Below, one piece after another: positions 1-64,000 of a DNA stretch of 64,000 bases. The translations under genes and the position numbers were made by a program. Source of the stretch: Nostoc sp. JL34 (GTDB lineage Bacteria > Cyanobacteriota > Cyanobacteriia > Cyanobacteriales > Nostocaceae); the NCBI RefSeq assembly GCF_017114945.1, contig NZ_JABXKQ010000175.1:1-64000 (forward strand). Direction: 5' to 3'. The stretch's first letter is position 1; every line of letters starts with the position of its first letter. The notes under the pieces were generated by a model. That model did no database searches. It was not told the origin of the DNA and saw only the letters and a program-made list of their open reading frames with translations.

Positions 1-306
1 TCAGTACCTCTGCCATAATCCCCCTGTCAATAGGGTTTGAGACGCGCTAACCCTGCTAAGTGATATTTTGCCCCGAAAGAAAAGAGATCCCACCAACCCC
101 TCTTAAAAAGGGGGCTTAATTTCCTCCTTGTTGCCTTTCTCGGTTTTTACTACCATAGATGCTGTTTCATATCTATTGGATCTTGTGATAGAGGTCTGTT
201 ACTATTTTTCTTAAGAATAAATCTCGGTTTTCAAGCCAGGTTTAACCTGGCTTCTCTAAATCTTTTACAACTCAAAGAAATTATTTAGTGGTTAACTCAG
301 TGTGAT

Positions 307-477
307 GTGAAAACCACTCTAGAGAAAATCATTTTTGAGACTATTGATAGACCAGCAGATCCGTATAAAGATAGAAATAATACTTCGATTAATGAATTAA
401 TATTTATACTAATCCTAATAATTGCTGTGTTGTTAAGATTTTATATAAGTGGTGTTACCCAACAAATGTTGAGGTAA
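307..477 (+). CDS. putative small membrane protein (56 aa, GTG start)
   Basis: Open frame VKTTLEKIIFETIDRPADPYKDRNNTSINELIFILILIIAVLLRFYISGVTQQMLR with one hydrophobic segment, followed at once by a hairpin plus T-tract at 483-506. Confidence 0.4.
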   Translation: MKTTLEKIIFETIDRPADPYKDRNNTSINELIFILILIIAVLLRFYISGVTQQMLR

Positions 478-482
478 ATATT

Positions 483-507
483 ACCCCGATGTGATGCGGG
501 GTTTTTC
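483..507 (+). terminator. Rho-independent terminator
   Basis: accccg-atgtgatg-cggggt followed by tttt. Confidence 0.55.
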
Positions 508-598
508 TTTGAATTAGGGATGTGTACAACGAGCTTCTCCACGAGACGCTACAGGTAACTCTCTTCCCCGTCAGAGTACGTTTACGCAAGCAAATCTA

Positions 599-1102
599 TT
601 AAGCCTGCAATGCTTTAAACCACTTATTCAAAACTGTACTGATGGTTTTCTTCATCTGATGCTTACGACTCCACTTCTGGAATGCCATTTCATACTCTTC
701 GCCTTTGATTTGAAAGGTATTCCAAACATCAAGCCCGACAGGCAATCCGCAGAATAGTAGAATGTACAGTGACCAAGAAATTCCACCGCCAGTGATTAAA
801 TCGACCAGTATCAAAAATCCATTGAAAATTGCATAATTGCCTAGACGCTTCTGAAATCTGCTGATGCGGTAGGCGTCAAAAGCTTTTCGCTGTTGAACTT
901 GTCCTTGTTGTACTACCCAATCGCGTTCTGCTAATTTTAAAGAATCAGGTGAAATTTCTAACTCAGCAGCAATTTCTAATATCTGCTCATAAGAAAATTC
1001 TGTATCTTTGTCATCAGCTTGACGAGCGATCGCTAAGTGCAGAATTTGCTGGACATCTTCTTGGCTATAAGAGCGGAGGCTCTTGGGTTCAAATGCCGTC
1101 AT
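599..1102 (-). CDS. 2TM domain-containing protein
   Basis: 167-aa ORF; helical N-terminal region then two closely spaced hydrophobic segments, as in the bacterial 2TM family. Confidence 0.6.
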   Translation of the reverse strand: MTAFEPKSLRSYSQEDVQQILHLAIARQADDKDTEFSYEQILEIAAELEISPDSLKLAERDWVVQQGQVQQRKAFDAYRISRFQKRLGNYAIFNGFLILVDLITGGGISWSLYILLFCGLPVGLDVWNTFQIKGEEYEMAFQKWSRKHQMKKTISTVLNKWFKALQA

Positions 1103-1237
1103 AATTCTTTCTCTTAATATTACTTTGAATAGAAATTTGCTGCCTGATAGATTTTAAGCAGCTATGCCAATAGCTATTTCCATTATTCTTACATTAGCAA
1201 ATCTAGATGCTGTCCTGCATCGAAATGTATTGGATTT

Positions 1238-2068
1238 TTAACTTTGAGTAAAACCTGTCAATCCCTCCCCTACTTTTGCTTGTCGATAGGCATAAATATC
1301 TTGAATAACTTGTACCCAACCATTAGCGAGAGATTCGAGGATGCGATCGCCTTTTTCTTTAGTTGCGGTTGTGGCGTCACCAATCACTCCACTTTTACTG
1401 ATATCTCGCGTCACCCAAGCCACAGGTAATTTACCTTCCCAACTCAGTAAACTGCTTTCTGACTGTTCTGGTGGATATTCTGCAACCGCTTTCTCTAGCT
1501 TCACTTGTTCTGGCAAAATCGATAACATAATGCTAGTTTCAGCATCTCCGGCGTGCATTCCTAGTGCTGCTTCTTTCGGAGTCAATAAATTTTTAGTAAT
1601 ATTAGGCACGCGCCAAGTAAACAGCGGAAATACCAAAAAGTCATCATACTTAACGTGCAAATCTCGCGCCGCTATTTGCATCACTTGCGGTTGTCCGCCG
1701 TGGGAGTTCATTAACACCAGTTTTCTAAACCCAGCTCGGTAAATACTTTCTCCCACTTCCATAATGATTGCCGTCAGAGTTGCCGTACTCAGGGTAATCG
1801 TACCGGGAAAGTGCCAGTGTTCGTTAGATTTGCCATAATAAAGGTTTGGTAAAGCATAAGCCGGAATACTGGCATCCAGCTTTTCCATTGCTTTTCCCAA
1901 CACCCCCACACCGATCGCAGCATCTACAATCAACGGCAGATGAGGGCCATGTTGTTCAATTGCCCCTACTGGCTGGATGATTACCACATTTTCCTTATCT
2001 GGCATTGCTTGAATATCAGTCCAGCTAAGGTAGGGAAAAAAGCGTTCTGGTGGAATGAAGCTGTGCAT
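1238..2068 (-). CDS. creatininase family protein (creatinine amidohydrolase-like)
   Basis: Motifs PVGAIEQHGPHLPL, NSHGGQ and HAGDAETS typical of the creatininase family. Confidence 0.9.
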   Translation of the reverse strand: MHSFIPPERFFPYLSWTDIQAMPDKENVVIIQPVGAIEQHGPHLPLIVDAAIGVGVLGKAMEKLDASIPAYALPNLYYGKSNEHWHFPGTITLSTATLTAIIMEVGESIYRAGFRKLVLMNSHGGQPQVMQIAARDLHVKYDDFLVFPLFTWRVPNITKNLLTPKEAALGMHAGDAETSIMLSILPEQVKLEKAVAEYPPEQSESSLLSWEGKLPVAWVTRDISKSGVIGDATTATKEKGDRILESLANGWVQVIQDIYAYRQAKVGEGLTGFTQS

Positions 2069-2227
2069 ATTCCTTAAATTTATATTTTAGGGCATTCGGT
2101 ATGGTTATTCTCCTTGTCCTCTCATGCCCAATGCCCACCAATATAAAGACTCTCCAAACATCCAGATATTATCAAATACAGCAGAGCATAATAACGAAAT
2201 AACAAGCATTAACAAGGATGTAACTCA

Positions 2228-2944
2228 ATGGTTGAAGAAAATGGATCGATTCGTACCCTATCGGTTGATATTGGCGGTAGTGGCGTTAAGGCTATGGTTT
2301 TGGATATTACAGGGCATCCTGTAACCGAAAGGGCGCGTTTAGATACACCTCAACCTGCTACACCAGAGGTTGTAATTAATGCAATTGTTGTGTTAGCCGC
2401 GGCTCAAGGTGAATTTCATCGCGTTTCGGTCGGTTTTCCCGGTGTGGTGCGCTCTGGAGTCACGGAAACAGCGGTAAACTTACATCCAGATTGGATCGGA
2501 TTTGATTTGGAAACAGCATTATTAAAACACTTAAACAAGCCTGTACGGGTGATTAATGATGCAGATATGCAGGGGTTTGGAGCGATCGCAGGTAAAGGTC
2601 TAGAATTGGTGATTACTCTGGGTACGGGGTTTGGTTCGGCTTTATTTATGGATGGTAAGCTGGTACCGAATATGGAAATGGGACATCATCCATTTCGCAA
2701 AGGAGAGACTTTTGAGCAGCAGTTGGGGCGTGCAGAGTTAGAAAAAATTGGTGATAAAAGATGGAATCGGCGTTTAGAAAAAGCGATCGCATCCTTGCAA
2801 CATCTGTTCAATTATGATTGCCTTTATATTGGCGGTGGTGAAGCTGTAAGAGTGAATTTCCAGCTACCGTTAAATGTCAAACTTATCCCCAATATCACTG
2901 GTTTATTAGGTGGTATTGCTTTGTGGCGAGATGAGAAAAAGTAA
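2228..2944 (+). CDS. ROK family / polyphosphate glucokinase-like protein
   Basis: LSVDIGGSGVKAMVLD, GFPGVVR, NDADMQGFGA and LGTGFGSALF kinase motifs. Confidence 0.85.
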   Translation: MVEENGSIRTLSVDIGGSGVKAMVLDITGHPVTERARLDTPQPATPEVVINAIVVLAAAQGEFHRVSVGFPGVVRSGVTETAVNLHPDWIGFDLETALLKHLNKPVRVINDADMQGFGAIAGKGLELVITLGTGFGSALFMDGKLVPNMEMGHHPFRKGETFEQQLGRAELEKIGDKRWNRRLEKAIASLQHLFNYDCLYIGGGEAVRVNFQLPLNVKLIPNITGLLGGIALWRDEKK

Positions 2945-3803
2945 AAAGTTTTTCAGTGTTCACAACTGGGCGTACTAAGCGATGTCTTCTCTGCGTTCGC
3001 GCTACGTGTAGCTTCCCAAGGGTACGACGGGCTACGCCTACGAACATTTTTTTAGGCGCATCCTTACTCAACTGGAAAAATGATATAAAAATTAACATAG
3101 GTTAGGCAAGAGAATTGAACTGATATTCTTTTCAGTGCGCCTGTGTAATTTTGTCATGCAGTAGTCTAACTCTAGTTAAAATTTAAGACCACCCAACAAC
3201 GTTGTGCGGTTTCATTATCTTGAGGTCAAAGTATGCGCTTTCTGAGAATAATTCCATAAAAAAGCAGATATTTAGGAATTATGGCTGAATCCTTCCAGAG
3301 TTTCTGAATTCTGATTTCTGAATGCTGACTTCTTCTTCAAAATAATCTCTGAGAGAGAACAAATTGTTTGAAATTAAAAGTTGATCGTTGTTGTGAAATG
3401 TTGCATTGATCAATGATTAAAAAACTGACTCAGTGAATGTAGCAGTATTCTTTATGGCAGTATAAATATGATAAAAGTAGCATCAGCATACCAAGTAGGA
3501 GCCAAAGATAACTAGACAAATTTGTTTCATGATATTCCCAGATGATCGGATAGTATGTTATTGTCTAAACCGTTGATTTAAATACAATATCTGAGGATTT
3601 GAGGGCTTGATTCAAGATAAAAAAAGCACAAAGCTAATGATATTCGTCTGATTAAACGGAATAGGAGGTGAGGAAAGATGAGCCTGACAATATTATCTGA
3701 AAAAATTAGTACATGACTTTTTTATTTGGTCAGTATGCACTATCCCGGACAACAGCAATGTTGTTAGTTAAAAGAAATATTGGTTGAAGTAAAATGAACT
3801 ACA

Positions 3804-4358
3804 ATGAGTGAAATTGGCCTGATGATGACGGGCGTGTTAGCAATAAGACAAGCATCTGGGGCCAATTTGCCACAGCAGCAATTATTTCAGATGGAAAATG
3901 ACGTAAACCAGTCCAAACAGAGTCAGTTAGAGATAACTGCTCAAGTCACACCACCTGAATTCATGCAGACAGATGAGATTTCCCAGGCTTCTTCCTCAGC
4001 GATCGCACCAGAGAAAGAACATATACTTAAGAAAATCAGCAAAAACAATCAGTTCCTAGCTTCTTCTAACTTAGGTGAGTCTAAGAAGTATTCTCAGTCT
4101 GGAGGTAAAGTCCGTGCAAAGGCTACAGGACGGTTCCAGAAGTTTAGTAGCCAACCTATGCCGACTCTTTATTTCGGTAGCTCTGGTGTTGCTGTCAGAG
4201 TCTTACAACGGCTGTTAGTGTCTAGTGGTTATGCGGTTAGAGTGGATGGGATTTATGGCGCACTGACAGAGACTGCTGTTAAAGCCTTTCAAAATCAGCA
4301 GAATTTAGCAACGGATGGAGTAGTTGGTCAACGAACTTGGCGGGCGTTGACAATTTAG
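3804..4358 (+). CDS. peptidoglycan-binding domain protein
   Basis: C-terminal LYFGSSGVAVRVLQRLLVSSGYAVRVDGIYGALTETAVKAFQNQQNLATDGVVGQRTWRAL = PG_binding_1 pattern. Confidence 0.85.
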   Translation: MSEIGLMMTGVLAIRQASGANLPQQQLFQMENDVNQSKQSQLEITAQVTPPEFMQTDEISQASSSAIAPEKEHILKKISKNNQFLASSNLGESKKYSQSGGKVRAKATGRFQKFSSQPMPTLYFGSSGVAVRVLQRLLVSSGYAVRVDGIYGALTETAVKAFQNQQNLATDGVVGQRTWRALTI

Positions 4359-4470
4359 TAATTTGTCTATTGTCCTTAGTCATTTGTCCTTAGTCCTTGG
4401 CTAATGACAAATGACGCCACGTGCTTAACTTGGGGAGACCCCAAGACCGCAGTGGGGAGCAAATGACAAA

Positions 4471-6921
4471 CTAACGGTACTTATGCTGCTCTAATAGCTG
4501 TTGCGCTCTTGGCTTGTAAATTAAATAGAACAAAGCCTCTATATAGCGCAATAAATCTTCCCGATTTTCCTTTGAGGTAAAGTTCCAGAAGCCATAAATC
4601 CGTGCTAATGATAATAGCTTGCTAGTGTGAATTTTCCAAGTATAGGTGCTGTAAACTCGGTCAATTCCTCGCTGGGAAATTTCATTCCAATAGTTAGGGT
4701 TTTGTTCAGACTTAGTGATGAATTCCAGAATTTTTGTGGCTGTTTCCTCTAAATTTGTCGGATTAATCAAAAAGCCATTCACCTTATCTTGAATAATCTC
4801 CAGTGGCCCACCAAACTGTGTGGCGAAAGTTGGTAATCCTGAAACCATTGCTTCTAAAATTGTCAAACCAAAAGCTTCAAATAAAGCTGGTTGGATAAAA
4901 ATTCCCTGATGATCGGCAATGACTCGGTAAATTTCACCAGAATCAGTTTTAGTCAGGCGCACACCCAACCAACGAATTTTACCGTGGAGATTGTACTGGT
5001 CAATTATTTGGTAGAGTTTGATAATTTCGTCGCGTTCTTCGTTGTCACCTGATTCTTCGACACGTAACTTACCCGCTACTAAAATTAAGTTACAATGCTC
5101 TTGTAATTCTTTACTTTGACCATAACATTCAGCTAAACCTGTGAGGTTTTTGATGTGGTCAAGACGCGCCATTGAGAAGAGAGGGCGTTTGTTAGGATCG
5201 TCGAGTTTGCCAAAGATTTGCGTGGGGTCTTCCAGAGTAAAGAGTGTTTCTGCAAGGCGTTGGCGATCGCTCTCTACTCGGTCTTTAGTGCGGGTGTAGG
5301 GAAAGTAATTATTTTCATTTACTCCCGGCGGTACGACATTAAATTTGGGACTAAATAATTCAATCCCATTGGTTACATGGTATAACTCCGGCATGGTGAA
5401 GCACTTATAAGACTCGTACTGTCCCACACTATCCGGTGTTCCGACAATTTCTTGGTAGGTGCTGCTAATCACAAAATTGGCAGCATTCATGGCAATCAAA
5501 TCAGCTGTGAATTGCAAGGAAAAATGATATTTATCTTCCAAATCTTGCCAGTAGAGGTTACTGAACAAATATTTAGATTTTTCCAAGGCATGGGCAACAT
5601 TGCATTGGGTAACTTTCAGCCGTCGCGCCAGCAAGAATGCTATTAAATTCCCATCAGTATAGTTTCCAACTATTAAGTCAGGTGTGCCGTGGAATTCTGC
5701 CCGTAGTTCTCTTTCGGAATCAATGGCGAAAGTTTCTAGATAAGGCCAAAACTCAAACCGAGAAATCCAATTTTGAGTCATGTTAGGATTAAATTCTCGC
5801 AAAGGCACTCGCAAAATCCAGGCATTTTCGGTACCAAGGACTTTTTCTAGCCGTTGATTACAAAGAGTACCATCACTATTGGGAATCAAGCGGCTAAGAA
5901 TAATCACCTTTGGCTGGACATTCAATCCCTCTAAACCGGCAAGCAGAACATCTTCTTGTAGCTGCTTCTCTAGGCTCTTTGCCTGGTCAAGGACGTAAAC
6001 TACCTGACCACCGGTATCAGGACGCCCTAAAACGCCCTCTTGCCCAAACCAACCGTGAGCTGACACCAAGACGATTCTAAAAATCATCGGAACACGAGAA
6101 ATGAAAGCTTCTAGGGTCTGAGGATCGGCAGAATCAATCAATTCATCGAGAATATTTAGGGTTTCCCGGACTCGCGCTGCGGTGTTACCCCAACCTGGCT
6201 CAAAACCCATTGACTGCAATTGAAACCGGAATTGTTCGTAGGGTTCATCATCAGGGCGATTATTAACAAAATCGATAGCTTTTTTAACTTGCTGGGAAAG
6301 TTGCTGTTGAGATTGAATGCGATCGTTGACTAGCAACTGGACACCGTTGTAGTGGTGCAGGCGCAAGAAATTCAACAAGCTGTCCAGCAATTGTTTAGAG
6401 TCTTGAAATAGTTGGCTGGATAGATAGCGGTTGAGAAATTGTACTCCCTTACCAATATTTTTGGGGTCGCGGATGACTGGGGAATAGTCATAAAACGGGC
6501 CAAAATCCAACTCTAGCAGATCGCCCTCATTAGGATGAAATTTATTCACCAAGCGATCGCGCAGATCCAACAAATCCTGCACCGTCATCGGCTCAATACT
6601 CAAGTCTGATGTCAACCAATAAACTTCTTGGCTGGCAATCTTAGAACGGATGATGAAACAGAAGTTTGAGTCCTCCTGAATAATTTCCTGAGTATAGTAA
6701 ATGAGTTTGCCTAACTCCGAGGAAGTGTAAAAAGTCTTAGGTTTCTGGGACTTGGAGCAATACTCACTATATACATTGAGTATGTCGTTCCGCAGCAAGT
6801 ACTTCTTTTCTTGTTGGCGTAATTCACTAATAAAGGAACGTAAATCACTTCTTTCTTCACTATCTAAGACTGCTTGAAGCAATTCAGACATGACAACTCC
6901 ATTAAATGACGATGTTTGCAT
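4471..6921 (-). CDS. susA: sucrose synthase
   Basis: 816 aa with AHGWFGQEGVLGRPDTGGQVVYVLDQ and GLTILEAMVSGLPTFATQFGGPLEII; N-terminal extension typical of sucrose synthases. Confidence 0.92.
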   Translation of the reverse strand: MQTSSFNGVVMSELLQAVLDSEERSDLRSFISELRQQEKKYLLRNDILNVYSEYCSKSQKPKTFYTSSELGKLIYYTQEIIQEDSNFCFIIRSKIASQEVYWLTSDLSIEPMTVQDLLDLRDRLVNKFHPNEGDLLELDFGPFYDYSPVIRDPKNIGKGVQFLNRYLSSQLFQDSKQLLDSLLNFLRLHHYNGVQLLVNDRIQSQQQLSQQVKKAIDFVNNRPDDEPYEQFRFQLQSMGFEPGWGNTAARVRETLNILDELIDSADPQTLEAFISRVPMIFRIVLVSAHGWFGQEGVLGRPDTGGQVVYVLDQAKSLEKQLQEDVLLAGLEGLNVQPKVIILSRLIPNSDGTLCNQRLEKVLGTENAWILRVPLREFNPNMTQNWISRFEFWPYLETFAIDSERELRAEFHGTPDLIVGNYTDGNLIAFLLARRLKVTQCNVAHALEKSKYLFSNLYWQDLEDKYHFSLQFTADLIAMNAANFVISSTYQEIVGTPDSVGQYESYKCFTMPELYHVTNGIELFSPKFNVVPPGVNENNYFPYTRTKDRVESDRQRLAETLFTLEDPTQIFGKLDDPNKRPLFSMARLDHIKNLTGLAECYGQSKELQEHCNLILVAGKLRVEESGDNEERDEIIKLYQIIDQYNLHGKIRWLGVRLTKTDSGEIYRVIADHQGIFIQPALFEAFGLTILEAMVSGLPTFATQFGGPLEIIQDKVNGFLINPTNLEETATKILEFITKSEQNPNYWNEISQRGIDRVYSTYTWKIHTSKLLSLARIYGFWNFTSKENREDLLRYIEALFYLIYKPRAQQLLEQHKYR

Positions 6922-7578
6922 TGTTGACTTTCAAGGCGGGCAAATAAGCCTCCACCTTTTCTGAAACCATAAACACGAAATAACACAGATAAATTATATT
7001 TACCTGTGTACCTACAAGTCTCAACTTTTCAGCAGGCATTTAAACCATGTTCTACTTTACTTAAAGTATCTATGACTCAGTATTTTTGACTCTAACTAAA
7101 GGAATACAATTTTTATTTCTTTTGATAGATGTTAGTAAATAACTGCATAATAATATATAGGGCACAACCTATCATGCCCTCAAATGCTTGATGTAATTTT
7201 TACTATATCATTTATTTGCATATATCTAATTATCAGTGCGCCGATCGGGTCAAGATTTATCTGTCAAGCTCGCTAAGACTTGTAAATCAAGGCTTTTTTT
7301 ATTAGTCCAGAGTGTTAATATTCATTTTAATCCTGGGTGTAGATGATATATTGGCCGATTTTGATGATTGCTGATCTTCTAGTAATGTGGGGAACAAGTA
7401 ATTGTCTTGCTATGATCTATTTTTCTAGGGTTGAAATAAAAGTTTATTGTTTTGCTTAAAGCTTAACTCTTTAGTTAAACTTCAATAAATTAAAATCAAT
7501 TTTTGTTCAAAGATAAATTAATATTGATTTGCCATAGTTATAATTTAAGCAAAAGTTGTTTAAACAAGGTCGATTTAT

Positions 7579-7695
7579 ATGGCTACCAATACACATAAAT
7601 CAACAGCTGATGACCACAGTATAGGCAATATTCTGATTATCTCTTTACTTGCCTTTTGTGGGCTGACTTTCATAATACTTCTAGGCATTTTCTAA
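7579..7695 (+). CDS. putative small single-TM protein (38 aa)
   Basis: MATNTHKSTADDHSIGNILIISLLAFCGLTFIILLGIF; polar N-terminus plus one TM segment; below the ORF-track length cutoff. Confidence 0.45.
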   Translation: MATNTHKSTADDHSIGNILIISLLAFCGLTFIILLGIF

Positions 7696-7847
7696 GAGTT
7701 AAATGTGCGTTCAAAAACTTCTCAGGCTTAAAGGTTGTTTTCAAAGTGATTGGCTGTGATTTTAGGCACTTGTTGATCCCCCTAACGCCAGTCGCTCCAT
7801 TTGGGGAGACCCCAGACGCTTGTTCGCCCTTGGCGTCTCCCCTTGAA

Positions 7848-10277
7848 TTAATTAATAACTAAGTAAATTCCCCAGATAGCCATTGCCCGCAGGTAAGTAC
7901 TAGCGCGGAAAGTACCAGTTGCGGTGATAGCTTCAGGGGTGCGAAATTGCAGACCATTGTCATAAATTTGCTGCACCACAGCTTGCGTCAACCTCAACGC
8001 TTCATCCTTCATTCCCATCTGCATGAGAAAAGCCGCCAGCCCAAAGTTTATCCCCGTCCAAACTTCTAGGGGATGAGTAGCTTGGGGATTTTCTGGTGAA
8101 CCATCAGGACGAACACCATTAGCAGCACCAAACTCACCATTGCAGAATTTCAAAAAGCACGCATCATAAACAGTTTTCAAGGCAGAAAGGGCGCGATCGC
8201 TCGGTACAATATCAGGTAAATCCAGCAGACGGGCGTAGAATTGTCCGCACAATTGATCTGCCATCACCACATCAGAACCACTTTCACTATCAAGTTTGTA
8301 ATATTGCCCATTCCAAAGTTTTTCGTCGTAGATTGGGCGAGATTGTTTTAACCAACCTTCATAGATGGATTTTTGCGCTGCTAACTCTACTGTGTTACCG
8401 ATCTGGTAAGTTAATAAAATATCGCTGATTGCGATCGCAGCCTCTAGCGCCGCCAACCACAACCCCCCACAATAAGCGCTGACACCCTGTAACCGCCAAT
8501 CATCAAAGGTTTGGTCAGGCGCACCAGAATTTTCAGGAATCCCATCACCATCAAGGTCAAAAGTTTTCAGGTAGTCGAGGGTTTGCACGATCGCACTCCA
8601 ACAATCTGCCAGAAATTCTACATCGTCAGCACCCGTAAGTAGAAAATCACGGTATACTTGCAAGACAAAATCACTACCCAAATCTTTCCATAAATTGCAG
8701 TCTTGATAGCTGGTGTAGTTGGTTTTCTCCCAGACGTGTTCATTGGGTGCGCCTAAATCGTGGGGTGTTGCACCTGCGACTTTGCGAACTGCAATCGGGC
8801 TTTCCGCCTTAATTGTCATGTAATAGCCAATGATTCTGGGAGTATCATCACCTTGAGGAATTGCCCGTGCAAATGCCCGAATCACCGACTTTTCTAATTC
8901 TGGAAACAGCATCAGCAGCGCAAAAGAGCCATACAACCGCACATCTAGACTTTCATACCAGCGATAATCTAGACACTCCAGCACCGCAAACTGACCGATG
9001 GGGTCAAGTTCTGATGCTGCACTCCAGAGAGTACCGCCGCTGGTGAGGTCATAAAGCTCATTAAATAGAGCCATCTTAAACCAGTTGGGTAAATCTTCCC
9101 GGTCGAGAATCGGTTGTTGCCAATTTTGAATTTGCGATCGCCAGCTTTGGTATTCTTGTAGTGCAGTAGATGCGATCGCCCAAGCATTATTTCCATTTTT
9201 ACCAAAAAAGTCTGTATATCTGCGGTAATAGTTAACTCCAGCCGCAAATTCAGTGACGGGTAAATCCCAAGCTAGGACAAAGGGAATTTCTAGAGTTTCA
9301 CCTGGTTGGAGAGTAAAACGGAGTGCGATGCCTGCGGCCGGCGTAGCCATCGCAGCCCCTAGCTGTGTATTATTTGCCACTGGAGTGGTATCAAGATAAT
9401 TAGGCAAAGAGCCATCTTTAGCAAAGCTTTCCCATATTTCCTCACCCGTTCCTTCAGGATTCCATCTGCTGTGGTGAAATACTTCCACCTGGGGATGTTT
9501 CAGCGTTGCAATACACCAAGTTCCGTCACCTTCTTGTAAAGGTTCATCACTACCAACCCGACCTAAAACACAGCCAAACTGTTGTGTATTTTCAACTATT
9601 TGGTTATGGTTCCCTTGACTTTCGCCCCAGCGCGGCTGGTATTCGTAAACTGGACTACCATCATCGCGCACCCGCACTTCGGGAGATTTCAGGGCGTTTG
9701 TAAACCAGCCCACCATATTTTGCCAAGTGAGCATGATGCTGAGGGTAATCGGTGCATCTGTGGGGTTATGAGCATTCCAGAGGAATACCGCTACAGGATA
9801 GCTAGTTTCTTGGTAATTGCCTGCCCAAACCGGGGAAAATTGCTCACAAGTCAACTGTACTTGGAATACATTTTCATACACAAACCAGCTACGTGGGTAT
9901 AGTGCATGATAATTGCCTGTCCCCTCAGTAACGCGAAGTGTCGGATACCACTGCCAAGCCTTGAGAGTACCATTATCAGGTGCTTGGGTAGATAAAGCGT
10001 AGGCTTGGGAGGATGTACCATTGGATTCAAACACACTGAATTGACAAGCAGGAACGTTTTTGAAGGTATGCTCACCGCCGTCGATGTGCCACAGGTTAAA
10101 GTCTCCCCGTGAAGAACGACCAATGCAACCTGCACCAAAGCCACCTAAAGGCATACCATGCCAAGGGCCATCATCGATATTACTTGCGTAGCGGACGGTA
10201 TAAGGTTTGTCCCAGCCTAAACCGATGGGACGGTTCCAAGTATAAGAGGGAATTTCTGGAGAGAGTTGATTTATCAT
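7848..10277 (-). CDS. GH116-type beta-glucosidase / glucosylceramidase-like (GBA2 family)
   Basis: GMPLGGFGAGCIGRSSRGDFNLW N-terminus, NLWKDLGSDFVLQVYRD and DLDGDGIPENSGAPDQTFDDW motifs. Confidence 0.88.
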   Translation of the reverse strand: MINQLSPEIPSYTWNRPIGLGWDKPYTVRYASNIDDGPWHGMPLGGFGAGCIGRSSRGDFNLWHIDGGEHTFKNVPACQFSVFESNGTSSQAYALSTQAPDNGTLKAWQWYPTLRVTEGTGNYHALYPRSWFVYENVFQVQLTCEQFSPVWAGNYQETSYPVAVFLWNAHNPTDAPITLSIMLTWQNMVGWFTNALKSPEVRVRDDGSPVYEYQPRWGESQGNHNQIVENTQQFGCVLGRVGSDEPLQEGDGTWCIATLKHPQVEVFHHSRWNPEGTGEEIWESFAKDGSLPNYLDTTPVANNTQLGAAMATPAAGIALRFTLQPGETLEIPFVLAWDLPVTEFAAGVNYYRRYTDFFGKNGNNAWAIASTALQEYQSWRSQIQNWQQPILDREDLPNWFKMALFNELYDLTSGGTLWSAASELDPIGQFAVLECLDYRWYESLDVRLYGSFALLMLFPELEKSVIRAFARAIPQGDDTPRIIGYYMTIKAESPIAVRKVAGATPHDLGAPNEHVWEKTNYTSYQDCNLWKDLGSDFVLQVYRDFLLTGADDVEFLADCWSAIVQTLDYLKTFDLDGDGIPENSGAPDQTFDDWRLQGVSAYCGGLWLAALEAAIAISDILLTYQIGNTVELAAQKSIYEGWLKQSRPIYDEKLWNGQYYKLDSESGSDVVMADQLCGQFYARLLDLPDIVPSDRALSALKTVYDACFLKFCNGEFGAANGVRPDGSPENPQATHPLEVWTGINFGLAAFLMQMGMKDEALRLTQAVVQQIYDNGLQFRTPEAITATGTFRASTYLRAMAIWGIYLVIN

Positions 10278-10353
10278 CGCCTAATGTTACAGCGTGCAGT
10301 TACGTCAATGAAGACTAACGCGATGCGTGATTTTTCTCAAGGGGCACAACGAT

Positions 10354-10382
10354 GTAAGGGTACGGCAATGCCGTGCCCTTAC
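10354..10382. repeat. REP-like palindrome upstream of RAYT
   Basis: gtaagggtacggcaatgccgtgcccttac, near-perfect palindrome. Confidence 0.75.
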
Positions 10383-10444
10383 GTTAGATAAAAATATCCA
10401 GGTTAATATAAACACAATTTACAAATAACCGTACTTAAAAATTA

Positions 10445-11023
10445 ATGCCTTACGACCCGCGAATACATCAGCGTCGTTCTATTCGCCTAAAAGGACATGA
10501 CTACACCCAACCAGGAGCCTATTTTATTACGCTTTGTACGCAGATGCGGCAATGTTTATTTGGCAATGTAGTCAAAAGCAAAATGCAATTAAATTATTTA
10601 GGTCATATTGCCTTCAATTGCTGGGAGGCAATTCCCGATCATTTTCCGCACATTGAATTAGATACTTTTGTGGTGATGCCTAATCATCTACATGGGATAC
10701 TGATAATTACTGACACATCTGTAGGGGCATGGCATTGCCATGCCCCTACAAGAGAACAATTTGGCAAACCTGTGCATGGTTCTATCCCAACCGTAATTGG
10801 CAGCTATAAAAGCGCTGTCAGCAAAAACATTAATGTTATTTGGCACACCAAAGGGCAATCAATCTGGCAACGCAATTTTTATGAACACATTAGCCGGGAT
10901 CAAAAATCTTTGGATCACATCCGAGAATATATCCTAAACAATCCTCAAAGGTGGGCAGATGATCCAGAAAATTCACAGCAGAATCCTGATGGTTACGAAT
11001 TCCTATTCGATATCCCTTTCTGA
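10445..11023 (+). mobile_element. REP-associated tyrosine transposase (RAYT, IS200/Y1-like)
   Basis: MPYDPRIHQRRSIRLKGHDYTQPGAYFITLCTQ...FVVMPNHLHGILII...YILNNPQRW, typical cyanobacterial RAYT. Confidence 0.92.
10720..10750. repeat. REP-like palindrome inside the RAYT gene
   Basis: tgtaggggcatggcattgccatgcccctaca; same family as 10354-10382 and 11030-11058. Confidence 0.8.
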
Positions 11024-11029
11024 ATCATT

Positions 11030-11058
11030 GTAGGGGCACGGCAATGCTGTGCCCCTAT
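11030..11058. repeat. REP-like palindrome downstream of RAYT
   Basis: gtaggggcacggcaatgctgtgcccctat. Confidence 0.75.
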
Positions 11059-11134
11059 GTAGTGTATATGGGCGCAGATAAAAATCATCGATTAAAATAC
11101 ACACATATTACTAATAACTGTATGTAAAAAACCA

Positions 11135-11196
11135 ATGCCCTATGATCTACAAAGACACCATCGCCATTCTATTCGCTTGAAAGGGTACGATTACAT
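11135..11196 (+). pseudogene. truncated 5' fragment of a second RAYT
   Basis: atgccctatgatctacaaagacaccatcgccattctattcgcttgaaagggtacgattaca encodes MPYDLQRHHRHSIRLKGYDY, matching the start of the RAYT at 10445. Confidence 0.8.
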
Positions 11197-11647
11197 AGGG
11201 TTAGCGCGTCTCAAACCCTATTGACAAGCGGACTTGCCTGATCAGCAATCAGGTTGGAAACAAAGTGGCACTATCCGAGCTAGGGTAAGATTTAATCCAT
11301 CTAGGTGCAAGATCAAAGTAATGCCAATAGGATTTGAGAACAAGAATTGCAAAACCAACGCATCTTTTACATCCAGCATAGATAGCTTTGACATTATCAG
11401 TAAATTTCAAGAATACTTTACAGAAATAAAAGACCCCAGAGTAGACAGAACAAGATGGCATTTACTCACTGATATCATTACCATAGCTATTTTGGCAGTG
11501 ATAGCAGGCGGGCAAGGTTGGGAAGATATTGAGGAGTATGGACTCAATAAACAGGGGTGGTTGAAGACATTCCTAGAACTACCATTTGCAATACCCAGTC
11601 CAGATACTTTTAGAAGAATATTTGAGATAATTAAAGCAAATTATTAA
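11196..11647 (+). pseudogene. ISAs1-like transposase remnant (N-terminal part only)
   Basis: SKFQEYFTEIKDPRVDRTRWHLLTDIITIAILAVIAGGQGWEDIEEYGLNKQGWLKTFLELPFAIPSPDTFRRIFEII = N-terminal DDE_Tnp_1-associated region, then stop. Confidence 0.85.
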
Positions 11648-11657
11648 CTCAAGAAAA

Positions 11658-12821
11658 ATGTCATCAACTATATCTTCCACACCTCAAGGTTTTAGTGCAT
11701 TTATTACTAATTTAGGAATCCGAGATACAACAGATGATTTTGTATTTATTAAATCATCTGTTCCTTGTGTTGCTGATGGAGTCTTCACACAAAGTCTTTT
11801 TGCTGGGCCTAGTGTCACTCTTAGTCGCGATAACTTAAAAGATTCACAAGTACAAGGAATTGTCGTTATATCTAAGAATGCAAATGTAGCTAATGGTTCT
11901 GTTGGCATCGCTGACGCCCAAGAGGTTCTGCAATTAGTTGCAACTGAAACTGGAATTGCTGCACATAATATTGTGATAGCTTCTACAGGTGTAATTGGCA
12001 GACGTTACCCAATTGAAAAAATCCGAGCAGGTTTATTAGGATTGGGAAAAAATTTGACTGATGCTGATTTTCATGCCGCAGCCCGTGGTATTATGACCAC
12101 CGATACAGTACCGAAACTAGCTACACGGCAAATAGGAAATGCCAAGCTAGTAGGAATTGCCAAAGGTGTTGGCATGATTGAGCCTAATATGGCTACCCTG
12201 CTAACTTTCTTTTTTACTGATGCTGCAATTTCTGCAAATAGTCTTCGTTCTATTTTTCGCTCTACTATAGATAAAACCTTTAACTGTCTGAGTGTAGACA
12301 CTGACACTTCTACTAGTGATTCCGCCGTGATTCTAGCTAATGGAATAGCCGGTGAAGTTTCAGAACCAGATTTTGCTATTGCATTGCAAGAAGTTGCACA
12401 AGAATTGGTGCTGAAAATTGCACGAGATGCAGAAGGTGCTACTAAGATTATTGAGGTGACTGTAGATTCTGCGATTGACTATGTACAAGCTAAAAAAGTA
12501 GCTAAAGCAATTGTGAATTCACCATTAGTAAAAACTGCCGTCTATGGAGCAGATCCAAATTGGGGACGAGTTGCTATGGCTATAGGCAAATGTGAAAATG
12601 AACAGCAGATAAATCCAGAACGAGTTGTTATTAGTTTTGATCGCGTGAAAGTTTATCCTAATAACTTAAGTGATGAAAATCTGGAACAGTTACGGCAAAT
12701 TATGTCCAAAGATCAAGTAAATATTCATGTTAGCCTGAATATTGGCGAAGCCTCTGCAACTGTATGGGGTTGCGATCTTTCAGAGGGTTATATAGAAATT
12801 AATGGCAAATACTCAACTTGA
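11658..12821 (+). CDS. ArgJ-family ornithine acetyltransferase, Oat2-like
   Basis: FAGPSVTLSRDNL, IASTGVIGRRYP, IMTTDTVPK, GVGMIEPNMATLLTFFFTDA, DTSTSD, DPNWGRVAMAIGKC; ArgJ family. Confidence 0.9.
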   Translation: MSSTISSTPQGFSAFITNLGIRDTTDDFVFIKSSVPCVADGVFTQSLFAGPSVTLSRDNLKDSQVQGIVVISKNANVANGSVGIADAQEVLQLVATETGIAAHNIVIASTGVIGRRYPIEKIRAGLLGLGKNLTDADFHAAARGIMTTDTVPKLATRQIGNAKLVGIAKGVGMIEPNMATLLTFFFTDAAISANSLRSIFRSTIDKTFNCLSVDTDTSTSDSAVILANGIAGEVSEPDFAIALQEVAQELVLKIARDAEGATKIIEVTVDSAIDYVQAKKVAKAIVNSPLVKTAVYGADPNWGRVAMAIGKCENEQQINPERVVISFDRVKVYPNNLSDENLEQLRQIMSKDQVNIHVSLNIGEASATVWGCDLSEGYIEINGKYST

Positions 12822-13246
12822 TTAAAGTCATTTGTAATTGATAATCTAATACGCTTGGGTTAAGGCTTGATCCTCTCTAACCCTTCTTTTTAAGGAGGGA
12901 ATTAGAGCAAGCCGTCAAAACCTAGTATCAATAAGCTATTACGAATTGTTAACAGGCGTGATATTTTTCTCATCTAGAGATGGACAAGTGGTGCAGGTAC
13001 ATCAATAGCTTAAAAGTAAACCCCCACTTACCAATTGCTTTGTCAAAAAAGTTGACAGAGGTAGTTGCTATGTATTATAGTGTATTACATAAATAATGAG
13101 TTAGATTAAAAAGACTTCCTAGCCAGTACAGCACGGTGAAAATAAAATTACCATTTGTACGCAATTAGTTGATATTACGAGAAAATTTTTTCAAAATCTC
13201 TTACTTAACACAAAATAACTCGATTAACGCTGCATAACTAATAAAT

Positions 13247-14449
13247 ATGGATTTTGACTATTTTAGAAGCAATGAAGGTACTCCTACAAATAATACCCGA
13301 CAAAGCTTGCTTGTTAGCGGTTGGCGACCGTTTAACCGAGAATTAGACTGGGGGTTTTTGTGGCAACTATTGTATAGTGACTCTCGCGAATTAAGTCAAA
13401 AAAGTTTGAATTTAGCGAGTAATATTGCTGATATTTTAGGACGAAATAATTATGCTTGGTGGGCGAACTTATTAAGTGTTGTATCTGATAATACCCGCTA
13501 CGAAGTTGAAAAGTTTTGGAATTACATCACGCCAGATCCTGAATCACCAGATCATCGCTACAAAGATGTTTTGAGTACGGAAACGCCCATTCTCCAATTT
13601 GTAAGTCGTAGTAGTATCCCCATTGATTATGTTCTTAACCGACTGCAAGAAATTACTGTGCTGCGAGTTTTAGGTGTGTTGGGTAGTCCCGATATTATTA
13701 CTCAGTATTACTCAGAAAGAGATTTTTATTTACCTATAGATAAATTTGTTAGCTGGGAACGCTTAGACGTTATTAATACTGTTTATGCTTACTGGTCAAA
13801 GTATGACGTTTGGTTGCAAATTGATCCCTACGATCGCGGGCGACGACAATATAGTTTAATGGCGAAAAATCTCGCGCCATTAATTAACAAAGCAACTTAT
13901 GACTTAGCAGTGATGCTGAGTGGATATCAAAGTCGTGTAGGCAAAGTTCATAGTCAATTTAACATTCGGACATTTCCCGCAGATATCCAAAACTTTACTG
14001 ATTCTGTACAGCAAGCGATTATGAATCAAAACCAGTTAGCGGTTGTTATACATGGACAACCAGGTACTGGTAAAACAGTCTGGACACAGGCAGTAGCAAA
14101 AGAAATTCTTGTACCTTTAGGGTATGTAATTTTTATTTTAGATCATGATGCGATCGCTAATTTTGTCCCACCAACTTACATAGAGCGGATTTGTATCGTT
14201 ATTAATGAAGCTGACAACCTAGCGCAAAATCGAGCTTCTGAGGTAGCACAATACAATAATAAAACTGAACACATTCTGAGTTTGCTGGATGGCACTTTGT
14301 ATCAAAGTGTAATTGATGACTCTGGGATTCAGATGCAGCAACGGTTAGTTGTCTTGATGACTTGCAACACGACTGAAAGATTAGATCCAGCCATGTTACG
14401 TAAGGGTAGGGTGGATTTAATATATGAGTTTACGCAACTGTTTGTATGA
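13247..14449 (+). CDS. AAA family ATPase
   Basis: Walker A HGQPGTGKTVWTQ; Walker B-like ICIVINEADNLAQ; AMLRKGRVD arginine region. Confidence 0.85.
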   Translation: MDFDYFRSNEGTPTNNTRQSLLVSGWRPFNRELDWGFLWQLLYSDSRELSQKSLNLASNIADILGRNNYAWWANLLSVVSDNTRYEVEKFWNYITPDPESPDHRYKDVLSTETPILQFVSRSSIPIDYVLNRLQEITVLRVLGVLGSPDIITQYYSERDFYLPIDKFVSWERLDVINTVYAYWSKYDVWLQIDPYDRGRRQYSLMAKNLAPLINKATYDLAVMLSGYQSRVGKVHSQFNIRTFPADIQNFTDSVQQAIMNQNQLAVVIHGQPGTGKTVWTQAVAKEILVPLGYVIFILDHDAIANFVPPTYIERICIVINEADNLAQNRASEVAQYNNKTEHILSLLDGTLYQSVIDDSGIQMQQRLVVLMTCNTTERLDPAMLRKGRVDLIYEFTQLFV

Positions 14450-14490
14450 GGAGGCAGAAGGAATACTGCCTTTATTTTGTAAATCTACTT

Positions 14491-15369
14491 TCACCAGAGT
14501 TGCACATGTTTTTGCGATACAAGCTGATGCTCTTTGCGCCAAGCTTGGGGAGGTAAACCGTGATGTTGGCGAAACTGGCGGGAAAAATGAGACACATCCT
14601 GATAGCCCAATGCTTTCGCTATCTTCTCGACTGTCTGATCGTTATTTTGGAGTAAAAAACGCGCTCCTGCCATTCGGCGTTTGACAATCCAGCAGTTTAC
14701 AGTCTCTCCTGTTTGCCTTGCGACTCGGTTAGTTAAGTAAGCAGGTGAGTAACCAACAGCAACAGCCACATCACACAAAGTAATTCCTTGATGATAATGG
14801 GCTTCGATAAAGTCAAAAACTTCTTTCAATTGGGGAATGCAGGGAAAGATTGACTTAGAAGGATCTTTATCAGGGGCTTCTCTATCAGAGACTACAGCAA
14901 CACCTCCAGCGATCGCTATAGTATCATCTGCAAATACTGATTTTGCAGCTTTTTCAAATTGAATATTGCACCAGTATTGAAGAGTGGCTTGCTTTTGCAA
15001 GCGAATAGCGATCGCTCTGAGCAATTCATCTAGTGTCGAGGGTTTGGTAAGATAATCATCTGCTCCCAATTCCATAGCTTTGCGAACATCTGCTTTAGTA
15101 CTACTGCCAGTCAGAAAAATGAAAGGAATAATTGCTGTCAGAGGATCTTGGCGTAGTGTACTTAAAACGCTATAACCATCCATATCAGGCATCGTGATAT
15201 CGCAAATCACTAAGTCGGGTACATCCTTTTGTGCTTGTTGGATACCAACACGACCGTTTTGAGCGCCTATCATATCAAAACCTTTAGCCTCAAGACCCTT
15301 TAGATAAAGATTGCGGGTAACGCTATCATCTTCAATAACGAGAATTTTCTTTGACGATTCGTACATCAT
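14491..15369 (-). CDS. response regulator with AraC-type DNA-binding output domain, adjacent to the scytonemin cluster
   Basis: Receiver ILVIEDDSVTRNLYLKGL...LVICDITMPDMDG...GADDYLTKPSTLDELL; C-terminal HTH VAVAVGYSPAYLTNRVARQTG...IAKALGYQDVSHFSRQFRQHHGLPPQAWR. Confidence 0.93.
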   Translation of the reverse strand: MMYESSKKILVIEDDSVTRNLYLKGLEAKGFDMIGAQNGRVGIQQAQKDVPDLVICDITMPDMDGYSVLSTLRQDPLTAIIPFIFLTGSSTKADVRKAMELGADDYLTKPSTLDELLRAIAIRLQKQATLQYWCNIQFEKAAKSVFADDTIAIAGGVAVVSDREAPDKDPSKSIFPCIPQLKEVFDFIEAHYHQGITLCDVAVAVGYSPAYLTNRVARQTGETVNCWIVKRRMAGARFLLQNNDQTVEKIAKALGYQDVSHFSRQFRQHHGLPPQAWRKEHQLVSQKHVQLW

Positions 15370-15509
15370 TTTCTATTACCATAAATTTTGGCAGAAGCTA
15401 ATTACTAAACTCTTTGGTGAGTATCTAAAATAGGCATGAAATTAATTACCTCGTTCTGATAGTTATGATTATCAAGTTTTTAATTAACAACTATTCTTCA
15501 TTTCGACAC

Positions 15510-17513
15510 TCATAATTCGGAACAGGTAAACTCTGATTTCATTAATGGCAGCATTACAGTAAACTTAGTGCCTACACCAACTTCACTTTCTACAGAAACT
15601 TGACCATGATGTAAATCTACAAGAGTTTTAAGAATCGATAGTCCTAGTCCAGTACCAGGGATATGATCAATATTACTACCACGGTAAAATGGCTCAAATA
15701 TTCGTTGTTGATCTACTACTGAAATACCGATCCCCCTATCTTTAACTTGGAAAATTAATTTTTCCTTTTCGCAAGACAGTTCAAAATTAATTCCAATATT
15801 CGGGCGAGAATACTTAATTGCATTATCAAGCAAATTCTTCAAAATAGGCTCTAACAATTTTTTATCTATATAAGCTGTTAGAGAGTTATCTTGAGTTACA
15901 AAATGGATTGGGTTTTGGCTAACACTCATCTGCATTTGTGCAACTAAATCCTGACAAAAATGAACTAACTCAAGCGGTTTTGGTTCAAAGTTTAATTTTG
16001 CTGCTTCTGCCTTAGAGAAGAACAAAATATCATCCAACATCAGGCTCAGTTGTTCGGTAGCTTTTTGAATATGATCGAGTAATGGTTGGATTTTCTTCTG
16101 TGTACGTTTGTCTACTTCTTCCTTAAGTAAACTATTAGAAAATGAAACAACATTCAGCGGAGTTCGGAATTGATGGCAAACCATAGAAAGAAAACGCGCT
16201 CTAAGTTCGCTAAGTTGTTTAGCTTGTTCTAAAGCTTGGTTAAGACCTAATTCTGCATATTTGTAATCGGTAATATCAATGCCTGCAATCAGTTCGACTG
16301 GTTTTCCCCCAAAATCCAGCACTCCATCCAGCATGGCAACCGCACAGGCTAGCCAGCGCTCCGTGCCGTTTTTTGTCAAAATATTTATCTCTTGGTATTC
16401 AAAGTTACCTGCTTCACCCTGGTTGCGTACCTGCCTACGTTTTTTGCTTTTAATCAGTCGGTGCAGGCCAAAGCCTGTTAGCAGTTCCTCTTTTGTGTAG
16501 CCAGTGAGTTTCTCCACTGCTGGATTTATATAGCAAAGCCGTGTGCCTTGAATCAGAAAAGTGCTAGCATCTGTCGTTTCTGCTAAAGTCCGAAATCTCG
16601 TTGCGTTCAGCCGTAATGCTTCTTCTGTCTGTTTCGATTCAGTAATATCCCAAATACTCCACACTCTCCCAATAATTTTGCCCTCAAGCCACTGAGGTTT
16701 AGAGTAGTGTGCAAAAACTCTCCCATCTTTCAACTCCAGAATATCGTAGCTCTCGAAATCAGATTGGCTAGATACCTCCCAAATCAGCCGACTAAAGGCT
16801 TGTGGATCTTTAAGTTGGTTCTCAAAAAAGGCTTTGCATCGAGGACATTTCTTAGATAGTATTAGCGACTCTGGGATCTGCCACATATCCACAAATTTCT
16901 GATTCAAGCTCAGAATATCTCCCTCAAAGTTAACTGCAACAATACCAATGGCAGTAGATTCGAGACTAGAACGAAGCAAAGAAAGAGATGTTTCTAGTTC
17001 TACTTCTTTTGCCTTGAGTTGAGAAAATTCCTGTTGTAAATTGTCTTTGGTATCCCTTAATTCATCAGTCCACTTTTGTACGCTTAATTCTACTATTTCA
17101 TCAGTTTTCTCACGAGCAAAGGCACAGCCAAATTCCATATCTTGGTGTTTGACATAGTTCATGGATATTTCTACCAGAAATATCCGACCTCCTTTTGTCT
17201 GATAGCGAGATTTAAAGGTAAGGGAGCCCCGTGAGTTAATATCTGACCAATTGTGTAGAGAAAAGTCTATATCTATATCATGTAGCCTCATGGAAAGTAA
17301 TTCCTCACGGGAATACTCAGTCATCAGACAAGTGGCATCGTTGACGTAAAGAAACTGCGCGTTTGCTCCTAAACAGAAGGCAGCATCTACAGCATGATTT
17401 ATTAGGAAATGAGCAAACTTCATCTCTATTTCTGGTTGTAGTGCCCATTGATTGTTTGATCTAGCTAGTGTATATTCTCCAGAATTCATATTTCTACTTC
17501 CCCTGGTAATCAA
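15510..17513 (-). CDS. PAS-domain sensor histidine kinase (cognate of the adjacent RR)
   Basis: Several PAS segments, HisKA SMVCHQFRTPLNVVSFS, HATPase NLLDNAIKYSRP...GTGLGLSI. Confidence 0.94.
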   Translation of the reverse strand: MITRGSRNMNSGEYTLARSNNQWALQPEIEMKFAHFLINHAVDAAFCLGANAQFLYVNDATCLMTEYSREELLSMRLHDIDIDFSLHNWSDINSRGSLTFKSRYQTKGGRIFLVEISMNYVKHQDMEFGCAFAREKTDEIVELSVQKWTDELRDTKDNLQQEFSQLKAKEVELETSLSLLRSSLESTAIGIVAVNFEGDILSLNQKFVDMWQIPESLILSKKCPRCKAFFENQLKDPQAFSRLIWEVSSQSDFESYDILELKDGRVFAHYSKPQWLEGKIIGRVWSIWDITESKQTEEALRLNATRFRTLAETTDASTFLIQGTRLCYINPAVEKLTGYTKEELLTGFGLHRLIKSKKRRQVRNQGEAGNFEYQEINILTKNGTERWLACAVAMLDGVLDFGGKPVELIAGIDITDYKYAELGLNQALEQAKQLSELRARFLSMVCHQFRTPLNVVSFSNSLLKEEVDKRTQKKIQPLLDHIQKATEQLSLMLDDILFFSKAEAAKLNFEPKPLELVHFCQDLVAQMQMSVSQNPIHFVTQDNSLTAYIDKKLLEPILKNLLDNAIKYSRPNIGINFELSCEKEKLIFQVKDRGIGISVVDQQRIFEPFYRGSNIDHIPGTGLGLSILKTLVDLHHGQVSVESEVGVGTKFTVMLPLMKSEFTCSEL

Positions 17514-17902
17514 TCAGCACCATAGGCATTGATGAGTTAACAGCCATAACTTACTAAAATCTTTGGTGCATTCTTTGGCTGTTCAAAAATCAAACTGACC
17601 AATAATTTAACAAATCTTACTAATTTGCTTAACAAAAATTATCATACCAGGAAAGCGTAAATTATTGAACCAAATTTTCCTAAAAAAAACCTAAATGTTT
17701 AAAAAACTTGACTATTGACTTAAACAGCTTTTTATAGCAACACAAAATTTAGACAAATCCAATCTAGATTAGTCAATAAACTTTATTAGACAAGAGTTAA
17801 AAACTCTTAATCTATAAGTAGAAAAAATATTTTAAATTTCAATTAGCCCTACACCAAAACTAACTAAATGGTTCAACAACCTAAAATTACTAGGTTTCGA
17901 CT

Positions 17903-17946
17903 GGGAAAAGTTAAAGGATAAAAATCTTTATCCTTTAACTTTTCCC
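17903..17946. repeat. perfect 20-bp inverted repeat, 4-nt loop
   Basis: gggaaaagttaaaggataaa-aatc-tttatcctttaacttttccc. Confidence 0.85.
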
Positions 17947-18550
17947 TCGCCAAGGACTTTAGCGAACTACTAGTACACTGTGGCAGAAGTTTGCCTACCT
18001 TTAACCAGTTGCTTGAGTAGAGACAATTCATGAATTCCCCCTATCTGTCTGGTTAATTAAGATGGTAGTTGGATTTACGCCGTGTTGTACTAGTGTAGAG
18101 TCGTTTGATTTTCAACATAAACGCGATGTGCAGTGCTAGACCTAGCTTAAATGAACTAAATTTCACTCATCAACTTATTTGCTTAATTTATCTTAACTTA
18201 CTCTCTCATGTATCTAACTATATAAAAATATGCTTAAGCATCTGTCGTAAGAAGTACAATTGTACCGAAATTATACGTATATGTTTACGTATAACTTTGT
18301 GTTTGTTTTATCATAAAGAAACACGAAGTTATACTAAGTATAAAATAATGAATTATATGTCAAAAAATATATCTTATCAAGCCATTACATACTGAACGCT
18401 TAGTCATCTCTCTAAGGAAATATAAAAAGTTAATAAATGATGTCTTTCTCGTTACAAATAATTGACCCAAAGAGTTTTTGGTGACAATATAAAGACCGCT
18501 AAATTGACTCATGCTTTAATTCGGATAAAAACTTGTGTAAGTTCTAAAAC

Positions 18551-18595
18551 AAAAGAATTGACAACTAGATCAAAAGATTTTCTATTGCAAATTTG
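18551..18595 (+). promoter_or_regulatory. conserved direct-repeat motif, copy 1 (scyA upstream region)
   Basis: aaaagaattgacaactagatcaaaagattttctattgcaaattt. Confidence 0.6.
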
Positions 18596-18670
18596 GTAAT
18601 GTAGCGCTTCTGCGATCGCAAAATATCATCTTTCAGGGTGACTAAGTTGCAAATGTCACAATCACAATTA

Positions 18671-18717
18671 AAGCGAAAGAATTGACACCCAGATCAAAAG
18701 ATTTTTTATTGCAAATT
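18671..18717 (+). promoter_or_regulatory. conserved direct-repeat motif, copy 2
   Basis: aagcgaaagaattgacacccagatcaaaagattttttattgcaaatt. Confidence 0.65.
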
Positions 18718-18920
18718 AGGTTTTCATCATAATAATTACCACAAGCTAAGAACCTCCTCAGGCAATTCAGTAAGTAGATCGGTGCTATTAAAGCTAGCTA
18801 TATTAAGCTTTGTAAAGATTCTGAGACGTATTTGAGTTCAGGTTAGTTGCTACTTTATACACCTTTAGATGATTTAGTTTTTCCCCGCTAATCTACTCAA
18901 GTACTGTAGTCATCACCATA

Positions 18921-18966
18921 GAAGCGAAAAATTTGACACCCACATCAAAAGATTTTTGATTGCACA
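18921..18966 (+). promoter_or_regulatory. conserved direct-repeat motif, copy 3
   Basis: gaagcgaaaaatttgacacccacatcaaaagatttttgattgcaca. Confidence 0.65.
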
Positions 18967-19209
18967 ACAGTCTTTGTCTCCACTATTCTGATCACAAGGA
19001 GCACAGCCTCAAATATTTGTATGCTTTCGATAAAAATTTTTTGGTACTGCGCTCACAAGCATCAATCAGCAGCGATCAACCATTTCTACTATCGCTCAAG
19101 CTAGGTCATAGCTGTAGTAAACAACAGAGTTGTTTGTATTAAGTATTTCTTGCGCTGCGATTGTAAATTAAAAAGCCTTTGTTTAACTTTCTGTAATTAC
19201 GTGAAACCA

Positions 19210-21090
19210 ATGAGTCAAAACTATACTGGTTCAAACTCTCCTCTCATCATCACTGAGCCATACAAGGAACTTCCCGCAAACAGATATGTAGAATCTGTGT
19301 CTGACTCCCTCAAGGTTGATGAATTGGAGAAGAATGAGGGAATTCAGCCTTTTTTAAACGATCAAACAACCCCAACGCTCTCAGTTGCCGATGCGATCGC
19401 TCAAATGTTGGAAAATTTGGGAGTAGGCTACGCTTTTGGTGTAGCCGGTGGTGCAATGGCCAGCCTTTGGGGTGCGCTATCCAATAGCACTATAGAAGTG
19501 TTGAACTTCCGCCATGAAGCCGGAGCCGCATTTGCAGCCACCGAAGCTTACTTTGCTAATAATCGCCCCACTGTAGTTTTTACCACAGCAGGGCCGGGGA
19601 TCACCAACGCCATCACCGGATTATTTGCGGCTCGTGGTGAAGGTGCCAAGGTAATTTTACTGTCGGCTTGCACCTCAGCACCGCAGCGTGGACGTTGGGC
19701 AATTCAAGAAACTAGCACTTATACCTTGCCTAGTGGAGGAATTTTTACCTCAGGAGCGCTATTCAACTATGCAATCACTATTGAATCTGCGGCTCAATTA
19801 CCGCAGATTTTTCGTAAATTGGCTTTAGCTTTGGCCCAACCAGGCGGATTTGTTGCCCATTTGAGCATTCCCACCGCTGTGCAAACAAGTTTAGTTGAGG
19901 ATATAGCCTTACCCCAACTAGATGTTTCTCCATTTCCAATGACTGCTTCAAAAGAAGCGATCGCAAAATCTGTAGAGTTATTATCATCTGGCCCCTTTGC
20001 CATCTGGGTTGGTTTCGGTGCGCGTGATGCAGCAGATGAAATCCGCCAACTTGCGGAAAAAACCGGAGCAGGCGTCATCTGTTCCCCCCGTGGTAAAGGT
20101 ATCTTCCCCGAAGATCATCCCCAGTTTGTGGGTGTCACAGGTTTAGGTGGTCACGCTTCCGTATTAACTTATATGGAAGAACAACCTCCACTACGTACAC
20201 TCGTATTAGGAACCCGCCTTGGTGAACCGACTTCCTTTTGGAGTCAGGCGCTAGTTCCAAAAGGAGGCTTTGTCCATGTCGATATTGATCCAGAAGTACC
20301 AGGAGTAGCCTATCCTCACGTTGAAACTTTCGGAGTTCGCTCTGATATCAAAGCTTTTGTGAAAGAGTTGTTGCAGCAATTACCAGATGCTCCTCATTCC
20401 CCAATGTCGTTACCTCGTCCAGAACATAAAGCAATTGAACCTGCACCAGACGTAGATTACCCAGTGCGGCCAGAAGTATTGATGGCAGCAATTCAAAAAA
20501 TCATTGTTGAGGGTAGTGATGCGATAGTTATGGCAGAGTGCGGTAACTCCTTTACTTGGTCAACTCATTTACTGCAATTTGCCGAAGCCAATCGTTACCG
20601 AGTCAGCACCGGAGTCGGCGCAATGGGTCACGCTGTTACTGGAGTGTTGGGTGCAGCGCTGGCGAACAATAGCAAAGCTGTAGGTATTGTCGGCGATGGG
20701 GCAATGCTGATGAATAACGAAATCAGCACAGCCGTGAAATACAAAATTCCTGCAATCTGGATTGTACTCAACGATGCACGTTACAACATGTGCCATCAAG
20801 GGATGAAAATCTTGGGATTAAAGGGTGCAGATGCAACACTTCCACCCACAAACTTCGCCATGATTGCTCGTGGGATGGGAGCAGAAGCGATCGTAGTCGT
20901 CAGAGAGTCGGATATTGAACCAGCATTAGAACAAGCGATCGCATCAAATGTTCCCTTTCTGATTGATGTCGTGATTGATGCTGATCGCCCAGCACCCTCT
21001 GGTGGACGTAATAAAAGTTTGGCTGCACAAGGAGTCAAATCAAGTTCGGCTAAAAATCCAGCCAAGCAAGTTTCATTTCCAATGATTTGA
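19210..21090 (+). CDS. scyA: scytonemin biosynthesis ScyA, ThDP-dependent acetolactate synthase-like
   Basis: ThDP enzyme fold motifs GVAGGAMASLWGALS, FRHEAGAAFAATEAY, GDGAMLMNNEISTAVKYKIPAIWIVLNDARYNM; first gene before scyB. ATG at 19210 (MSQNYTG) preferred over the listed 19150 start. Confidence 0.93.
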   Translation: MSQNYTGSNSPLIITEPYKELPANRYVESVSDSLKVDELEKNEGIQPFLNDQTTPTLSVADAIAQMLENLGVGYAFGVAGGAMASLWGALSNSTIEVLNFRHEAGAAFAATEAYFANNRPTVVFTTAGPGITNAITGLFAARGEGAKVILLSACTSAPQRGRWAIQETSTYTLPSGGIFTSGALFNYAITIESAAQLPQIFRKLALALAQPGGFVAHLSIPTAVQTSLVEDIALPQLDVSPFPMTASKEAIAKSVELLSSGPFAIWVGFGARDAADEIRQLAEKTGAGVICSPRGKGIFPEDHPQFVGVTGLGGHASVLTYMEEQPPLRTLVLGTRLGEPTSFWSQALVPKGGFVHVDIDPEVPGVAYPHVETFGVRSDIKAFVKELLQQLPDAPHSPMSLPRPEHKAIEPAPDVDYPVRPEVLMAAIQKIIVEGSDAIVMAECGNSFTWSTHLLQFAEANRYRVSTGVGAMGHAVTGVLGAALANNSKAVGIVGDGAMLMNNEISTAVKYKIPAIWIVLNDARYNMCHQGMKILGLKGADATLPPTNFAMIARGMGAEAIVVVRESDIEPALEQAIASNVPFLIDVVIDADRPAPSGGRNKSLAAQGVKSSSAKNPAKQVSFPMI

Positions 21091-21394
21091 CTTTAAAAGC
21101 TTGCAATCTCATTCAATTCTTATAGACACAAAAACACTCCAAGAAGGCGGAATTTACAACGCAGTTTGGATTTGTCTATTCAGCAAAGGATGGATTTAGA
21201 AGCGACAAAAACTTTATTCCAGCCAAAAACATACTCAGTAAACTGGAATTTCAAATTTTCGATTTTTGAACATTAAAGTTTTTTCTAACTTCATCCTATC
21301 TTAATCTTCGAGAGTGTTTTTATATCTATATCTTTACATTTTGTAATGGTCATTACTTTCTCTAACCAATACTAAACAATATCGAGAGGTGAAA

Positions 21395-22456
21395 ATGCTG
21401 CTATTTGAAACTGTTAGAGAAATGGGTCACGAACAAGTTCTCTTCTGTCATGGTAAAAATCCCGAAATTAAGGCAATTATTGCCATCCATGATACGACCT
21501 TGGGCCCAGCAATGGGAGCTACAAGACTCATGCCTTATGTCAATGAAGAAGCTGCTTTAAAAGATGCACTTCGTCTAAGTCGGGGAATGACATATAAAGC
21601 AGCCTGTGCCAACATTCCGGCTGGTGGAGGAAAAGCAGTCATCATTGCTAATCCTGAAAATAAAACAGATGATCTATTGAGAGCTTACGGACGTTTTGTT
21701 GATAGCTTGAATGGGCGTTTTATTACCGGGCAAGATGTTAACATCACCCCAGACGATGTGCGGACAATCAGTCAAGAAACTAAATATGTTGTTGGGGTAT
21801 CAGAAAAATCTGGTGGGCCTGCTCCCATAACATCACTAGGAGTTTTTCTCGGAATTAAAGCTGCTGTAGAATCTCGTTGGCAGAGCCAAAGACTTGATGG
21901 CATGAAAATTGCAGTTCAAGGCTTAGGAAATGTCGGCAAAAATCTCTGTCGGCATTTACATGAGCATGATGTCCAGCTTTTTGTTAGCGATGTAGATCCA
22001 GCAAAAGCGGAAGAGGTAAAACGACTTTTTGGGGCAACTGTTGTTGAACCAAGCGAAATTTATGCTCTTGATGTAGATATTTTTTCTCCTTGTGCTTTAG
22101 GAGGAATTCTTAATAGTCATACAATTCCTTTTCTGCAAGCTTCGATTATTGCTGGTGCAGCTAATAATCAATTGGATAATGAGCAACTACATAGTCAAAT
22201 GCTTGCCAAAAAAGGGATTCTTTACAGCCCTGATTATGTAATTAATGCCGGAGGGTTAATTAATGTTTACAACGAGATGATTGGTTATGACGAAGAAAAA
22301 GCTTTCAAACAAGTGCATAACATTTATGACACGCTGTTAGCAATTTTTGATATTGCTAAAGCCCAGGGAGTTACTACTAACGATGCTGCCAGACGATTAG
22401 CAGAAGACCGAATCAACAATAGTAAGCGAAACAAAACTAAAGCGATCGCAGCTTAA
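21395..22456 (+). CDS. scyB: scytonemin biosynthesis ScyB, Leu/Phe-type dehydrogenase
   Basis: GPAMGATRLMPY, GMTYKAACANIPAGGGKAVI, VQGLGNVGKNLCRHL; Glu/Leu/Phe/Val dehydrogenase motifs. Confidence 0.94.
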   Translation: MLLFETVREMGHEQVLFCHGKNPEIKAIIAIHDTTLGPAMGATRLMPYVNEEAALKDALRLSRGMTYKAACANIPAGGGKAVIIANPENKTDDLLRAYGRFVDSLNGRFITGQDVNITPDDVRTISQETKYVVGVSEKSGGPAPITSLGVFLGIKAAVESRWQSQRLDGMKIAVQGLGNVGKNLCRHLHEHDVQLFVSDVDPAKAEEVKRLFGATVVEPSEIYALDVDIFSPCALGGILNSHTIPFLQASIIAGAANNQLDNEQLHSQMLAKKGILYSPDYVINAGGLINVYNEMIGYDEEKAFKQVHNIYDTLLAIFDIAKAQGVTTNDAARRLAEDRINNSKRNKTKAIAA

Positions 22457-22481
22457 TTGTTATTATCTTCAGGAGTGAAAA

Positions 22482-23453
22482 GTGGAAAGAAATACTTTTG
22501 CAACATCAGCTTACATTGCTACTTCACCAGAGAACGCCTTTGACTACCTTTGTAGTTTAAAGAATTTAGATGAATGGACGCTTTACAGCCGGATGAAAGA
22601 GCAAATTGATGAAGATACCTGGCTTGGAACTGCATCCGGTTATCACAAAAATCTTTACTATCATGTTAAAAAACTAGAAAACCCGCTTTTCTACGGTATT
22701 GAGTGGCATTGTGGATTAGAGTATCAAAAATATTATCAGGTTTACCCTGTTTTGCTGTTTCCTACAGACTACATTGAGCCGGGAACAGATGAAAAAGGTG
22801 TGTACTTTCACTGGTTGAGCTTTGTCGATCCCAAACGGCAGACTCAGATGATTATGCAGGGAATTCACACCGTACACACTTCTGAATGTCGTTCTCTCAA
22901 AGGTAATTTGGAACGCAAAGCTGGTCTAACTTCAGCAGCTAAAGGAAGCCACTTTATCGATACTGACACTATCTATGTTGACGCTCCAATTGAAATTGGC
23001 ATTGAATACTTAAAAGATTTACAAAATATAGATGAATGGGCACACTTACTGCAACCAAATGGTGAGATAGGTGTTGAATCAGGTGAATTCAAAGATGAAT
23101 ATGACCAAAAGGTAAAAGTTTCTGTACGGCTGCATAGTCTGAGTAAATACTACTTACTTGAACAAGAACACTTTTATCCAGACTACGAATATTATCAGCG
23201 TTCTGTAGCATTACTTATCCCAACTGCCTATGCTTTTGCAGATCCAGAAGCTTCTGGTTTTATCCTGCATCGAATCACATTCTGGAAAACAGATGGAACT
23301 GTCACCCACGGCAAACTTCAAATTGAAGACTTTGGCGCTGAGAGCATGAACATCAAACGTTTACTCGAAGCCAAAGCTGGCAACCTCAAATCATTTGATC
23401 GGGGAATGAGCTATCTACCAAAAACTCCAGAATCATTAGTGGCTAGTAACTAG
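22482..23453 (+). CDS. scyC: scytonemin biosynthesis cyclase ScyC
   Basis: Third gene of the conserved scyABCDEF order; 323 aa with two START/SRPBCC-like halves (ATSPENAFDYLCSLKNLDEWTLYS / VDAPIEIGIEYLKDLQNIDEWAHLL). Confidence 0.9.
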   Translation: MERNTFATSAYIATSPENAFDYLCSLKNLDEWTLYSRMKEQIDEDTWLGTASGYHKNLYYHVKKLENPLFYGIEWHCGLEYQKYYQVYPVLLFPTDYIEPGTDEKGVYFHWLSFVDPKRQTQMIMQGIHTVHTSECRSLKGNLERKAGLTSAAKGSHFIDTDTIYVDAPIEIGIEYLKDLQNIDEWAHLLQPNGEIGVESGEFKDEYDQKVKVSVRLHSLSKYYLLEQEHFYPDYEYYQRSVALLIPTAYAFADPEASGFILHRITFWKTDGTVTHGKLQIEDFGAESMNIKRLLEAKAGNLKSFDRGMSYLPKTPESLVASN

Positions 23454-23483
23454 TTAAAGGGCTAATAAGCAACATTGCAACAC

Positions 23484-24740
23484 ATGAAACTGAAACAATT
23501 AACTATTACTTTCCTCACTTTTTGTGTTGCCGCTTTTTCGGGAATGAAAGCTGTCTCAGCTGCATCATTTTCGGTAATCGCCGATGGTCTATATAATGCC
23601 GGTGGTCTGAGCTTTGGCCCTGATGGTAATCTCTATGTTACAGAGGCGGGAATCGGAGGAAATGGCGCTTGTGTTCCACCCGCAAGTGGTCAAGGCGATT
23701 CTTTATGCTATGGCACAAGTGGTGCAGTTACCAAAATTGAGAATGGTAAGACTGAGCGGATACTTACAGGACTTCCTTCTTTAGCATTACCAGATGGAAC
23801 TGGAGCCAGTGGGCCTCGTGACATCCAATTTAATGCTAAAGGTAAACCTTATGTTCTGATTGGGTATGGGGCTAATCCAACCTTTCGCGATCGCAATTTA
23901 GGTTACACTGACCTCGGTAAAATCATCGCTCCCAACTTTAATACCAATTCCTGGACGAGTGTTGCTGATTTAGCTAACTATGAACTCGCCAACAATCCTG
24001 ATGGTGCTGATGTCAGTAGCAATCCCTTGGGTTTTATCATAGATGGCAATAAGTTAGTTGTAGTTGATGCAGGTGCAAACGATTTACTCAGTGTTAATGC
24101 TGATAAAAGTAATTTGCAGGCGATAGTTGCGTTTCCCCAAGACATATTAACTAATCCCGTCTTTCCACCTTCCGATACCCCATCCAATGAACCGGCACAG
24201 GTGCCATCTCAAGGTGAGGTGGTGCGATCGCAGTTTCCAACCCAAGCAGTCCCCTCAAATTTGGCAAAAGGGCCTGATGGTGCTTATTATGTCAGCCAAT
24301 TTACTGGTTTCCCCTTCCCAGAAGGTGGGGCAAAAATCTATCGAGTCGGTACTGATGGTAAAGCATCAGTCTTTGCCGATGGTTTTACCCAACTCACAGA
24401 CTTGGAATTTGATCCTGCGGGCAATTTGTATGCTTTGCAGTACGCCAATCAGTCCGCCTGGAAGGGGAATTTTGATGGTTCTGTGATCAAAATAGCTACC
24501 GATGGGACACGCACAACCCTTTTGAGTGGCAATGGATTAGAGTCACCTAGCGCCCTGACTATTGGTGCTGATGGTGCAGTATACGTCACAAACCGAGGCG
24601 ATCGCCCAGGACTTGGACAAGTTCTCAGAATTGAAAATATCAAGTCTATTCCTGAACCTGATTCTACTTTAGGTGTATTAGCGATCACTGCTTTAGGCGT
24701 TGGTTGGTTGCACAAAAAGAGAAACCATCCAGAATTCTGA
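23484..24740 (+). CDS. scyD: ScyD/ScyE family exported protein
   Basis: Signal peptide; repeated GPDGNLYVTE blades; C-terminal PEP-CTERM-like tail; position between scyC and scyE. Confidence 0.9.
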   Translation: MKLKQLTITFLTFCVAAFSGMKAVSAASFSVIADGLYNAGGLSFGPDGNLYVTEAGIGGNGACVPPASGQGDSLCYGTSGAVTKIENGKTERILTGLPSLALPDGTGASGPRDIQFNAKGKPYVLIGYGANPTFRDRNLGYTDLGKIIAPNFNTNSWTSVADLANYELANNPDGADVSSNPLGFIIDGNKLVVVDAGANDLLSVNADKSNLQAIVAFPQDILTNPVFPPSDTPSNEPAQVPSQGEVVRSQFPTQAVPSNLAKGPDGAYYVSQFTGFPFPEGGAKIYRVGTDGKASVFADGFTQLTDLEFDPAGNLYALQYANQSAWKGNFDGSVIKIATDGTRTTLLSGNGLESPSALTIGADGAVYVTNRGDRPGLGQVLRIENIKSIPEPDSTLGVLAITALGVGWLHKKRNHPEF

Positions 24741-24863
24741 CTTTCGCATAGACGCGATGAATCGCGTCTCTACAAGAGTACATACGCGATTTATCCCGCC
24801 TCCTGAATTCTTCTTGATAAAAATTTCCCCAAACAAATTATTTAATTCTCAATCTCCAAAGGT

Positions 24864-26237
24864 ATGAAACTCAAGTCATTTGCTCTTACATCTCTGACAT
24901 TTTGTTTTGCTGCTATTTGTGGAACACCATCTGTACAAGCTGCAACGCTAACGACAGTTGTCGATGGAGTCAGTAATGCACGAGGTGTTAGCTTTGGCCC
25001 TGACGGCAGTCTCTACGTAGCAGAGCCAGGTATCGGCGGCAACGGAAATTGTCAACCATCTCCGAGTACGCTGTTTCAGCCGATCTGTGCTGGTAATACT
25101 AGTTCACTGGTCAAAGTTTCACCAAACGGCACCAAACAGCGGATACTTAATAACTTTCAGTCTCTTGCAGAACAACCTACTGGCAACCAAGGCGCTGGTA
25201 TTGAAGACATACAATTCGATTCTAAAGGGAACGCTTATCTTCTGACAGGCTTTGCTGGTTATCCAGGAAACCGCGATCTAGCAACACTTAACCTTGGTTC
25301 TCAATTCCCGCTTCCACCACAGCAACTTGCTACTTTTCCGCCATCAACACCTGATAAAGTTTTGAATACGCCGCTACTAGGACAACTGTACAAAGTTGAC
25401 TTGAATACGGGATCTCTCAACAGTATTTTTGACTTTGCCAAGAATGAAATCACCAAAAATCCAGACAGTGGGGATGTAGTTACCAATCCCTATGACCTGA
25501 CTGTTAGTGGTGATAATGCTTATGTCGTTGACGGGGGTGGGAACACTGCTTACAAAATTAAACTTGACGGAAGCGAGTCCCAGGCGATCGCAATTCCTAA
25601 AAACATCATTAGTAAGTCAGATTTACCACCAGGATTACAACTACCTCCTGGGCTATTAGAGGAGCTTCCAGGAGGAAAAATAGCAATTCAAGCAGTACCC
25701 ACAGGTGGCGCAATTGGCCCCGATGGAGCTTTATACGTTGGTGAATATACGGGTTTTCCTTATCCAGATGGTAAATCGCGGATCTTCCGCATTGGCGAAG
25801 ATATGAAACCAGAAGTTTTTCTAGATGGCTTTACGCACATCACCGACCTAACCTTTGATGAGAAAGGCGATTTGTTGGTTTTACAGTTCAGCGACAAGTC
25901 CCAGTTAGGGGGTGACATCACAAATCTACCTGGTTCTCTGATCCAAGTTGCTCCTGACGGCACTCGCACAACACTTGTTGCAGCAGGTCAAGGGCTAGAT
26001 TCGGCTGATGGAATTGATATTGGCCCTGACGGCAAGATTTATATTACCAATCGCGGTGTCGGCCCAGGACTAGGGGAGGTTGTTCGGGTGGATGGTGTTG
26101 TTACAGAAACAGTCCCTGAACCTGGTTCAGTAGTCGGCTTATTAGCACTTGCTGGTGTAGGCGCAACTGCTGCTAACGCCAAGCGCAAACGCCAAGAAAA
26201 GTTGGGTGAATTGCTAGCTAAAGCAGAGACTATCTAA
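24864..26237 (+). CDS. scyE: ScyD/ScyE family exported protein
   Basis: Paralogous to the preceding ORF (VSFGPDGSLYVAEPGIGGNG...); signal peptide; VPEPGSVVGLLALAGVGA tail. Confidence 0.9.
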   Translation: MKLKSFALTSLTFCFAAICGTPSVQAATLTTVVDGVSNARGVSFGPDGSLYVAEPGIGGNGNCQPSPSTLFQPICAGNTSSLVKVSPNGTKQRILNNFQSLAEQPTGNQGAGIEDIQFDSKGNAYLLTGFAGYPGNRDLATLNLGSQFPLPPQQLATFPPSTPDKVLNTPLLGQLYKVDLNTGSLNSIFDFAKNEITKNPDSGDVVTNPYDLTVSGDNAYVVDGGGNTAYKIKLDGSESQAIAIPKNIISKSDLPPGLQLPPGLLEELPGGKIAIQAVPTGGAIGPDGALYVGEYTGFPYPDGKSRIFRIGEDMKPEVFLDGFTHITDLTFDEKGDLLVLQFSDKSQLGGDITNLPGSLIQVAPDGTRTTLVAAGQGLDSADGIDIGPDGKIYITNRGVGPGLGEVVRVDGVVTETVPEPGSVVGLLALAGVGATAANAKRKRQEKLGELLAKAETI

Positions 26238-26412
26238 TTCCTCAAAACCTTGGCTTTGTCAGGGAATGCTTACAGAATAAGCTGCTGCCTTACAGAGAAA
26301 GTTGCATTTCCAACAAGAGGCAGCAGCCCAAATTTTAGGGTTCCCAAACTAGGACTGGGAACGAAATTAGTCTAGGAACGAGTATAACTCATACAACCAG
26401 GACTTAAAATTC

Positions 26413-27582
26413 ATGGGATTAGTCAAAAATTTCTCAATCGGTATTCTCGGTACTGGATTTATAGTGTTGGCAGCAGCAGCCCAAGCCAAAGCTGTAACAT
26501 TAACTTACGACAGAAGTATCGGCAGTCCTGGCTTTGCTCCTGGGCAGTTGTTTGTTCCCCAAGGCATAACGGTAGATAACTCCGGGAATACCCTTGTCAG
26601 TAACGGTCGCGGTCTTAACCCCGATGGGACTTTTAACCCAAACATTGGTAACAAGGTTGAAGTATTTAATCCTCAAGGTAATTATATTGGAGCCATCGGC
26701 GAGGGCGGCAAAGGGCCTGGACAATTCGACGAACCATCGGCTTTAGAAATCGATCCGCAGACTGGGAATCTGTATGTGGGTGATGTTTTCAACAACCGCG
26801 TTAATGTCTTCGATCCTCAAGGTAACTTTATTAACTCATTTGGTAAGTTTGGCGGTCTCATACCGGGTAGAGCTTTCTTTGGCCCATCTGGTGTGACATT
26901 TGACAAAACTGGCAATGTGTATATAGGTGATTTTAGCGGCGACAAGATCAATAAATACACTAAGGACGGCGAACTAATTAGCAGTATTGGCACTTCTGGC
27001 ACTCAACCTGGGCAGTTTCAAGGGCCAGCAGGTTTAAGAATTTCCCCAGTTAGTGGCAATTTTTATGTTAGTGACCAGTTTAACAACCGCGTTCAAGTAC
27101 TCGATCCTGAAGGTAATTCTCTGTTCACATTTGGCAAACAAGGCAGTGGAGATGGAGAATTTAATCAGCCCATCGGCTTAGAAGTGGACGAGTTTGAGAA
27201 TATTTATGTGGCAGATTCTATCAACAGCCGCGTCCAAGTATTCGATAAAAACGGTAACTTCCTGACAGCTTATGGTAAACCCGCCGCTGCAACACCTCCT
27301 CAACTAGGTCAGCCTCCCTTTGGCGACCCCCTTGACCTCACACCAGGCACATTTAACTGGACGGGTGGCACAAGCTATAAAGATGGCAAGCTTTATGTGG
27401 GCGATTTCTTCCAAGGTCGCGTCCAAGTGTTAAACGTAGAAGGCAGAACGCAAGTGCCAGAACCTAGTTCAGCATTGGGTTTAGTATTGCTTGGGCTTGG
27501 GGCTGCTACCGTCACATTGAAAAAACGTGGGCAACAAAAGCCAGTCTTCAGTTTAGAAAAGGAACTGCAAAAACAGTGCTAA
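26413..27582 (+). CDS. scyF: ScyF, NHL-repeat exported protein
   Basis: NHL repeats (GQFDEPSALEIDPQTGNLYVGDVFNNRVNVFDPQGNFI); signal peptide; VPEPSSALGLVLLGLGAA tail. Confidence 0.92.
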   Translation: MGLVKNFSIGILGTGFIVLAAAAQAKAVTLTYDRSIGSPGFAPGQLFVPQGITVDNSGNTLVSNGRGLNPDGTFNPNIGNKVEVFNPQGNYIGAIGEGGKGPGQFDEPSALEIDPQTGNLYVGDVFNNRVNVFDPQGNFINSFGKFGGLIPGRAFFGPSGVTFDKTGNVYIGDFSGDKINKYTKDGELISSIGTSGTQPGQFQGPAGLRISPVSGNFYVSDQFNNRVQVLDPEGNSLFTFGKQGSGDGEFNQPIGLEVDEFENIYVADSINSRVQVFDKNGNFLTAYGKPAAATPPQLGQPPFGDPLDLTPGTFNWTGGTSYKDGKLYVGDFFQGRVQVLNVEGRTQVPEPSSALGLVLLGLGAATVTLKKRGQQKPVFSLEKELQKQC

Positions 27583-27588
27583 AGCATC

Positions 27589-27697
27589 GATTCAGTAATC
27601 AAAAACCTAACCCCCCAGCCCCAAGGGAAGGGGGAGCTAAACTCCCCTCTCTCGTAGGAGAGGGGTAGGGGGAGAGGTTCTTCCAGGATTACTGAAT
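27589..27697. repeat. intergenic inverted-repeat element (MITE-like or repeat family)
   Basis: Ends attcagtaatc ... gattactgaat enclose cctaaccccccagcccc...gggggagaggtt. Confidence 0.5.
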
Positions 27698-27745
27698 TGG
27701 TGTCCTAGTAGTCTGTCAAGTTGAAATTGATAGGTAAGCAAGTTC

Positions 27746-27794
27746 GTAGTAAGGACTTTAGTCCTTATTTTCTAAGCACTAAAGTGCTTACTAC
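27746..27794. repeat. compound palindromic repeat
   Basis: gtagtaaggactttagtccttattttctaagcactaaagtgcttactac; outer and nested inner palindromes. Confidence 0.7.
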
Positions 27795-27818
27795 AAACCT
27801 TCAGGACATTAACGGTTA

Positions 27819-29108
27819 ATGCACATTCTGATTTATTCATACAACTATCATCCAGAACCAATTGGTATTGCACCTTTGATGACTGAGCTAGCAGAAGGGC
27901 TGGTGAAGCGAGGGCATCAAGTGCGGGTAATCACAGGTATGCCTAACTATCCTCAGCGTCAGATTTACGATCGCTATCGGGGTAAGTTATACGTTACTGA
28001 ACAGAAAAATGGTGTCACCATTCAACGTAGTTACCTGCGGATTAAGTCTAAACCTAACCTTGTAGATCGGCTACTGTTAGAGTTGAGCTTTGTCTTTACA
28101 AGTTTGCCACAAGCTCTTAGGGGTGAGCGACCTGATTTAATTCTCTTAACAGTACCGCCGTTACTAGTTTGTTTACCTGCAACCTTAATAAGTTGGTTAT
28201 ATAACTGCCCAGTCGTGCTGAATGTGCAAGATATACTCCCGGAAGCTGCTGTGCGGATTGGGCTAATTAAAAATAAGTTGATGATTCTCGCTCTGGAAGC
28301 TTTAGAGAAATTTGCCTACCGAACTGCACATACTATTAGCGTCATTGCCGATGGCTTTGTAGATAATTTAATCAATAAAGATGTACCTGTTAATAAAATT
28401 ACCTGCATTCCCAATTGGGTAAATCTAAATTTTATTCGCCCTTTACCAAAGGAAAATAACTCTTGGAGAGCTACCCATCAACTCGATGGTAAATTTGTAG
28501 TGCTTTATTCAGGTAATATTGCTCTCACCCAAGGTTTGGAGACAGTCATAGAAGCAGCAGCTCGCTTGCGTCATCTAAAAGAAATTATCTTTGTCGTAGC
28601 TGGCGAATCCCAAGCCCTCGAAAGGTTGCAAAAACATTGTCTTGCTTGTGGTGCAGATAACGTTTTGCTTTTGCCATTGCAACCGCGAGAAAAACTACCG
28701 CAAATGTTAGCAGCTACCGATATTGGGTTGATTGTGCAAAAGTGCAATGTGATTTCCTTCAATATGCCTTCTAAAATACCACTATTGTTAGCCAGTGGTC
28801 GCCCAATTGTGGCTTCAGTTCCCGCAGTTGGGACTGCTGCGAAAGCTATTCGAGAAAGTGGCGGCGGTATTATCGTTAAGCCAGAGTCAGCAGATGCTTT
28901 AGCCACTGCGGTATTGGATTTATATAATCAACCGGAATTAGCAGCAAAATTAGGGCGTGAAGGAAGAAAGTTTGCGGTAGAAAACTATTCCTTTGAGCAA
29001 GCGCTAGATCGGTATGAAGAGTTATTTTCTAATATGATTGCCAAAAGAGCAACAACTTTGGATATCTTGCCTGAATTGAGTTCTAAGGAATCACTTATTG
29101 ATATTTGA
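27819..29108 (+). CDS. GT4 family glycosyltransferase (scytonemin cluster associated)
   Basis: ILIYSYNYHPEPIGIAPLMTELAEGLVKRGHQVRVITGMPNYP (WcaI-like) and C-terminal GT4 region. Confidence 0.9.
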   Translation: MHILIYSYNYHPEPIGIAPLMTELAEGLVKRGHQVRVITGMPNYPQRQIYDRYRGKLYVTEQKNGVTIQRSYLRIKSKPNLVDRLLLELSFVFTSLPQALRGERPDLILLTVPPLLVCLPATLISWLYNCPVVLNVQDILPEAAVRIGLIKNKLMILALEALEKFAYRTAHTISVIADGFVDNLINKDVPVNKITCIPNWVNLNFIRPLPKENNSWRATHQLDGKFVVLYSGNIALTQGLETVIEAAARLRHLKEIIFVVAGESQALERLQKHCLACGADNVLLLPLQPREKLPQMLAATDIGLIVQKCNVISFNMPSKIPLLLASGRPIVASVPAVGTAAKAIRESGGGIIVKPESADALATAVLDLYNQPELAAKLGREGRKFAVENYSFEQALDRYEELFSNMIAKRATTLDILPELSSKESLIDI

Positions 29109-29122
29109 AAATTGGAAGAAAA

Positions 29123-30181
29123 ATGCCTTTGAAATCCTCTTATTCAGATCATCTGAAAAAAACTGACCAACGCTTGATCGCCTTACTGAGCGATCGCATA
29201 TCATTATTAGCAGCTTCAGAACAACCTTCTTTAGATGAACAACTGGCTGATGTAGCTCCCCTACTCGCTCAAGCTGGTATTCCTGAATCTGTTTGGGCGG
29301 GTGTGCTAAATAGTTGTCATGCTACTCTAATTCCTAAATATACAACAAATCATGTCAGCCCCCGACAAATTACAATCATCGGTGGATGTGGCAGAATGGG
29401 AAGATTCTTTAAAGAGCAACTTTCGTTAGTAGGTAACAATGTTAGTGTTCTCGAACCCGAAGATTGGGATTACGCAGATCAACTGTTGAGTCAAGCGGAA
29501 TTAGTATTAATAAGTGTTCCCATTGAGCATACGGTTGATGTTATCAAGCGGGCAGCTAAATACCTTGCCCCAAATACCGCTTTGTGTGACATTACGAGTA
29601 TTAAAGCACAGCCAACTAAAGCAATGCTCGAACACCATTCCGGCCCAGTTATGGGCTTACACCCAATGTTTGGGCCAAATATCAAATCGTTCTTGGGACA
29701 AAAAGTGGTGGTATGTCCAGGTCGGAACGATGATTCATTTCAATGGCTATTAGACTTGATTAAAAGTCAAGGTGGAGAGTTAATTGTTTCCACACCTGAA
29801 GAACACGATCAAATGATGGTGATTGTTCAAGCAACGCAGCACTTCTATAGATTTAGTCTTGGCGTTTTCTTAACACAAGCAAGAATCGATATAGAGCATA
29901 GTTTAACAATGTCAACTCCTAATTATCGTCAAGAAATTGACATTGTTAAACGTTTATTTTCCCAAAATCCTCATTTATGTGTGGATATTATGCTAGCTAC
30001 AGAGGAAAGGTGTGATGCCATTAGTTTTTTAGCTGATACTTACAGTCGGTTGGCGAGACTAGTGGCGAGGAAAGATAGAGACGCATTAATTCAGGAATTT
30101 GAAAATGCTCAAAGCTTTTTTCAAGATAAAATCAATACTTTTATACAGCCTTTAAATACAACTGCTAAAGCGGCTATCTAA
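29123..30181 (+). CDS. tyrA: prephenate/arogenate dehydrogenase
   Basis: ITIIGGCGRMGRFFKEQLSLVG, SVPIEHT, GLHPMFGPNIKSFLGQKVVVCPG; chorismate mutase-like N-terminus. Confidence 0.92.
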   Translation: MPLKSSYSDHLKKTDQRLIALLSDRISLLAASEQPSLDEQLADVAPLLAQAGIPESVWAGVLNSCHATLIPKYTTNHVSPRQITIIGGCGRMGRFFKEQLSLVGNNVSVLEPEDWDYADQLLSQAELVLISVPIEHTVDVIKRAAKYLAPNTALCDITSIKAQPTKAMLEHHSGPVMGLHPMFGPNIKSFLGQKVVVCPGRNDDSFQWLLDLIKSQGGELIVSTPEEHDQMMVIVQATQHFYRFSLGVFLTQARIDIEHSLTMSTPNYRQEIDIVKRLFSQNPHLCVDIMLATEERCDAISFLADTYSRLARLVARKDRDALIQEFENAQSFFQDKINTFIQPLNTTAKAAI

Positions 30182-30234
30182 CGCGACTTTCAACCCCAGA
30201 TATACACAAATATTAGTATTTAAAGAGCAAAAAT

Positions 30235-31431
30235 ATGGTAATTGACATCAAGCAAAAAAGTAGATTAATTCATCAACGGGTTGCGGTTACTTTCAACTAC
30301 GAGGTTTATTTCACCCAAAATTTATTTGAGTTGAAAAACCCGACGCTAGCGCAAGTGATTGCTGCGGATGAGGAGACAAAGCCGAAGAAATTAGTTGCAG
30401 TGGTAGATGCAGGAATATTGCAATATCAACCGGAATTGGTGAAGCAATTAGTCGCGTATACCAAGTTTTATGCAGAGGTACTAGCGATCGCAGCTGAACC
30501 CATGATAATTTCGGGAGGGGAAGCTGCCAAAAACGATCGCACTTTAGTAGAGCAAATCCAGCAACAAATTGAAGCCGCCGGATTATGTCGCCACTCTTAC
30601 ATATTAGCGATCGGAGGCGGGGCGGTGTTGGATTTGGTCGGATATGCAGCTGCAACTGCTCACCGGGGAATCCGTCTAATTCGGGTTCCAACGACGGTGT
30701 TAGCGCAAAATGACTCTGGGGTTGGCGTCAAAAACGGCATCAATGCCTTTGGTAAAAAGAACTTTCTCGGCACATTTGCGCCACCTTATGCAGTTATAAA
30801 TGACTCTGCGTTTTTGACAACTCTAGACGATCGCGATTGGCGTTCTGGAATCGCAGAAGCAGTCAAAGTGTCGCTAATTAAGGATGCTAGCTTTTTTGAT
30901 TTTATTCACTCTCACACCGTAGCCCTTGGGCGGCGAGATATGGATACTATGCAACAAGTTATCTATCGTTGCGCCCAGTTGCATTTAGAACATATCGCCA
31001 ATGGCGGCGATCCTTTTGAAATGGGTTCGTCTCGTCCCCTAGATTTTGGACATTGGGCGGCTCATAAACTGGAGCATTTGACAAATTATCGCTTGCGTCA
31101 TGGTGAAGCAGTTGCGATCGGTATTGCTTTGGATAGCACTTATTCTTATTTGGCAGGATTGCTAGATTGTTCAGAGTGGCAACGGATATTAAATACTTTA
31201 TCGGCGTTGGGTTTCACGTTATATGTGCCAGAACTAGCCCATAAGTTATCACAACTGGAAGATCCTCATTGTTTGTTTCGGGGTTTGACTGAATTCCGCG
31301 AACACTTGGGGGGAGAGTTGACTTTGACGCTGTTACAAGGGATTGGCAAAAGAATTGAGGTTCATGAGGTGAATTTGTTGTTGTATAGGCAAGCAATATC
31401 GCTGTTGCGAGAAGTGAGGGGGGAGTTTTAA
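30235..31431 (+). CDS. aroB: 3-dehydroquinate synthase-like protein (scytonemin cluster copy)
   Basis: ILAIGGGAVLDLVGYAAATAHRGIRLIRVPTTVLAQNDSGVGVKNGIN; LRHGEAVAIGI. Confidence 0.9.
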   Translation: MVIDIKQKSRLIHQRVAVTFNYEVYFTQNLFELKNPTLAQVIAADEETKPKKLVAVVDAGILQYQPELVKQLVAYTKFYAEVLAIAAEPMIISGGEAAKNDRTLVEQIQQQIEAAGLCRHSYILAIGGGAVLDLVGYAAATAHRGIRLIRVPTTVLAQNDSGVGVKNGINAFGKKNFLGTFAPPYAVINDSAFLTTLDDRDWRSGIAEAVKVSLIKDASFFDFIHSHTVALGRRDMDTMQQVIYRCAQLHLEHIANGGDPFEMGSSRPLDFGHWAAHKLEHLTNYRLRHGEAVAIGIALDSTYSYLAGLLDCSEWQRILNTLSALGFTLYVPELAHKLSQLEDPHCLFRGLTEFREHLGGELTLTLLQGIGKRIEVHEVNLLLYRQAISLLREVRGEF

Positions 31432-31525
31432 ATGCAGAGGTTTTTATGAGGTTATTTACTACTTTGGGGGGAGGCGGAGATGTTTAAATAGGGTTGTTGG
31501 TAAATGTACTAGAAAAGCAGTATAA

Positions 31526-31576
31526 AAAGCGAATAAATTGACACCCAATCGAAAAATTATTCAATGTATTATTTGC
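31526..31576 (+). promoter_or_regulatory. diverged copy of the scyA-upstream motif, before trpE
   Basis: aaaagcgaataaattgacacccaatcgaaaaattattcaatgtattatttgc; shares the agcgaa..aattgacaccca core. Confidence 0.5.
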
Positions 31577-31758
31577 TTGATATCTAGTATTCTTGAATAA
31601 GAAGTGAAAAGTTTTTGATGACATTTTTTAAAAATAATATGTTGGCTTAGATTGATAGAAAGTTATCTAAGTTTGTTCGAGATTTGAAAATAACTACTAA
31701 TAATGATTAATGGTTGTTGATTAATGATTGACTAATAAATATTCTAGAGAAATTACTC

Positions 31759-33963
31759 ATGGTTTTTGATTCCCGTTCCTACAAAACCCTTGGTGGTGTA
31801 AGTGTTTCTCGCTCCATCACCGAAGTTAAGATGGACACTGCCCTCGAAGATATTCTATTCCATTTAAATTCTCAGCGTGGAGGCTTGCTAAGGAGCAGTT
31901 ACGAATATCCGGGCAGATACAAAAGATGGGCGATCGGATTTGTCAATCCACCATTAGAGTTGACTACACAGGAGAATGCTTTCACTTTGATAGCGTTGAA
32001 TGAACGCGGTCAAGTACTTTTGCCATTCTTCTTAGAGCGCCTATCCCAGTCAGAACAACTTGAGAAAGTCACCCAAGCTCATAACAATATTGTAGGGTTT
32101 GTTAAACCTGCAAAAAAACTATTTACTGAAGAAGAACGCAGTAAACAACCTTCAGCATTTACCGTTGTCCGCGAAGTCTTAGATACTTTCTCTAGTCAAG
32201 AAGACGAGCATTTAGGCTTGTATGGGGCATTTGGTTATGACTTAGTTTTTCAGTTTGAACCAATTACTCAACATCTAGAACGTCCTACAGATCAGCGCGA
32301 TTTGGTGCTTTATCTGCCAGATGAATTGATTGTTGTTGACTACTATCAGCAACGTGCATTTCGTCTACAATATGATTTTGAAACAGCGCACGGCAATACG
32401 AAGAATCTTCCGAGAACAGGTGAGTCTGTAGATTATCGTGGCAAACATCTTCTCCCGAATCAAACTGCTGACCATAAAGTAGGCGAATATGCGAAAAAAG
32501 TTGAGGTTGCACTCAATTATTTCCGCAGAGGCGATTTATTTGAAGTTGTTCCTAGTCAAAACTTTTTTGAAGACTATGAAGACCAACCCAGCAAACTATT
32601 TAACACCTTAAAGGAAATTAATCCTAGTCCTTATGGATTTATTTTTAATTTAGGTGGAGAATATCTGATTGGTGCATCTCCAGAAATGTTTGTGCGGGTT
32701 GAGGGTAGGCGGGTAGAAACTTGTCCAATTAGTGGCACTATTAGCCGGGGACAAGATGCTCTTGACGATGCAGTGCAAATTCGTCATTTACTCAACTCAC
32801 ACAAAGATGAAGCTGAGTTGACCATGTGTACTGATGTCGATCGCAATGACAAATCCCGAATCTGCGAACCTGGTTCAGTACGAGTCATTGGTCGTCGTCA
32901 AATTGAATTATACAGCCACCTGATCCATACAGTAGATCATGTTGAAGGGATACTGCGATCGCAATTTGATGCTTTAGATGCCTTTCTATCGCATACATGG
33001 GCAGTTACAGTCACCGGCGCACCCAAAAGGGCTGCAATAGACTTTATTGAACAGCACGAAAAGAGCGCTCGACGTTGGTATGGTGGAGCAGTCGGCTATT
33101 TAAATTTCAACGGGAATTTAAATACTGGATTAATTCTGCGGACAATTCGATTAAAAGACTGCATCGCTGAAGTGCGAGTTGGCGCTACTGTCCTTTATGA
33201 CTCCATACCCCAAGCAGAAGAACAAGAAACAATTACCAAAGCAGCCGCGTTATTTGAAACGATTCGGCGTGTGAAGCAAACGAGTCAGAAAATTGATCAG
33301 TCCAGTTCTCTAAAATTAACGAAACTCCTCCCAAGTGCGGCAGCTGGTAAACGTATCTTATTAATAGACTACGAAGACTCATTTGTTCATACCTTAGCTA
33401 ATTACATTCGCCAAACTGGTGCAAGCGTTACTACACTCCGTCATGGTTTCTCAGAATCGCTATTCGATACAGAACGCCCTGACTTAGTTGTATTATCTCC
33501 TGGCCCTGGTAGACCAAGTGATTTTGGGGTTTCCGAGACTGTCGGTGCCCTTCTGCATCGCCAAATTCCTATTTTCGGAGTTTGTTTAGGATTGCAAGGC
33601 ATCGTAGAAGCTTTTGATGGACAATTGGGAGTTCTCAACTATCCTCAACATGGAAAATCCTCACGGATTTTCGTCACCGATGCCAATTCTGTCATCTTCA
33701 AAAACTTACCGGAATCCTTTGCAGTCGGTAGATACCACTCATTATTTGCTCTACCGCAATATTTGCCAAAAGAACTGAAAGTAACAGCAATTTCTGATGA
33801 CGACGTAATTATGGGCATTGAACATCAGACACTTCCCATCGCCGCCGTTCAGTTTCATCCAGAATCAATCATGACTTTAGGTGGAGAAGTCGGTTTGGAA
33901 ATCATTAAAAATGTGGTGCGTGCATATACGCAAGTTAAAGAGTCATTAGTCATTGGTCATTAG
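31759..33963 (+). CDS. trpE: anthranilate synthase, fused components I and II
   Basis: Chorismate-binding domain (SPYGFIFNLGGEYLIGASPEMFVRVEGRRVETCPISGT) fused to a GATase (RILLIDYEDSFVHTLANY; FGVCLGLQGIVEAF). Confidence 0.95.
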   Translation: MVFDSRSYKTLGGVSVSRSITEVKMDTALEDILFHLNSQRGGLLRSSYEYPGRYKRWAIGFVNPPLELTTQENAFTLIALNERGQVLLPFFLERLSQSEQLEKVTQAHNNIVGFVKPAKKLFTEEERSKQPSAFTVVREVLDTFSSQEDEHLGLYGAFGYDLVFQFEPITQHLERPTDQRDLVLYLPDELIVVDYYQQRAFRLQYDFETAHGNTKNLPRTGESVDYRGKHLLPNQTADHKVGEYAKKVEVALNYFRRGDLFEVVPSQNFFEDYEDQPSKLFNTLKEINPSPYGFIFNLGGEYLIGASPEMFVRVEGRRVETCPISGTISRGQDALDDAVQIRHLLNSHKDEAELTMCTDVDRNDKSRICEPGSVRVIGRRQIELYSHLIHTVDHVEGILRSQFDALDAFLSHTWAVTVTGAPKRAAIDFIEQHEKSARRWYGGAVGYLNFNGNLNTGLILRTIRLKDCIAEVRVGATVLYDSIPQAEEQETITKAAALFETIRRVKQTSQKIDQSSSLKLTKLLPSAAAGKRILLIDYEDSFVHTLANYIRQTGASVTTLRHGFSESLFDTERPDLVVLSPGPGRPSDFGVSETVGALLHRQIPIFGVCLGLQGIVEAFDGQLGVLNYPQHGKSSRIFVTDANSVIFKNLPESFAVGRYHSLFALPQYLPKELKVTAISDDDVIMGIEHQTLPIAAVQFHPESIMTLGGEVGLEIIKNVVRAYTQVKESLVIGH

Positions 33964-33986
33964 TCATTGGTCATTGGTCATTAGCC
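33949..33986. repeat. STRR heptanucleotide tandem repeat
   Basis: tcattagtcattggtcattagtcattggtcattggtcatt. Confidence 0.85.
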
Positions 33987-34186
33987 TTGTTCCCATGCTC
34001 TGCGTGGGAATTTCACCCTTGAGACTCCGCCTCTCTCATACTGAGATTAAGAGTGTTTTTAGTCTATCAGGCACAGTCTGCACATAATGCATTCCCAGAT
34101 GGAATTTGGAAACGAAAAACAAACGAGATTAACAAGAATGCGAGAATAATTACTTATTTCCCCATCTCCACTACCTTTAGTAGATT

Positions 34187-35020
34187 ATGACTAACCAAGT
34201 TGCCACTTCCCGCCATATTCTTGAAGAAATTGTGTCGCATAAAAAGCAAGAAGTTGCACAAATGCAGCAAGAATTGCCTTTAGCCACCTTGCGACAACAG
34301 TTAAATGCAGCCCCGACTGTGCGAAATTTCTTGACTGCTTTGCAGGAAAATTCCAACCAACCGAGCTTAATTGCTGAAGTAAAAAAGGCATCACCTAGCC
34401 GTGGGGTTATCCGCGCAGATTTTGATCCAGTAGCGATCGCTCAAGCTTATGAACGAGGCGGTGCAGCTTGTTTATCAGTCCTGACTGACCAAAAGTTCTT
34501 TCAAGGTGGTTTTGATAATCTGCGAAGGGTGCGATCGCAAGTTGCATTACCTTTACTGTGCAAGGAGTTCATCATCAACTCCTATCAAATTTATTTAGCA
34601 CGGACAGCAGGCGCGGATGCTGTATTGTTGATTGCGGCTATTTTATCAGATCGAGAACTCCAAGACTTTTTGCGAATGATTCATGATTTAGGCATGACTG
34701 CGCTAGTAGAAGTTCATACCTTGGCTGAACTAGATCGGGTGCTAAAGCTTGACAACCTCAGTTTAGTAGGAATCAACAATCGCAATTTAGCAGATTTTAC
34801 CCTTGATTTAGGAACAACCCAGCAACTCTTAGCAGAGCGTCAACAACAATTACAAAGTTTGGATATCACCGTCGTCAGCGAATCTGGACTGTATACACCT
34901 GCTGATTTATCTCTTGTCGCTGAAGCTGGTGCCCGTGCAGTTTTGATCGGAGAATCTTTAGTTAAACAAAGCGATGTAGAACAAGCTGTGCGTACTTTGC
35001 TAAGACTTGATCCTCCCTAA
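34187..35020 (+). CDS. trpC: indole-3-glycerol phosphate synthase
   Basis: [66 protein letters not shown]. Confidence 0.95.
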
Positions 35021-35132
35021 CCCAATACGCTTGGGTTAAGCTTTTTTCTCTCCCCCTCTCCCCCTCTTCCCCTGCCCCCCTGCTTTCCCTATTCCCTGTC
35101 ACCTATTCCCTATTTTGCTTTGAGGCAATTGT

Positions 35133-35351
35133 ATGAAAGCGATGGCGATCACAAACTTCGGAAGTCCAGAAGTCTTTGTAGAAACTGAAGTGGATAAACC
35201 GACACCAAGGAACAACGAAGTTTTAATGAAGGTTTATGCCACCTCAGTGAACCCAGCCGACTGCGGGGTGCGCCAAGGAGCTAAAAGACTCATTCACGAG
35301 TATCAAAGACTCAATGACAAAAAATCTAGCGTGGATATCGCTAATTGCTAA
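35133..35351 (+). pseudogene. truncated zinc-type alcohol dehydrogenase / quinone oxidoreductase fragment
   Basis: MKAMAITNFGSPEVFVETEVDKPTPRNNEVLMKVYATSVNPADCGVRQG is the MDR N-terminus only; the remainder is unrelated and stops. Confidence 0.75.
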
Positions 35352-35399
35352 GTGTTAATTATTCCAAAACTATTAAATAATCATTAACTATTTTTCAGC

Positions 35400-36233
35400 A
35401 TGACTTCTATCTCCGATTCCTTTCAAACTTTACGCGATCGCCAACAGTGTGCTTTAATCCCCTTTATCACAGCAGGCGATCCTAACTTAGAAACTACTGC
35501 CGAAGCTTTACGCATCTTAGACCGCAACGGTGCTGACTTCATCGAGTTAGGCATTCCCTACTCCGATCCTCTGGCAGATGGGCCTGTGATTCAAGCAGCA
35601 GCAACCCGCGCTTTACAAAAAGGCACTAAATTAGAACAAGTGCTAGAGATGTTACACATAGTGATTCCTAGCCTCAAAGCGCCGATAATTCTATTTACTT
35701 ACTACAATCCCATTTTGTACCGGGGTATTAAGTCATTTTTGGCGCAAATTGCTGCTGCTGGGGTGCAAGGGTTGGTAGTGCCAGATTTACCCTTAGAAGA
35801 GGCAGAAGAATTAATCCAGACTGCTACCTCTTTCGGAATTGAAGTAATTTTGCTTGTAGCTCCTACCAGTTCTAAAGATAGAATTGTTGCGATCGCTCGT
35901 CAATCTCAGGGTTTTATCTACCTGGTGAGCGTTACAGGTGTTACAGGTATCCGCGCTCAAATTCAAAACCGCGTAGAGCATTTAATTACCGAGTTGCGAA
36001 GCGTCACCAATAAACCCATCGGCGTTGGTTTTGGCATCTCAGAAGCAAAACAAGCACATCAAGTAATGGAATGGGGAGCAGACGCAGTGATTGTTGGTAG
36101 TGCCTTTGTCAAACGTTTAGCTGAAGGTAGCCCAACAGAAGGATTGCAAGCCGTGGAAGAATTTTGTCAGGAACTCAAAACAGCCATTACAGAAAGTCGG
36201 CGCGAAAGTCCATCTCTTCAAAAGGTGAGATAA
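35400..36233 (+). CDS. trpA: tryptophan synthase alpha subunit
   Basis: [51 protein letters not shown]. Confidence 0.95.
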
Positions 36234-36254
36234 ATTCACCCGCAGATTTAGGGA

Positions 36255-36356
36255 GTAGGGAATTATGATCAATTATTTCTCTTTCTGCCTATTTACTCAT
36301 TACTCATTACTCACTACTCAGTAGGGAATTACGATCAATTATTTCTCTTTCTGCCT
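36255..36356. repeat. 36-bp direct duplication separated by STRR heptamers
   Basis: gtagggaattatgatcaattatttctctttctgcct at 36255 and gtagggaattacgatcaattatttctctttctgcct at 36321. Confidence 0.85.
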
Positions 36357-36391
36357 CTGTAACTCCCTGCTCCTCTGTTTCGATTAAGATA

Positions 36392-37621
36392 ATGAAACTA
36401 CTGCTGAAATCCTTCAAAATATTAATTTACAGCTTACTTATAGTTAGCACCTGTGCTATTACAGTCTTCGCCCACGATCGCATTGACTACGGACAAGACA
36501 AACACTATAGGTATGAAAATCTTCTAGGACAATACGCTCAATTAGCTGTAAGAAAGAATGTAACTGACCTGACACAAAGAGAGAAAACAGCCTTTGTCAA
36601 GGCTATCAAAACCTTAAAAACTGTCATACCAGCAGGTAGCAAGCTCAGTATTTACGACCAATTTGTTGCCATACATTTAGGGGCAACACGCTTGATTCAT
36701 AATCATAAAGGGCATTCCGATGGTTCCGTCCAAGAACTTGCTCATGAAAATGCCGCATTTTTCCCTTGGCATCGAGAATATATCCGCAGATTTGAACAAG
36801 CTCTGCAAGCAGTAGACCGAACTGTTACTCTCCCATACTGGGATTGGACTGACGCCAAAGCACTTGATGTAATTTTTAACGATGATTTTCTTGGCTCTAA
36901 TGGTCAAGGAGTAACCATCAAAATTCCAAATCAGGGAAATTTTACAGGTGGGCCTGTGCCTGGGGCTTTCTCTGCTGCAAATGGCTGGGTTATGAATCCA
37001 GCATTAAACATTGACCCAGATACCGGAATATCTTTAGGTACATCACTTGTCCGCTTTCTCAGACTACCTCCTGCCAGTAATTACCCTGTGCCCAAAAAAG
37101 ATATTGAGCGTGTCCTTGCTCTTAATGACTATTCTCTATTTCGCCCTGCTTTGGAAGGATTTATCTCTGTAGATGAGCAGGGTAAAGTCACCCCTGGAGG
37201 ATTCATCCACAACTACATTCATGGCTTAGTCGGTGGAGTACAGATAGACGCAAGCACGACACCCATAACCTTTAAGAGTCTGGGTACGATGAGCAATATA
37301 CCAAGTTCGCCTTATGACCCAGTGTTTTGGTTGCATCATGCCAACGCAGACCGCCTCTGGGCTGAATGGCAAGACAACGGTCATAAAGGTAGCGATTTTT
37401 ATCCTCCCGATGGTCATAGTCAGCCTTATGGACACAACCTTAAAGACCTAATGTGGCCTTGGGACGGCGGTATGTCTAACCCCAAAGCTACGGCGTTAGG
37501 AGATTTACTATCCCTATTACCAAAATTTAACTCTGACGATTTAGTGCGCCCTCTAGATGTTTTGAATCACCGAAAACTGGGCTATACCTACCAAACCTGG
37601 GAAAATCAACCGCGAAGATAA
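36392..37621 (+). CDS. tyrP: exported tyrosinase-family copper oxidase (TyrP of the scytonemin cluster)
   Basis: Signal peptide; HENAAFFPWHREYIRRFEQALQ and YDPVFWLHHANADRLWAEWQ = CuA/CuB tyrosinase signatures. Confidence 0.94.
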   Translation: MKLLLKSFKILIYSLLIVSTCAITVFAHDRIDYGQDKHYRYENLLGQYAQLAVRKNVTDLTQREKTAFVKAIKTLKTVIPAGSKLSIYDQFVAIHLGATRLIHNHKGHSDGSVQELAHENAAFFPWHREYIRRFEQALQAVDRTVTLPYWDWTDAKALDVIFNDDFLGSNGQGVTIKIPNQGNFTGGPVPGAFSAANGWVMNPALNIDPDTGISLGTSLVRFLRLPPASNYPVPKKDIERVLALNDYSLFRPALEGFISVDEQGKVTPGGFIHNYIHGLVGGVQIDASTTPITFKSLGTMSNIPSSPYDPVFWLHHANADRLWAEWQDNGHKGSDFYPPDGHSQPYGHNLKDLMWPWDGGMSNPKATALGDLLSLLPKFNSDDLVRPLDVLNHRKLGYTYQTWENQPRR

Positions 37622-37682
37622 TTTTATCTGTGGCATAAGAGACTTCCAAATAAAAAAATGTACAACTATTTATTGTGGAGTG

Positions 37683-37931
37683 GGCGTCTCGCCATAGGTG
37701 TCAAGTTAAGCTCAAACTTCCTATGTCAATAAGCATTTATGCTTAACAATTTGGTTTGAAAGGGACAAAAAACGAACTTTTTCAGGGACTATTAATGCTT
37801 TGTTTATTAGCATCACTCCCAGCTTGCGTATAAAAGTCAGAAAAAAGTTCAACTTTATACTTCGTTCCTAACAAAACCTATCATTGACAAATGGGTTTTA
37901 ACCTTAAGTTGACACTAATGGCGTCTCGCCC
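37683..37931. repeat. candidate MITE-like insertion inside a palindromic repeat
   Basis: Imperfect terminal inverted repeats gtgtcaagttaag (37698) / cttaagttgacac (37903), flanked by direct copies of ggcgtctcgcc (37683, 37920). Confidence 0.5.
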
Positions 37932-38058
37932 GCCCGTAGTCCAAGGCGGGCAAGATGCCCACCCCACAAGATTGGATAATTTATTTCTTGGAAGTCCCTA
38001 AGTTCTAAAAAGTTAGAACGAAAGTAAAAAATACTTAAACACGAAAGGATTTTAAACA

Positions 38059-39300
38059 GTGGTAAGCATACAAGACATCAACACTACGATTTCACCTACG
38101 ACCGTGCTACCTGACTTTTTAGGCAGGTTTGGAAAGTTCGGCGGTAAATATGTTCCCGAAACCTTAATGCCTGCATTAAGTGAATTGGAAGCGGCTTTTC
38201 AAAAATATCGCAACGAGCCAAGTTTCCAAGCAGAACTGCAAAACTTACTGCGCGACTATGTGGGACGACCCAGCCCATTATATTTTGCTGAACGCCTGAC
38301 AACAAACTACGCAAGACGAGATGGCACGGGAGCGCAAATTTATTTAAAGCGTGAGGATTTAAATCATACAGGCGCTCACAAAATTAATAATGCTTTAGCT
38401 CAGGTGTTACTCGCTAAACGCATGGGCAAGCAACGGATTATCGCAGAGACAGGAGCAGGTCAGCACGGGGTTGCGACTGCAACTGTATGTGCGCGGTTTG
38501 GTTTGAGATGTGTGGTTTACATGGGCGTCCACGATATGGAACGGCAAGCCCTTAACGTATTCCGCATGAAGTTGATGGGGGCAGAAGTTCATCCAGTGGA
38601 GGCAGGTACGGGAACTCTCAAGGATGCAACTTCTGAAGCAATTCGGGATTGGGTGACGAATGTGGAAACAACCCATTACATCCTGGGTTCTGTTGCCGGG
38701 CCCCATCCCTACCCGATGATCGTGCGTGATTTCCATGCTGTAATTGGTATAGAAACTCGCGCTCAATCCCAGGAGAAATGGGAAGGATTACCAGATATTC
38801 TACTGGCTTGCGTGGGTGGAGGTTCCAATGCGATCGGCTTGTTCTATGAGTTTCTAGATGAACCTTCAGTTCGCCTCATCGGAGTAGAGGCGGCGGGTGA
38901 AGGTGTAAATACAGAAAAGCACGCAGCTACCTTGACAAAGGGAAAAATAGGTGTATTGCACGGAGCAATGAGCTATTTACTGCAAGATGATGATGGTCAA
39001 GTCATCGAAGCCCATTCAATTAGCGCCGGATTGGATTATCCCGGCGTTGGGCCTGAGCATAGTTATTTAAAGGATCTTGGTCGCGCCGAATATTACAGCG
39101 TTACCGATCAGCAAGCCTTGGATGCATTTCAAAGACTTTCGCAACTAGAAGGGATTATCCCAGCCTTAGAAACTGCTCATGCGATCGCATATCTAGAAAC
39201 CCTTTGTCCTCAGTTAGAAGGTAGTCCCCGCATCGTCATCAATTGTTCTGGCAGAGGTGACAAAGATGTGCAAACTGTCGCAAAAATCCTGATTCCTTAA
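38059..39300 (+). CDS. trpB: tryptophan synthase beta subunit
   Basis: [47 protein letters not shown]. Confidence 0.96.
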
Positions 39301-39306
39301 TTTTCT

Positions 39307-39374
39307 CTTCTTGTCATTTGTCCTTCATGAATGACCAATGACAAATGACCAATGATCAATGACAAATGACCAAT
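39307..39374. repeat. STRR heptanucleotide repeat running into the trpD start
   Basis: cttgtcatttgtccttcatgaatgaccaatgacaaatgaccaatgatcaatgacaaatgaccaat. Confidence 0.8.
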
Positions 39375-40466
39375 ATGATGGCTGTAACTCAAACTCCACC
39401 CGATAACATCTTCATCCTTCCTGAGTTCTACAACTGGCCAGCTTTATTGGAACAGTTGTTGAATCGGCAATCGTTGACGGTTTCCCAAGCTGCGGATCTG
39501 ATGCAAGGTTGGCTGATAAATGCCATTCCTCATGTACTATCAGGGGCGATTTTAGCCGCAATTCAAGCCAAAGGCGTATCTGCCGAAGAATTAGTTGGCA
39601 TGGCCACCGTCTTACAATCCCAATCCCCAGTACCCACTACCCAATTCCCAACCCCTCTAATTGACACCTGTGGAACTGGTGGAGATGGAGCTTCAACCTT
39701 TAATATTTCTACTGCTGTCGCCTTTGTCGCCGCCGCTGCTGGGGTAAAAGTTGCCAAACATGGCAATCGTTCGGCATCTAGCAAAGCTGGTTCGGCTGAT
39801 GTGTTGGAAGCTTTGGGTATAAATCTCAACGCTACTCCTGAGAAAGTGCAAGCCGCAGTGGGTGAAGTTGGAATCACCTTTTTATTTGCTCCCGGCTGGC
39901 ATCCTGCACTCAAAGCGATCGCTACTTTGCGAAAAACGTTAAAAGTCCGGACTGTTTTTAACTTGCTCGGCCCGCTAGTAAATCCCATGCGACCAACAGG
40001 GCAAATTATTGGTGTGAACGACCCGCTTTTACTAGAGGAGATTGTTCAAGCTTTATCTCAATTAGGATGTCAGCAAGCGATCGCTCTCCACGGACGGGAA
40101 CGTTTAGATGAAGCTGGTTTGGCAGATGTCACCGACTTGGCTGTACTCCAAGATAAAAAAGTGCGTTCTCTAACGCTGAATCCTCAAGAATTGGGTCTGA
40201 GTTTTGCACCAACTGCGGCGTTGCGGGGTGGAGATGTCCCAGAAAATGCCGAAATTTTGAAGGCAGTTCTCCAAGGTAAAGGTACGCAAGCACAACAGGA
40301 TGTAGTCGCTTTAAATACAGCCTTAGCCCTGCAAGTTGGTGAAGCAATTCATGGGGAAACGGATGTTTTAGCAGGTTGTGTTAAAGGTATTGTCCTTGCT
40401 AAGAAAATTCTGCAAAGCGGTGCAGCTTGGACAAAACTAGAACAACTTGCGGAATTTTTGCGCTAG
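39366..40466 (+). CDS. trpD: anthranilate phosphoribosyltransferase
   Basis: [54 protein letters not shown]. Confidence 0.96.
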
Positions 40467-40529
40467 ACGAACCTCTCCTTGAAGGAGCTATGGTGTACAC
40501 GCAAGTCTTCTAAAGCTGCCCTACACCTT

Positions 40530-40739
40530 GACCTGCAATGCCAATGCATCGACCTGCAATGTTAATGCATCGACCTGCAATGCCAATGCATTGACCTGCA
40601 ATGTTAATGCATCGACCTACAATGCCAATGCATCGACCTACAATGCCAATGCATCGACCTACAATGCCAATGCATCGACCCACAATGCCAATGCATCGAC
40701 CCACAATGCCAATGCATCGACCTGTAAAGATTAGCCCAC
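40530..40739. repeat. 21-bp tandem repeat, 9 full copies plus a partial
   Basis: gacctgcaatgccaatgcatc units with variants (gacctacaat.., gacccacaat.., ..gttaatgcatc). Confidence 0.95.
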
Positions 40740-40764
40740 CCAAACTATACACAAGGAAAAGCAG

Positions 40765-41865
40765 ATGATTATCATACTTAAGAGCGGTACACCTGTTGAA
40801 GAAATTACTCGGATTAGCCAAGAACTGAGTGAAACTTGGAAAGTCACGGTAGAAAAAAGCATTGGCACTCATAAAGTTGTGCTGGGGCTAATTGGTGATA
40901 CTACTAGCATCGATAAATTACAAGTTCAGGAGTTTAGCCCTTGGATTGAGCAAGTGTTACGAGTGCAACAACCTTTCAAGCGGGTAAGTCGAGAATTCCG
41001 AGATGGACAAGCCAGCGAAGTTGTTGTACCTACACCTAACGGTCATGTGTATTTCGGCGAACATCATCCGATCGTAGTGGTAGCCGGGCCTTGTTCTGTT
41101 GAAAATGAAGCGATGATTGTCGAAACGGCAAAGCGGGTAAAGGTAGCAGGAGCAAAGTTTCTGCGTGGCGGAGCTTACAAACCTCGTACTTCACCTTATG
41201 CATTTCAAGGTTATGGCGAAAGCGCTTTAGATTTATTAGCAGCAGCGCGGGAAGCTACGGGTTTGGGTATCGTCACCGAACTGATGGATGCTGCCGATTT
41301 ATCAGCAGTGGCGAGAGTCGCTGACATAATCCAAATCGGAGCTAGGAATATGCACAACTTCTCGTTGCTGAAAAAGGTAGGCGCTCAAGATAAACCCGTG
41401 CTGCTGAAGCGGGGGATGTCTGCCACAATTGACGAGTGGCTGATGGCGGCAGAATATATTATGGCATCTGGAAATCCCAATGTAATTCTTTGTGAGCGGG
41501 GAATTAGAACCTTTGATGGCAAATATGCCCGCAATACTTTAGATTTATCAGTGCTTCCGGTATTGCGATCGCTTACCCATTTACCGATTATGATTGATCC
41601 CAGTCATGGTACTGGTAGGTCTGAATATGTTCCATCGATGGCAATGGCTGCGATCGCAGCTGGTACAGATGCCTTGATGATTGAAGTTCACCCCAATCCC
41701 GCAAAAGCTTTATCTGATGGGCCCCAATCTCTCACCCCTGATAAATTTGACCGCTTAGTTCAAGAAATGTCAATTCTAGGCAAAGTAGTTGATCGCTGGT
41801 CTACACCTACATTTGATCGCATTGGCGAAAGCCAAATTCTCCTCACGCCAGAACTCTCAAAGTAG
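40765..41865 (+). CDS. aroG: 3-deoxy-7-phosphoheptulonate (DAHP) synthase
   Basis: VVVAGPCSVENEAMIVETAKRVKVAGAKFLRGGAYKPRTSPYAFQG, LPIMIDPSHGTGR. Confidence 0.95.
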   Translation: MIIILKSGTPVEEITRISQELSETWKVTVEKSIGTHKVVLGLIGDTTSIDKLQVQEFSPWIEQVLRVQQPFKRVSREFRDGQASEVVVPTPNGHVYFGEHHPIVVVAGPCSVENEAMIVETAKRVKVAGAKFLRGGAYKPRTSPYAFQGYGESALDLLAAAREATGLGIVTELMDAADLSAVARVADIIQIGARNMHNFSLLKKVGAQDKPVLLKRGMSATIDEWLMAAEYIMASGNPNVILCERGIRTFDGKYARNTLDLSVLPVLRSLTHLPIMIDPSHGTGRSEYVPSMAMAAIAAGTDALMIEVHPNPAKALSDGPQSLTPDKFDRLVQEMSILGKVVDRWSTPTFDRIGESQILLTPELSK

Positions 41866-41902
41866 ATAGAGCGTAATATTAACCGATTTTTTGCAAATGG
41901 CT

Positions 41903-41955
41903 AAACCCGATCAACGGATTTTTTCAAACGAAAGAATCTGTTGATCGGGTTTTCA
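41903..41955 (+). terminator. strong hairpin terminator at the end of the scytonemin locus
   Basis: aaacccgatcaacggatt ... aatctgttgatcgggttt, about 18-bp stem with one G-U, followed by ttc. Confidence 0.75.
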
Positions 41956-42071
41956 TAAATTACCCTGCTCTGCTAACACTGAGGGCGGGGTTTGTAATGA
42001 ATTTTATTACTTAGGATAGTTTTGAGTTAAATAAAGTTGTATTTAAGATTACAGGTAATGAAAAACTAAGT

Positions 42072-43073
42072 TTGTGGGAAATTAGTTTTCCCTGCTATCA
42101 AGGAGTAATAATGGTTTTAAATCAATATCAACGTGTTGTAGGCGTATTTACTCATCAAAGAGATGTAGAACAGGCACTACATGAGTTGAGAGATTCTGGC
42201 TTGGCGATGGACAAAGTATCTATAGTTGTCCAGAATGCAGACCGCAATCATGAGATTGCCAATAATGAAATAAAAGAGCGCACGGGTGATAAAGCTGACG
42301 AAGGTGCAACAGTAGGAGGGCTTTCTGGGGGCGCTGTTGGTGGATTGACTGGTTTATTAGTAGGTCTTGGGACTTTAGCAATCCCTGGAGTTGGGCCAAT
42401 AATGCTGGCTGGTGCAGCAGCAACTGCTTTGGTTACAACCCTTGTCGGGGCAAGTATTGGTGCTGCTACTGGGACTTTTGCTGGTGCATTAGTTGGTTGG
42501 GGAATATCGGAGGAGCAAGCTAGAGCATATAACGAGCGAGTAGAGCATGGACACTATTTTATAATTGTGGATTGTACATCTGTTGAAATTGCTAAAGTAG
42601 AAGCAATTTTACAGCGTTGGGGTATTGAAGAGTTTGGCATTTACGAGCATCTCAACAGTGAGCATAGAACTATAAATTATCTGACCACGACTAGTTCTGC
42701 TCCTACCATTCCTAATAAAAGTGGGATTTTGACTAAGTATGCTATTAGTTACTTTGATAACGTAGATAATGTACAAGCGGCAATTAACGATATGTATGCC
42801 GCAGGTTTTCCAGCAAACCAGATTTCCTTAATTTGCAAAGACTTTTCTCAATTGATTGGGTCAACAGACGTTAATTTTAGTGAGCGCTTTGACGCTATGA
42901 GGCTAGGAATAGCAGATGAGTGGGCACGCTTTTACAACGAGCAAATTGATCAAGGTAATTACATACTCATCGTTAGTGGCACAGACAATGAGCTTGAGTC
43001 GGCTAGCTTAATTTTGGGCAATTATGCGGTTCAAGAATGTCAAATTTATGACCCCATGTTAATTCGTTCTTAA
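42072..43073 (+). CDS. general stress protein 17M-like, glycine-rich membrane protein
   Basis: VVGVFTHQRDVEQALHELRDSG (GsiB/YflT-like) with a central glycine-zipper hydrophobic region and a repeated C-terminal unit; ATG at 42111 likely the true start. Confidence 0.75.
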   Translation: MWEISFPCYQGVIMVLNQYQRVVGVFTHQRDVEQALHELRDSGLAMDKVSIVVQNADRNHEIANNEIKERTGDKADEGATVGGLSGGAVGGLTGLLVGLGTLAIPGVGPIMLAGAAATALVTTLVGASIGAATGTFAGALVGWGISEEQARAYNERVEHGHYFIIVDCTSVEIAKVEAILQRWGIEEFGIYEHLNSEHRTINYLTTTSSAPTIPNKSGILTKYAISYFDNVDNVQAAINDMYAAGFPANQISLICKDFSQLIGSTDVNFSERFDAMRLGIADEWARFYNEQIDQGNYILIVSGTDNELESASLILGNYAVQECQIYDPMLIRS

Positions 43074-43207
43074 AAACGATTACCGGAGAATTTAACAATT
43101 TTTTCAGAGCAAATAAATATACAGCAATACTTTCAAAAACCTAAAGTCTTTAGCTTGTAAGTCAGAAGAGGAAAATATTCTTTATCAAGTAGAGTCATTA
43201 ATTAATA

Positions 43208-43236
43208 ATATTCCACCCTGTTTTCGGGTGGAATAT
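43208..43236 (+). terminator. hairpin terminator
   Basis: atattccaccc-tgttttc-gggtggaatat. Confidence 0.6.
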
Positions 43237-43497
43237 CTGACTAAGCAATTGTGCTGGCTAAATTACTTCATCTAAATCTCCTCAGAAATTTAGAAATTTA
43301 ACTTATTCCCCAACTGTAAAAAATGAGCGGAGCGAAGTTTTTGCAGCCGGGGGAAATCGAAGCCATTAGTCCGTGAGTTTTAGTCACTAGTAGTTTTCAT
43401 GATTGTTTCATGCTTAATCATAACTAATGACCAAGATTGTGAATGTCGATTCCTCCCATTCCTAGAAGGAATAAGCTCACTCGCCGTTTTTCTGGAA

Positions 43498-43698
43498 TTA
43501 ATAGCCTTCTATAGTATAACCAGCAGATTGAACGATCTGTTTAATTGACTCTTCAGAAGCCGCAGCTTCTACAGTTACGATTTTAGTATCAACGTTCACA
43601 TCTACTTTCGCATCAGATTCCATAGTCTGAATAGATTTAGTTATTTTCTTAGCGCAGTCATCACCTTTAATGTTTGGAACTTTCAATTTAATTGCCAT
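43498..43698 (-). CDS. heavy-metal-associated (HMA) domain-like protein
   Basis: 66-aa ferredoxin-like HMA pattern MAIKLKVPNIKGDDCAKKITKSIQTMESDAKVDVNVDTKIVTVEA. Confidence 0.8.
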   Translation of the reverse strand: MAIKLKVPNIKGDDCAKKITKSIQTMESDAKVDVNVDTKIVTVEAAASEESIKQIVQSAGYTIEGY

Positions 43699-44193
43699 TA
43701 CTTGCCTCTTGACATCAATTTCAATTTCTATTCAATAAATATCATAACGGTTGAGATAGTGAGCGCACATCTTACTGGAGTGAGGGAATTGGGCATCCCA
43801 AAGATAGTAATAAATAATAGCTATACATAAATCGTTATTGAGATAATTTTTAGATATGAAACGAAATAAAATGCCAAAATATATAAAGTAATTTATGAAA
43901 ATACACTTAGTCCTACTAACTTCTAAAAACCCGCTTTTTTAGTTTGTTATAAAGACTCCACTAGAGATTGCAGATTATTTTATAGGCGTTCTTTGTTCTC
44001 GCAGCACTACCTGAACATACAAGGATCTATACGTAAGTCCCGAAACCTTTTTATTTGTAATTTTTAACTTATTTTTATGTCTGCCCACCTTTAGCAGCAT
44101 ACACATATCCAAAAAGCAGCTATCTTGTGGCAGAGATTGAGACATTTTTAAATTGGGAAATTTATAGTCAATCTGATACCATCTATATACTAG

Positions 44194-44220
44194 AAAACAG
44201 GGCATCAAACCCTGTTTTTT
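44194..44220. terminator. bidirectional hairpin terminator (downstream of SDR)
   Basis: aaaacaggg-catcaaa-ccctgtttttt. Confidence 0.7.
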
Positions 44221-44271
44221 AGTTGCTATCCCTCCCCTCTTTACTCCACTTCGTTAAGTTGAGGAAAGGGG

Positions 44272-45084
44272 CTATCTATTTTTTTTGAGTTCGTGCATAC
44301 TTCTCACGATCTTTGTGACTAAATTTCTGGGCGTAAATCTGACGCTTTCAGTTAATATCTTATTTCTCATCCCAGGAACGACAACAGTTTTGTTTGTCAT
44401 TAAGCCCCGATAACCAATCTTAGCAACGGTTGCGGTATCCATCATTCTCTTAACGCTAGCAATCTTTGAATCTTCCATTGCAGCAGTTTGTTGAAATTCT
44501 GATGCTGTTGGCCCTGGACAAAGAACAGTGACGCTGACACCTGTGCCCTCTAATTCATTAGCGATCGCTTCTGAAAATGATAGGACATAGGCTTTTGTCG
44601 CGAAATAAACTGCCATTAGAGGACCTGGTTGAAAAGCTGCTGCTGAGGCCACATTTAATATTTTTCCATAGTTTTGCTCAACCATATCCTTGAGGAATAA
44701 CTTAGTTAAATGAGTCAGGCTGACTATATTTACCTGTAGCATTTTCAGTTCCAGGCTGAGGTCTGTTTCGTTAAATACTCCATAAGTACCAAAGCCAGCA
44801 TTGTTAACCAGCACATCAATCTTGATGGATGCTTGCTGTAGTTCTGTGAAAATTTCTTCTGGGGATGTTGGGATAGATAAATCCTTAGCAAAAATTTTGA
44901 CAAAAATGCCAAACTTTTGCGGAAATTCATCTATAATTTCAGTAAGTTTTTCTTCATTCTTATCTACTAAGACAAGATTATAACTATGACGAGCAAAGAT
45001 TTGGGTTAATTGATAGCCTATCCCACTAGCCGCTCCTGTAATTAGAGCAGTTTTTTTTTGCCGAATTTTGGATGTTTTATTCAT
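44272..45084 (-). CDS. SDR family oxidoreductase
   Basis: ALITGAASGIGYQLTQIFA, NNAGFGTYG, YFATKAYVLSFSEA. Confidence 0.92.
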   Translation of the reverse strand: MNKTSKIRQKKTALITGAASGIGYQLTQIFARHSYNLVLVDKNEEKLTEIIDEFPQKFGIFVKIFAKDLSIPTSPEEIFTELQQASIKIDVLVNNAGFGTYGVFNETDLSLELKMLQVNIVSLTHLTKLFLKDMVEQNYGKILNVASAAAFQPGPLMAVYFATKAYVLSFSEAIANELEGTGVSVTVLCPGPTASEFQQTAAMEDSKIASVKRMMDTATVAKIGYRGLMTNKTVVVPGMRNKILTESVRFTPRNLVTKIVRSMHELKKNR

Positions 45085-45125
45085 GTTACAAAAATGACTA
45101 GTTTGAGTGAATTAATTTAATTTTT

Positions 45126-45173
45126 ATAAAAGTAGCTACAGCAATATATAATATTTGCTGTAGCTACTTTTAT
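45126..45173. repeat. perfect 19-bp inverted repeat in a divergent intergenic region
   Basis: ataaaagtagctacagcaa-tatataatat-ttgctgtagctacttttat. Confidence 0.9.
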
Positions 45174-45293
45174 GGGAACAAAGAATGATGCTATACACCT
45201 GAAATTGAGTATGCTTAAATAAAGCATAATAAACGCAAATATAAAAATCTGTATCTATATAAACAAGAGCCAGAATATTTAATATCATCATCA

Positions 45294-46271
45294 ATGCCAC
45301 AGCATAATTTTGTTACTATAACTGACGTGCAAGCAGCACAAGAGCGAATTTTAGGGATTGCTCACCGCACTCCTGTACTGACTTCTCGAATCGTTAACGA
45401 TCGCACCAATAGCCAAGTGTTTTTTAAGTGCGAAAATTTTCAACGCACGGGGGCATTTAAATTTAGAGGGGCGTACAATGCCCTAGCCCAACTATCGGTA
45501 GCAGAAAAGCCAACAGGCGTTCTCACCTATTCATCGGGAAATCATGCCCAAGCGATCGCTTTAGCTGGACAATTACTAAATATTCCCACCACTATTGTCA
45601 TGCCTGATGATGCTCCGGCTGTCAAACAAACTGCTACTCGTGGTTATGGTGCAGAGATAATTTTGTACAATCGCCAAGAAACCAACCGAGAAGAATTAGC
45701 CCAAAATTTAGCACGCGATCGCAATCTCACTCTGATTCCCCCTTACGATCATCCCCATGTCGTCGCTGGACAGGGGACAACGGCTTTAGAACTGATCCAA
45801 GAAGTTGGTGAATTGGACTTATTATTAGTTTGTTGTGGTGGTGGTGGATTACTTTCAGGGTGTGCGATCGCAGCCAAAGCACTTCTCCCCAATTGTAAAG
45901 TAATCGGGGTAGAACCAGCCCTTGCCGACGATGCTACCCGCTCCTTTCATACCAAAACTCTGCAAACTGTCAAAAATCCTAATACCATCGCTGATGGTGC
46001 GCGAACTCCTAGCCTTGGTAAAATTACTTTCCCCTTAGTGCTGCATTACGTCGATGATATGGTGACGGTATCTGAAGAAGCGATTCTTCGCACCATGTTT
46101 TTCTTATGGGAACGGCTGAAAATTGTCGTTGAACCTACCGGAGTCCTTGCAGCAACAGCTTTACTCGAAGGTGTGGTGACAGCACCAGAGTCGAGGATTG
46201 GTGTGATCATCAGCGGGGGAAATGTAGATTTGGCACAAGTTGGTAAATTGTTTTCTGTAGGATTGGATTGA
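45294..46271 (+). CDS. threonine/serine dehydratase (PLP fold type II)
   Basis: FFKCENFQRTGAFKFRGAYNAL, SSGNHAQAIA, VCCGGGGLLSG. Confidence 0.93.
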   Translation: MPQHNFVTITDVQAAQERILGIAHRTPVLTSRIVNDRTNSQVFFKCENFQRTGAFKFRGAYNALAQLSVAEKPTGVLTYSSGNHAQAIALAGQLLNIPTTIVMPDDAPAVKQTATRGYGAEIILYNRQETNREELAQNLARDRNLTLIPPYDHPHVVAGQGTTALELIQEVGELDLLLVCCGGGGLLSGCAIAAKALLPNCKVIGVEPALADDATRSFHTKTLQTVKNPNTIADGARTPSLGKITFPLVLHYVDDMVTVSEEAILRTMFFLWERLKIVVEPTGVLAATALLEGVVTAPESRIGVIISGGNVDLAQVGKLFSVGLD

Positions 46272-46323
46272 AAACTTAAATTCCCAATTGACAAACTGCG
46301 TAGGCGTAGCCCGTCGGAGAATA

Positions 46324-46629
46324 TCAATCGAACTGAGAAATCACAACCTCTTGATCGGGAAAACGGGCTATGATTGTCAGACTTCCGCCAAGAGATTTAA
46401 TGTATCGAGAGAGCGTGGATATTTGAATATCATCCTGATGCTCAATTTTTGAAAGTGCCGATTGTACCACTCCCATATTCTTGGCCATATCGCTTTGTGT
46501 ATGTCCAAGGGACTCTCGAAGCTCAGAAAGTGTCAATTTGAGCAATGCAAGGTTTGCTTGCATCTCGCTTTCTGCCTGTTGTTCAGGAGTCATTTTTTTA
46601 CGAAGTTCTTTAAATGGCTTCGTCTTCAT
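46324..46629 (-). CDS. XRE-family antitoxin (HigA-like)
   Basis: LRESLGHTQSDMAKNMGVVQSALSKIEHQDDIQISTLSRYIKSLGGSL HTH; overlaps the toxin gene by 4 nt. Confidence 0.88.
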   Translation of the reverse strand: MKTKPFKELRKKMTPEQQAESEMQANLALLKLTLSELRESLGHTQSDMAKNMGVVQSALSKIEHQDDIQISTLSRYIKSLGGSLTIIARFPDQEVVISQFD

Positions 46630-46985
46630 AGGAACCCTTCTGTTTTTAATTCTTCTAAATGTTCGTCATACAACGTATCTGCTTTTGGCACATTCTCCTC
46701 GTACCAGCGATCGTCTCCTCCCTTGTTTCCTCCAAAAAGAAGAATGGCGACTCTCCTTGGATCAAATGCATAGAGTATTCGGTACGGTTCTCCTCTGTGT
46801 TGCACCCTCAACTGTCTCATGTGGGAATGACGTGAGCCGTTTATTTTTGAACTGTAGGGAAAAGGAAGTTCTGGCCCCCGCGCCTCAAGTAGTCGCACTA
46901 CTGTATCTATTGAAACTTGGGTGCTGTCGTCTAGCTCAACCCACCACATTTCAAACTCGTTTGTGAATTCTACCTCCCACGTCAT
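46626..46985 (-). CDS. RelE/HigB-type toxin
   Basis: EFEMWWVELDDSTQVSIDTVVRLLEARGPELPFPYSSKI...MRQLRVQHRGEPYRILYAFDPRRVAILLFGGNKGGDDRWYEE. Confidence 0.9.
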   Translation of the reverse strand: MTWEVEFTNEFEMWWVELDDSTQVSIDTVVRLLEARGPELPFPYSSKINGSRHSHMRQLRVQHRGEPYRILYAFDPRRVAILLFGGNKGGDDRWYEENVPKADTLYDEHLEELKTEGFL

Positions 46986-47432
46986 TATTACTTATACATA
47001 TTTTCCCGAGAATATCACCTTTAACTCATATTATGACTATATCTGTGCAAAGGCAAGTAAACAACGAATATTCTTAAACTTGGCGATGTCTACGACGGGC
47101 TATGACGCTCGATGACTCGCTACCGCTTCTCTACGAGACGCTACGCGAACGCTATCGGCGTCGCACTTCTGGTGATGGGGTGATGTGGGCGATCGCTCTC
47201 GTTTGTCTACGAAAGCCTTAAGTTGAAATTAACTTGCTAAAGTTGCCTTATGTCAGTGGGGGAATGTACGCAAACTGGAATATAGGCACTGGAGTGCAGT
47301 ATGCAAACCTTGCCCTACTTGCAAAGTAGTAACTTCTTGTTCGTTCTTACAAACTTAGACTAGGAAAAATCAAATGTTGAATCAACTTTTTTCAAACATA
47401 TCTTGACCTTTTTGGACATTTTATGGTGTAAG

Positions 47433-50400
47433 TCACATCATCTGCCGAACCATCAACTGGGCAAACAATCCTTCCATAGTTGCCAACTCTTGAAAAGTTC
47501 CTTGTTGTATAACCCGACCTGCTTGAAGTACATAAATGCGATGAGCGTTGCAGATGGTACTAAGCCGATGAGCAATAACGATTCTAGTTACTTGCAATTT
47601 ATCCAAGCTTTGACTAACTATGGCTTGGGTTGTGTTATCGAGCGCGCTAGTAGCTTCATCAAACAGTAAAATCTTAGGTTTGAGTGCTAATGCTCGGGCA
47701 ATCAATAGCCGTTGTCGTTGTCCACCAGAGAGATTAGTACCGCCTTCACTGACGACTGTGTGCATCCCCATCGGCATGGCAGCAATATCATCTGCTAAAC
47801 CCGCCATTTGAGCTGCTTCCCAAGCTTGGTCAATCGTAAGACCTGCACCACTAGTAATATTATTAAAAATAGAAGCTGACATCAGCCGACTATTTTGCAG
47901 TACAACACCTAATTGACGGCGCACAGCATGAATATCCACAGAGGCTAAATCTTGTCCGTCGTAGTAAACTTTGCCTAATTTGGGGGATTCAAACCCTAAA
48001 AGTAATTTTAATAAAGTTGATTTACCGCTGCCGGAAGGGCCAACAATCGCAATAAATTCTCCAGCTTGAGCATGAATACTAATATTATCTAATACTAAAG
48101 GAAGATCATTAGCATAACCAAAGCTAACACGCTCTAGAGTTAATGAGCCTGAAAGTTTTCCGGGATCTGCTTGGTTAAAGTTAATTTCCGGTTCTGCAAT
48201 CAGAATTGGTTTAGCTAGTTCCCACAAAGGCAAGATTTGCAAAACTTCTACGACTGTACTGCTGAGGCTAGTTACTCCATTGATAAAAGTGCCAAAAGCA
48301 ACGTTAATTGCGAGAAAAGTACCAATAGATAAGCGAGATTCGCCCAATGCCTGGGATTGTGCAATTAAGCCAGCAGCAGACCAAAACAGAGCCGCAGTCG
48401 TTAAAGCAGGTAGTACTTTATTGATCCCAGCAAGACTATCTTCAATACCTTGCGTACTAAGCATTAGTTTTAGTTGCTGAGTATACTGTTGACCCCAATA
48501 AGCAAAGGCACGAGTTTCAGCTTTGGCGACTCTGAGTTTAGCTACTCCATTAATCAACTGTATAACTACACCAAAAATTTTACCTTCATAAGTTAATTCC
48601 GAGCGAGCTTTACGGACGATCGCAACACCGAAGATGATAGTCACAGCAGTATTTATCAGTGCGACTGCACCAGCTAATAGAGCTAAGGAAAAATTGTAGT
48701 AGAACAATAATCCGAGATTGAGCAACGAAAACAAACTAGAAAGGGTTGATTTTAAGATTGTATTACCCAATCTTTGGTGAATTTGATTAATAGCTGTGAC
48801 CCTATAATTTAAGTCACCAACTGAAAAAGACCGGAAAAAAGAAAGCTTGAGATTGAGTAATCGATCCCAAACTGCTGCTTGAGTAGAGGAAGTGGCAAAA
48901 GTTTCTAGCCTAATCGTAGCCAGCCCTTGAATTAATTGAAACAAGATTGCGCCTGCATTAGTAGCCAATAAACCAAAAGCAACTTGACCCAGTAGAGCGC
49001 GATTTCCATCAGGGATAGCTTTGTCAATCAAGATAGCTGTAGCTTGAGGCGTGAGCATTCCTAATGAAGTAACTGTAATTCCCGTCAAGAAAATTACAAT
49101 CAACTCTCTATAATGTCCTTGGAAAGCAAACTGAAGTAAATCTAGAACTTTGAGATGTTTCTGGCTTAAAGGTCGATAAAATATGTAAGCATTTGGAATT
49201 AGTGTTGCTGCCGTGCGAGCATCGACAGGGACAGAGGTTTGTTCGCTAGGCGCATAGAGTTGATAACGGGTATTAGACGTTGGTAACAATGCCACTGGCA
49301 ACTTGGTCTTTTCGGTATATGCCAATATCGGGCCGTAATCCTGTCGCCACCAGTTGTCTGGCAACTTAATTTGCCGCACTCGGATACACGAAGCGCGAGC
49401 GAGAGCCTCTACAGAGTCTTTGATTTCCTGCGAATCTTCGGAAATTGCTGGCGGACGAATTTCAATTCCTAAAGCTCTACCTACAGCACCAGCCGCGACT
49501 AATAAAGGTTGCTGGTTGTCAGTTAAATAGAAATTTTTATTCAACGTTGAGCGATTACTTACTTTGTCTGACCTTGGTTGCAGTACAGATGCTAGTTCTG
49601 TCAAGGTTTGTGTCATTAACTCACGATCGAGGCGTTCCTTTGACTCTAATCTGAGTAATTCTGCATCTATTTCTTGTATAGGATTTTTGATAGCATCTAT
49701 CTTGGTTAAAGAAGTGGAAGAAATTAATGAAATATCAGCAAAATTAGTTTCTGTTGTTGGGACAATACTAGATTCAAACTCAAGGTTTTGTTCGCTACGA
49801 ATCAATTGCAAGTATGTCCCTTCAATTTGCTGTAATTGCTCATGAGTTCCTTGTTGAACTATCTTTCCATGTTCGAGAACAATAATTTCATCACAATCTC
49901 GAATAGTGGAAAGTCGGTGTGCAACAATGATGCAAGTGCAACCACGCGCTTGCAAATTATGACTGACTTGGTTTTCAGTCTCGGCATCTAAGGCACTGCT
50001 GGCTTCATCTAAAATCAGGATGCTAGGATTATTAACCAAGGCACGCGCAATTTCCAAGCGTTGTCGTTGACCACCGCTTAAATTAGTAGCACCCTCTAAC
50101 AGGTCTGCATTGTATGCTCCTGGTAGAGAAACAATCACATCATGAATTTGAGCATCTTGACAAGCCTGAACTAAATGTTGGTTGGGTATAGTACTGTCCC
50201 AAAGTGTTAAGTTATCCTTGACACTGCCAGCAAAGAAAAAGATTTCTTGATCTACCGCAGAGATAGAATTGACCAATACTTGGCGCTCAATTCGTTCTTT
50301 GGGTTCACCATCAAAGTGAATTTCTCCCTGCCAGGGTTCGTAAAGTCCACACAAAAGTTTGGCAATAGTAGACTTACCACAACCACTAGCACCTACTAAA

Positions 50401-51998
50401 GCAACTCGTTGCCCTTTTTTGACACAGAGATTAAAATTTTCTATTATCGGTGGAGCTATTTGGCTGTAGCCAAAGGTGACATTCCGTAATTCAACATCCC
50501 CTTGTAATTTCAGCTTGGGAGCAGAGGATAAATTTTTCTTTTCCTTCTGTTCCCTGCCTTTTTTCGGTTCTAACTGTGGGTCAATGGGGTTCTGTAAAAC
50601 GTCATCAAGGCGAATGAGATTGCTTTCCATATCTTGAAGGTCGGTTCCTAAGTTAACCAGATTATTTACAGGCTCAAGAAACCTTTGCGTCATCCCTTGG
50701 AAAGCAATTAACATGCCGATGCTCATAGCTCCATCCATGACTCGCAAACCGCCGATCGCTAGCATGAGTAGAGATGCACTACCTGACAGAAATGTTGGTA
50801 AAATTCCCAGTGTTTGGTTTGTTACTTCAAATTGTTGACGTATATTGATAGCTTTGGTGTAGTTACCTGCCCAGCGAGAGAAAAAATCCGGCTCTAATGC
50901 AGATGCTTTAAGTGTCTCTATACTTTGAAGCCCAGAAATCTCTATCCCTTGGACTTTCCCATACTCTTGCATCAATTTGGTATTAGCATCTGTGCGGTAC
51001 CTTCTAACCCATTGCAAAGTAACTAAATTTACAGCGACAAAGGCGATCGCAATTGAAGTTAGTAATACATCGTATTGCAGCATGACTATTACATACAGAA
51101 ATATAGAAGCTGCGGCGATCGCACTAGTAGCTAACTTCCCGGAAAGCAGGTTTGCTATACTATCGTTGAGTTGTATTCGACTACTAATTTCTCCTGCAAA
51201 TCGCTGATCGTAAAAACTGATGCTCAGGCGTAAAATATGCCAGAGGAATTGACTTTTCATGCTCGCGGACAGCTTGATTTTTAACTGACGCAGAAATTGC
51301 AACTGTAACAGTGTTAAAAATCCATTGAGTCCGGCTGTCAAAATCATCCCTAAAATTAGCGGCCGCAACCATTCATTTCTACCGCCAATTAATACATGAT
51401 CTACAAAAACTTGAGAAAATACAGGCAGAGCTAATCCTGGAATGACTTGCAAAAAACCTGCTACCACACAGTAAACCATAGCACCAACAGATCCTTGCAG
51501 ACGTGACCATAAACTCAAGATAGTGCTAGGTTTGCGTCCCCCTGTTTGGAAACCTAAAGCAGGTTCTAAAACCAGCACAACACCTGTGTAGGAGCCGCTA
51601 AATTCTTTCCATGAGACACTACGCCGTCCAGTAGCCGGATCGTTTAGATAAACTCGTTTCTTGCTTAAACCTTCTACGACTAGGAAATGGTTAAAGTTCC
51701 AAAATACAATGTAAGGGAGTTTGAGATTCCATAGTCCATCTAAGTCTTTCTTGTAGCTCTTAGTGCTAAGTCCATAGGTTCTAGCTACTTTAAGAATGTT
51801 GAAAGCACTAACACCATCGCGTGATACTCCACAAGCTTGCCTTAGTTCCGTCAGTGAAACAATACGACCATAGTACGCCAAAATAATTCCCAAGGCAGCA
51901 GCCCCACATTCTACTACCTCCATTTGCAGTAGAGTCGGAGTATGACACCGCTTGCTTTTACGCCCTATTATCCTCTGTAGATTTTGCCACCACATCAT
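47433..51998 (-). CDS. fused C39 peptidase / two-module ABC exporter (NHLP bacteriocin-type)
   Basis: 1521 aa: N-terminal C39 (LLQMEVVECGAAALGIILAYYGR...FNHFLVVEGLSKKRVYLNDPATGRR); ABC module 1 (GASGCGKST, LSGGQRQRLEIARAL); linker; ABC module 2 (GPSGSGKST, LSGGQRQRLLIARAL). Confidence 0.93.
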   Translation of the reverse strand: MMWWQNLQRIIGRKSKRCHTPTLLQMEVVECGAAALGIILAYYGRIVSLTELRQACGVSRDGVSAFNILKVARTYGLSTKSYKKDLDGLWNLKLPYIVFWNFNHFLVVEGLSKKRVYLNDPATGRRSVSWKEFSGSYTGVVLVLEPALGFQTGGRKPSTILSLWSRLQGSVGAMVYCVVAGFLQVIPGLALPVFSQVFVDHVLIGGRNEWLRPLILGMILTAGLNGFLTLLQLQFLRQLKIKLSASMKSQFLWHILRLSISFYDQRFAGEISSRIQLNDSIANLLSGKLATSAIAAASIFLYVIVMLQYDVLLTSIAIAFVAVNLVTLQWVRRYRTDANTKLMQEYGKVQGIEISGLQSIETLKASALEPDFFSRWAGNYTKAINIRQQFEVTNQTLGILPTFLSGSASLLMLAIGGLRVMDGAMSIGMLIAFQGMTQRFLEPVNNLVNLGTDLQDMESNLIRLDDVLQNPIDPQLEPKKGREQKEKKNLSSAPKLKLQGDVELRNVTFGYSQIAPPIIENFNLCVKKGQRVALVGASGCGKSTIAKLLCGLYEPWQGEIHFDGEPKERIERQVLVNSISAVDQEIFFFAGSVKDNLTLWDSTIPNQHLVQACQDAQIHDVIVSLPGAYNADLLEGATNLSGGQRQRLEIARALVNNPSILILDEASSALDAETENQVSHNLQARGCTCIIVAHRLSTIRDCDEIIVLEHGKIVQQGTHEQLQQIEGTYLQLIRSEQNLEFESSIVPTTETNFADISLISSTSLTKIDAIKNPIQEIDAELLRLESKERLDRELMTQTLTELASVLQPRSDKVSNRSTLNKNFYLTDNQQPLLVAAGAVGRALGIEIRPPAISEDSQEIKDSVEALARASCIRVRQIKLPDNWWRQDYGPILAYTEKTKLPVALLPTSNTRYQLYAPSEQTSVPVDARTAATLIPNAYIFYRPLSQKHLKVLDLLQFAFQGHYRELIVIFLTGITVTSLGMLTPQATAILIDKAIPDGNRALLGQVAFGLLATNAGAILFQLIQGLATIRLETFATSSTQAAVWDRLLNLKLSFFRSFSVGDLNYRVTAINQIHQRLGNTILKSTLSSLFSLLNLGLLFYYNFSLALLAGAVALINTAVTIIFGVAIVRKARSELTYEGKIFGVVIQLINGVAKLRVAKAETRAFAYWGQQYTQQLKLMLSTQGIEDSLAGINKVLPALTTAALFWSAAGLIAQSQALGESRLSIGTFLAINVAFGTFINGVTSLSSTVVEVLQILPLWELAKPILIAEPEINFNQADPGKLSGSLTLERVSFGYANDLPLVLDNISIHAQAGEFIAIVGPSGSGKSTLLKLLLGFESPKLGKVYYDGQDLASVDIHAVRRQLGVVLQNSRLMSASIFNNITSGAGLTIDQAWEAAQMAGLADDIAAMPMGMHTVVSEGGTNLSGGQRQRLLIARALALKPKILLFDEATSALDNTTQAIVSQSLDKLQVTRIVIAHRLSTICNAHRIYVLQAGRVIQQGTFQELATMEGLFAQLMVRQMM

Positions 51999-52000
51999 AT

Positions 52001-52333
52001 CTAGTTAATCCCACTCCAGGATTTTAAAAGCGGGAAGAAAAAAGTAATCAGGGCGCGATCGCGTCCAATTGAGTCTAGCCCTTTTTCCTTTAAAATTGGT
52101 GTGAGCTTCTGTATTGCTTGCAAGCTTTGATGCAAAGTTTGGCGTTGCTGTGCCATTACCTGTTTGTCTGCGTTTTGCCACTGTCGTTGCAAAGAACTAG
52201 CTTCGTTATCCTGTGCTTGCAGTTGCTCTAATTTAGTGCGTACTAGTTGTAGCTGTTTTATCAGTTCGCTGTGGGCTAGTGTCGCCAGTAGTTTCATATA
52301 TATCCCAGAATTGCTGGTTGTGAAAGCGATCAA
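52001..52333 (-). CDS. small coiled-coil hypothetical protein
   Basis: 110 aa with Gln/Leu-rich helix, between GT and exporter in the same orientation; internal ATG MKLLATLAHSEL is an alternative start. Confidence 0.6.
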   Translation of the reverse strand: MIAFTTSNSGIYMKLLATLAHSELIKQLQLVRTKLEQLQAQDNEASSLQRQWQNADKQVMAQQRQTLHQSLQAIQKLTPILKEKGLDSIGRDRALITFFFPLLKSWSGIN

Positions 52334-52350
52334 AATAGAAAAATCCTGCC

Positions 52351-52399
52351 TTCCATTGATGTGCGATACACATTTTCTTCGTGTCGCACATCAATGGAA
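52351..52399. terminator. long intergenic hairpin inside the operon (terminator/attenuator/processing site candidate)
   Basis: ttccattgatgtgcga(ta)cac ... gtgtcgcacatcaatggaa, 19-bp stem with 2-nt bulge. Confidence 0.6.
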
Positions 52400-52495
52400 A
52401 TGGATAATCTCAGCAATGATCGAAAACAGTAATATTATTACTCATGGCAACACTTTACTTTTTCAAAACAATTTTCCAGAGAGCAACTATCTAAT

Positions 52496-53563
52496 TTAAA
52501 TCAATTGATAAACTTCACTTTTTTGAAACCTGTTTAAGAAATAGTCAGCCCTAAGCTTGCTTCTGGTTTCACAAGTTTTCAAATAATTGTGAGTATCTAA
52601 AATTAATGAAGTGTCCAACGCTTTTTCTGCTGCTTCAGACAAGCTATTGAAGTACATGGGATAATCTTTGCCCAAGTACTCAACTACTGCTGGTAAGGGA
52701 TTAATTAAGATTGGAGTTGCTCTGGCAATACATTCTATAACTACATTGTTAGCACTGCTATCATATAAATTAAGAAAAACTATATTTTCTGATAAGAGTT
52801 CATCGTATTCATTATTTGGCATATAAATAACTTCTGTAGTATTTTTGTAAAAAGACTGCTCTATTTGTAATTGGTCAATTTCTTTCTCAATTTGCATTAA
52901 AGTATTTATTTCTTGCTCTATGTAAAGCGAATACATAGGTAGTAATCTAATTTTTTCGTATTTTAAGGAATTATTTTGAGGAATAGGTAACTGGTAAATG
53001 GCATGAAGCTTGCGTAACCACCAGCCAACTTGCACAATTTTTTTATGACTATTATTCAGGAATTTCTCAAAATTAAATTGTAATTCTGGTATTTCTGTAG
53101 GATGAATCAAAGTAGAAACTGGTTTACCTGTTTCTACTCTCACCCATTGAGCTTGATACTCAGATAATGTAAATAAACCTACGCAATAATCAAGACTTTG
53201 TTTCCAGATATTTTTAGCAAAGATTGTTTGAGGAGAATAATGATACCAAAACCAAGTAGGCATATTTGGCGGATTATGTATAAAACCCACCCAAGGTTGA
53301 GTATAGGGTGTAATGCCTTTTTCCTCTGAAGTGGCAAGAGAAGTGTAAAGACCATGCTTTTTCATTTTTTCTAAAACCACATCGGGTCTTTTACCCGATC
53401 TCTTGTGTTTATAAGCAAAGTTATTCTCTATAAAGCCATCAAAGTAGATGCCGCGATCTTTATGCAGTGGTTTTAAAGCATTGACAGCAAAATCCCAACC
53501 ACTACGATGAAAATTAAAGATGATTTGGTTAGATAAATTAATTTTACAAATAGTATGGTTCAT
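52496..53563 (-). CDS. glycosyltransferase-like protein (GT-B/GT4-like)
   Basis: HNPPNMPTWFWYHYSPQTIF..LFTLSEYQAQWV and LNLYDSSANNVVIECIARATPILINPLPAVVEYLG acceptor/donor-domain patterns. Confidence 0.7.
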   Translation of the reverse strand: MNHTICKINLSNQIIFNFHRSGWDFAVNALKPLHKDRGIYFDGFIENNFAYKHKRSGKRPDVVLEKMKKHGLYTSLATSEEKGITPYTQPWVGFIHNPPNMPTWFWYHYSPQTIFAKNIWKQSLDYCVGLFTLSEYQAQWVRVETGKPVSTLIHPTEIPELQFNFEKFLNNSHKKIVQVGWWLRKLHAIYQLPIPQNNSLKYEKIRLLPMYSLYIEQEINTLMQIEKEIDQLQIEQSFYKNTTEVIYMPNNEYDELLSENIVFLNLYDSSANNVVIECIARATPILINPLPAVVEYLGKDYPMYFNSLSEAAEKALDTSLILDTHNYLKTCETRSKLRADYFLNRFQKSEVYQLI

Positions 53564-53570
53564 AATTCAT

Positions 53571-54734
53571 TTACAACCAGCTCTCGATTAAGTCGCACGC
53601 TTCGATTAAACCCTGTTCAGCTTTGATTTTTTCACCGACTTCAACAGCCCGTTTTTTATAATCAGGTGTCAATATTTTCTTCTGTAAAATATTAGCTATT
53701 CCATCCACTGTCAGCTTCTGTGAGTCCATAACAGATCCTACCCCTAATCTCAGTACCTGTAGCGCATTATAAAATTGATCGTTACCTAAGGGTTCTACCA
53801 GCATTGGACAGCCATTACACAATGACCGCGCGATTGTCCCCACACCGCCATGAGTAATCAAAGCGGCTGCACGGGAAAACAACCAATTGTGGGATATCAA
53901 ACCATCTAGAAACATAACGTTATCTCGCTCGATGTCTAATGGTAAATGGCTTTCATTGAAGCCTGCCCAGCCTTGTTGAATCACAATTCGGCGACCTAAT
54001 TTAGCCGCAGCGCGGACGTGGATCTCTACAACTTCCTGAGGATTTTCTACAGGTACACTGCTATATGAAAGCACTAAAGGTTTGGGTTCCTGCTCAACAA
54101 ATTCCTTAAGCTCTTGACTGGGTTGCCAGTCAATCCAATCTGGATCTTCATAAAACCAGAAACCTGTTTGATGTGCATGGGAATATTCTGGAAGTAACTC
54201 GCAAAGATAGGGACTAGCAGCCAAAATTAAGCGGTTCAAATCTTTGGTATTTTGCAAACTATCGCCAGAAGATGCTTGGTTTTCAGTTTCTGACTTAGGA
54301 AAGCAAAGAAAAAACGGAGTAACACAAGATTCAACCCAACAAATATCATAAATATCTGCTGTCATTGCTGCGACTCTTTTTTGCAAGCTACAAGAAATTA
54401 GCAAATCTGCATCATGACATGCCTCCATAACACAGTCCACACTGTCGATTAAGTTATGATCGAACGCACTTACAGATTTTGTTGTCTCTAATGACTCCTC
54501 CCTCAACAAAGGCAAATGGTTCCATTCTCGTGCATAACGTTGCGCTTCTTGAGGACCAATCTGTGGACGACCAACATCAGCTACTTGCAGTCCAGCTTTT
54601 AAAACATAGGGATGTATTGCCTGATTTACCACCATACGTACTTGATGTCCTCTAGTTTTCAGGACTTTTCCAAGTGCAATAAAGGGCAAGTGGTCTCCTA
54701 ATGTACCGTAAGTTGTGATGACTATAGTGCTCAT
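53571..54734 (-). CDS. GT1/UGT-family glycosyltransferase
   Basis: IVITTYGTLGDHLPFIALGKVLKTRGHQVRMVVN and ALITHGGVGTIARSLCNGCPMLVEPLGNDQFYNA. Confidence 0.9.
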   Translation of the reverse strand: MSTIVITTYGTLGDHLPFIALGKVLKTRGHQVRMVVNQAIHPYVLKAGLQVADVGRPQIGPQEAQRYAREWNHLPLLREESLETTKSVSAFDHNLIDSVDCVMEACHDADLLISCSLQKRVAAMTADIYDICWVESCVTPFFLCFPKSETENQASSGDSLQNTKDLNRLILAASPYLCELLPEYSHAHQTGFWFYEDPDWIDWQPSQELKEFVEQEPKPLVLSYSSVPVENPQEVVEIHVRAAAKLGRRIVIQQGWAGFNESHLPLDIERDNVMFLDGLISHNWLFSRAAALITHGGVGTIARSLCNGCPMLVEPLGNDQFYNALQVLRLGVGSVMDSQKLTVDGIANILQKKILTPDYKKRAVEVGEKIKAEQGLIEACDLIESWL

Positions 54735-54795
54735 GTATTAGGTAGTTAATAAGTAGATTGGTCAAGAATATCGTAATTGCGAAACCAATGGGAAG

Positions 54796-54822
54796 TTAGG
54801 TGGAATTCATATTTCCACCTAA
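54796..54822. repeat. perfect 10-bp hairpin between precursor and GT gene
   Basis: ttaggtggaa-ttcatat-ttccacctaa. Confidence 0.75.
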
Positions 54823-54840
54823 TAGTAGACCTTTAAAATT

Positions 54841-54880
54841 CATGATTTGGAGGGTGAGTTAAACTCCCTTGGAAATCATG
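54841..54880. repeat. second imperfect hairpin between precursor and GT gene
   Basis: catgatttggagggtgagttaaactcccttggaaatcatg; 8-bp outer and 5-bp inner stem. Confidence 0.6.
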
Positions 54881-55026
54881 AGAATATCTGAGAACTAACG
54901 CAATTTCATGAAAATAGATTTTGACCTTTTATCGAACTAAATTTTCAATAAATTCAATCAAAATTTGCTATTTCTCATGGATTTTGCTTAAACATTAGCT
55001 AAATCTATACATATTGCATTCACTCA

Positions 55027-55242
55027 TTATTTTATGACGAGTTCTATAGAGCCGTTTGCTATCTTTGCATCGAGTCCTTCGTCGTCAAAGAGGATACTTT
55101 GTCTAGTGTATAATTCGTCCTGTCCTTGGAATTTGAAGTATATACCCAGTCCGCCTATTATCTTCATCAAATCTTCTTCTGATAGTTCACCCTCTATAAA
55201 CACATTGCTGGTGCTTTGGTCTTGTTCTTGTGAAGGATTCAT
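55027..55242 (-). CDS. putative double-glycine-leader precursor peptide (RiPP/bacteriocin-like)
   Basis: MNPSQEQDQSTSNVFIEGELSEEDLMKIIGG|LGIYFKFQGQDELYTRQSILFDDEGLDAKIANGSIELVIK; GELSEEDLMKIIGG leader; RBS-like aaaggaaag upstream; same strand as the C39 exporter. Confidence 0.75.
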   Translation of the reverse strand: MNPSQEQDQSTSNVFIEGELSEEDLMKIIGGLGIYFKFQGQDELYTRQSILFDDEGLDAKIANGSIELVIK

Positions 55243-55582
55243 GTTTCTTTCCTTTGTTAATGTCTAAATTTATCAATACTTCACCATTTACGAGGACAAG
55301 TTGATAATGCTCTAACTATCAACTTACTTTTATCTGAGACTGGGCAAAAACAATAAGTCCAAAAAATTCCTTCCAGGTTTCCCGTAAGTTTCTTTTTACC
55401 TATTGCCCGCAGGCAGTATAAAGAGTTCGATAGTCTAAGCTCCCTTATAAGCGAAAAGCTCCTGCATGGGTTATTTTGCCAGTTTTGCCAAATTTTGTAA
55501 GGCTCTTAATTTGGTGAAGGTATTTTACTATGCACTAAAATACAGCTTATCAACAGCATAATCAAGGGTTACTACAAAACAT

Positions 55583-55645
55583 CCTACTTTTCCTACTTTT
55601 CCTACTTTTCCTACTTTTCCCACTTTTCCCACTTTTCCTACTTTA
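55583..55645. repeat. 9-bp tandem repeat, 7 copies
   Basis: cctactttt x4, cccactttt x2, cctacttta. Confidence 0.9.
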
Positions 55646-56097
55646 TCAAGCAAATAGTTTAGTAGCTAAATATACAATCATTAACTTGTCAATAAAGATA
55701 CTGAGTTTAATTATTGCCTCAGCCAATTGACTAGTTCTCCATTTAAAATTCCAACTCCCTAGCACGGAAATTTTGCTTTTGTGGTTGTTGAGAAATTTTT
55801 GATAGTTTCACTCGTTCAAAGGATACCGCTGCATCATCTCCCCAATCTCCACTGCTTCATCTTCGAGTGTGTACACATCTTCTTCTGTTGTAGGGACAAT
55901 GTTCCCTACTGCGTGGTCTATTTAATTAATAAAGTGCTACAAGTGACATTTATACTCCAAAATTTGTGTTGATAATCAAGTAGCGATCGCTTATTTACCA
56001 GGAAAATTTGCTTGATAAACCAAGAAAATCAGGGTTTTTGCGAAGAATATTTCCACATGGTAATATTGTTTGTTTGGTTTAAGTACGGATATTCAGT

Positions 56098-57414
56098 ATG
56101 GTTCCCATAAAGACTGTTCTCAAAGATTCAGAGCAAGTCACTCGGTTGTTTTCTCATCTTGAATTTGATGGAAAAAAACTCAATCATCAACCGGGTAATG
56201 TATTGGGAAGTACTGCATTGATTGCGGGAACCACCGTTGGGGCTGGGATTCTGGCTCTACCAGCCGTTACCTTGCCATCTGGTATTGTGCCATCCACATC
56301 TGGACTAGTTGCTGTTTGGCTCTACGCTTTAGTGTCAGGGTTATTGGTTGCAGATGTTACTTTAAACACAATGCGAACAGAAGGGCGTGCAAGTATAGGT
56401 TTTTTGGGAGTTGTTGAAAAAATCCTTGGTAAACTAGGAGCGCGAATTGCTGGTGGCGCATATTTATTTATGCACTATGCTCTCTTGGTGGCATATATCA
56501 CTGAAGGCGGAGAGATTTTAGGATATGCGGCGGCTAAAGTCTGGGGTGTGCAGATATTGCCTACGTGGGTAGGCACAACGACTTTCACGCTCTTATTTGG
56601 TGGCATTATGTATCTTGGGCGAGAAAAGTTTATTGAGAAATTAAACAGCGCCTTTGTCGGAATTGTCATTGTTTCCTTCTTGGGACTATTGTTTCTGGCA
56701 GGAGGACACATTCAGAGTGCCCAACTGTTATTTCAGAACTGGAGTGCCCTTGGTAGTGCCATTTCAGTGATGTCTGTGGCGCTATTTTTCCAAAACGTTG
56801 TGCCCTTGGTTGTGGCGCAACTCGAAGGGGATGCTGGCAAAATTCGTCAGTCTATCTTTATTGGTTCTGTGATTCCTCTAATTATGTTCTTGGCATGGAA
56901 TGCCGTAATTTTAGGAAGCGTCAGTCCCGATATGCTAGATGGCACATCTGATGGTAGAACTATTTTTGATCCATTGCAAATTCTTCGAGCAGGTAGTGCA
57001 GGGGAATGGTTAGGAGTGCTAGTATCCATTTTTTCAGAGTTTGCGATCGTCACATCATTCATTGGATTTGTGTACGGATTGCTGGATTTGTTCAAAGATA
57101 TTTTCCTACTTGCACAGGGCAGACTTTCTAGCCGCCTACCCCTCTATTCGTTGGTTCTTTTCCCTCCTATGACTCTCGGAACGCTTAATCCCAGCATCTT
57201 TTTTACTGCCCTAGATTACACTGGAACATTTAGTATCTCAGTTCTAGGTGGAATTATTCCGGCGTTAATGAGTTGGAAACAACGTCAAGAACAAGAAAAC
57301 TCAGATAGCATCAATCAGCCATTTGTTCCGGGTGGTAAGGTGACACTCATTGTGATGATTGGAGTAGCATTAGCTATGATGGGAAGACAAATTCTGTCAA
57401 TTTACACAAAGTAA
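56098..57414 (+). CDS. aromatic amino acid (tyrosine/tryptophan) permease family
   Basis: GSTALIAGTTVGAGILALPAVTLPSG; about 11 hydrophobic segments; HAAAP-like. Confidence 0.85.
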   Translation: MVPIKTVLKDSEQVTRLFSHLEFDGKKLNHQPGNVLGSTALIAGTTVGAGILALPAVTLPSGIVPSTSGLVAVWLYALVSGLLVADVTLNTMRTEGRASIGFLGVVEKILGKLGARIAGGAYLFMHYALLVAYITEGGEILGYAAAKVWGVQILPTWVGTTTFTLLFGGIMYLGREKFIEKLNSAFVGIVIVSFLGLLFLAGGHIQSAQLLFQNWSALGSAISVMSVALFFQNVVPLVVAQLEGDAGKIRQSIFIGSVIPLIMFLAWNAVILGSVSPDMLDGTSDGRTIFDPLQILRAGSAGEWLGVLVSIFSEFAIVTSFIGFVYGLLDLFKDIFLLAQGRLSSRLPLYSLVLFPPMTLGTLNPSIFFTALDYTGTFSISVLGGIIPALMSWKQRQEQENSDSINQPFVPGGKVTLIVMIGVALAMMGRQILSIYTK

Positions 57415-57482
57415 AACCATCAATAAATTTTTGTGCTACATAAAGACTATAATCGTAGTATGAACATGCTAACTACAATCAA

Positions 57483-58028
57483 ATGAGTGATTCTCGCCTC
57501 GTTAAAATCAGCAAATATCTCAGCAAATATCTACGACACACACCAGATGCAATTGGAATTCAACTTGCTCCTGGTGGTTGGGTTGCTGTTGATGAACTAC
57601 TTACTGCTTGTGCTAAAGACAAATTTCCAATTACCCGTCAGGAATTACAGATGGTAGTTGAATCCAACGAGAAACAACGCTTTTCTTTTGATTCTACAGG
57701 TAATCTTATTCGTGCTAATCAAGGACATAGTGTAGAAGTCGATTTACAATTAGAACCTGTTATTCCTCCAGATGAGCTTTATCACGGCACTGGACACAAA
57801 TCTGTAGAGTCAATTCTGCAAACAGGACTTTGCAAAATGTCACGACATCATGTCCATTTATCGAAGGAGATTGCAACAGCACAAACTGTTGGTGCAAGAC
57901 ATGGGAAAGCAGTGGTTTTTACTGTAAATACTGCGGCAATGCATCAGGCAGGTTATATTTTCTATTGTTCTGCGAATGGTGTTTGGTTAGTCGATCATGT
58001 GCCACCTGAGTATCTACAAAAAATTTGA
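57483..58028 (+). CDS. kptA: RNA 2'-phosphotransferase (Tpt1/KptA)
   Basis: KISKYLSKYLRHTPDAIGIQLAPGGWVAVDELL; LYHGTGHKSVESILQTGL; RHHVHLSKEIATAQTVGARHGK. Confidence 0.93.
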   Translation: MSDSRLVKISKYLSKYLRHTPDAIGIQLAPGGWVAVDELLTACAKDKFPITRQELQMVVESNEKQRFSFDSTGNLIRANQGHSVEVDLQLEPVIPPDELYHGTGHKSVESILQTGLCKMSRHHVHLSKEIATAQTVGARHGKAVVFTVNTAAMHQAGYIFYCSANGVWLVDHVPPEYLQKI

Positions 58029-58099
58029 ATTTTCACAAAACAGAATTCAGAAAGATTTCCTCTATTAAGAGTTTCTAATATGACTTGAAAAATTCTTCT

Positions 58100-59347
58100 T
58101 CAAATTAGCATCCCAGCAATACAAGCGGTGATAAAACCCGCTAATAATCCGCCAATCATTGACCTTACACCCATACGAGCTAAATCATGCTGGCGATTAG
58201 GTGCTATCCCCGTAATCCCGCCAATGGTAATGCCAATTGAACCGATATTTGCAAAATTACATAATGCGTAAGTTGTAATAATTACTGCCCGTTGGGAAAT
58301 TTTTCCACTTTCAATTAGTGCCTTCAAATCCAAAAAAGCAATAAACTCATTCAAAATTGTTTTTGTACCCAATAAAGCCCCAACTTGCCGACAATCAGCC
58401 CAAGGTATGCCCATTAGCCACGCCACGGGAGCCATGAGAAAAGACAAAATCCACTGTAATGAGAGTTGCTGTAAGCCCACAAATGCCCCCAACCATCCCA
58501 AAAGTGCATTCAGGGCAGCCAATAACCCTAAAAAGGCGATAATCATCACCCCAACATTAACTGCTAGCTTCACGCCGTCAATTGCTCCGGTGGTAGCAGC
58601 ATCAATTACATTTACATAATTGGTTTCCATATATGCTTTTGCTTTGCCAGCCGTCTCTGATACTTCTGTTTCTGGGTAAAGTAATTTTGATACCACCAAC
58701 GAAGTGGGAGCAGTCATAAAGAAAGCAGCAATCAGGTGTTCTGCTGGAATGCCAAAAGAAAGATATGCTCCTAGTACTCCCGCCGCAATGGTGGCAAAAC
58801 CACCCGTCATCACGGCATGGAGTTCCGATTGCGTCATATTCGCTATATATGGTTTAACCATCAGCGCCGACTCTGTTGGCCCCAAAAAGATGTTACCTGC
58901 ACAAGATAAAGATTCAGAACCCGATGTTTTCATCGTTTTCATCATTACCCACGCCATCACATTTACGACTCGCTGTAAAATGCCGTAGTAATACAAGACA
59001 CTGATGAAAGCAGAGAAAAAGATAATTGTCGGTAGCACTTGAAAAGCAAAGAAATGATCCTTAAAATTTTCTCCAAAGACAAATTTGGCACCAACATCAG
59101 AAAATGCTAAAAATTGGCTGACAAAATCTCCCAGAGATTTAAACACAGTCAAACCCCAAGGAGTTTTAAGAATCACTAGTGCAAACACAAATTCCAATCC
59201 CAAACCCCACGCCACTATTCGCCAACGCACCGCACGACGATTAACAGAAAAGGCGTAGGATATACTGATAAAAACTAAAATTCCCAACGCAGAGATGGCG
59301 CGTTCCATGTTTACTCCTGAAAAGGTATTGCTAAGGCACTTAGTCAC
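58100..59347 (-). CDS. NupC/CNT-family nucleoside transporter
   Basis: GNIFLGPTESALMVKPYIANMTQSELHAVMTGGFATIAAGVLGAYLSFG; CALCNFANIGSIGITIGGI. Confidence 0.92.
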   Translation of the reverse strand: MTKCLSNTFSGVNMERAISALGILVFISISYAFSVNRRAVRWRIVAWGLGLEFVFALVILKTPWGLTVFKSLGDFVSQFLAFSDVGAKFVFGENFKDHFFAFQVLPTIIFFSAFISVLYYYGILQRVVNVMAWVMMKTMKTSGSESLSCAGNIFLGPTESALMVKPYIANMTQSELHAVMTGGFATIAAGVLGAYLSFGIPAEHLIAAFFMTAPTSLVVSKLLYPETEVSETAGKAKAYMETNYVNVIDAATTGAIDGVKLAVNVGVMIIAFLGLLAALNALLGWLGAFVGLQQLSLQWILSFLMAPVAWLMGIPWADCRQVGALLGTKTILNEFIAFLDLKALIESGKISQRAVIITTYALCNFANIGSIGITIGGITGIAPNRQHDLARMGVRSMIGGLLAGFITACIAGMLI

Positions 59348-59564
59348 AGAGCATACACAAAATCTGCCTTTTTTTGTGGTTTTTTAGTTAATTACTAGAG
59401 TTTTGATGCTGTAAATAAGAATTTAGCGATGTCTACGACGGGCTACGCCTACGCACATTCATATCTTGTTACAAAATGGTCTTCCCAAATCTTAAGCACA
59501 TTTGCATTTATGGGAACAATCTATGTAAACAGGAAAAAATTAACCTTGTAGGGAAAATAGAACT

Positions 59565-62500
59565 ATGGCAGCACTAATCGGTTATCAAATACATGGGCTA
59601 ATTTATTCAGGATCTAAAACCCTAGTGCATCGCGGTATTAGAGAATCAGATCAAAAGCCAGTAGTAATCAAACTGTTGCGGCGTGAGTATCCTACATTTT
59701 ATGAACTCGTGCGGTTCCGCAATCAGTACACCATTGCGAAAAATCTAGATATTGATGGCATTATCAAAACTTATAGTCTGGAGAACTATCAAAACAGCTA
59801 TGCCTTAGTCATGGAAGATTTGGGCGGTATTTCTCTCCAAGAAGAGATGGCTAGGTGTGGAGATAAGGGAATGGGGATAAATGCTGATGGGTTGCAGACA
59901 TTTTTTCACATTGCTTTGCAAATTGTCTCCATTCTTGATGGGCTATATCACAATCGGGTGATTCACAAAGACATCAAACCCGCCAATATTTTGATTAATC
60001 CCACCACCAAAGATATAAGACTGATCGATTTTAGTCTCGCCTCCTTACTTTCTAGAGAAACGCAAACTCTGACTAATCCAAATATTCTAGAAGGGACATT
60101 GGCATACCTTTCTCCCGAACAAACCGGACGAATGAACCGGGGAATTGACTATCGCAGCGACTTTTATTCCTTGGGTGTCACCTTTTTTGAACTCCTCACC
60201 GGAGAGTTACCTTTCAAATCTGATGAACCGATGGAGTTGGTGTATTGTCATTTGGCAAAGCTTCCTCCACAGGTACATAGTCTCAATCCCAACATTCCGC
60301 CAATTCTGTCTGAAATTATCGGCAAACTGATGGCAAAAAACGCCGAAGATAGGTATCAGAGTACATTGGGGTTGAAGTATGACTTAGAAATTTGCTGGCG
60401 TCAGTGGCGAGAAACTGGCAGGATTGATGGCTTTGAGTTAGGAGTGCGAGATATTTGCGATCGCTTCATCATCCCAGAAAAACTCTACGGTCGGCAAGCA
60501 GAAGTAGAGAGTTTACTCGCTGCATTTGACAGAGTAGCTAACCCCCCTGAATCTCCCCTTGGTAAGGGGGGACTAAGGGGGGTAGAAATGATTTTAGTAG
60601 CAGGTTTCTCTGGTATTGGTAAAACTGCCGTTGTTAACGAAGTCCATAAACCTATTGTGCGATCGCGGGGTTATTTTATCAAAGGGAAATATGACCAATT
60701 CCAACGCAATATTCCCTTGAGAGCTTTTGTCCAAGCATTTCGAGATTTAATGGGACAATTACTGAGTGAAACCGATGCCCAACTTGAACAATGGAAAGCC
60801 AAAATTCTGACATCTTTGGGTGAGAATGCTCAAGTGATTATCGAAGTTATTCCCGAACTAGAAAAAATTATTGGACAACAACTACCAGTAACTGAACTTT
60901 CAGGGAGTGCTGGACAAAATCGCTTCAATTTACTGTTTCAAAAGTTTATCCAAGTTTTCACAACCAAAGAACATCCATTAGTGATATTTTTGGATGATTT
61001 GCAATGGGCAGATTCAGCATCCTTGAAATTGATGCAATTACTAATTAGTGAAGCTGAAATTAACTATATGTTAGTTATTGGCGCTTATCGAGATAATGAA
61101 GTATATCCGGCACATCCGTTGATGTTGACCTTAGCAGAAATTTGTAAAAATAGAGTAAATTTTCATACTATTACTTTAGCTTCTCTAAATCATACAGATT
61201 TAAATCATATAATTACTGATGCTCTAAAATGTAACTTAGAAGTTGCCCTACCTCTCACAGACTTAGTTTATCAAAAAACTCAAGGTAACCCCTTATTTAC
61301 TAATCAGTTTCTCAAGTTTTTGCATGAAGATGAGTTAATTAACTATAACTTTGATATGAGTCATTGGCAATGTAATATTGCTCAAGTTAGAGCATTAGCA
61401 TTTACTGATGACTTAGTGGAATTCATGGTACTTCAGTTACATAAATTACCAGAAGCGACTCAAAAAGTTTTGCAGCTTGCAGCTTGTATTGATAATCAGT
61501 TTGACTTAACAACTCTCGCAATTGTCCATGAAAAATCTTTGGCGGAGACAGCAGCAGACTTATGGAAAGCTTTGCAAGAAGGTTTCGTCATACCTACAAC
61601 TGAAGTTTACAAGTTTTATCAGCAGGAGTTAGGAGAATCTGTCATTGTTTCTGATTCTTGGATGCTTGATTCTGGTTCCTGTTCCTACAAGTTTTTGCAT
61701 GACCGCGTTCAACAAGCTGCTTATTCTCTAATTCCTGAAAATCAAAAGCAGACAGTACACCTCAAAATTGGACGATTAATGTTGAGGAATCTTTCGCTTG
61801 AAGAACGTGAAGAACATTTGTTTAAATTAGTCAATCAGTTAAACTTGGGAATTCAACTAATTATTCAGCCAGAGGAACGAGAAGAACTGGCAAAATTAAA
61901 CCTAACTGCAAGTCATAAAGCCAGAATTTCAAATGCTTATGAAGCTGCTGTAGAGTACACAAATTTTGGAATTCAGTTACTCACAAAGGATTGTTGGCAA
62001 CATCAGTATAATTTAGCTTTAACACTATATTCCATATCTGCCGAAGTCGCCCATCTTAACGGTGATTTTGAACAGATGGAACAATGGATACAAGTAATAT
62101 TACAAAATAGCAAAACACTGATTGATCAAGTCAAAGCCTACGAAGTAAGAATTTTATCTCAGATAGCACAAAATAGGATGTTGGAAGCTATAAAAACAGG
62201 ACTTAAAGTTCTTAAGCTATTAGGTATAGAACTACCCGAACAGCCAACATCAGCAGATATTCCCCGTGGACTATCTGAGACACAATTAGCTTTAGAGGGT
62301 AAATCTATTGAGGATTTACTAGAGTTAAAATTAATGACTGAGCCAGATAAGTTAGCAGCTATGAATATCTTGACAAATATAGCTGCTGCTGCTTATTTAG
62401 TAATCCCAGAACTCTATCCCTTAATATTATTTAAACAGGTTGAATTATCCCTTAAGTATGGAAATACTGCTAATTCTCTTTATGGATATTCATGTTACGG

Positions 62501-64000
62501 GCTGATTTTGTGTGCTTTTATCGGAGATGTTGAATCTGGTTATCAATTCGGTCAACTGACTCTGAAATTATTAGATAAATTGAATGCTAAAGAATTCATC
62601 GCTAAGATATATACAGTTGTTTATGGCTCTTTGAGTTCTTGGAAAAAGCATATTGTAGAAATTTTGCATCCTATACGGTTAGGCTATTCTAGCGGACTAG
62701 AAATAGGAGATTTAGAATTTGCAGGTTACTGTGCATGGATTTATTCTTTTAATTCATATTTGGCTGGTAAAGAATTATCTTCTCTGGTACAGGAAATAGG
62801 AAATTATAGTCAAGGACTCGCACAACTTCGTCAAGAACCATCCTTACATAAAAATGAGCTTTTTCAGCAGGTAGTGCTTAACTTACTTTCAAAAAGTAAA
62901 AATACTTGTCGTTTAATTGGTGACGCTTACAATGAAGAAATTATGTTGCCGCTTCATCAGCAAAGTAATGACAAAACTATAATTTGTTTCTTGCATTTTA
63001 ATAAATTAGTTCTTTGCTATTTATTTTCTGAGTATACTGATGCTATTGAAAATGCTGAATTAGCACAAAATTATTTAGAAAGTGTTCTTGGAAGTATTAC
63101 TGTTCCTTTGTTCTATTTTTATGATTCTCTGAGCCAATTAGCTGTTTATCCTGATGCTTCTGAAGATAAACAAGAAATTATCCTCAAACGAGTTACAGCT
63201 AATCAGGAAAAAATGCAGAACTGGGCGCATTATGCACCGATGAATCATTTACATAAGTTTTATTTAGTGGAGGCTGAACGCGATCGCATTCTCGGTGAAT
63301 ATATTCAAGCAATGGAAATGTACGATCGCGCCATTCAGGGAGCCAAAGAAAATGAATATATCCAAGAAGAAGCTCTTGCTTACGAACTCGCTGCCAAATT
63401 CTACCTAGAATGGGGTAAAGAGCAAATTGCCCAAACCTATTTGATAAACGCTTACTACTGCTATGTTCGTTGGGGCGCTAAAGCCAAAGTCTATGACTTA
63501 GAAAAACGTTATCCTCAATTACTTGCCCAGATTGTCCAATGGGAAAAAATTCGTTTCAATCCCACGGAAACAGCATCCAGTTTCAATAATATATCCCTGT
63601 CTACTTTTAATGCTGGTGCAACAATTTCATCTAGTAGCACGAGTATTTCAGAAGCTTTAGATTTAGCAAGTGTTCTCAAAGCCTCTCAAGCACTATCTAG
63701 CGAAATTCATTTAGAGAAGTTGCTCTCGACATTAATGCAAGTGGTGATGGAGAATACCGGAGCCAAAAAATCTGCTCTAATTTTACTTAAGGATAATGTT
63801 TGGGTGATAGAGGCGATTGCAACATTTCAGAATGTGCCAATTATTCTACAATCTATTCCCATTGAGTTCAGTCAAGATATTCCTTTAACTCCCATTAACT
63901 ATGTAAAACACACTTTGGAAACATTGGTAATCGATGACGCTACAGGAGACAATTCCTTCACCTCTGACTCCTACATTATCCAACAACAACCCAAAAGTTT
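59565..64000 (+). CDS. multidomain Ser/Thr kinase - AAA ATPase - GAF signalling protein, runs off the window
   Basis: MAALIGYQIHGLIYSGSKTLVHRGIRESDQKPVVIKLLRREYP...VIHKDIKPANILINP...IDFSLAS; GFSGIGKTAVVNEVHKP; GAF-like region near 63.7 kb; open at window end. Confidence 0.9.
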   Translation, partial: MAALIGYQIHGLIYSGSKTLVHRGIRESDQKPVVIKLLRREYPTFYELVRFRNQYTIAKNLDIDGIIKTYSLENYQNSYALVMEDLGGISLQEEMARCGDKGMGINADGLQTFFHIALQIVSILDGLYHNRVIHKDIKPANILINPTTKDIRLIDFSLASLLSRETQTLTNPNILEGTLAYLSPEQTGRMNRGIDYRSDFYSLGVTFFELLTGELPFKSDEPMELVYCHLAKLPPQVHSLNPNIPPILSEIIGKLMAKNAEDRYQSTLGLKYDLEICWRQWRETGRIDGFELGVRDICDRFIIPEKLYGRQAEVESLLAAFDRVANPPESPLGKGGLRGVEMILVAGFSGIGKTAVVNEVHKPIVRSRGYFIKGKYDQFQRNIPLRAFVQAFRDLMGQLLSETDAQLEQWKAKILTSLGENAQVIIEVIPELEKIIGQQLPVTELSGSAGQNRFNLLFQKFIQVFTTKEHPLVIFLDDLQWADSASLKLMQLLISEAEINYMLVIGAYRDNEVYPAHPLMLTLAEICKNRVNFHTITLASLNHTDLNHIITDALKCNLEVALPLTDLVYQKTQGNPLFTNQFLKFLHEDELINYNFDMSHWQCNIAQVRALAFTDDLVEFMVLQLHKLPEATQKVLQLAACIDNQFDLTTLAIVHEKSLAETAADLWKALQEGFVIPTTEVYKFYQQELGESVIVSDSWMLDSGSCSYKFLHDRVQQAAYSLIPENQKQTVHLKIGRLMLRNLSLEEREEHLFKLVNQLNLGIQLIIQPEEREELAKLNLTASHKARISNAYEAAVEYTNFGIQLLTKDCWQHQYNLALTLYSISAEVAHLNGDFEQMEQWIQVILQNSKTLIDQVKAYEVRILSQIAQNRMLEAIKTGLKVLKLLGIELPEQPTSADIPRGLSETQLALEGKSIEDLLELKLMTEPDKLAAMNILTNIAAAAYLVIPELYPLILFKQVELSLKYGNTANSLYGYSCYGLILCAFIGDVESGYQFGQLTLKLLDKLNAKEFIAKIYTVVYGSLSSWKKHIVEILHPIRLGYSSGLEIGDLEFAGYCAWIYSFNSYLAGKELSSLVQEIGNYSQGLAQLRQEPSLHKNELFQQVVLNLLSKSKNTCRLIGDAYNEEIMLPLHQQSNDKTIICFLHFNKLVLCYLFSEYTDAIENAELAQNYLESVLGSITVPLFYFYDSLSQLAVYPDASEDKQEIILKRVTANQEKMQNWAHYAPMNHLHKFYLVEAERDRILGEYIQAMEMYDRAIQGAKENEYIQEEALAYELAAKFYLEWGKEQIAQTYLINAYYCYVRWGAKAKVYDLEKRYPQLLAQIVQWEKIRFNPTETASSFNNISLSTFNAGATISSSSTSISEALDLASVLKASQALSSEIHLEKLLSTLMQVVMENTGAKKSALILLKDNVWVIEAIATFQNVPIILQSIPIEFSQDIPLTPINYVKHTLETLVIDDATGDNSFTSDSYIIQQQPKS

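Follow-up and report, generated by a model that had tools for sequence, protein, structure and literature searches.

The stretch of DNA analysed here (hereafter the window) comprises 64,000 nucleotides from Nostoc sp. JL34, whose genome measures 7.8 Mb. Five open reading frames (ORFs) lie together on its minus strand, as an earlier note on this sequence had claimed, and in the direction of transcription they run from a short peptide through a 292-base spacer to a GT1-family glycosyltransferase (hereafter GT1), a second glycosyltransferase-like protein (GT2), a 110-aa ORF and a 1521-aa exporter:

55027..55242, minus strand: precursor peptide, 71 aa (leader HMM, 27.4 bits; GT1-adjacent homologues in four relatives)
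54735..55026, minus strand: spacer between peptide and GT1 with a strong RNA fold, including TTAGGTGGAA...TTCCACCTAA (minimum free energy, shuffles)
53571..54734, minus strand: GT1-family UDP-sugar glycosyltransferase, 387 aa (Pfam UDPGT, PDB matches, clade tree)
52496..53563, minus strand: GT2 protein, probable GT-B glycosyltransferase, 355 aa (orthologue identity, SenB-like C-terminus)
52001..52333, minus strand: remnant of an NHLM HlyD membrane-fusion adaptor, 110 aa (tblastn, DNA identity, TIGR03794)
47433..51998, minus strand: fused exporter, 1521 aa (TIGR03796, TIGR03797, PF03412)

The peptide can be read from its sequence as a C39-type double-glycine (GG) precursor carrying GELSEEDLMKIIGG, with an acidic, GG-ending leader of 31 aa (MNPSQEQDQSTSNVFIEGELSEEDLMKIIGG) and a 40-aa core without Cys (LGIYFKFQGQDELYTRQSILFDDEGLDAKIANGSIELVIK), in which three Ser/Thr, two Tyr and one NGS are candidate acceptors for a sugar. 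A leader HMM, made from 18 GG leaders of which this is one, found it as the sole match among the 490 small ORFs of the window and found no GG-leader peptide at 16 unrelated UGT control loci, which argues against a chance ORF. Its gene is also preceded by a Shine-Dalgarno-like AAGGAAAG, with similar sites before its homologues, so that leader, ribosome-binding site and homologues all uphold the earlier identification of a GG-leader peptide. Over 17 loci of more distant UGT genes (59 kb) the HMM gave a single match, in genome G311, at a locus that itself contains a GT1 fragment within an NHLM locus. The precursor matches none of the NHLP/Nif11-type leader models in an NCBIfam scan; its sole match there is bacteriocin_sig, at 14.1 bits and below the cut-off of 15.7.

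When the window peptide was used as a lone query against 210 Nostocaceae genomes, a search independent of any focus on the surroundings of GT1, it was found in one other place (E=6.9e-8), in Nostoc calcicola, where a 63-aa homologue lies directly upstream of a GT1-GT2 pair. A five-sequence peptide profile returned five matches at E<1e-13, each adjoining GT1, and the rest no better than 1e-5, in a search that is partly circular because the profile was built from the same five matches. Weaker leader matches in Nostocaceae were set aside, as most of the loci examined were of lanthipeptide type or encoded other peptides, with no GT1. The leader is 76% identical to that of N. calcicola and the core 27%, with rough dN/dS values of 0.47 and 0.94 that are imprecise because of the short lengths. 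Leaders are conserved and cores hypervariable, a pattern that fits a precursor with a diversifying core and a held recognition part. Elsewhere (L108 12944-14174 and L117 11819-12067), three successive GG precursors in G311 have in common DSSYxSYxGAxGT and an FP end, and a G400 precursor adjoining two GT1s has a related SFDGAKGT and an FP end; this core motif near GT1 genes is a possible glycosylation site.

The spacer that separates peptide and GT1 folds strongly as RNA (MFE -69.5 kcal/mol, z = -4.2 against shuffles, 0 of 200 as low), and no intrinsic terminator was found in it. Perhaps it serves as an attenuator, and such a folded spacer could favour expression of the precursor over that of the enzyme.

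GT1 enzymes transfer sugar from a UDP donor, and the 387-aa protein is of this UDPGT/GT28 type, as previously proposed (Pfam PF00201/PF06722, UDPGT E=1.2e-10), with GTLGD at its N-terminus and HGGVGT...DQ at its C-terminus. The closest solved kin are the sterol 3-beta-glucosyltransferases (1.6e-26), whose GSRGD aligns its GD with that of GTLGD, and GtfA/GtfB/GtfD (1e-23 to 3e-22 for GtfA/GtfB), although the similarity to both is low and lies chiefly in the donor-binding half. Their substrates are sterols and nonribosomal glycopeptide antibiotics respectively, which counts against a ribosomal peptide as the acceptor of GT1. Among curated models the best matches are antibiotic-inactivating enzymes (Rgt 4.2e-23, MGT 5.9e-19, OleI 5.5e-7), all far under their cut-offs, with 82 bits against 800 for Rgt and 68 against 260 for MGT. 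Macrolide and rifamycin glycosyltransferases inactivate by glycosylation, and one could imagine GT1 as a self-protection enzyme that inactivates in this way the peptide, or whatever it targets, within the producing cell, the exported active product being free of sugar; indeed, the cassette shows no other immunity gene. However, the sugar would then have to be removed after export, and the operon has no glycosidase gene, whilst several related loci hold two or more different glycosyltransferases, beyond what silencing would need. We regard self-protection as very unlikely.

In a maximum-likelihood tree, 16 GT1s form one clade (support 100/100) separate from 13 other cyanobacterial UGTs, one of which, on a very long branch, attaches at the base of the clade. 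A GG peptide adjoins nine of the 16 members, and this adjacency requires three changes on the tree, against a mean of 7.8 with shuffled labels (0 of 500 as few); the simplest history would be an old association of GT1 and peptide with two losses. The dN/dS of GT1 is roughly 0.35-0.55. A phylum-level search gave nothing outside the window at E<=1e-50, in a sample that left out several known carriers.

What, then, do the relatives keep? A homologue of the GG peptide adjoins GT1 in N. calcicola (GT1 76% and GT2 81% identical), in Brasilonema sp. CT11 (GT1 71%) and in the genomes G386 and G379. In G386, HlyD and a fused exporter (86%) are followed by a GT4-type gene on the other strand, by the GG peptide and by GT1 (64%); next comes an unannotated protein, present twice and both times divided between two ORFs. 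The genes of G379 are the same (exporter 87%, GT1 65%), except that GT4 is present twice and the unannotated protein takes forms of 319/325 aa. This family is also represented once alongside peptide and GT1 in Brasilonema; it has a WIDCD motif, is termed GT-A-like by sight only, and had no match in Pfam, NCBIfam or PDB. The exporter is linked to peptide and GT1 in G386 and G379, in a gene order permuted with respect to the window, and none was found near the pair in N. calcicola or Brasilonema. Of the five genes that the earlier note took together, peptide and GT1 stay linked in all four relatives, the exporter joins them in two, and GT2 does so in N. calcicola only. On the note's own condition, that the peptide be conserved with the glycosyltransferases and the exporter in related genomes, the proposal thus holds in part. 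This comparison establishes the peptide-GT1 linkage as genuine at the level of sequence.

Further out, GT1s are about 45-50% identical. In G400, the NHLM ABC1 and ABC2 genes enclose two GT1s and a GG peptide (HlyD, ABC1, a radical SAM protein, two GT1s, GG peptide, ABC2). A peptide with a different GG leader, missed by the leader HMM, lies upstream of GT1 in G174 and G216; divergent genes nearby in G174 encode a DXD-motif glycosyltransferase (PF04488), a DUF1647 protein, an epimerase and a GT10 fucosyltransferase, and G216 has ORFs matching these sugar genes, called as homologues by sight. Precursor-like peptides with a leader unlike the NHLM type were seen upstream of GT1 at two loci, L105 and L106, with cores FCFGMNGSGGGG...RRR and FCVGMNGSGGGG...KK and adjoining GT1, GT10, DXD-glycosyltransferase and epimerase genes. 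Counter-examples to the linkage are four Rhizonema/Scytonema genomes (GT1 73-76% identical), where no GG peptide was found in the 0.6-3.1 kb of available upstream sequence.

GT2 is less readily placed. The 355-aa ORF that the earlier note called glycosyltransferase-like is present, and it is probably a GT-B glycosyltransferase, only probably since the assignment rests on weak similarity of the C-terminus (SenB model, E=0.001; hhalign to a GT4, E=0.11); it has no Pfam glycosyltransferase match and no GT-A family match. An AF2 model from two sequences reached a mean pLDDT of 29.6, and the best matches of a profile of GT2 kin to solved structures cover only the TPR part of its relatives. GT2 is 81% identical to the L097/L101 orthologue and 55-66% to TPR-bearing forms; its other relatives are mostly 460-500 aa long with an N-terminal TPR domain. 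Its dN/dS is roughly 0.43. As a conserved partner of the peptide GT2 was rejected: the two are adjacent elsewhere only in N. calcicola, and most other relatives are TPR-bearing proteins in loci without the peptide.

Could the glycosyltransferases instead serve to make or modify a glycan of the cell surface or the extracellular space, with the GG peptide travelling along as an unmodified bacteriocin or signal? The wider GT2 family, some members of which are accompanied by another ABC exporter in their peptide-free loci, would suit this reading, as would the different setting of GT1 in G199, G415 and G416 (in G199 and G415 it neighbours a repeat protein of 700 aa), the alginate-lyase gene found close to GT1 in G379, and the many cyanobacterial GG peptides without an evident modifying enzyme (PMC3140520). 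It accounts less well for a peptide and GT1 that remain linked despite permuted gene orders and differing second glycosyltransferases, or for the search of the 210 Nostocaceae genomes, in which every close homologue of the peptide turned up beside GT1. On balance, we consider a surface-glycan role for these enzymes rather unlikely. As relatives keep peptide and GT1 together whilst rearranging all else, we are probably dealing with a sugar-coated peptide of an undescribed kind.

The route of export is indicated by the 1521-aa ORF, a full NHLM_micro_ABC1 (TIGR03796, 1421.8 bits, cut-off 853.3) followed by a full NHLM_micro_ABC2 (TIGR03797, 1315.2 bits, cut-off 709.4). It consists of a C39 peptidase at residues 21-146 (PF03412, E=7.9e-36), NHLM ABC1 to residue 734 and NHLM ABC2 at 830-1520, and the C39 motifs QMEVVECG, NHFLVVEG and NDP as well as both Walker A/LSGGQ sets can be seen in the ORF; compared with G386/G379 its dN/dS is about 0.25. 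The C39-peptidase exporter described before is thus present, but as two complete fused NHLM subunits and not one C39/ABC half. Exporters of the C39 kind use their peptidase domain to cleave the precursor behind the GG, and their ABC part carries the core out of the cell.

The 110-aa ORF, previously taken for a small coiled-coil protein, is a degraded NHLM HlyD adaptor, and as a functional coiled-coil partner it was rejected. Residues 101-179 of the intact G386 HlyD are matched at 52291-52055 (62% tblastn identity, E=3.7e-24) and residues 462-480 at 52060-52004 (74%, E=3e-7), with 75-86% DNA identity across both pieces, and TIGR03794 matches at E=5.8e-6 over model positions 85-153 of 421. In intact relatives HlyD has 480 aa and its stop lies just ahead of the exporter start; the window copy has lost the first 100 residues and 282 internal codons, with a junction at GCGATCGC, and about 98 of 480 codons remain. 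With the N-terminal part and most of HlyD gone, the remnant is unlikely to work as a normal adaptor, and export must either borrow one of the three complete NHLM HlyDs found elsewhere in the same genome, each accompanied by NHLM exporter genes, or the locus is decaying. A decaying locus, from which the peptide would not be exported in JL34, would be compatible with our main reading for the relatives; beyond the reduction of HlyD, it would be in keeping with the frequent truncation of cyanobacterial bacteriocin clusters (PMC3140520). Yet every other ORF is intact, the three HlyDs elsewhere could serve, and exporter, GT1 and GT2 have dN/dS values of 0.25-0.55, although these are long-term averages compatible with recent decay. 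Decay is, in our estimation, unlikely.

How does this arrangement compare with known systems? Cyanobacterial bacteriocin group VII is defined by its fused exporter (Wang, Fewer and Sivonen 2011, PMC3140520), and group VII/NHLM exporters (TIGR03796/TIGR03797/TIGR03794) have the same large fusion of C39-ABC and ABC parts, with nearby GG-leader peptides of variable core. The window has the fused C39-ABC1 and ABC2 exporter and a GG-leader precursor nearby, and the HlyD gene of the cluster, intact in G386 and G379, is represented by the remnant; it differs from group VII in this broken HlyD and in GT1 as the constant partner of the peptide. The word glycosyltransferase occurs nowhere in the group VII paper (PMC3140520).

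Glycocins (sublancin, glycocin F, thermoglycocin) likewise combine a small leader-bearing precursor, a glycosyltransferase and a C39 exporter in one cluster, but they rely on SunS-type GT-A S/O-glycosyltransferases and have disulfide-bonded cores (PMC10373908, PMC12457901). The enzyme in the window is of the GT-B/UDPGT type, with neither a SunS/GccA-type GT-A glycosyltransferase nor a Cys-containing, disulfide-bonded core, and a glycocin identity was rejected. The glycosylated lanthipeptides cacaoidin and NAI-112 are also ribosomal peptides with dedicated glycosyltransferases, three from two families in the cacaoidin cluster (PMC8068269), but they come from actinomycetes and their cores are thioether-crosslinked, whereas the core here has no Cys. 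Among the window ORFs scanned there was no LanM, YcaO or radical SAM, in line with the earlier note, which had seen no lanthionine synthetase, radical SAM or YcaO gene. Few glycosylated ribosomal peptides are known; from bacteria, a 2021 paper lists cacaoidin, the glycocins and NAI-112 alone (PMC8068269). We found no description of GT1 with GG peptides in cyanobacteria in the open-access literature, and it is within that literature that the locus can be called undescribed, as the earlier note had it. A leader-bearing ribosomal precursor and a dedicated glycosyltransferase in the cluster, the general marks of a glycosylated RiPP, are both found, given the linkage in Nostoc and Brasilonema, and the locus appears to resemble a glycosylated RiPP cluster whilst falling into no described subclass tested here.

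Taken together, we lean, if only slightly, towards a glycosylated-peptide (RiPP-like) cassette joined to an NHLM/group VII peptide exporter, and a glycosylated product seems plausible. The ribosome would make the 71-aa precursor; GT1, a UDP-sugar-dependent enzyme like GtfB and the sterol glucosyltransferases, would place a sugar on a Ser, Thr, Tyr or Asn of the core in the cytosol, before cleavage and export; the C39 domain of the exporter would cut after GG, and the fused ABC1-ABC2 would export the product via the HlyD adaptor, supplied in trans for the window copy unless the locus is decaying. That GT1 accepts the peptide, and in this order of steps, we infer from the linkage, and the product would presumably act as a bacteriocin or signal. 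The glycan may be lengthened or diversified by GT2 or, in the relatives, by the GT4, GT-A-like or GT10 enzymes; since the identity of this second glycosyltransferase changes from relative to relative, such a later role is more likely for it than initiation of the glycan. More tentatively, and with somewhat less than even confidence, we posit a new cyanobacterial class of glycosylated ribosomal peptides, with a dedicated GT1 clade, mostly Cys-free GG precursors, hypervariable cores, NHLM export and interchangeable second-layer glycosyltransferases (GT-B, GT4, GT-A-like, GT10 with epimerase). Were this true, a GT1/GtfB-like enzyme acting on a ribosomal Cys-free peptide would add a new enzyme family and a new precursor type to this small group of peptides, and the swapping of second glycosyltransferases among relatives would give a natural set for glycan engineering. 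The gene set is small, with clear orthologues in Nostoc calcicola FACHB-3891 and Brasilonema sp. CT11, which makes the idea directly testable.

Several other features were seen in the same genome. On contig C158 (L125 11063-13951), a further NHLM operon has several GG peptides, some of them near-identical and arranged in tandem (MSDNIKPVELSAEELDNVAGG...), and on contig C9 (L126 8259-13568) a second fused NHLM exporter of 1769 aa is accompanied by an intact HlyD and several GG peptides. Within the window, a HigBA-like toxin-antitoxin pair (Gp49-like and HTH_3; 46324-46985, minus strand) lies directly downstream of the exporter, and a 9-base tandem repeat, TCCTACTTT, stands in seven copies at 55582-55644, about 340 bases upstream of the peptide gene. 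At 19150-41865 on the plus strand, a TPP enzyme and a Glu/Leu-type dehydrogenase (ScyA/ScyB-like) open a biosynthetic cluster that continues with GT4, prephenate dehydrogenase, DHQ synthase, anthranilate synthase, IGPS and TrpA and also holds tyrosinase, TrpB-like, TrpD-like and DAHP synthase genes, which we take, from their content, to be those for the UV sunscreen scytonemin.
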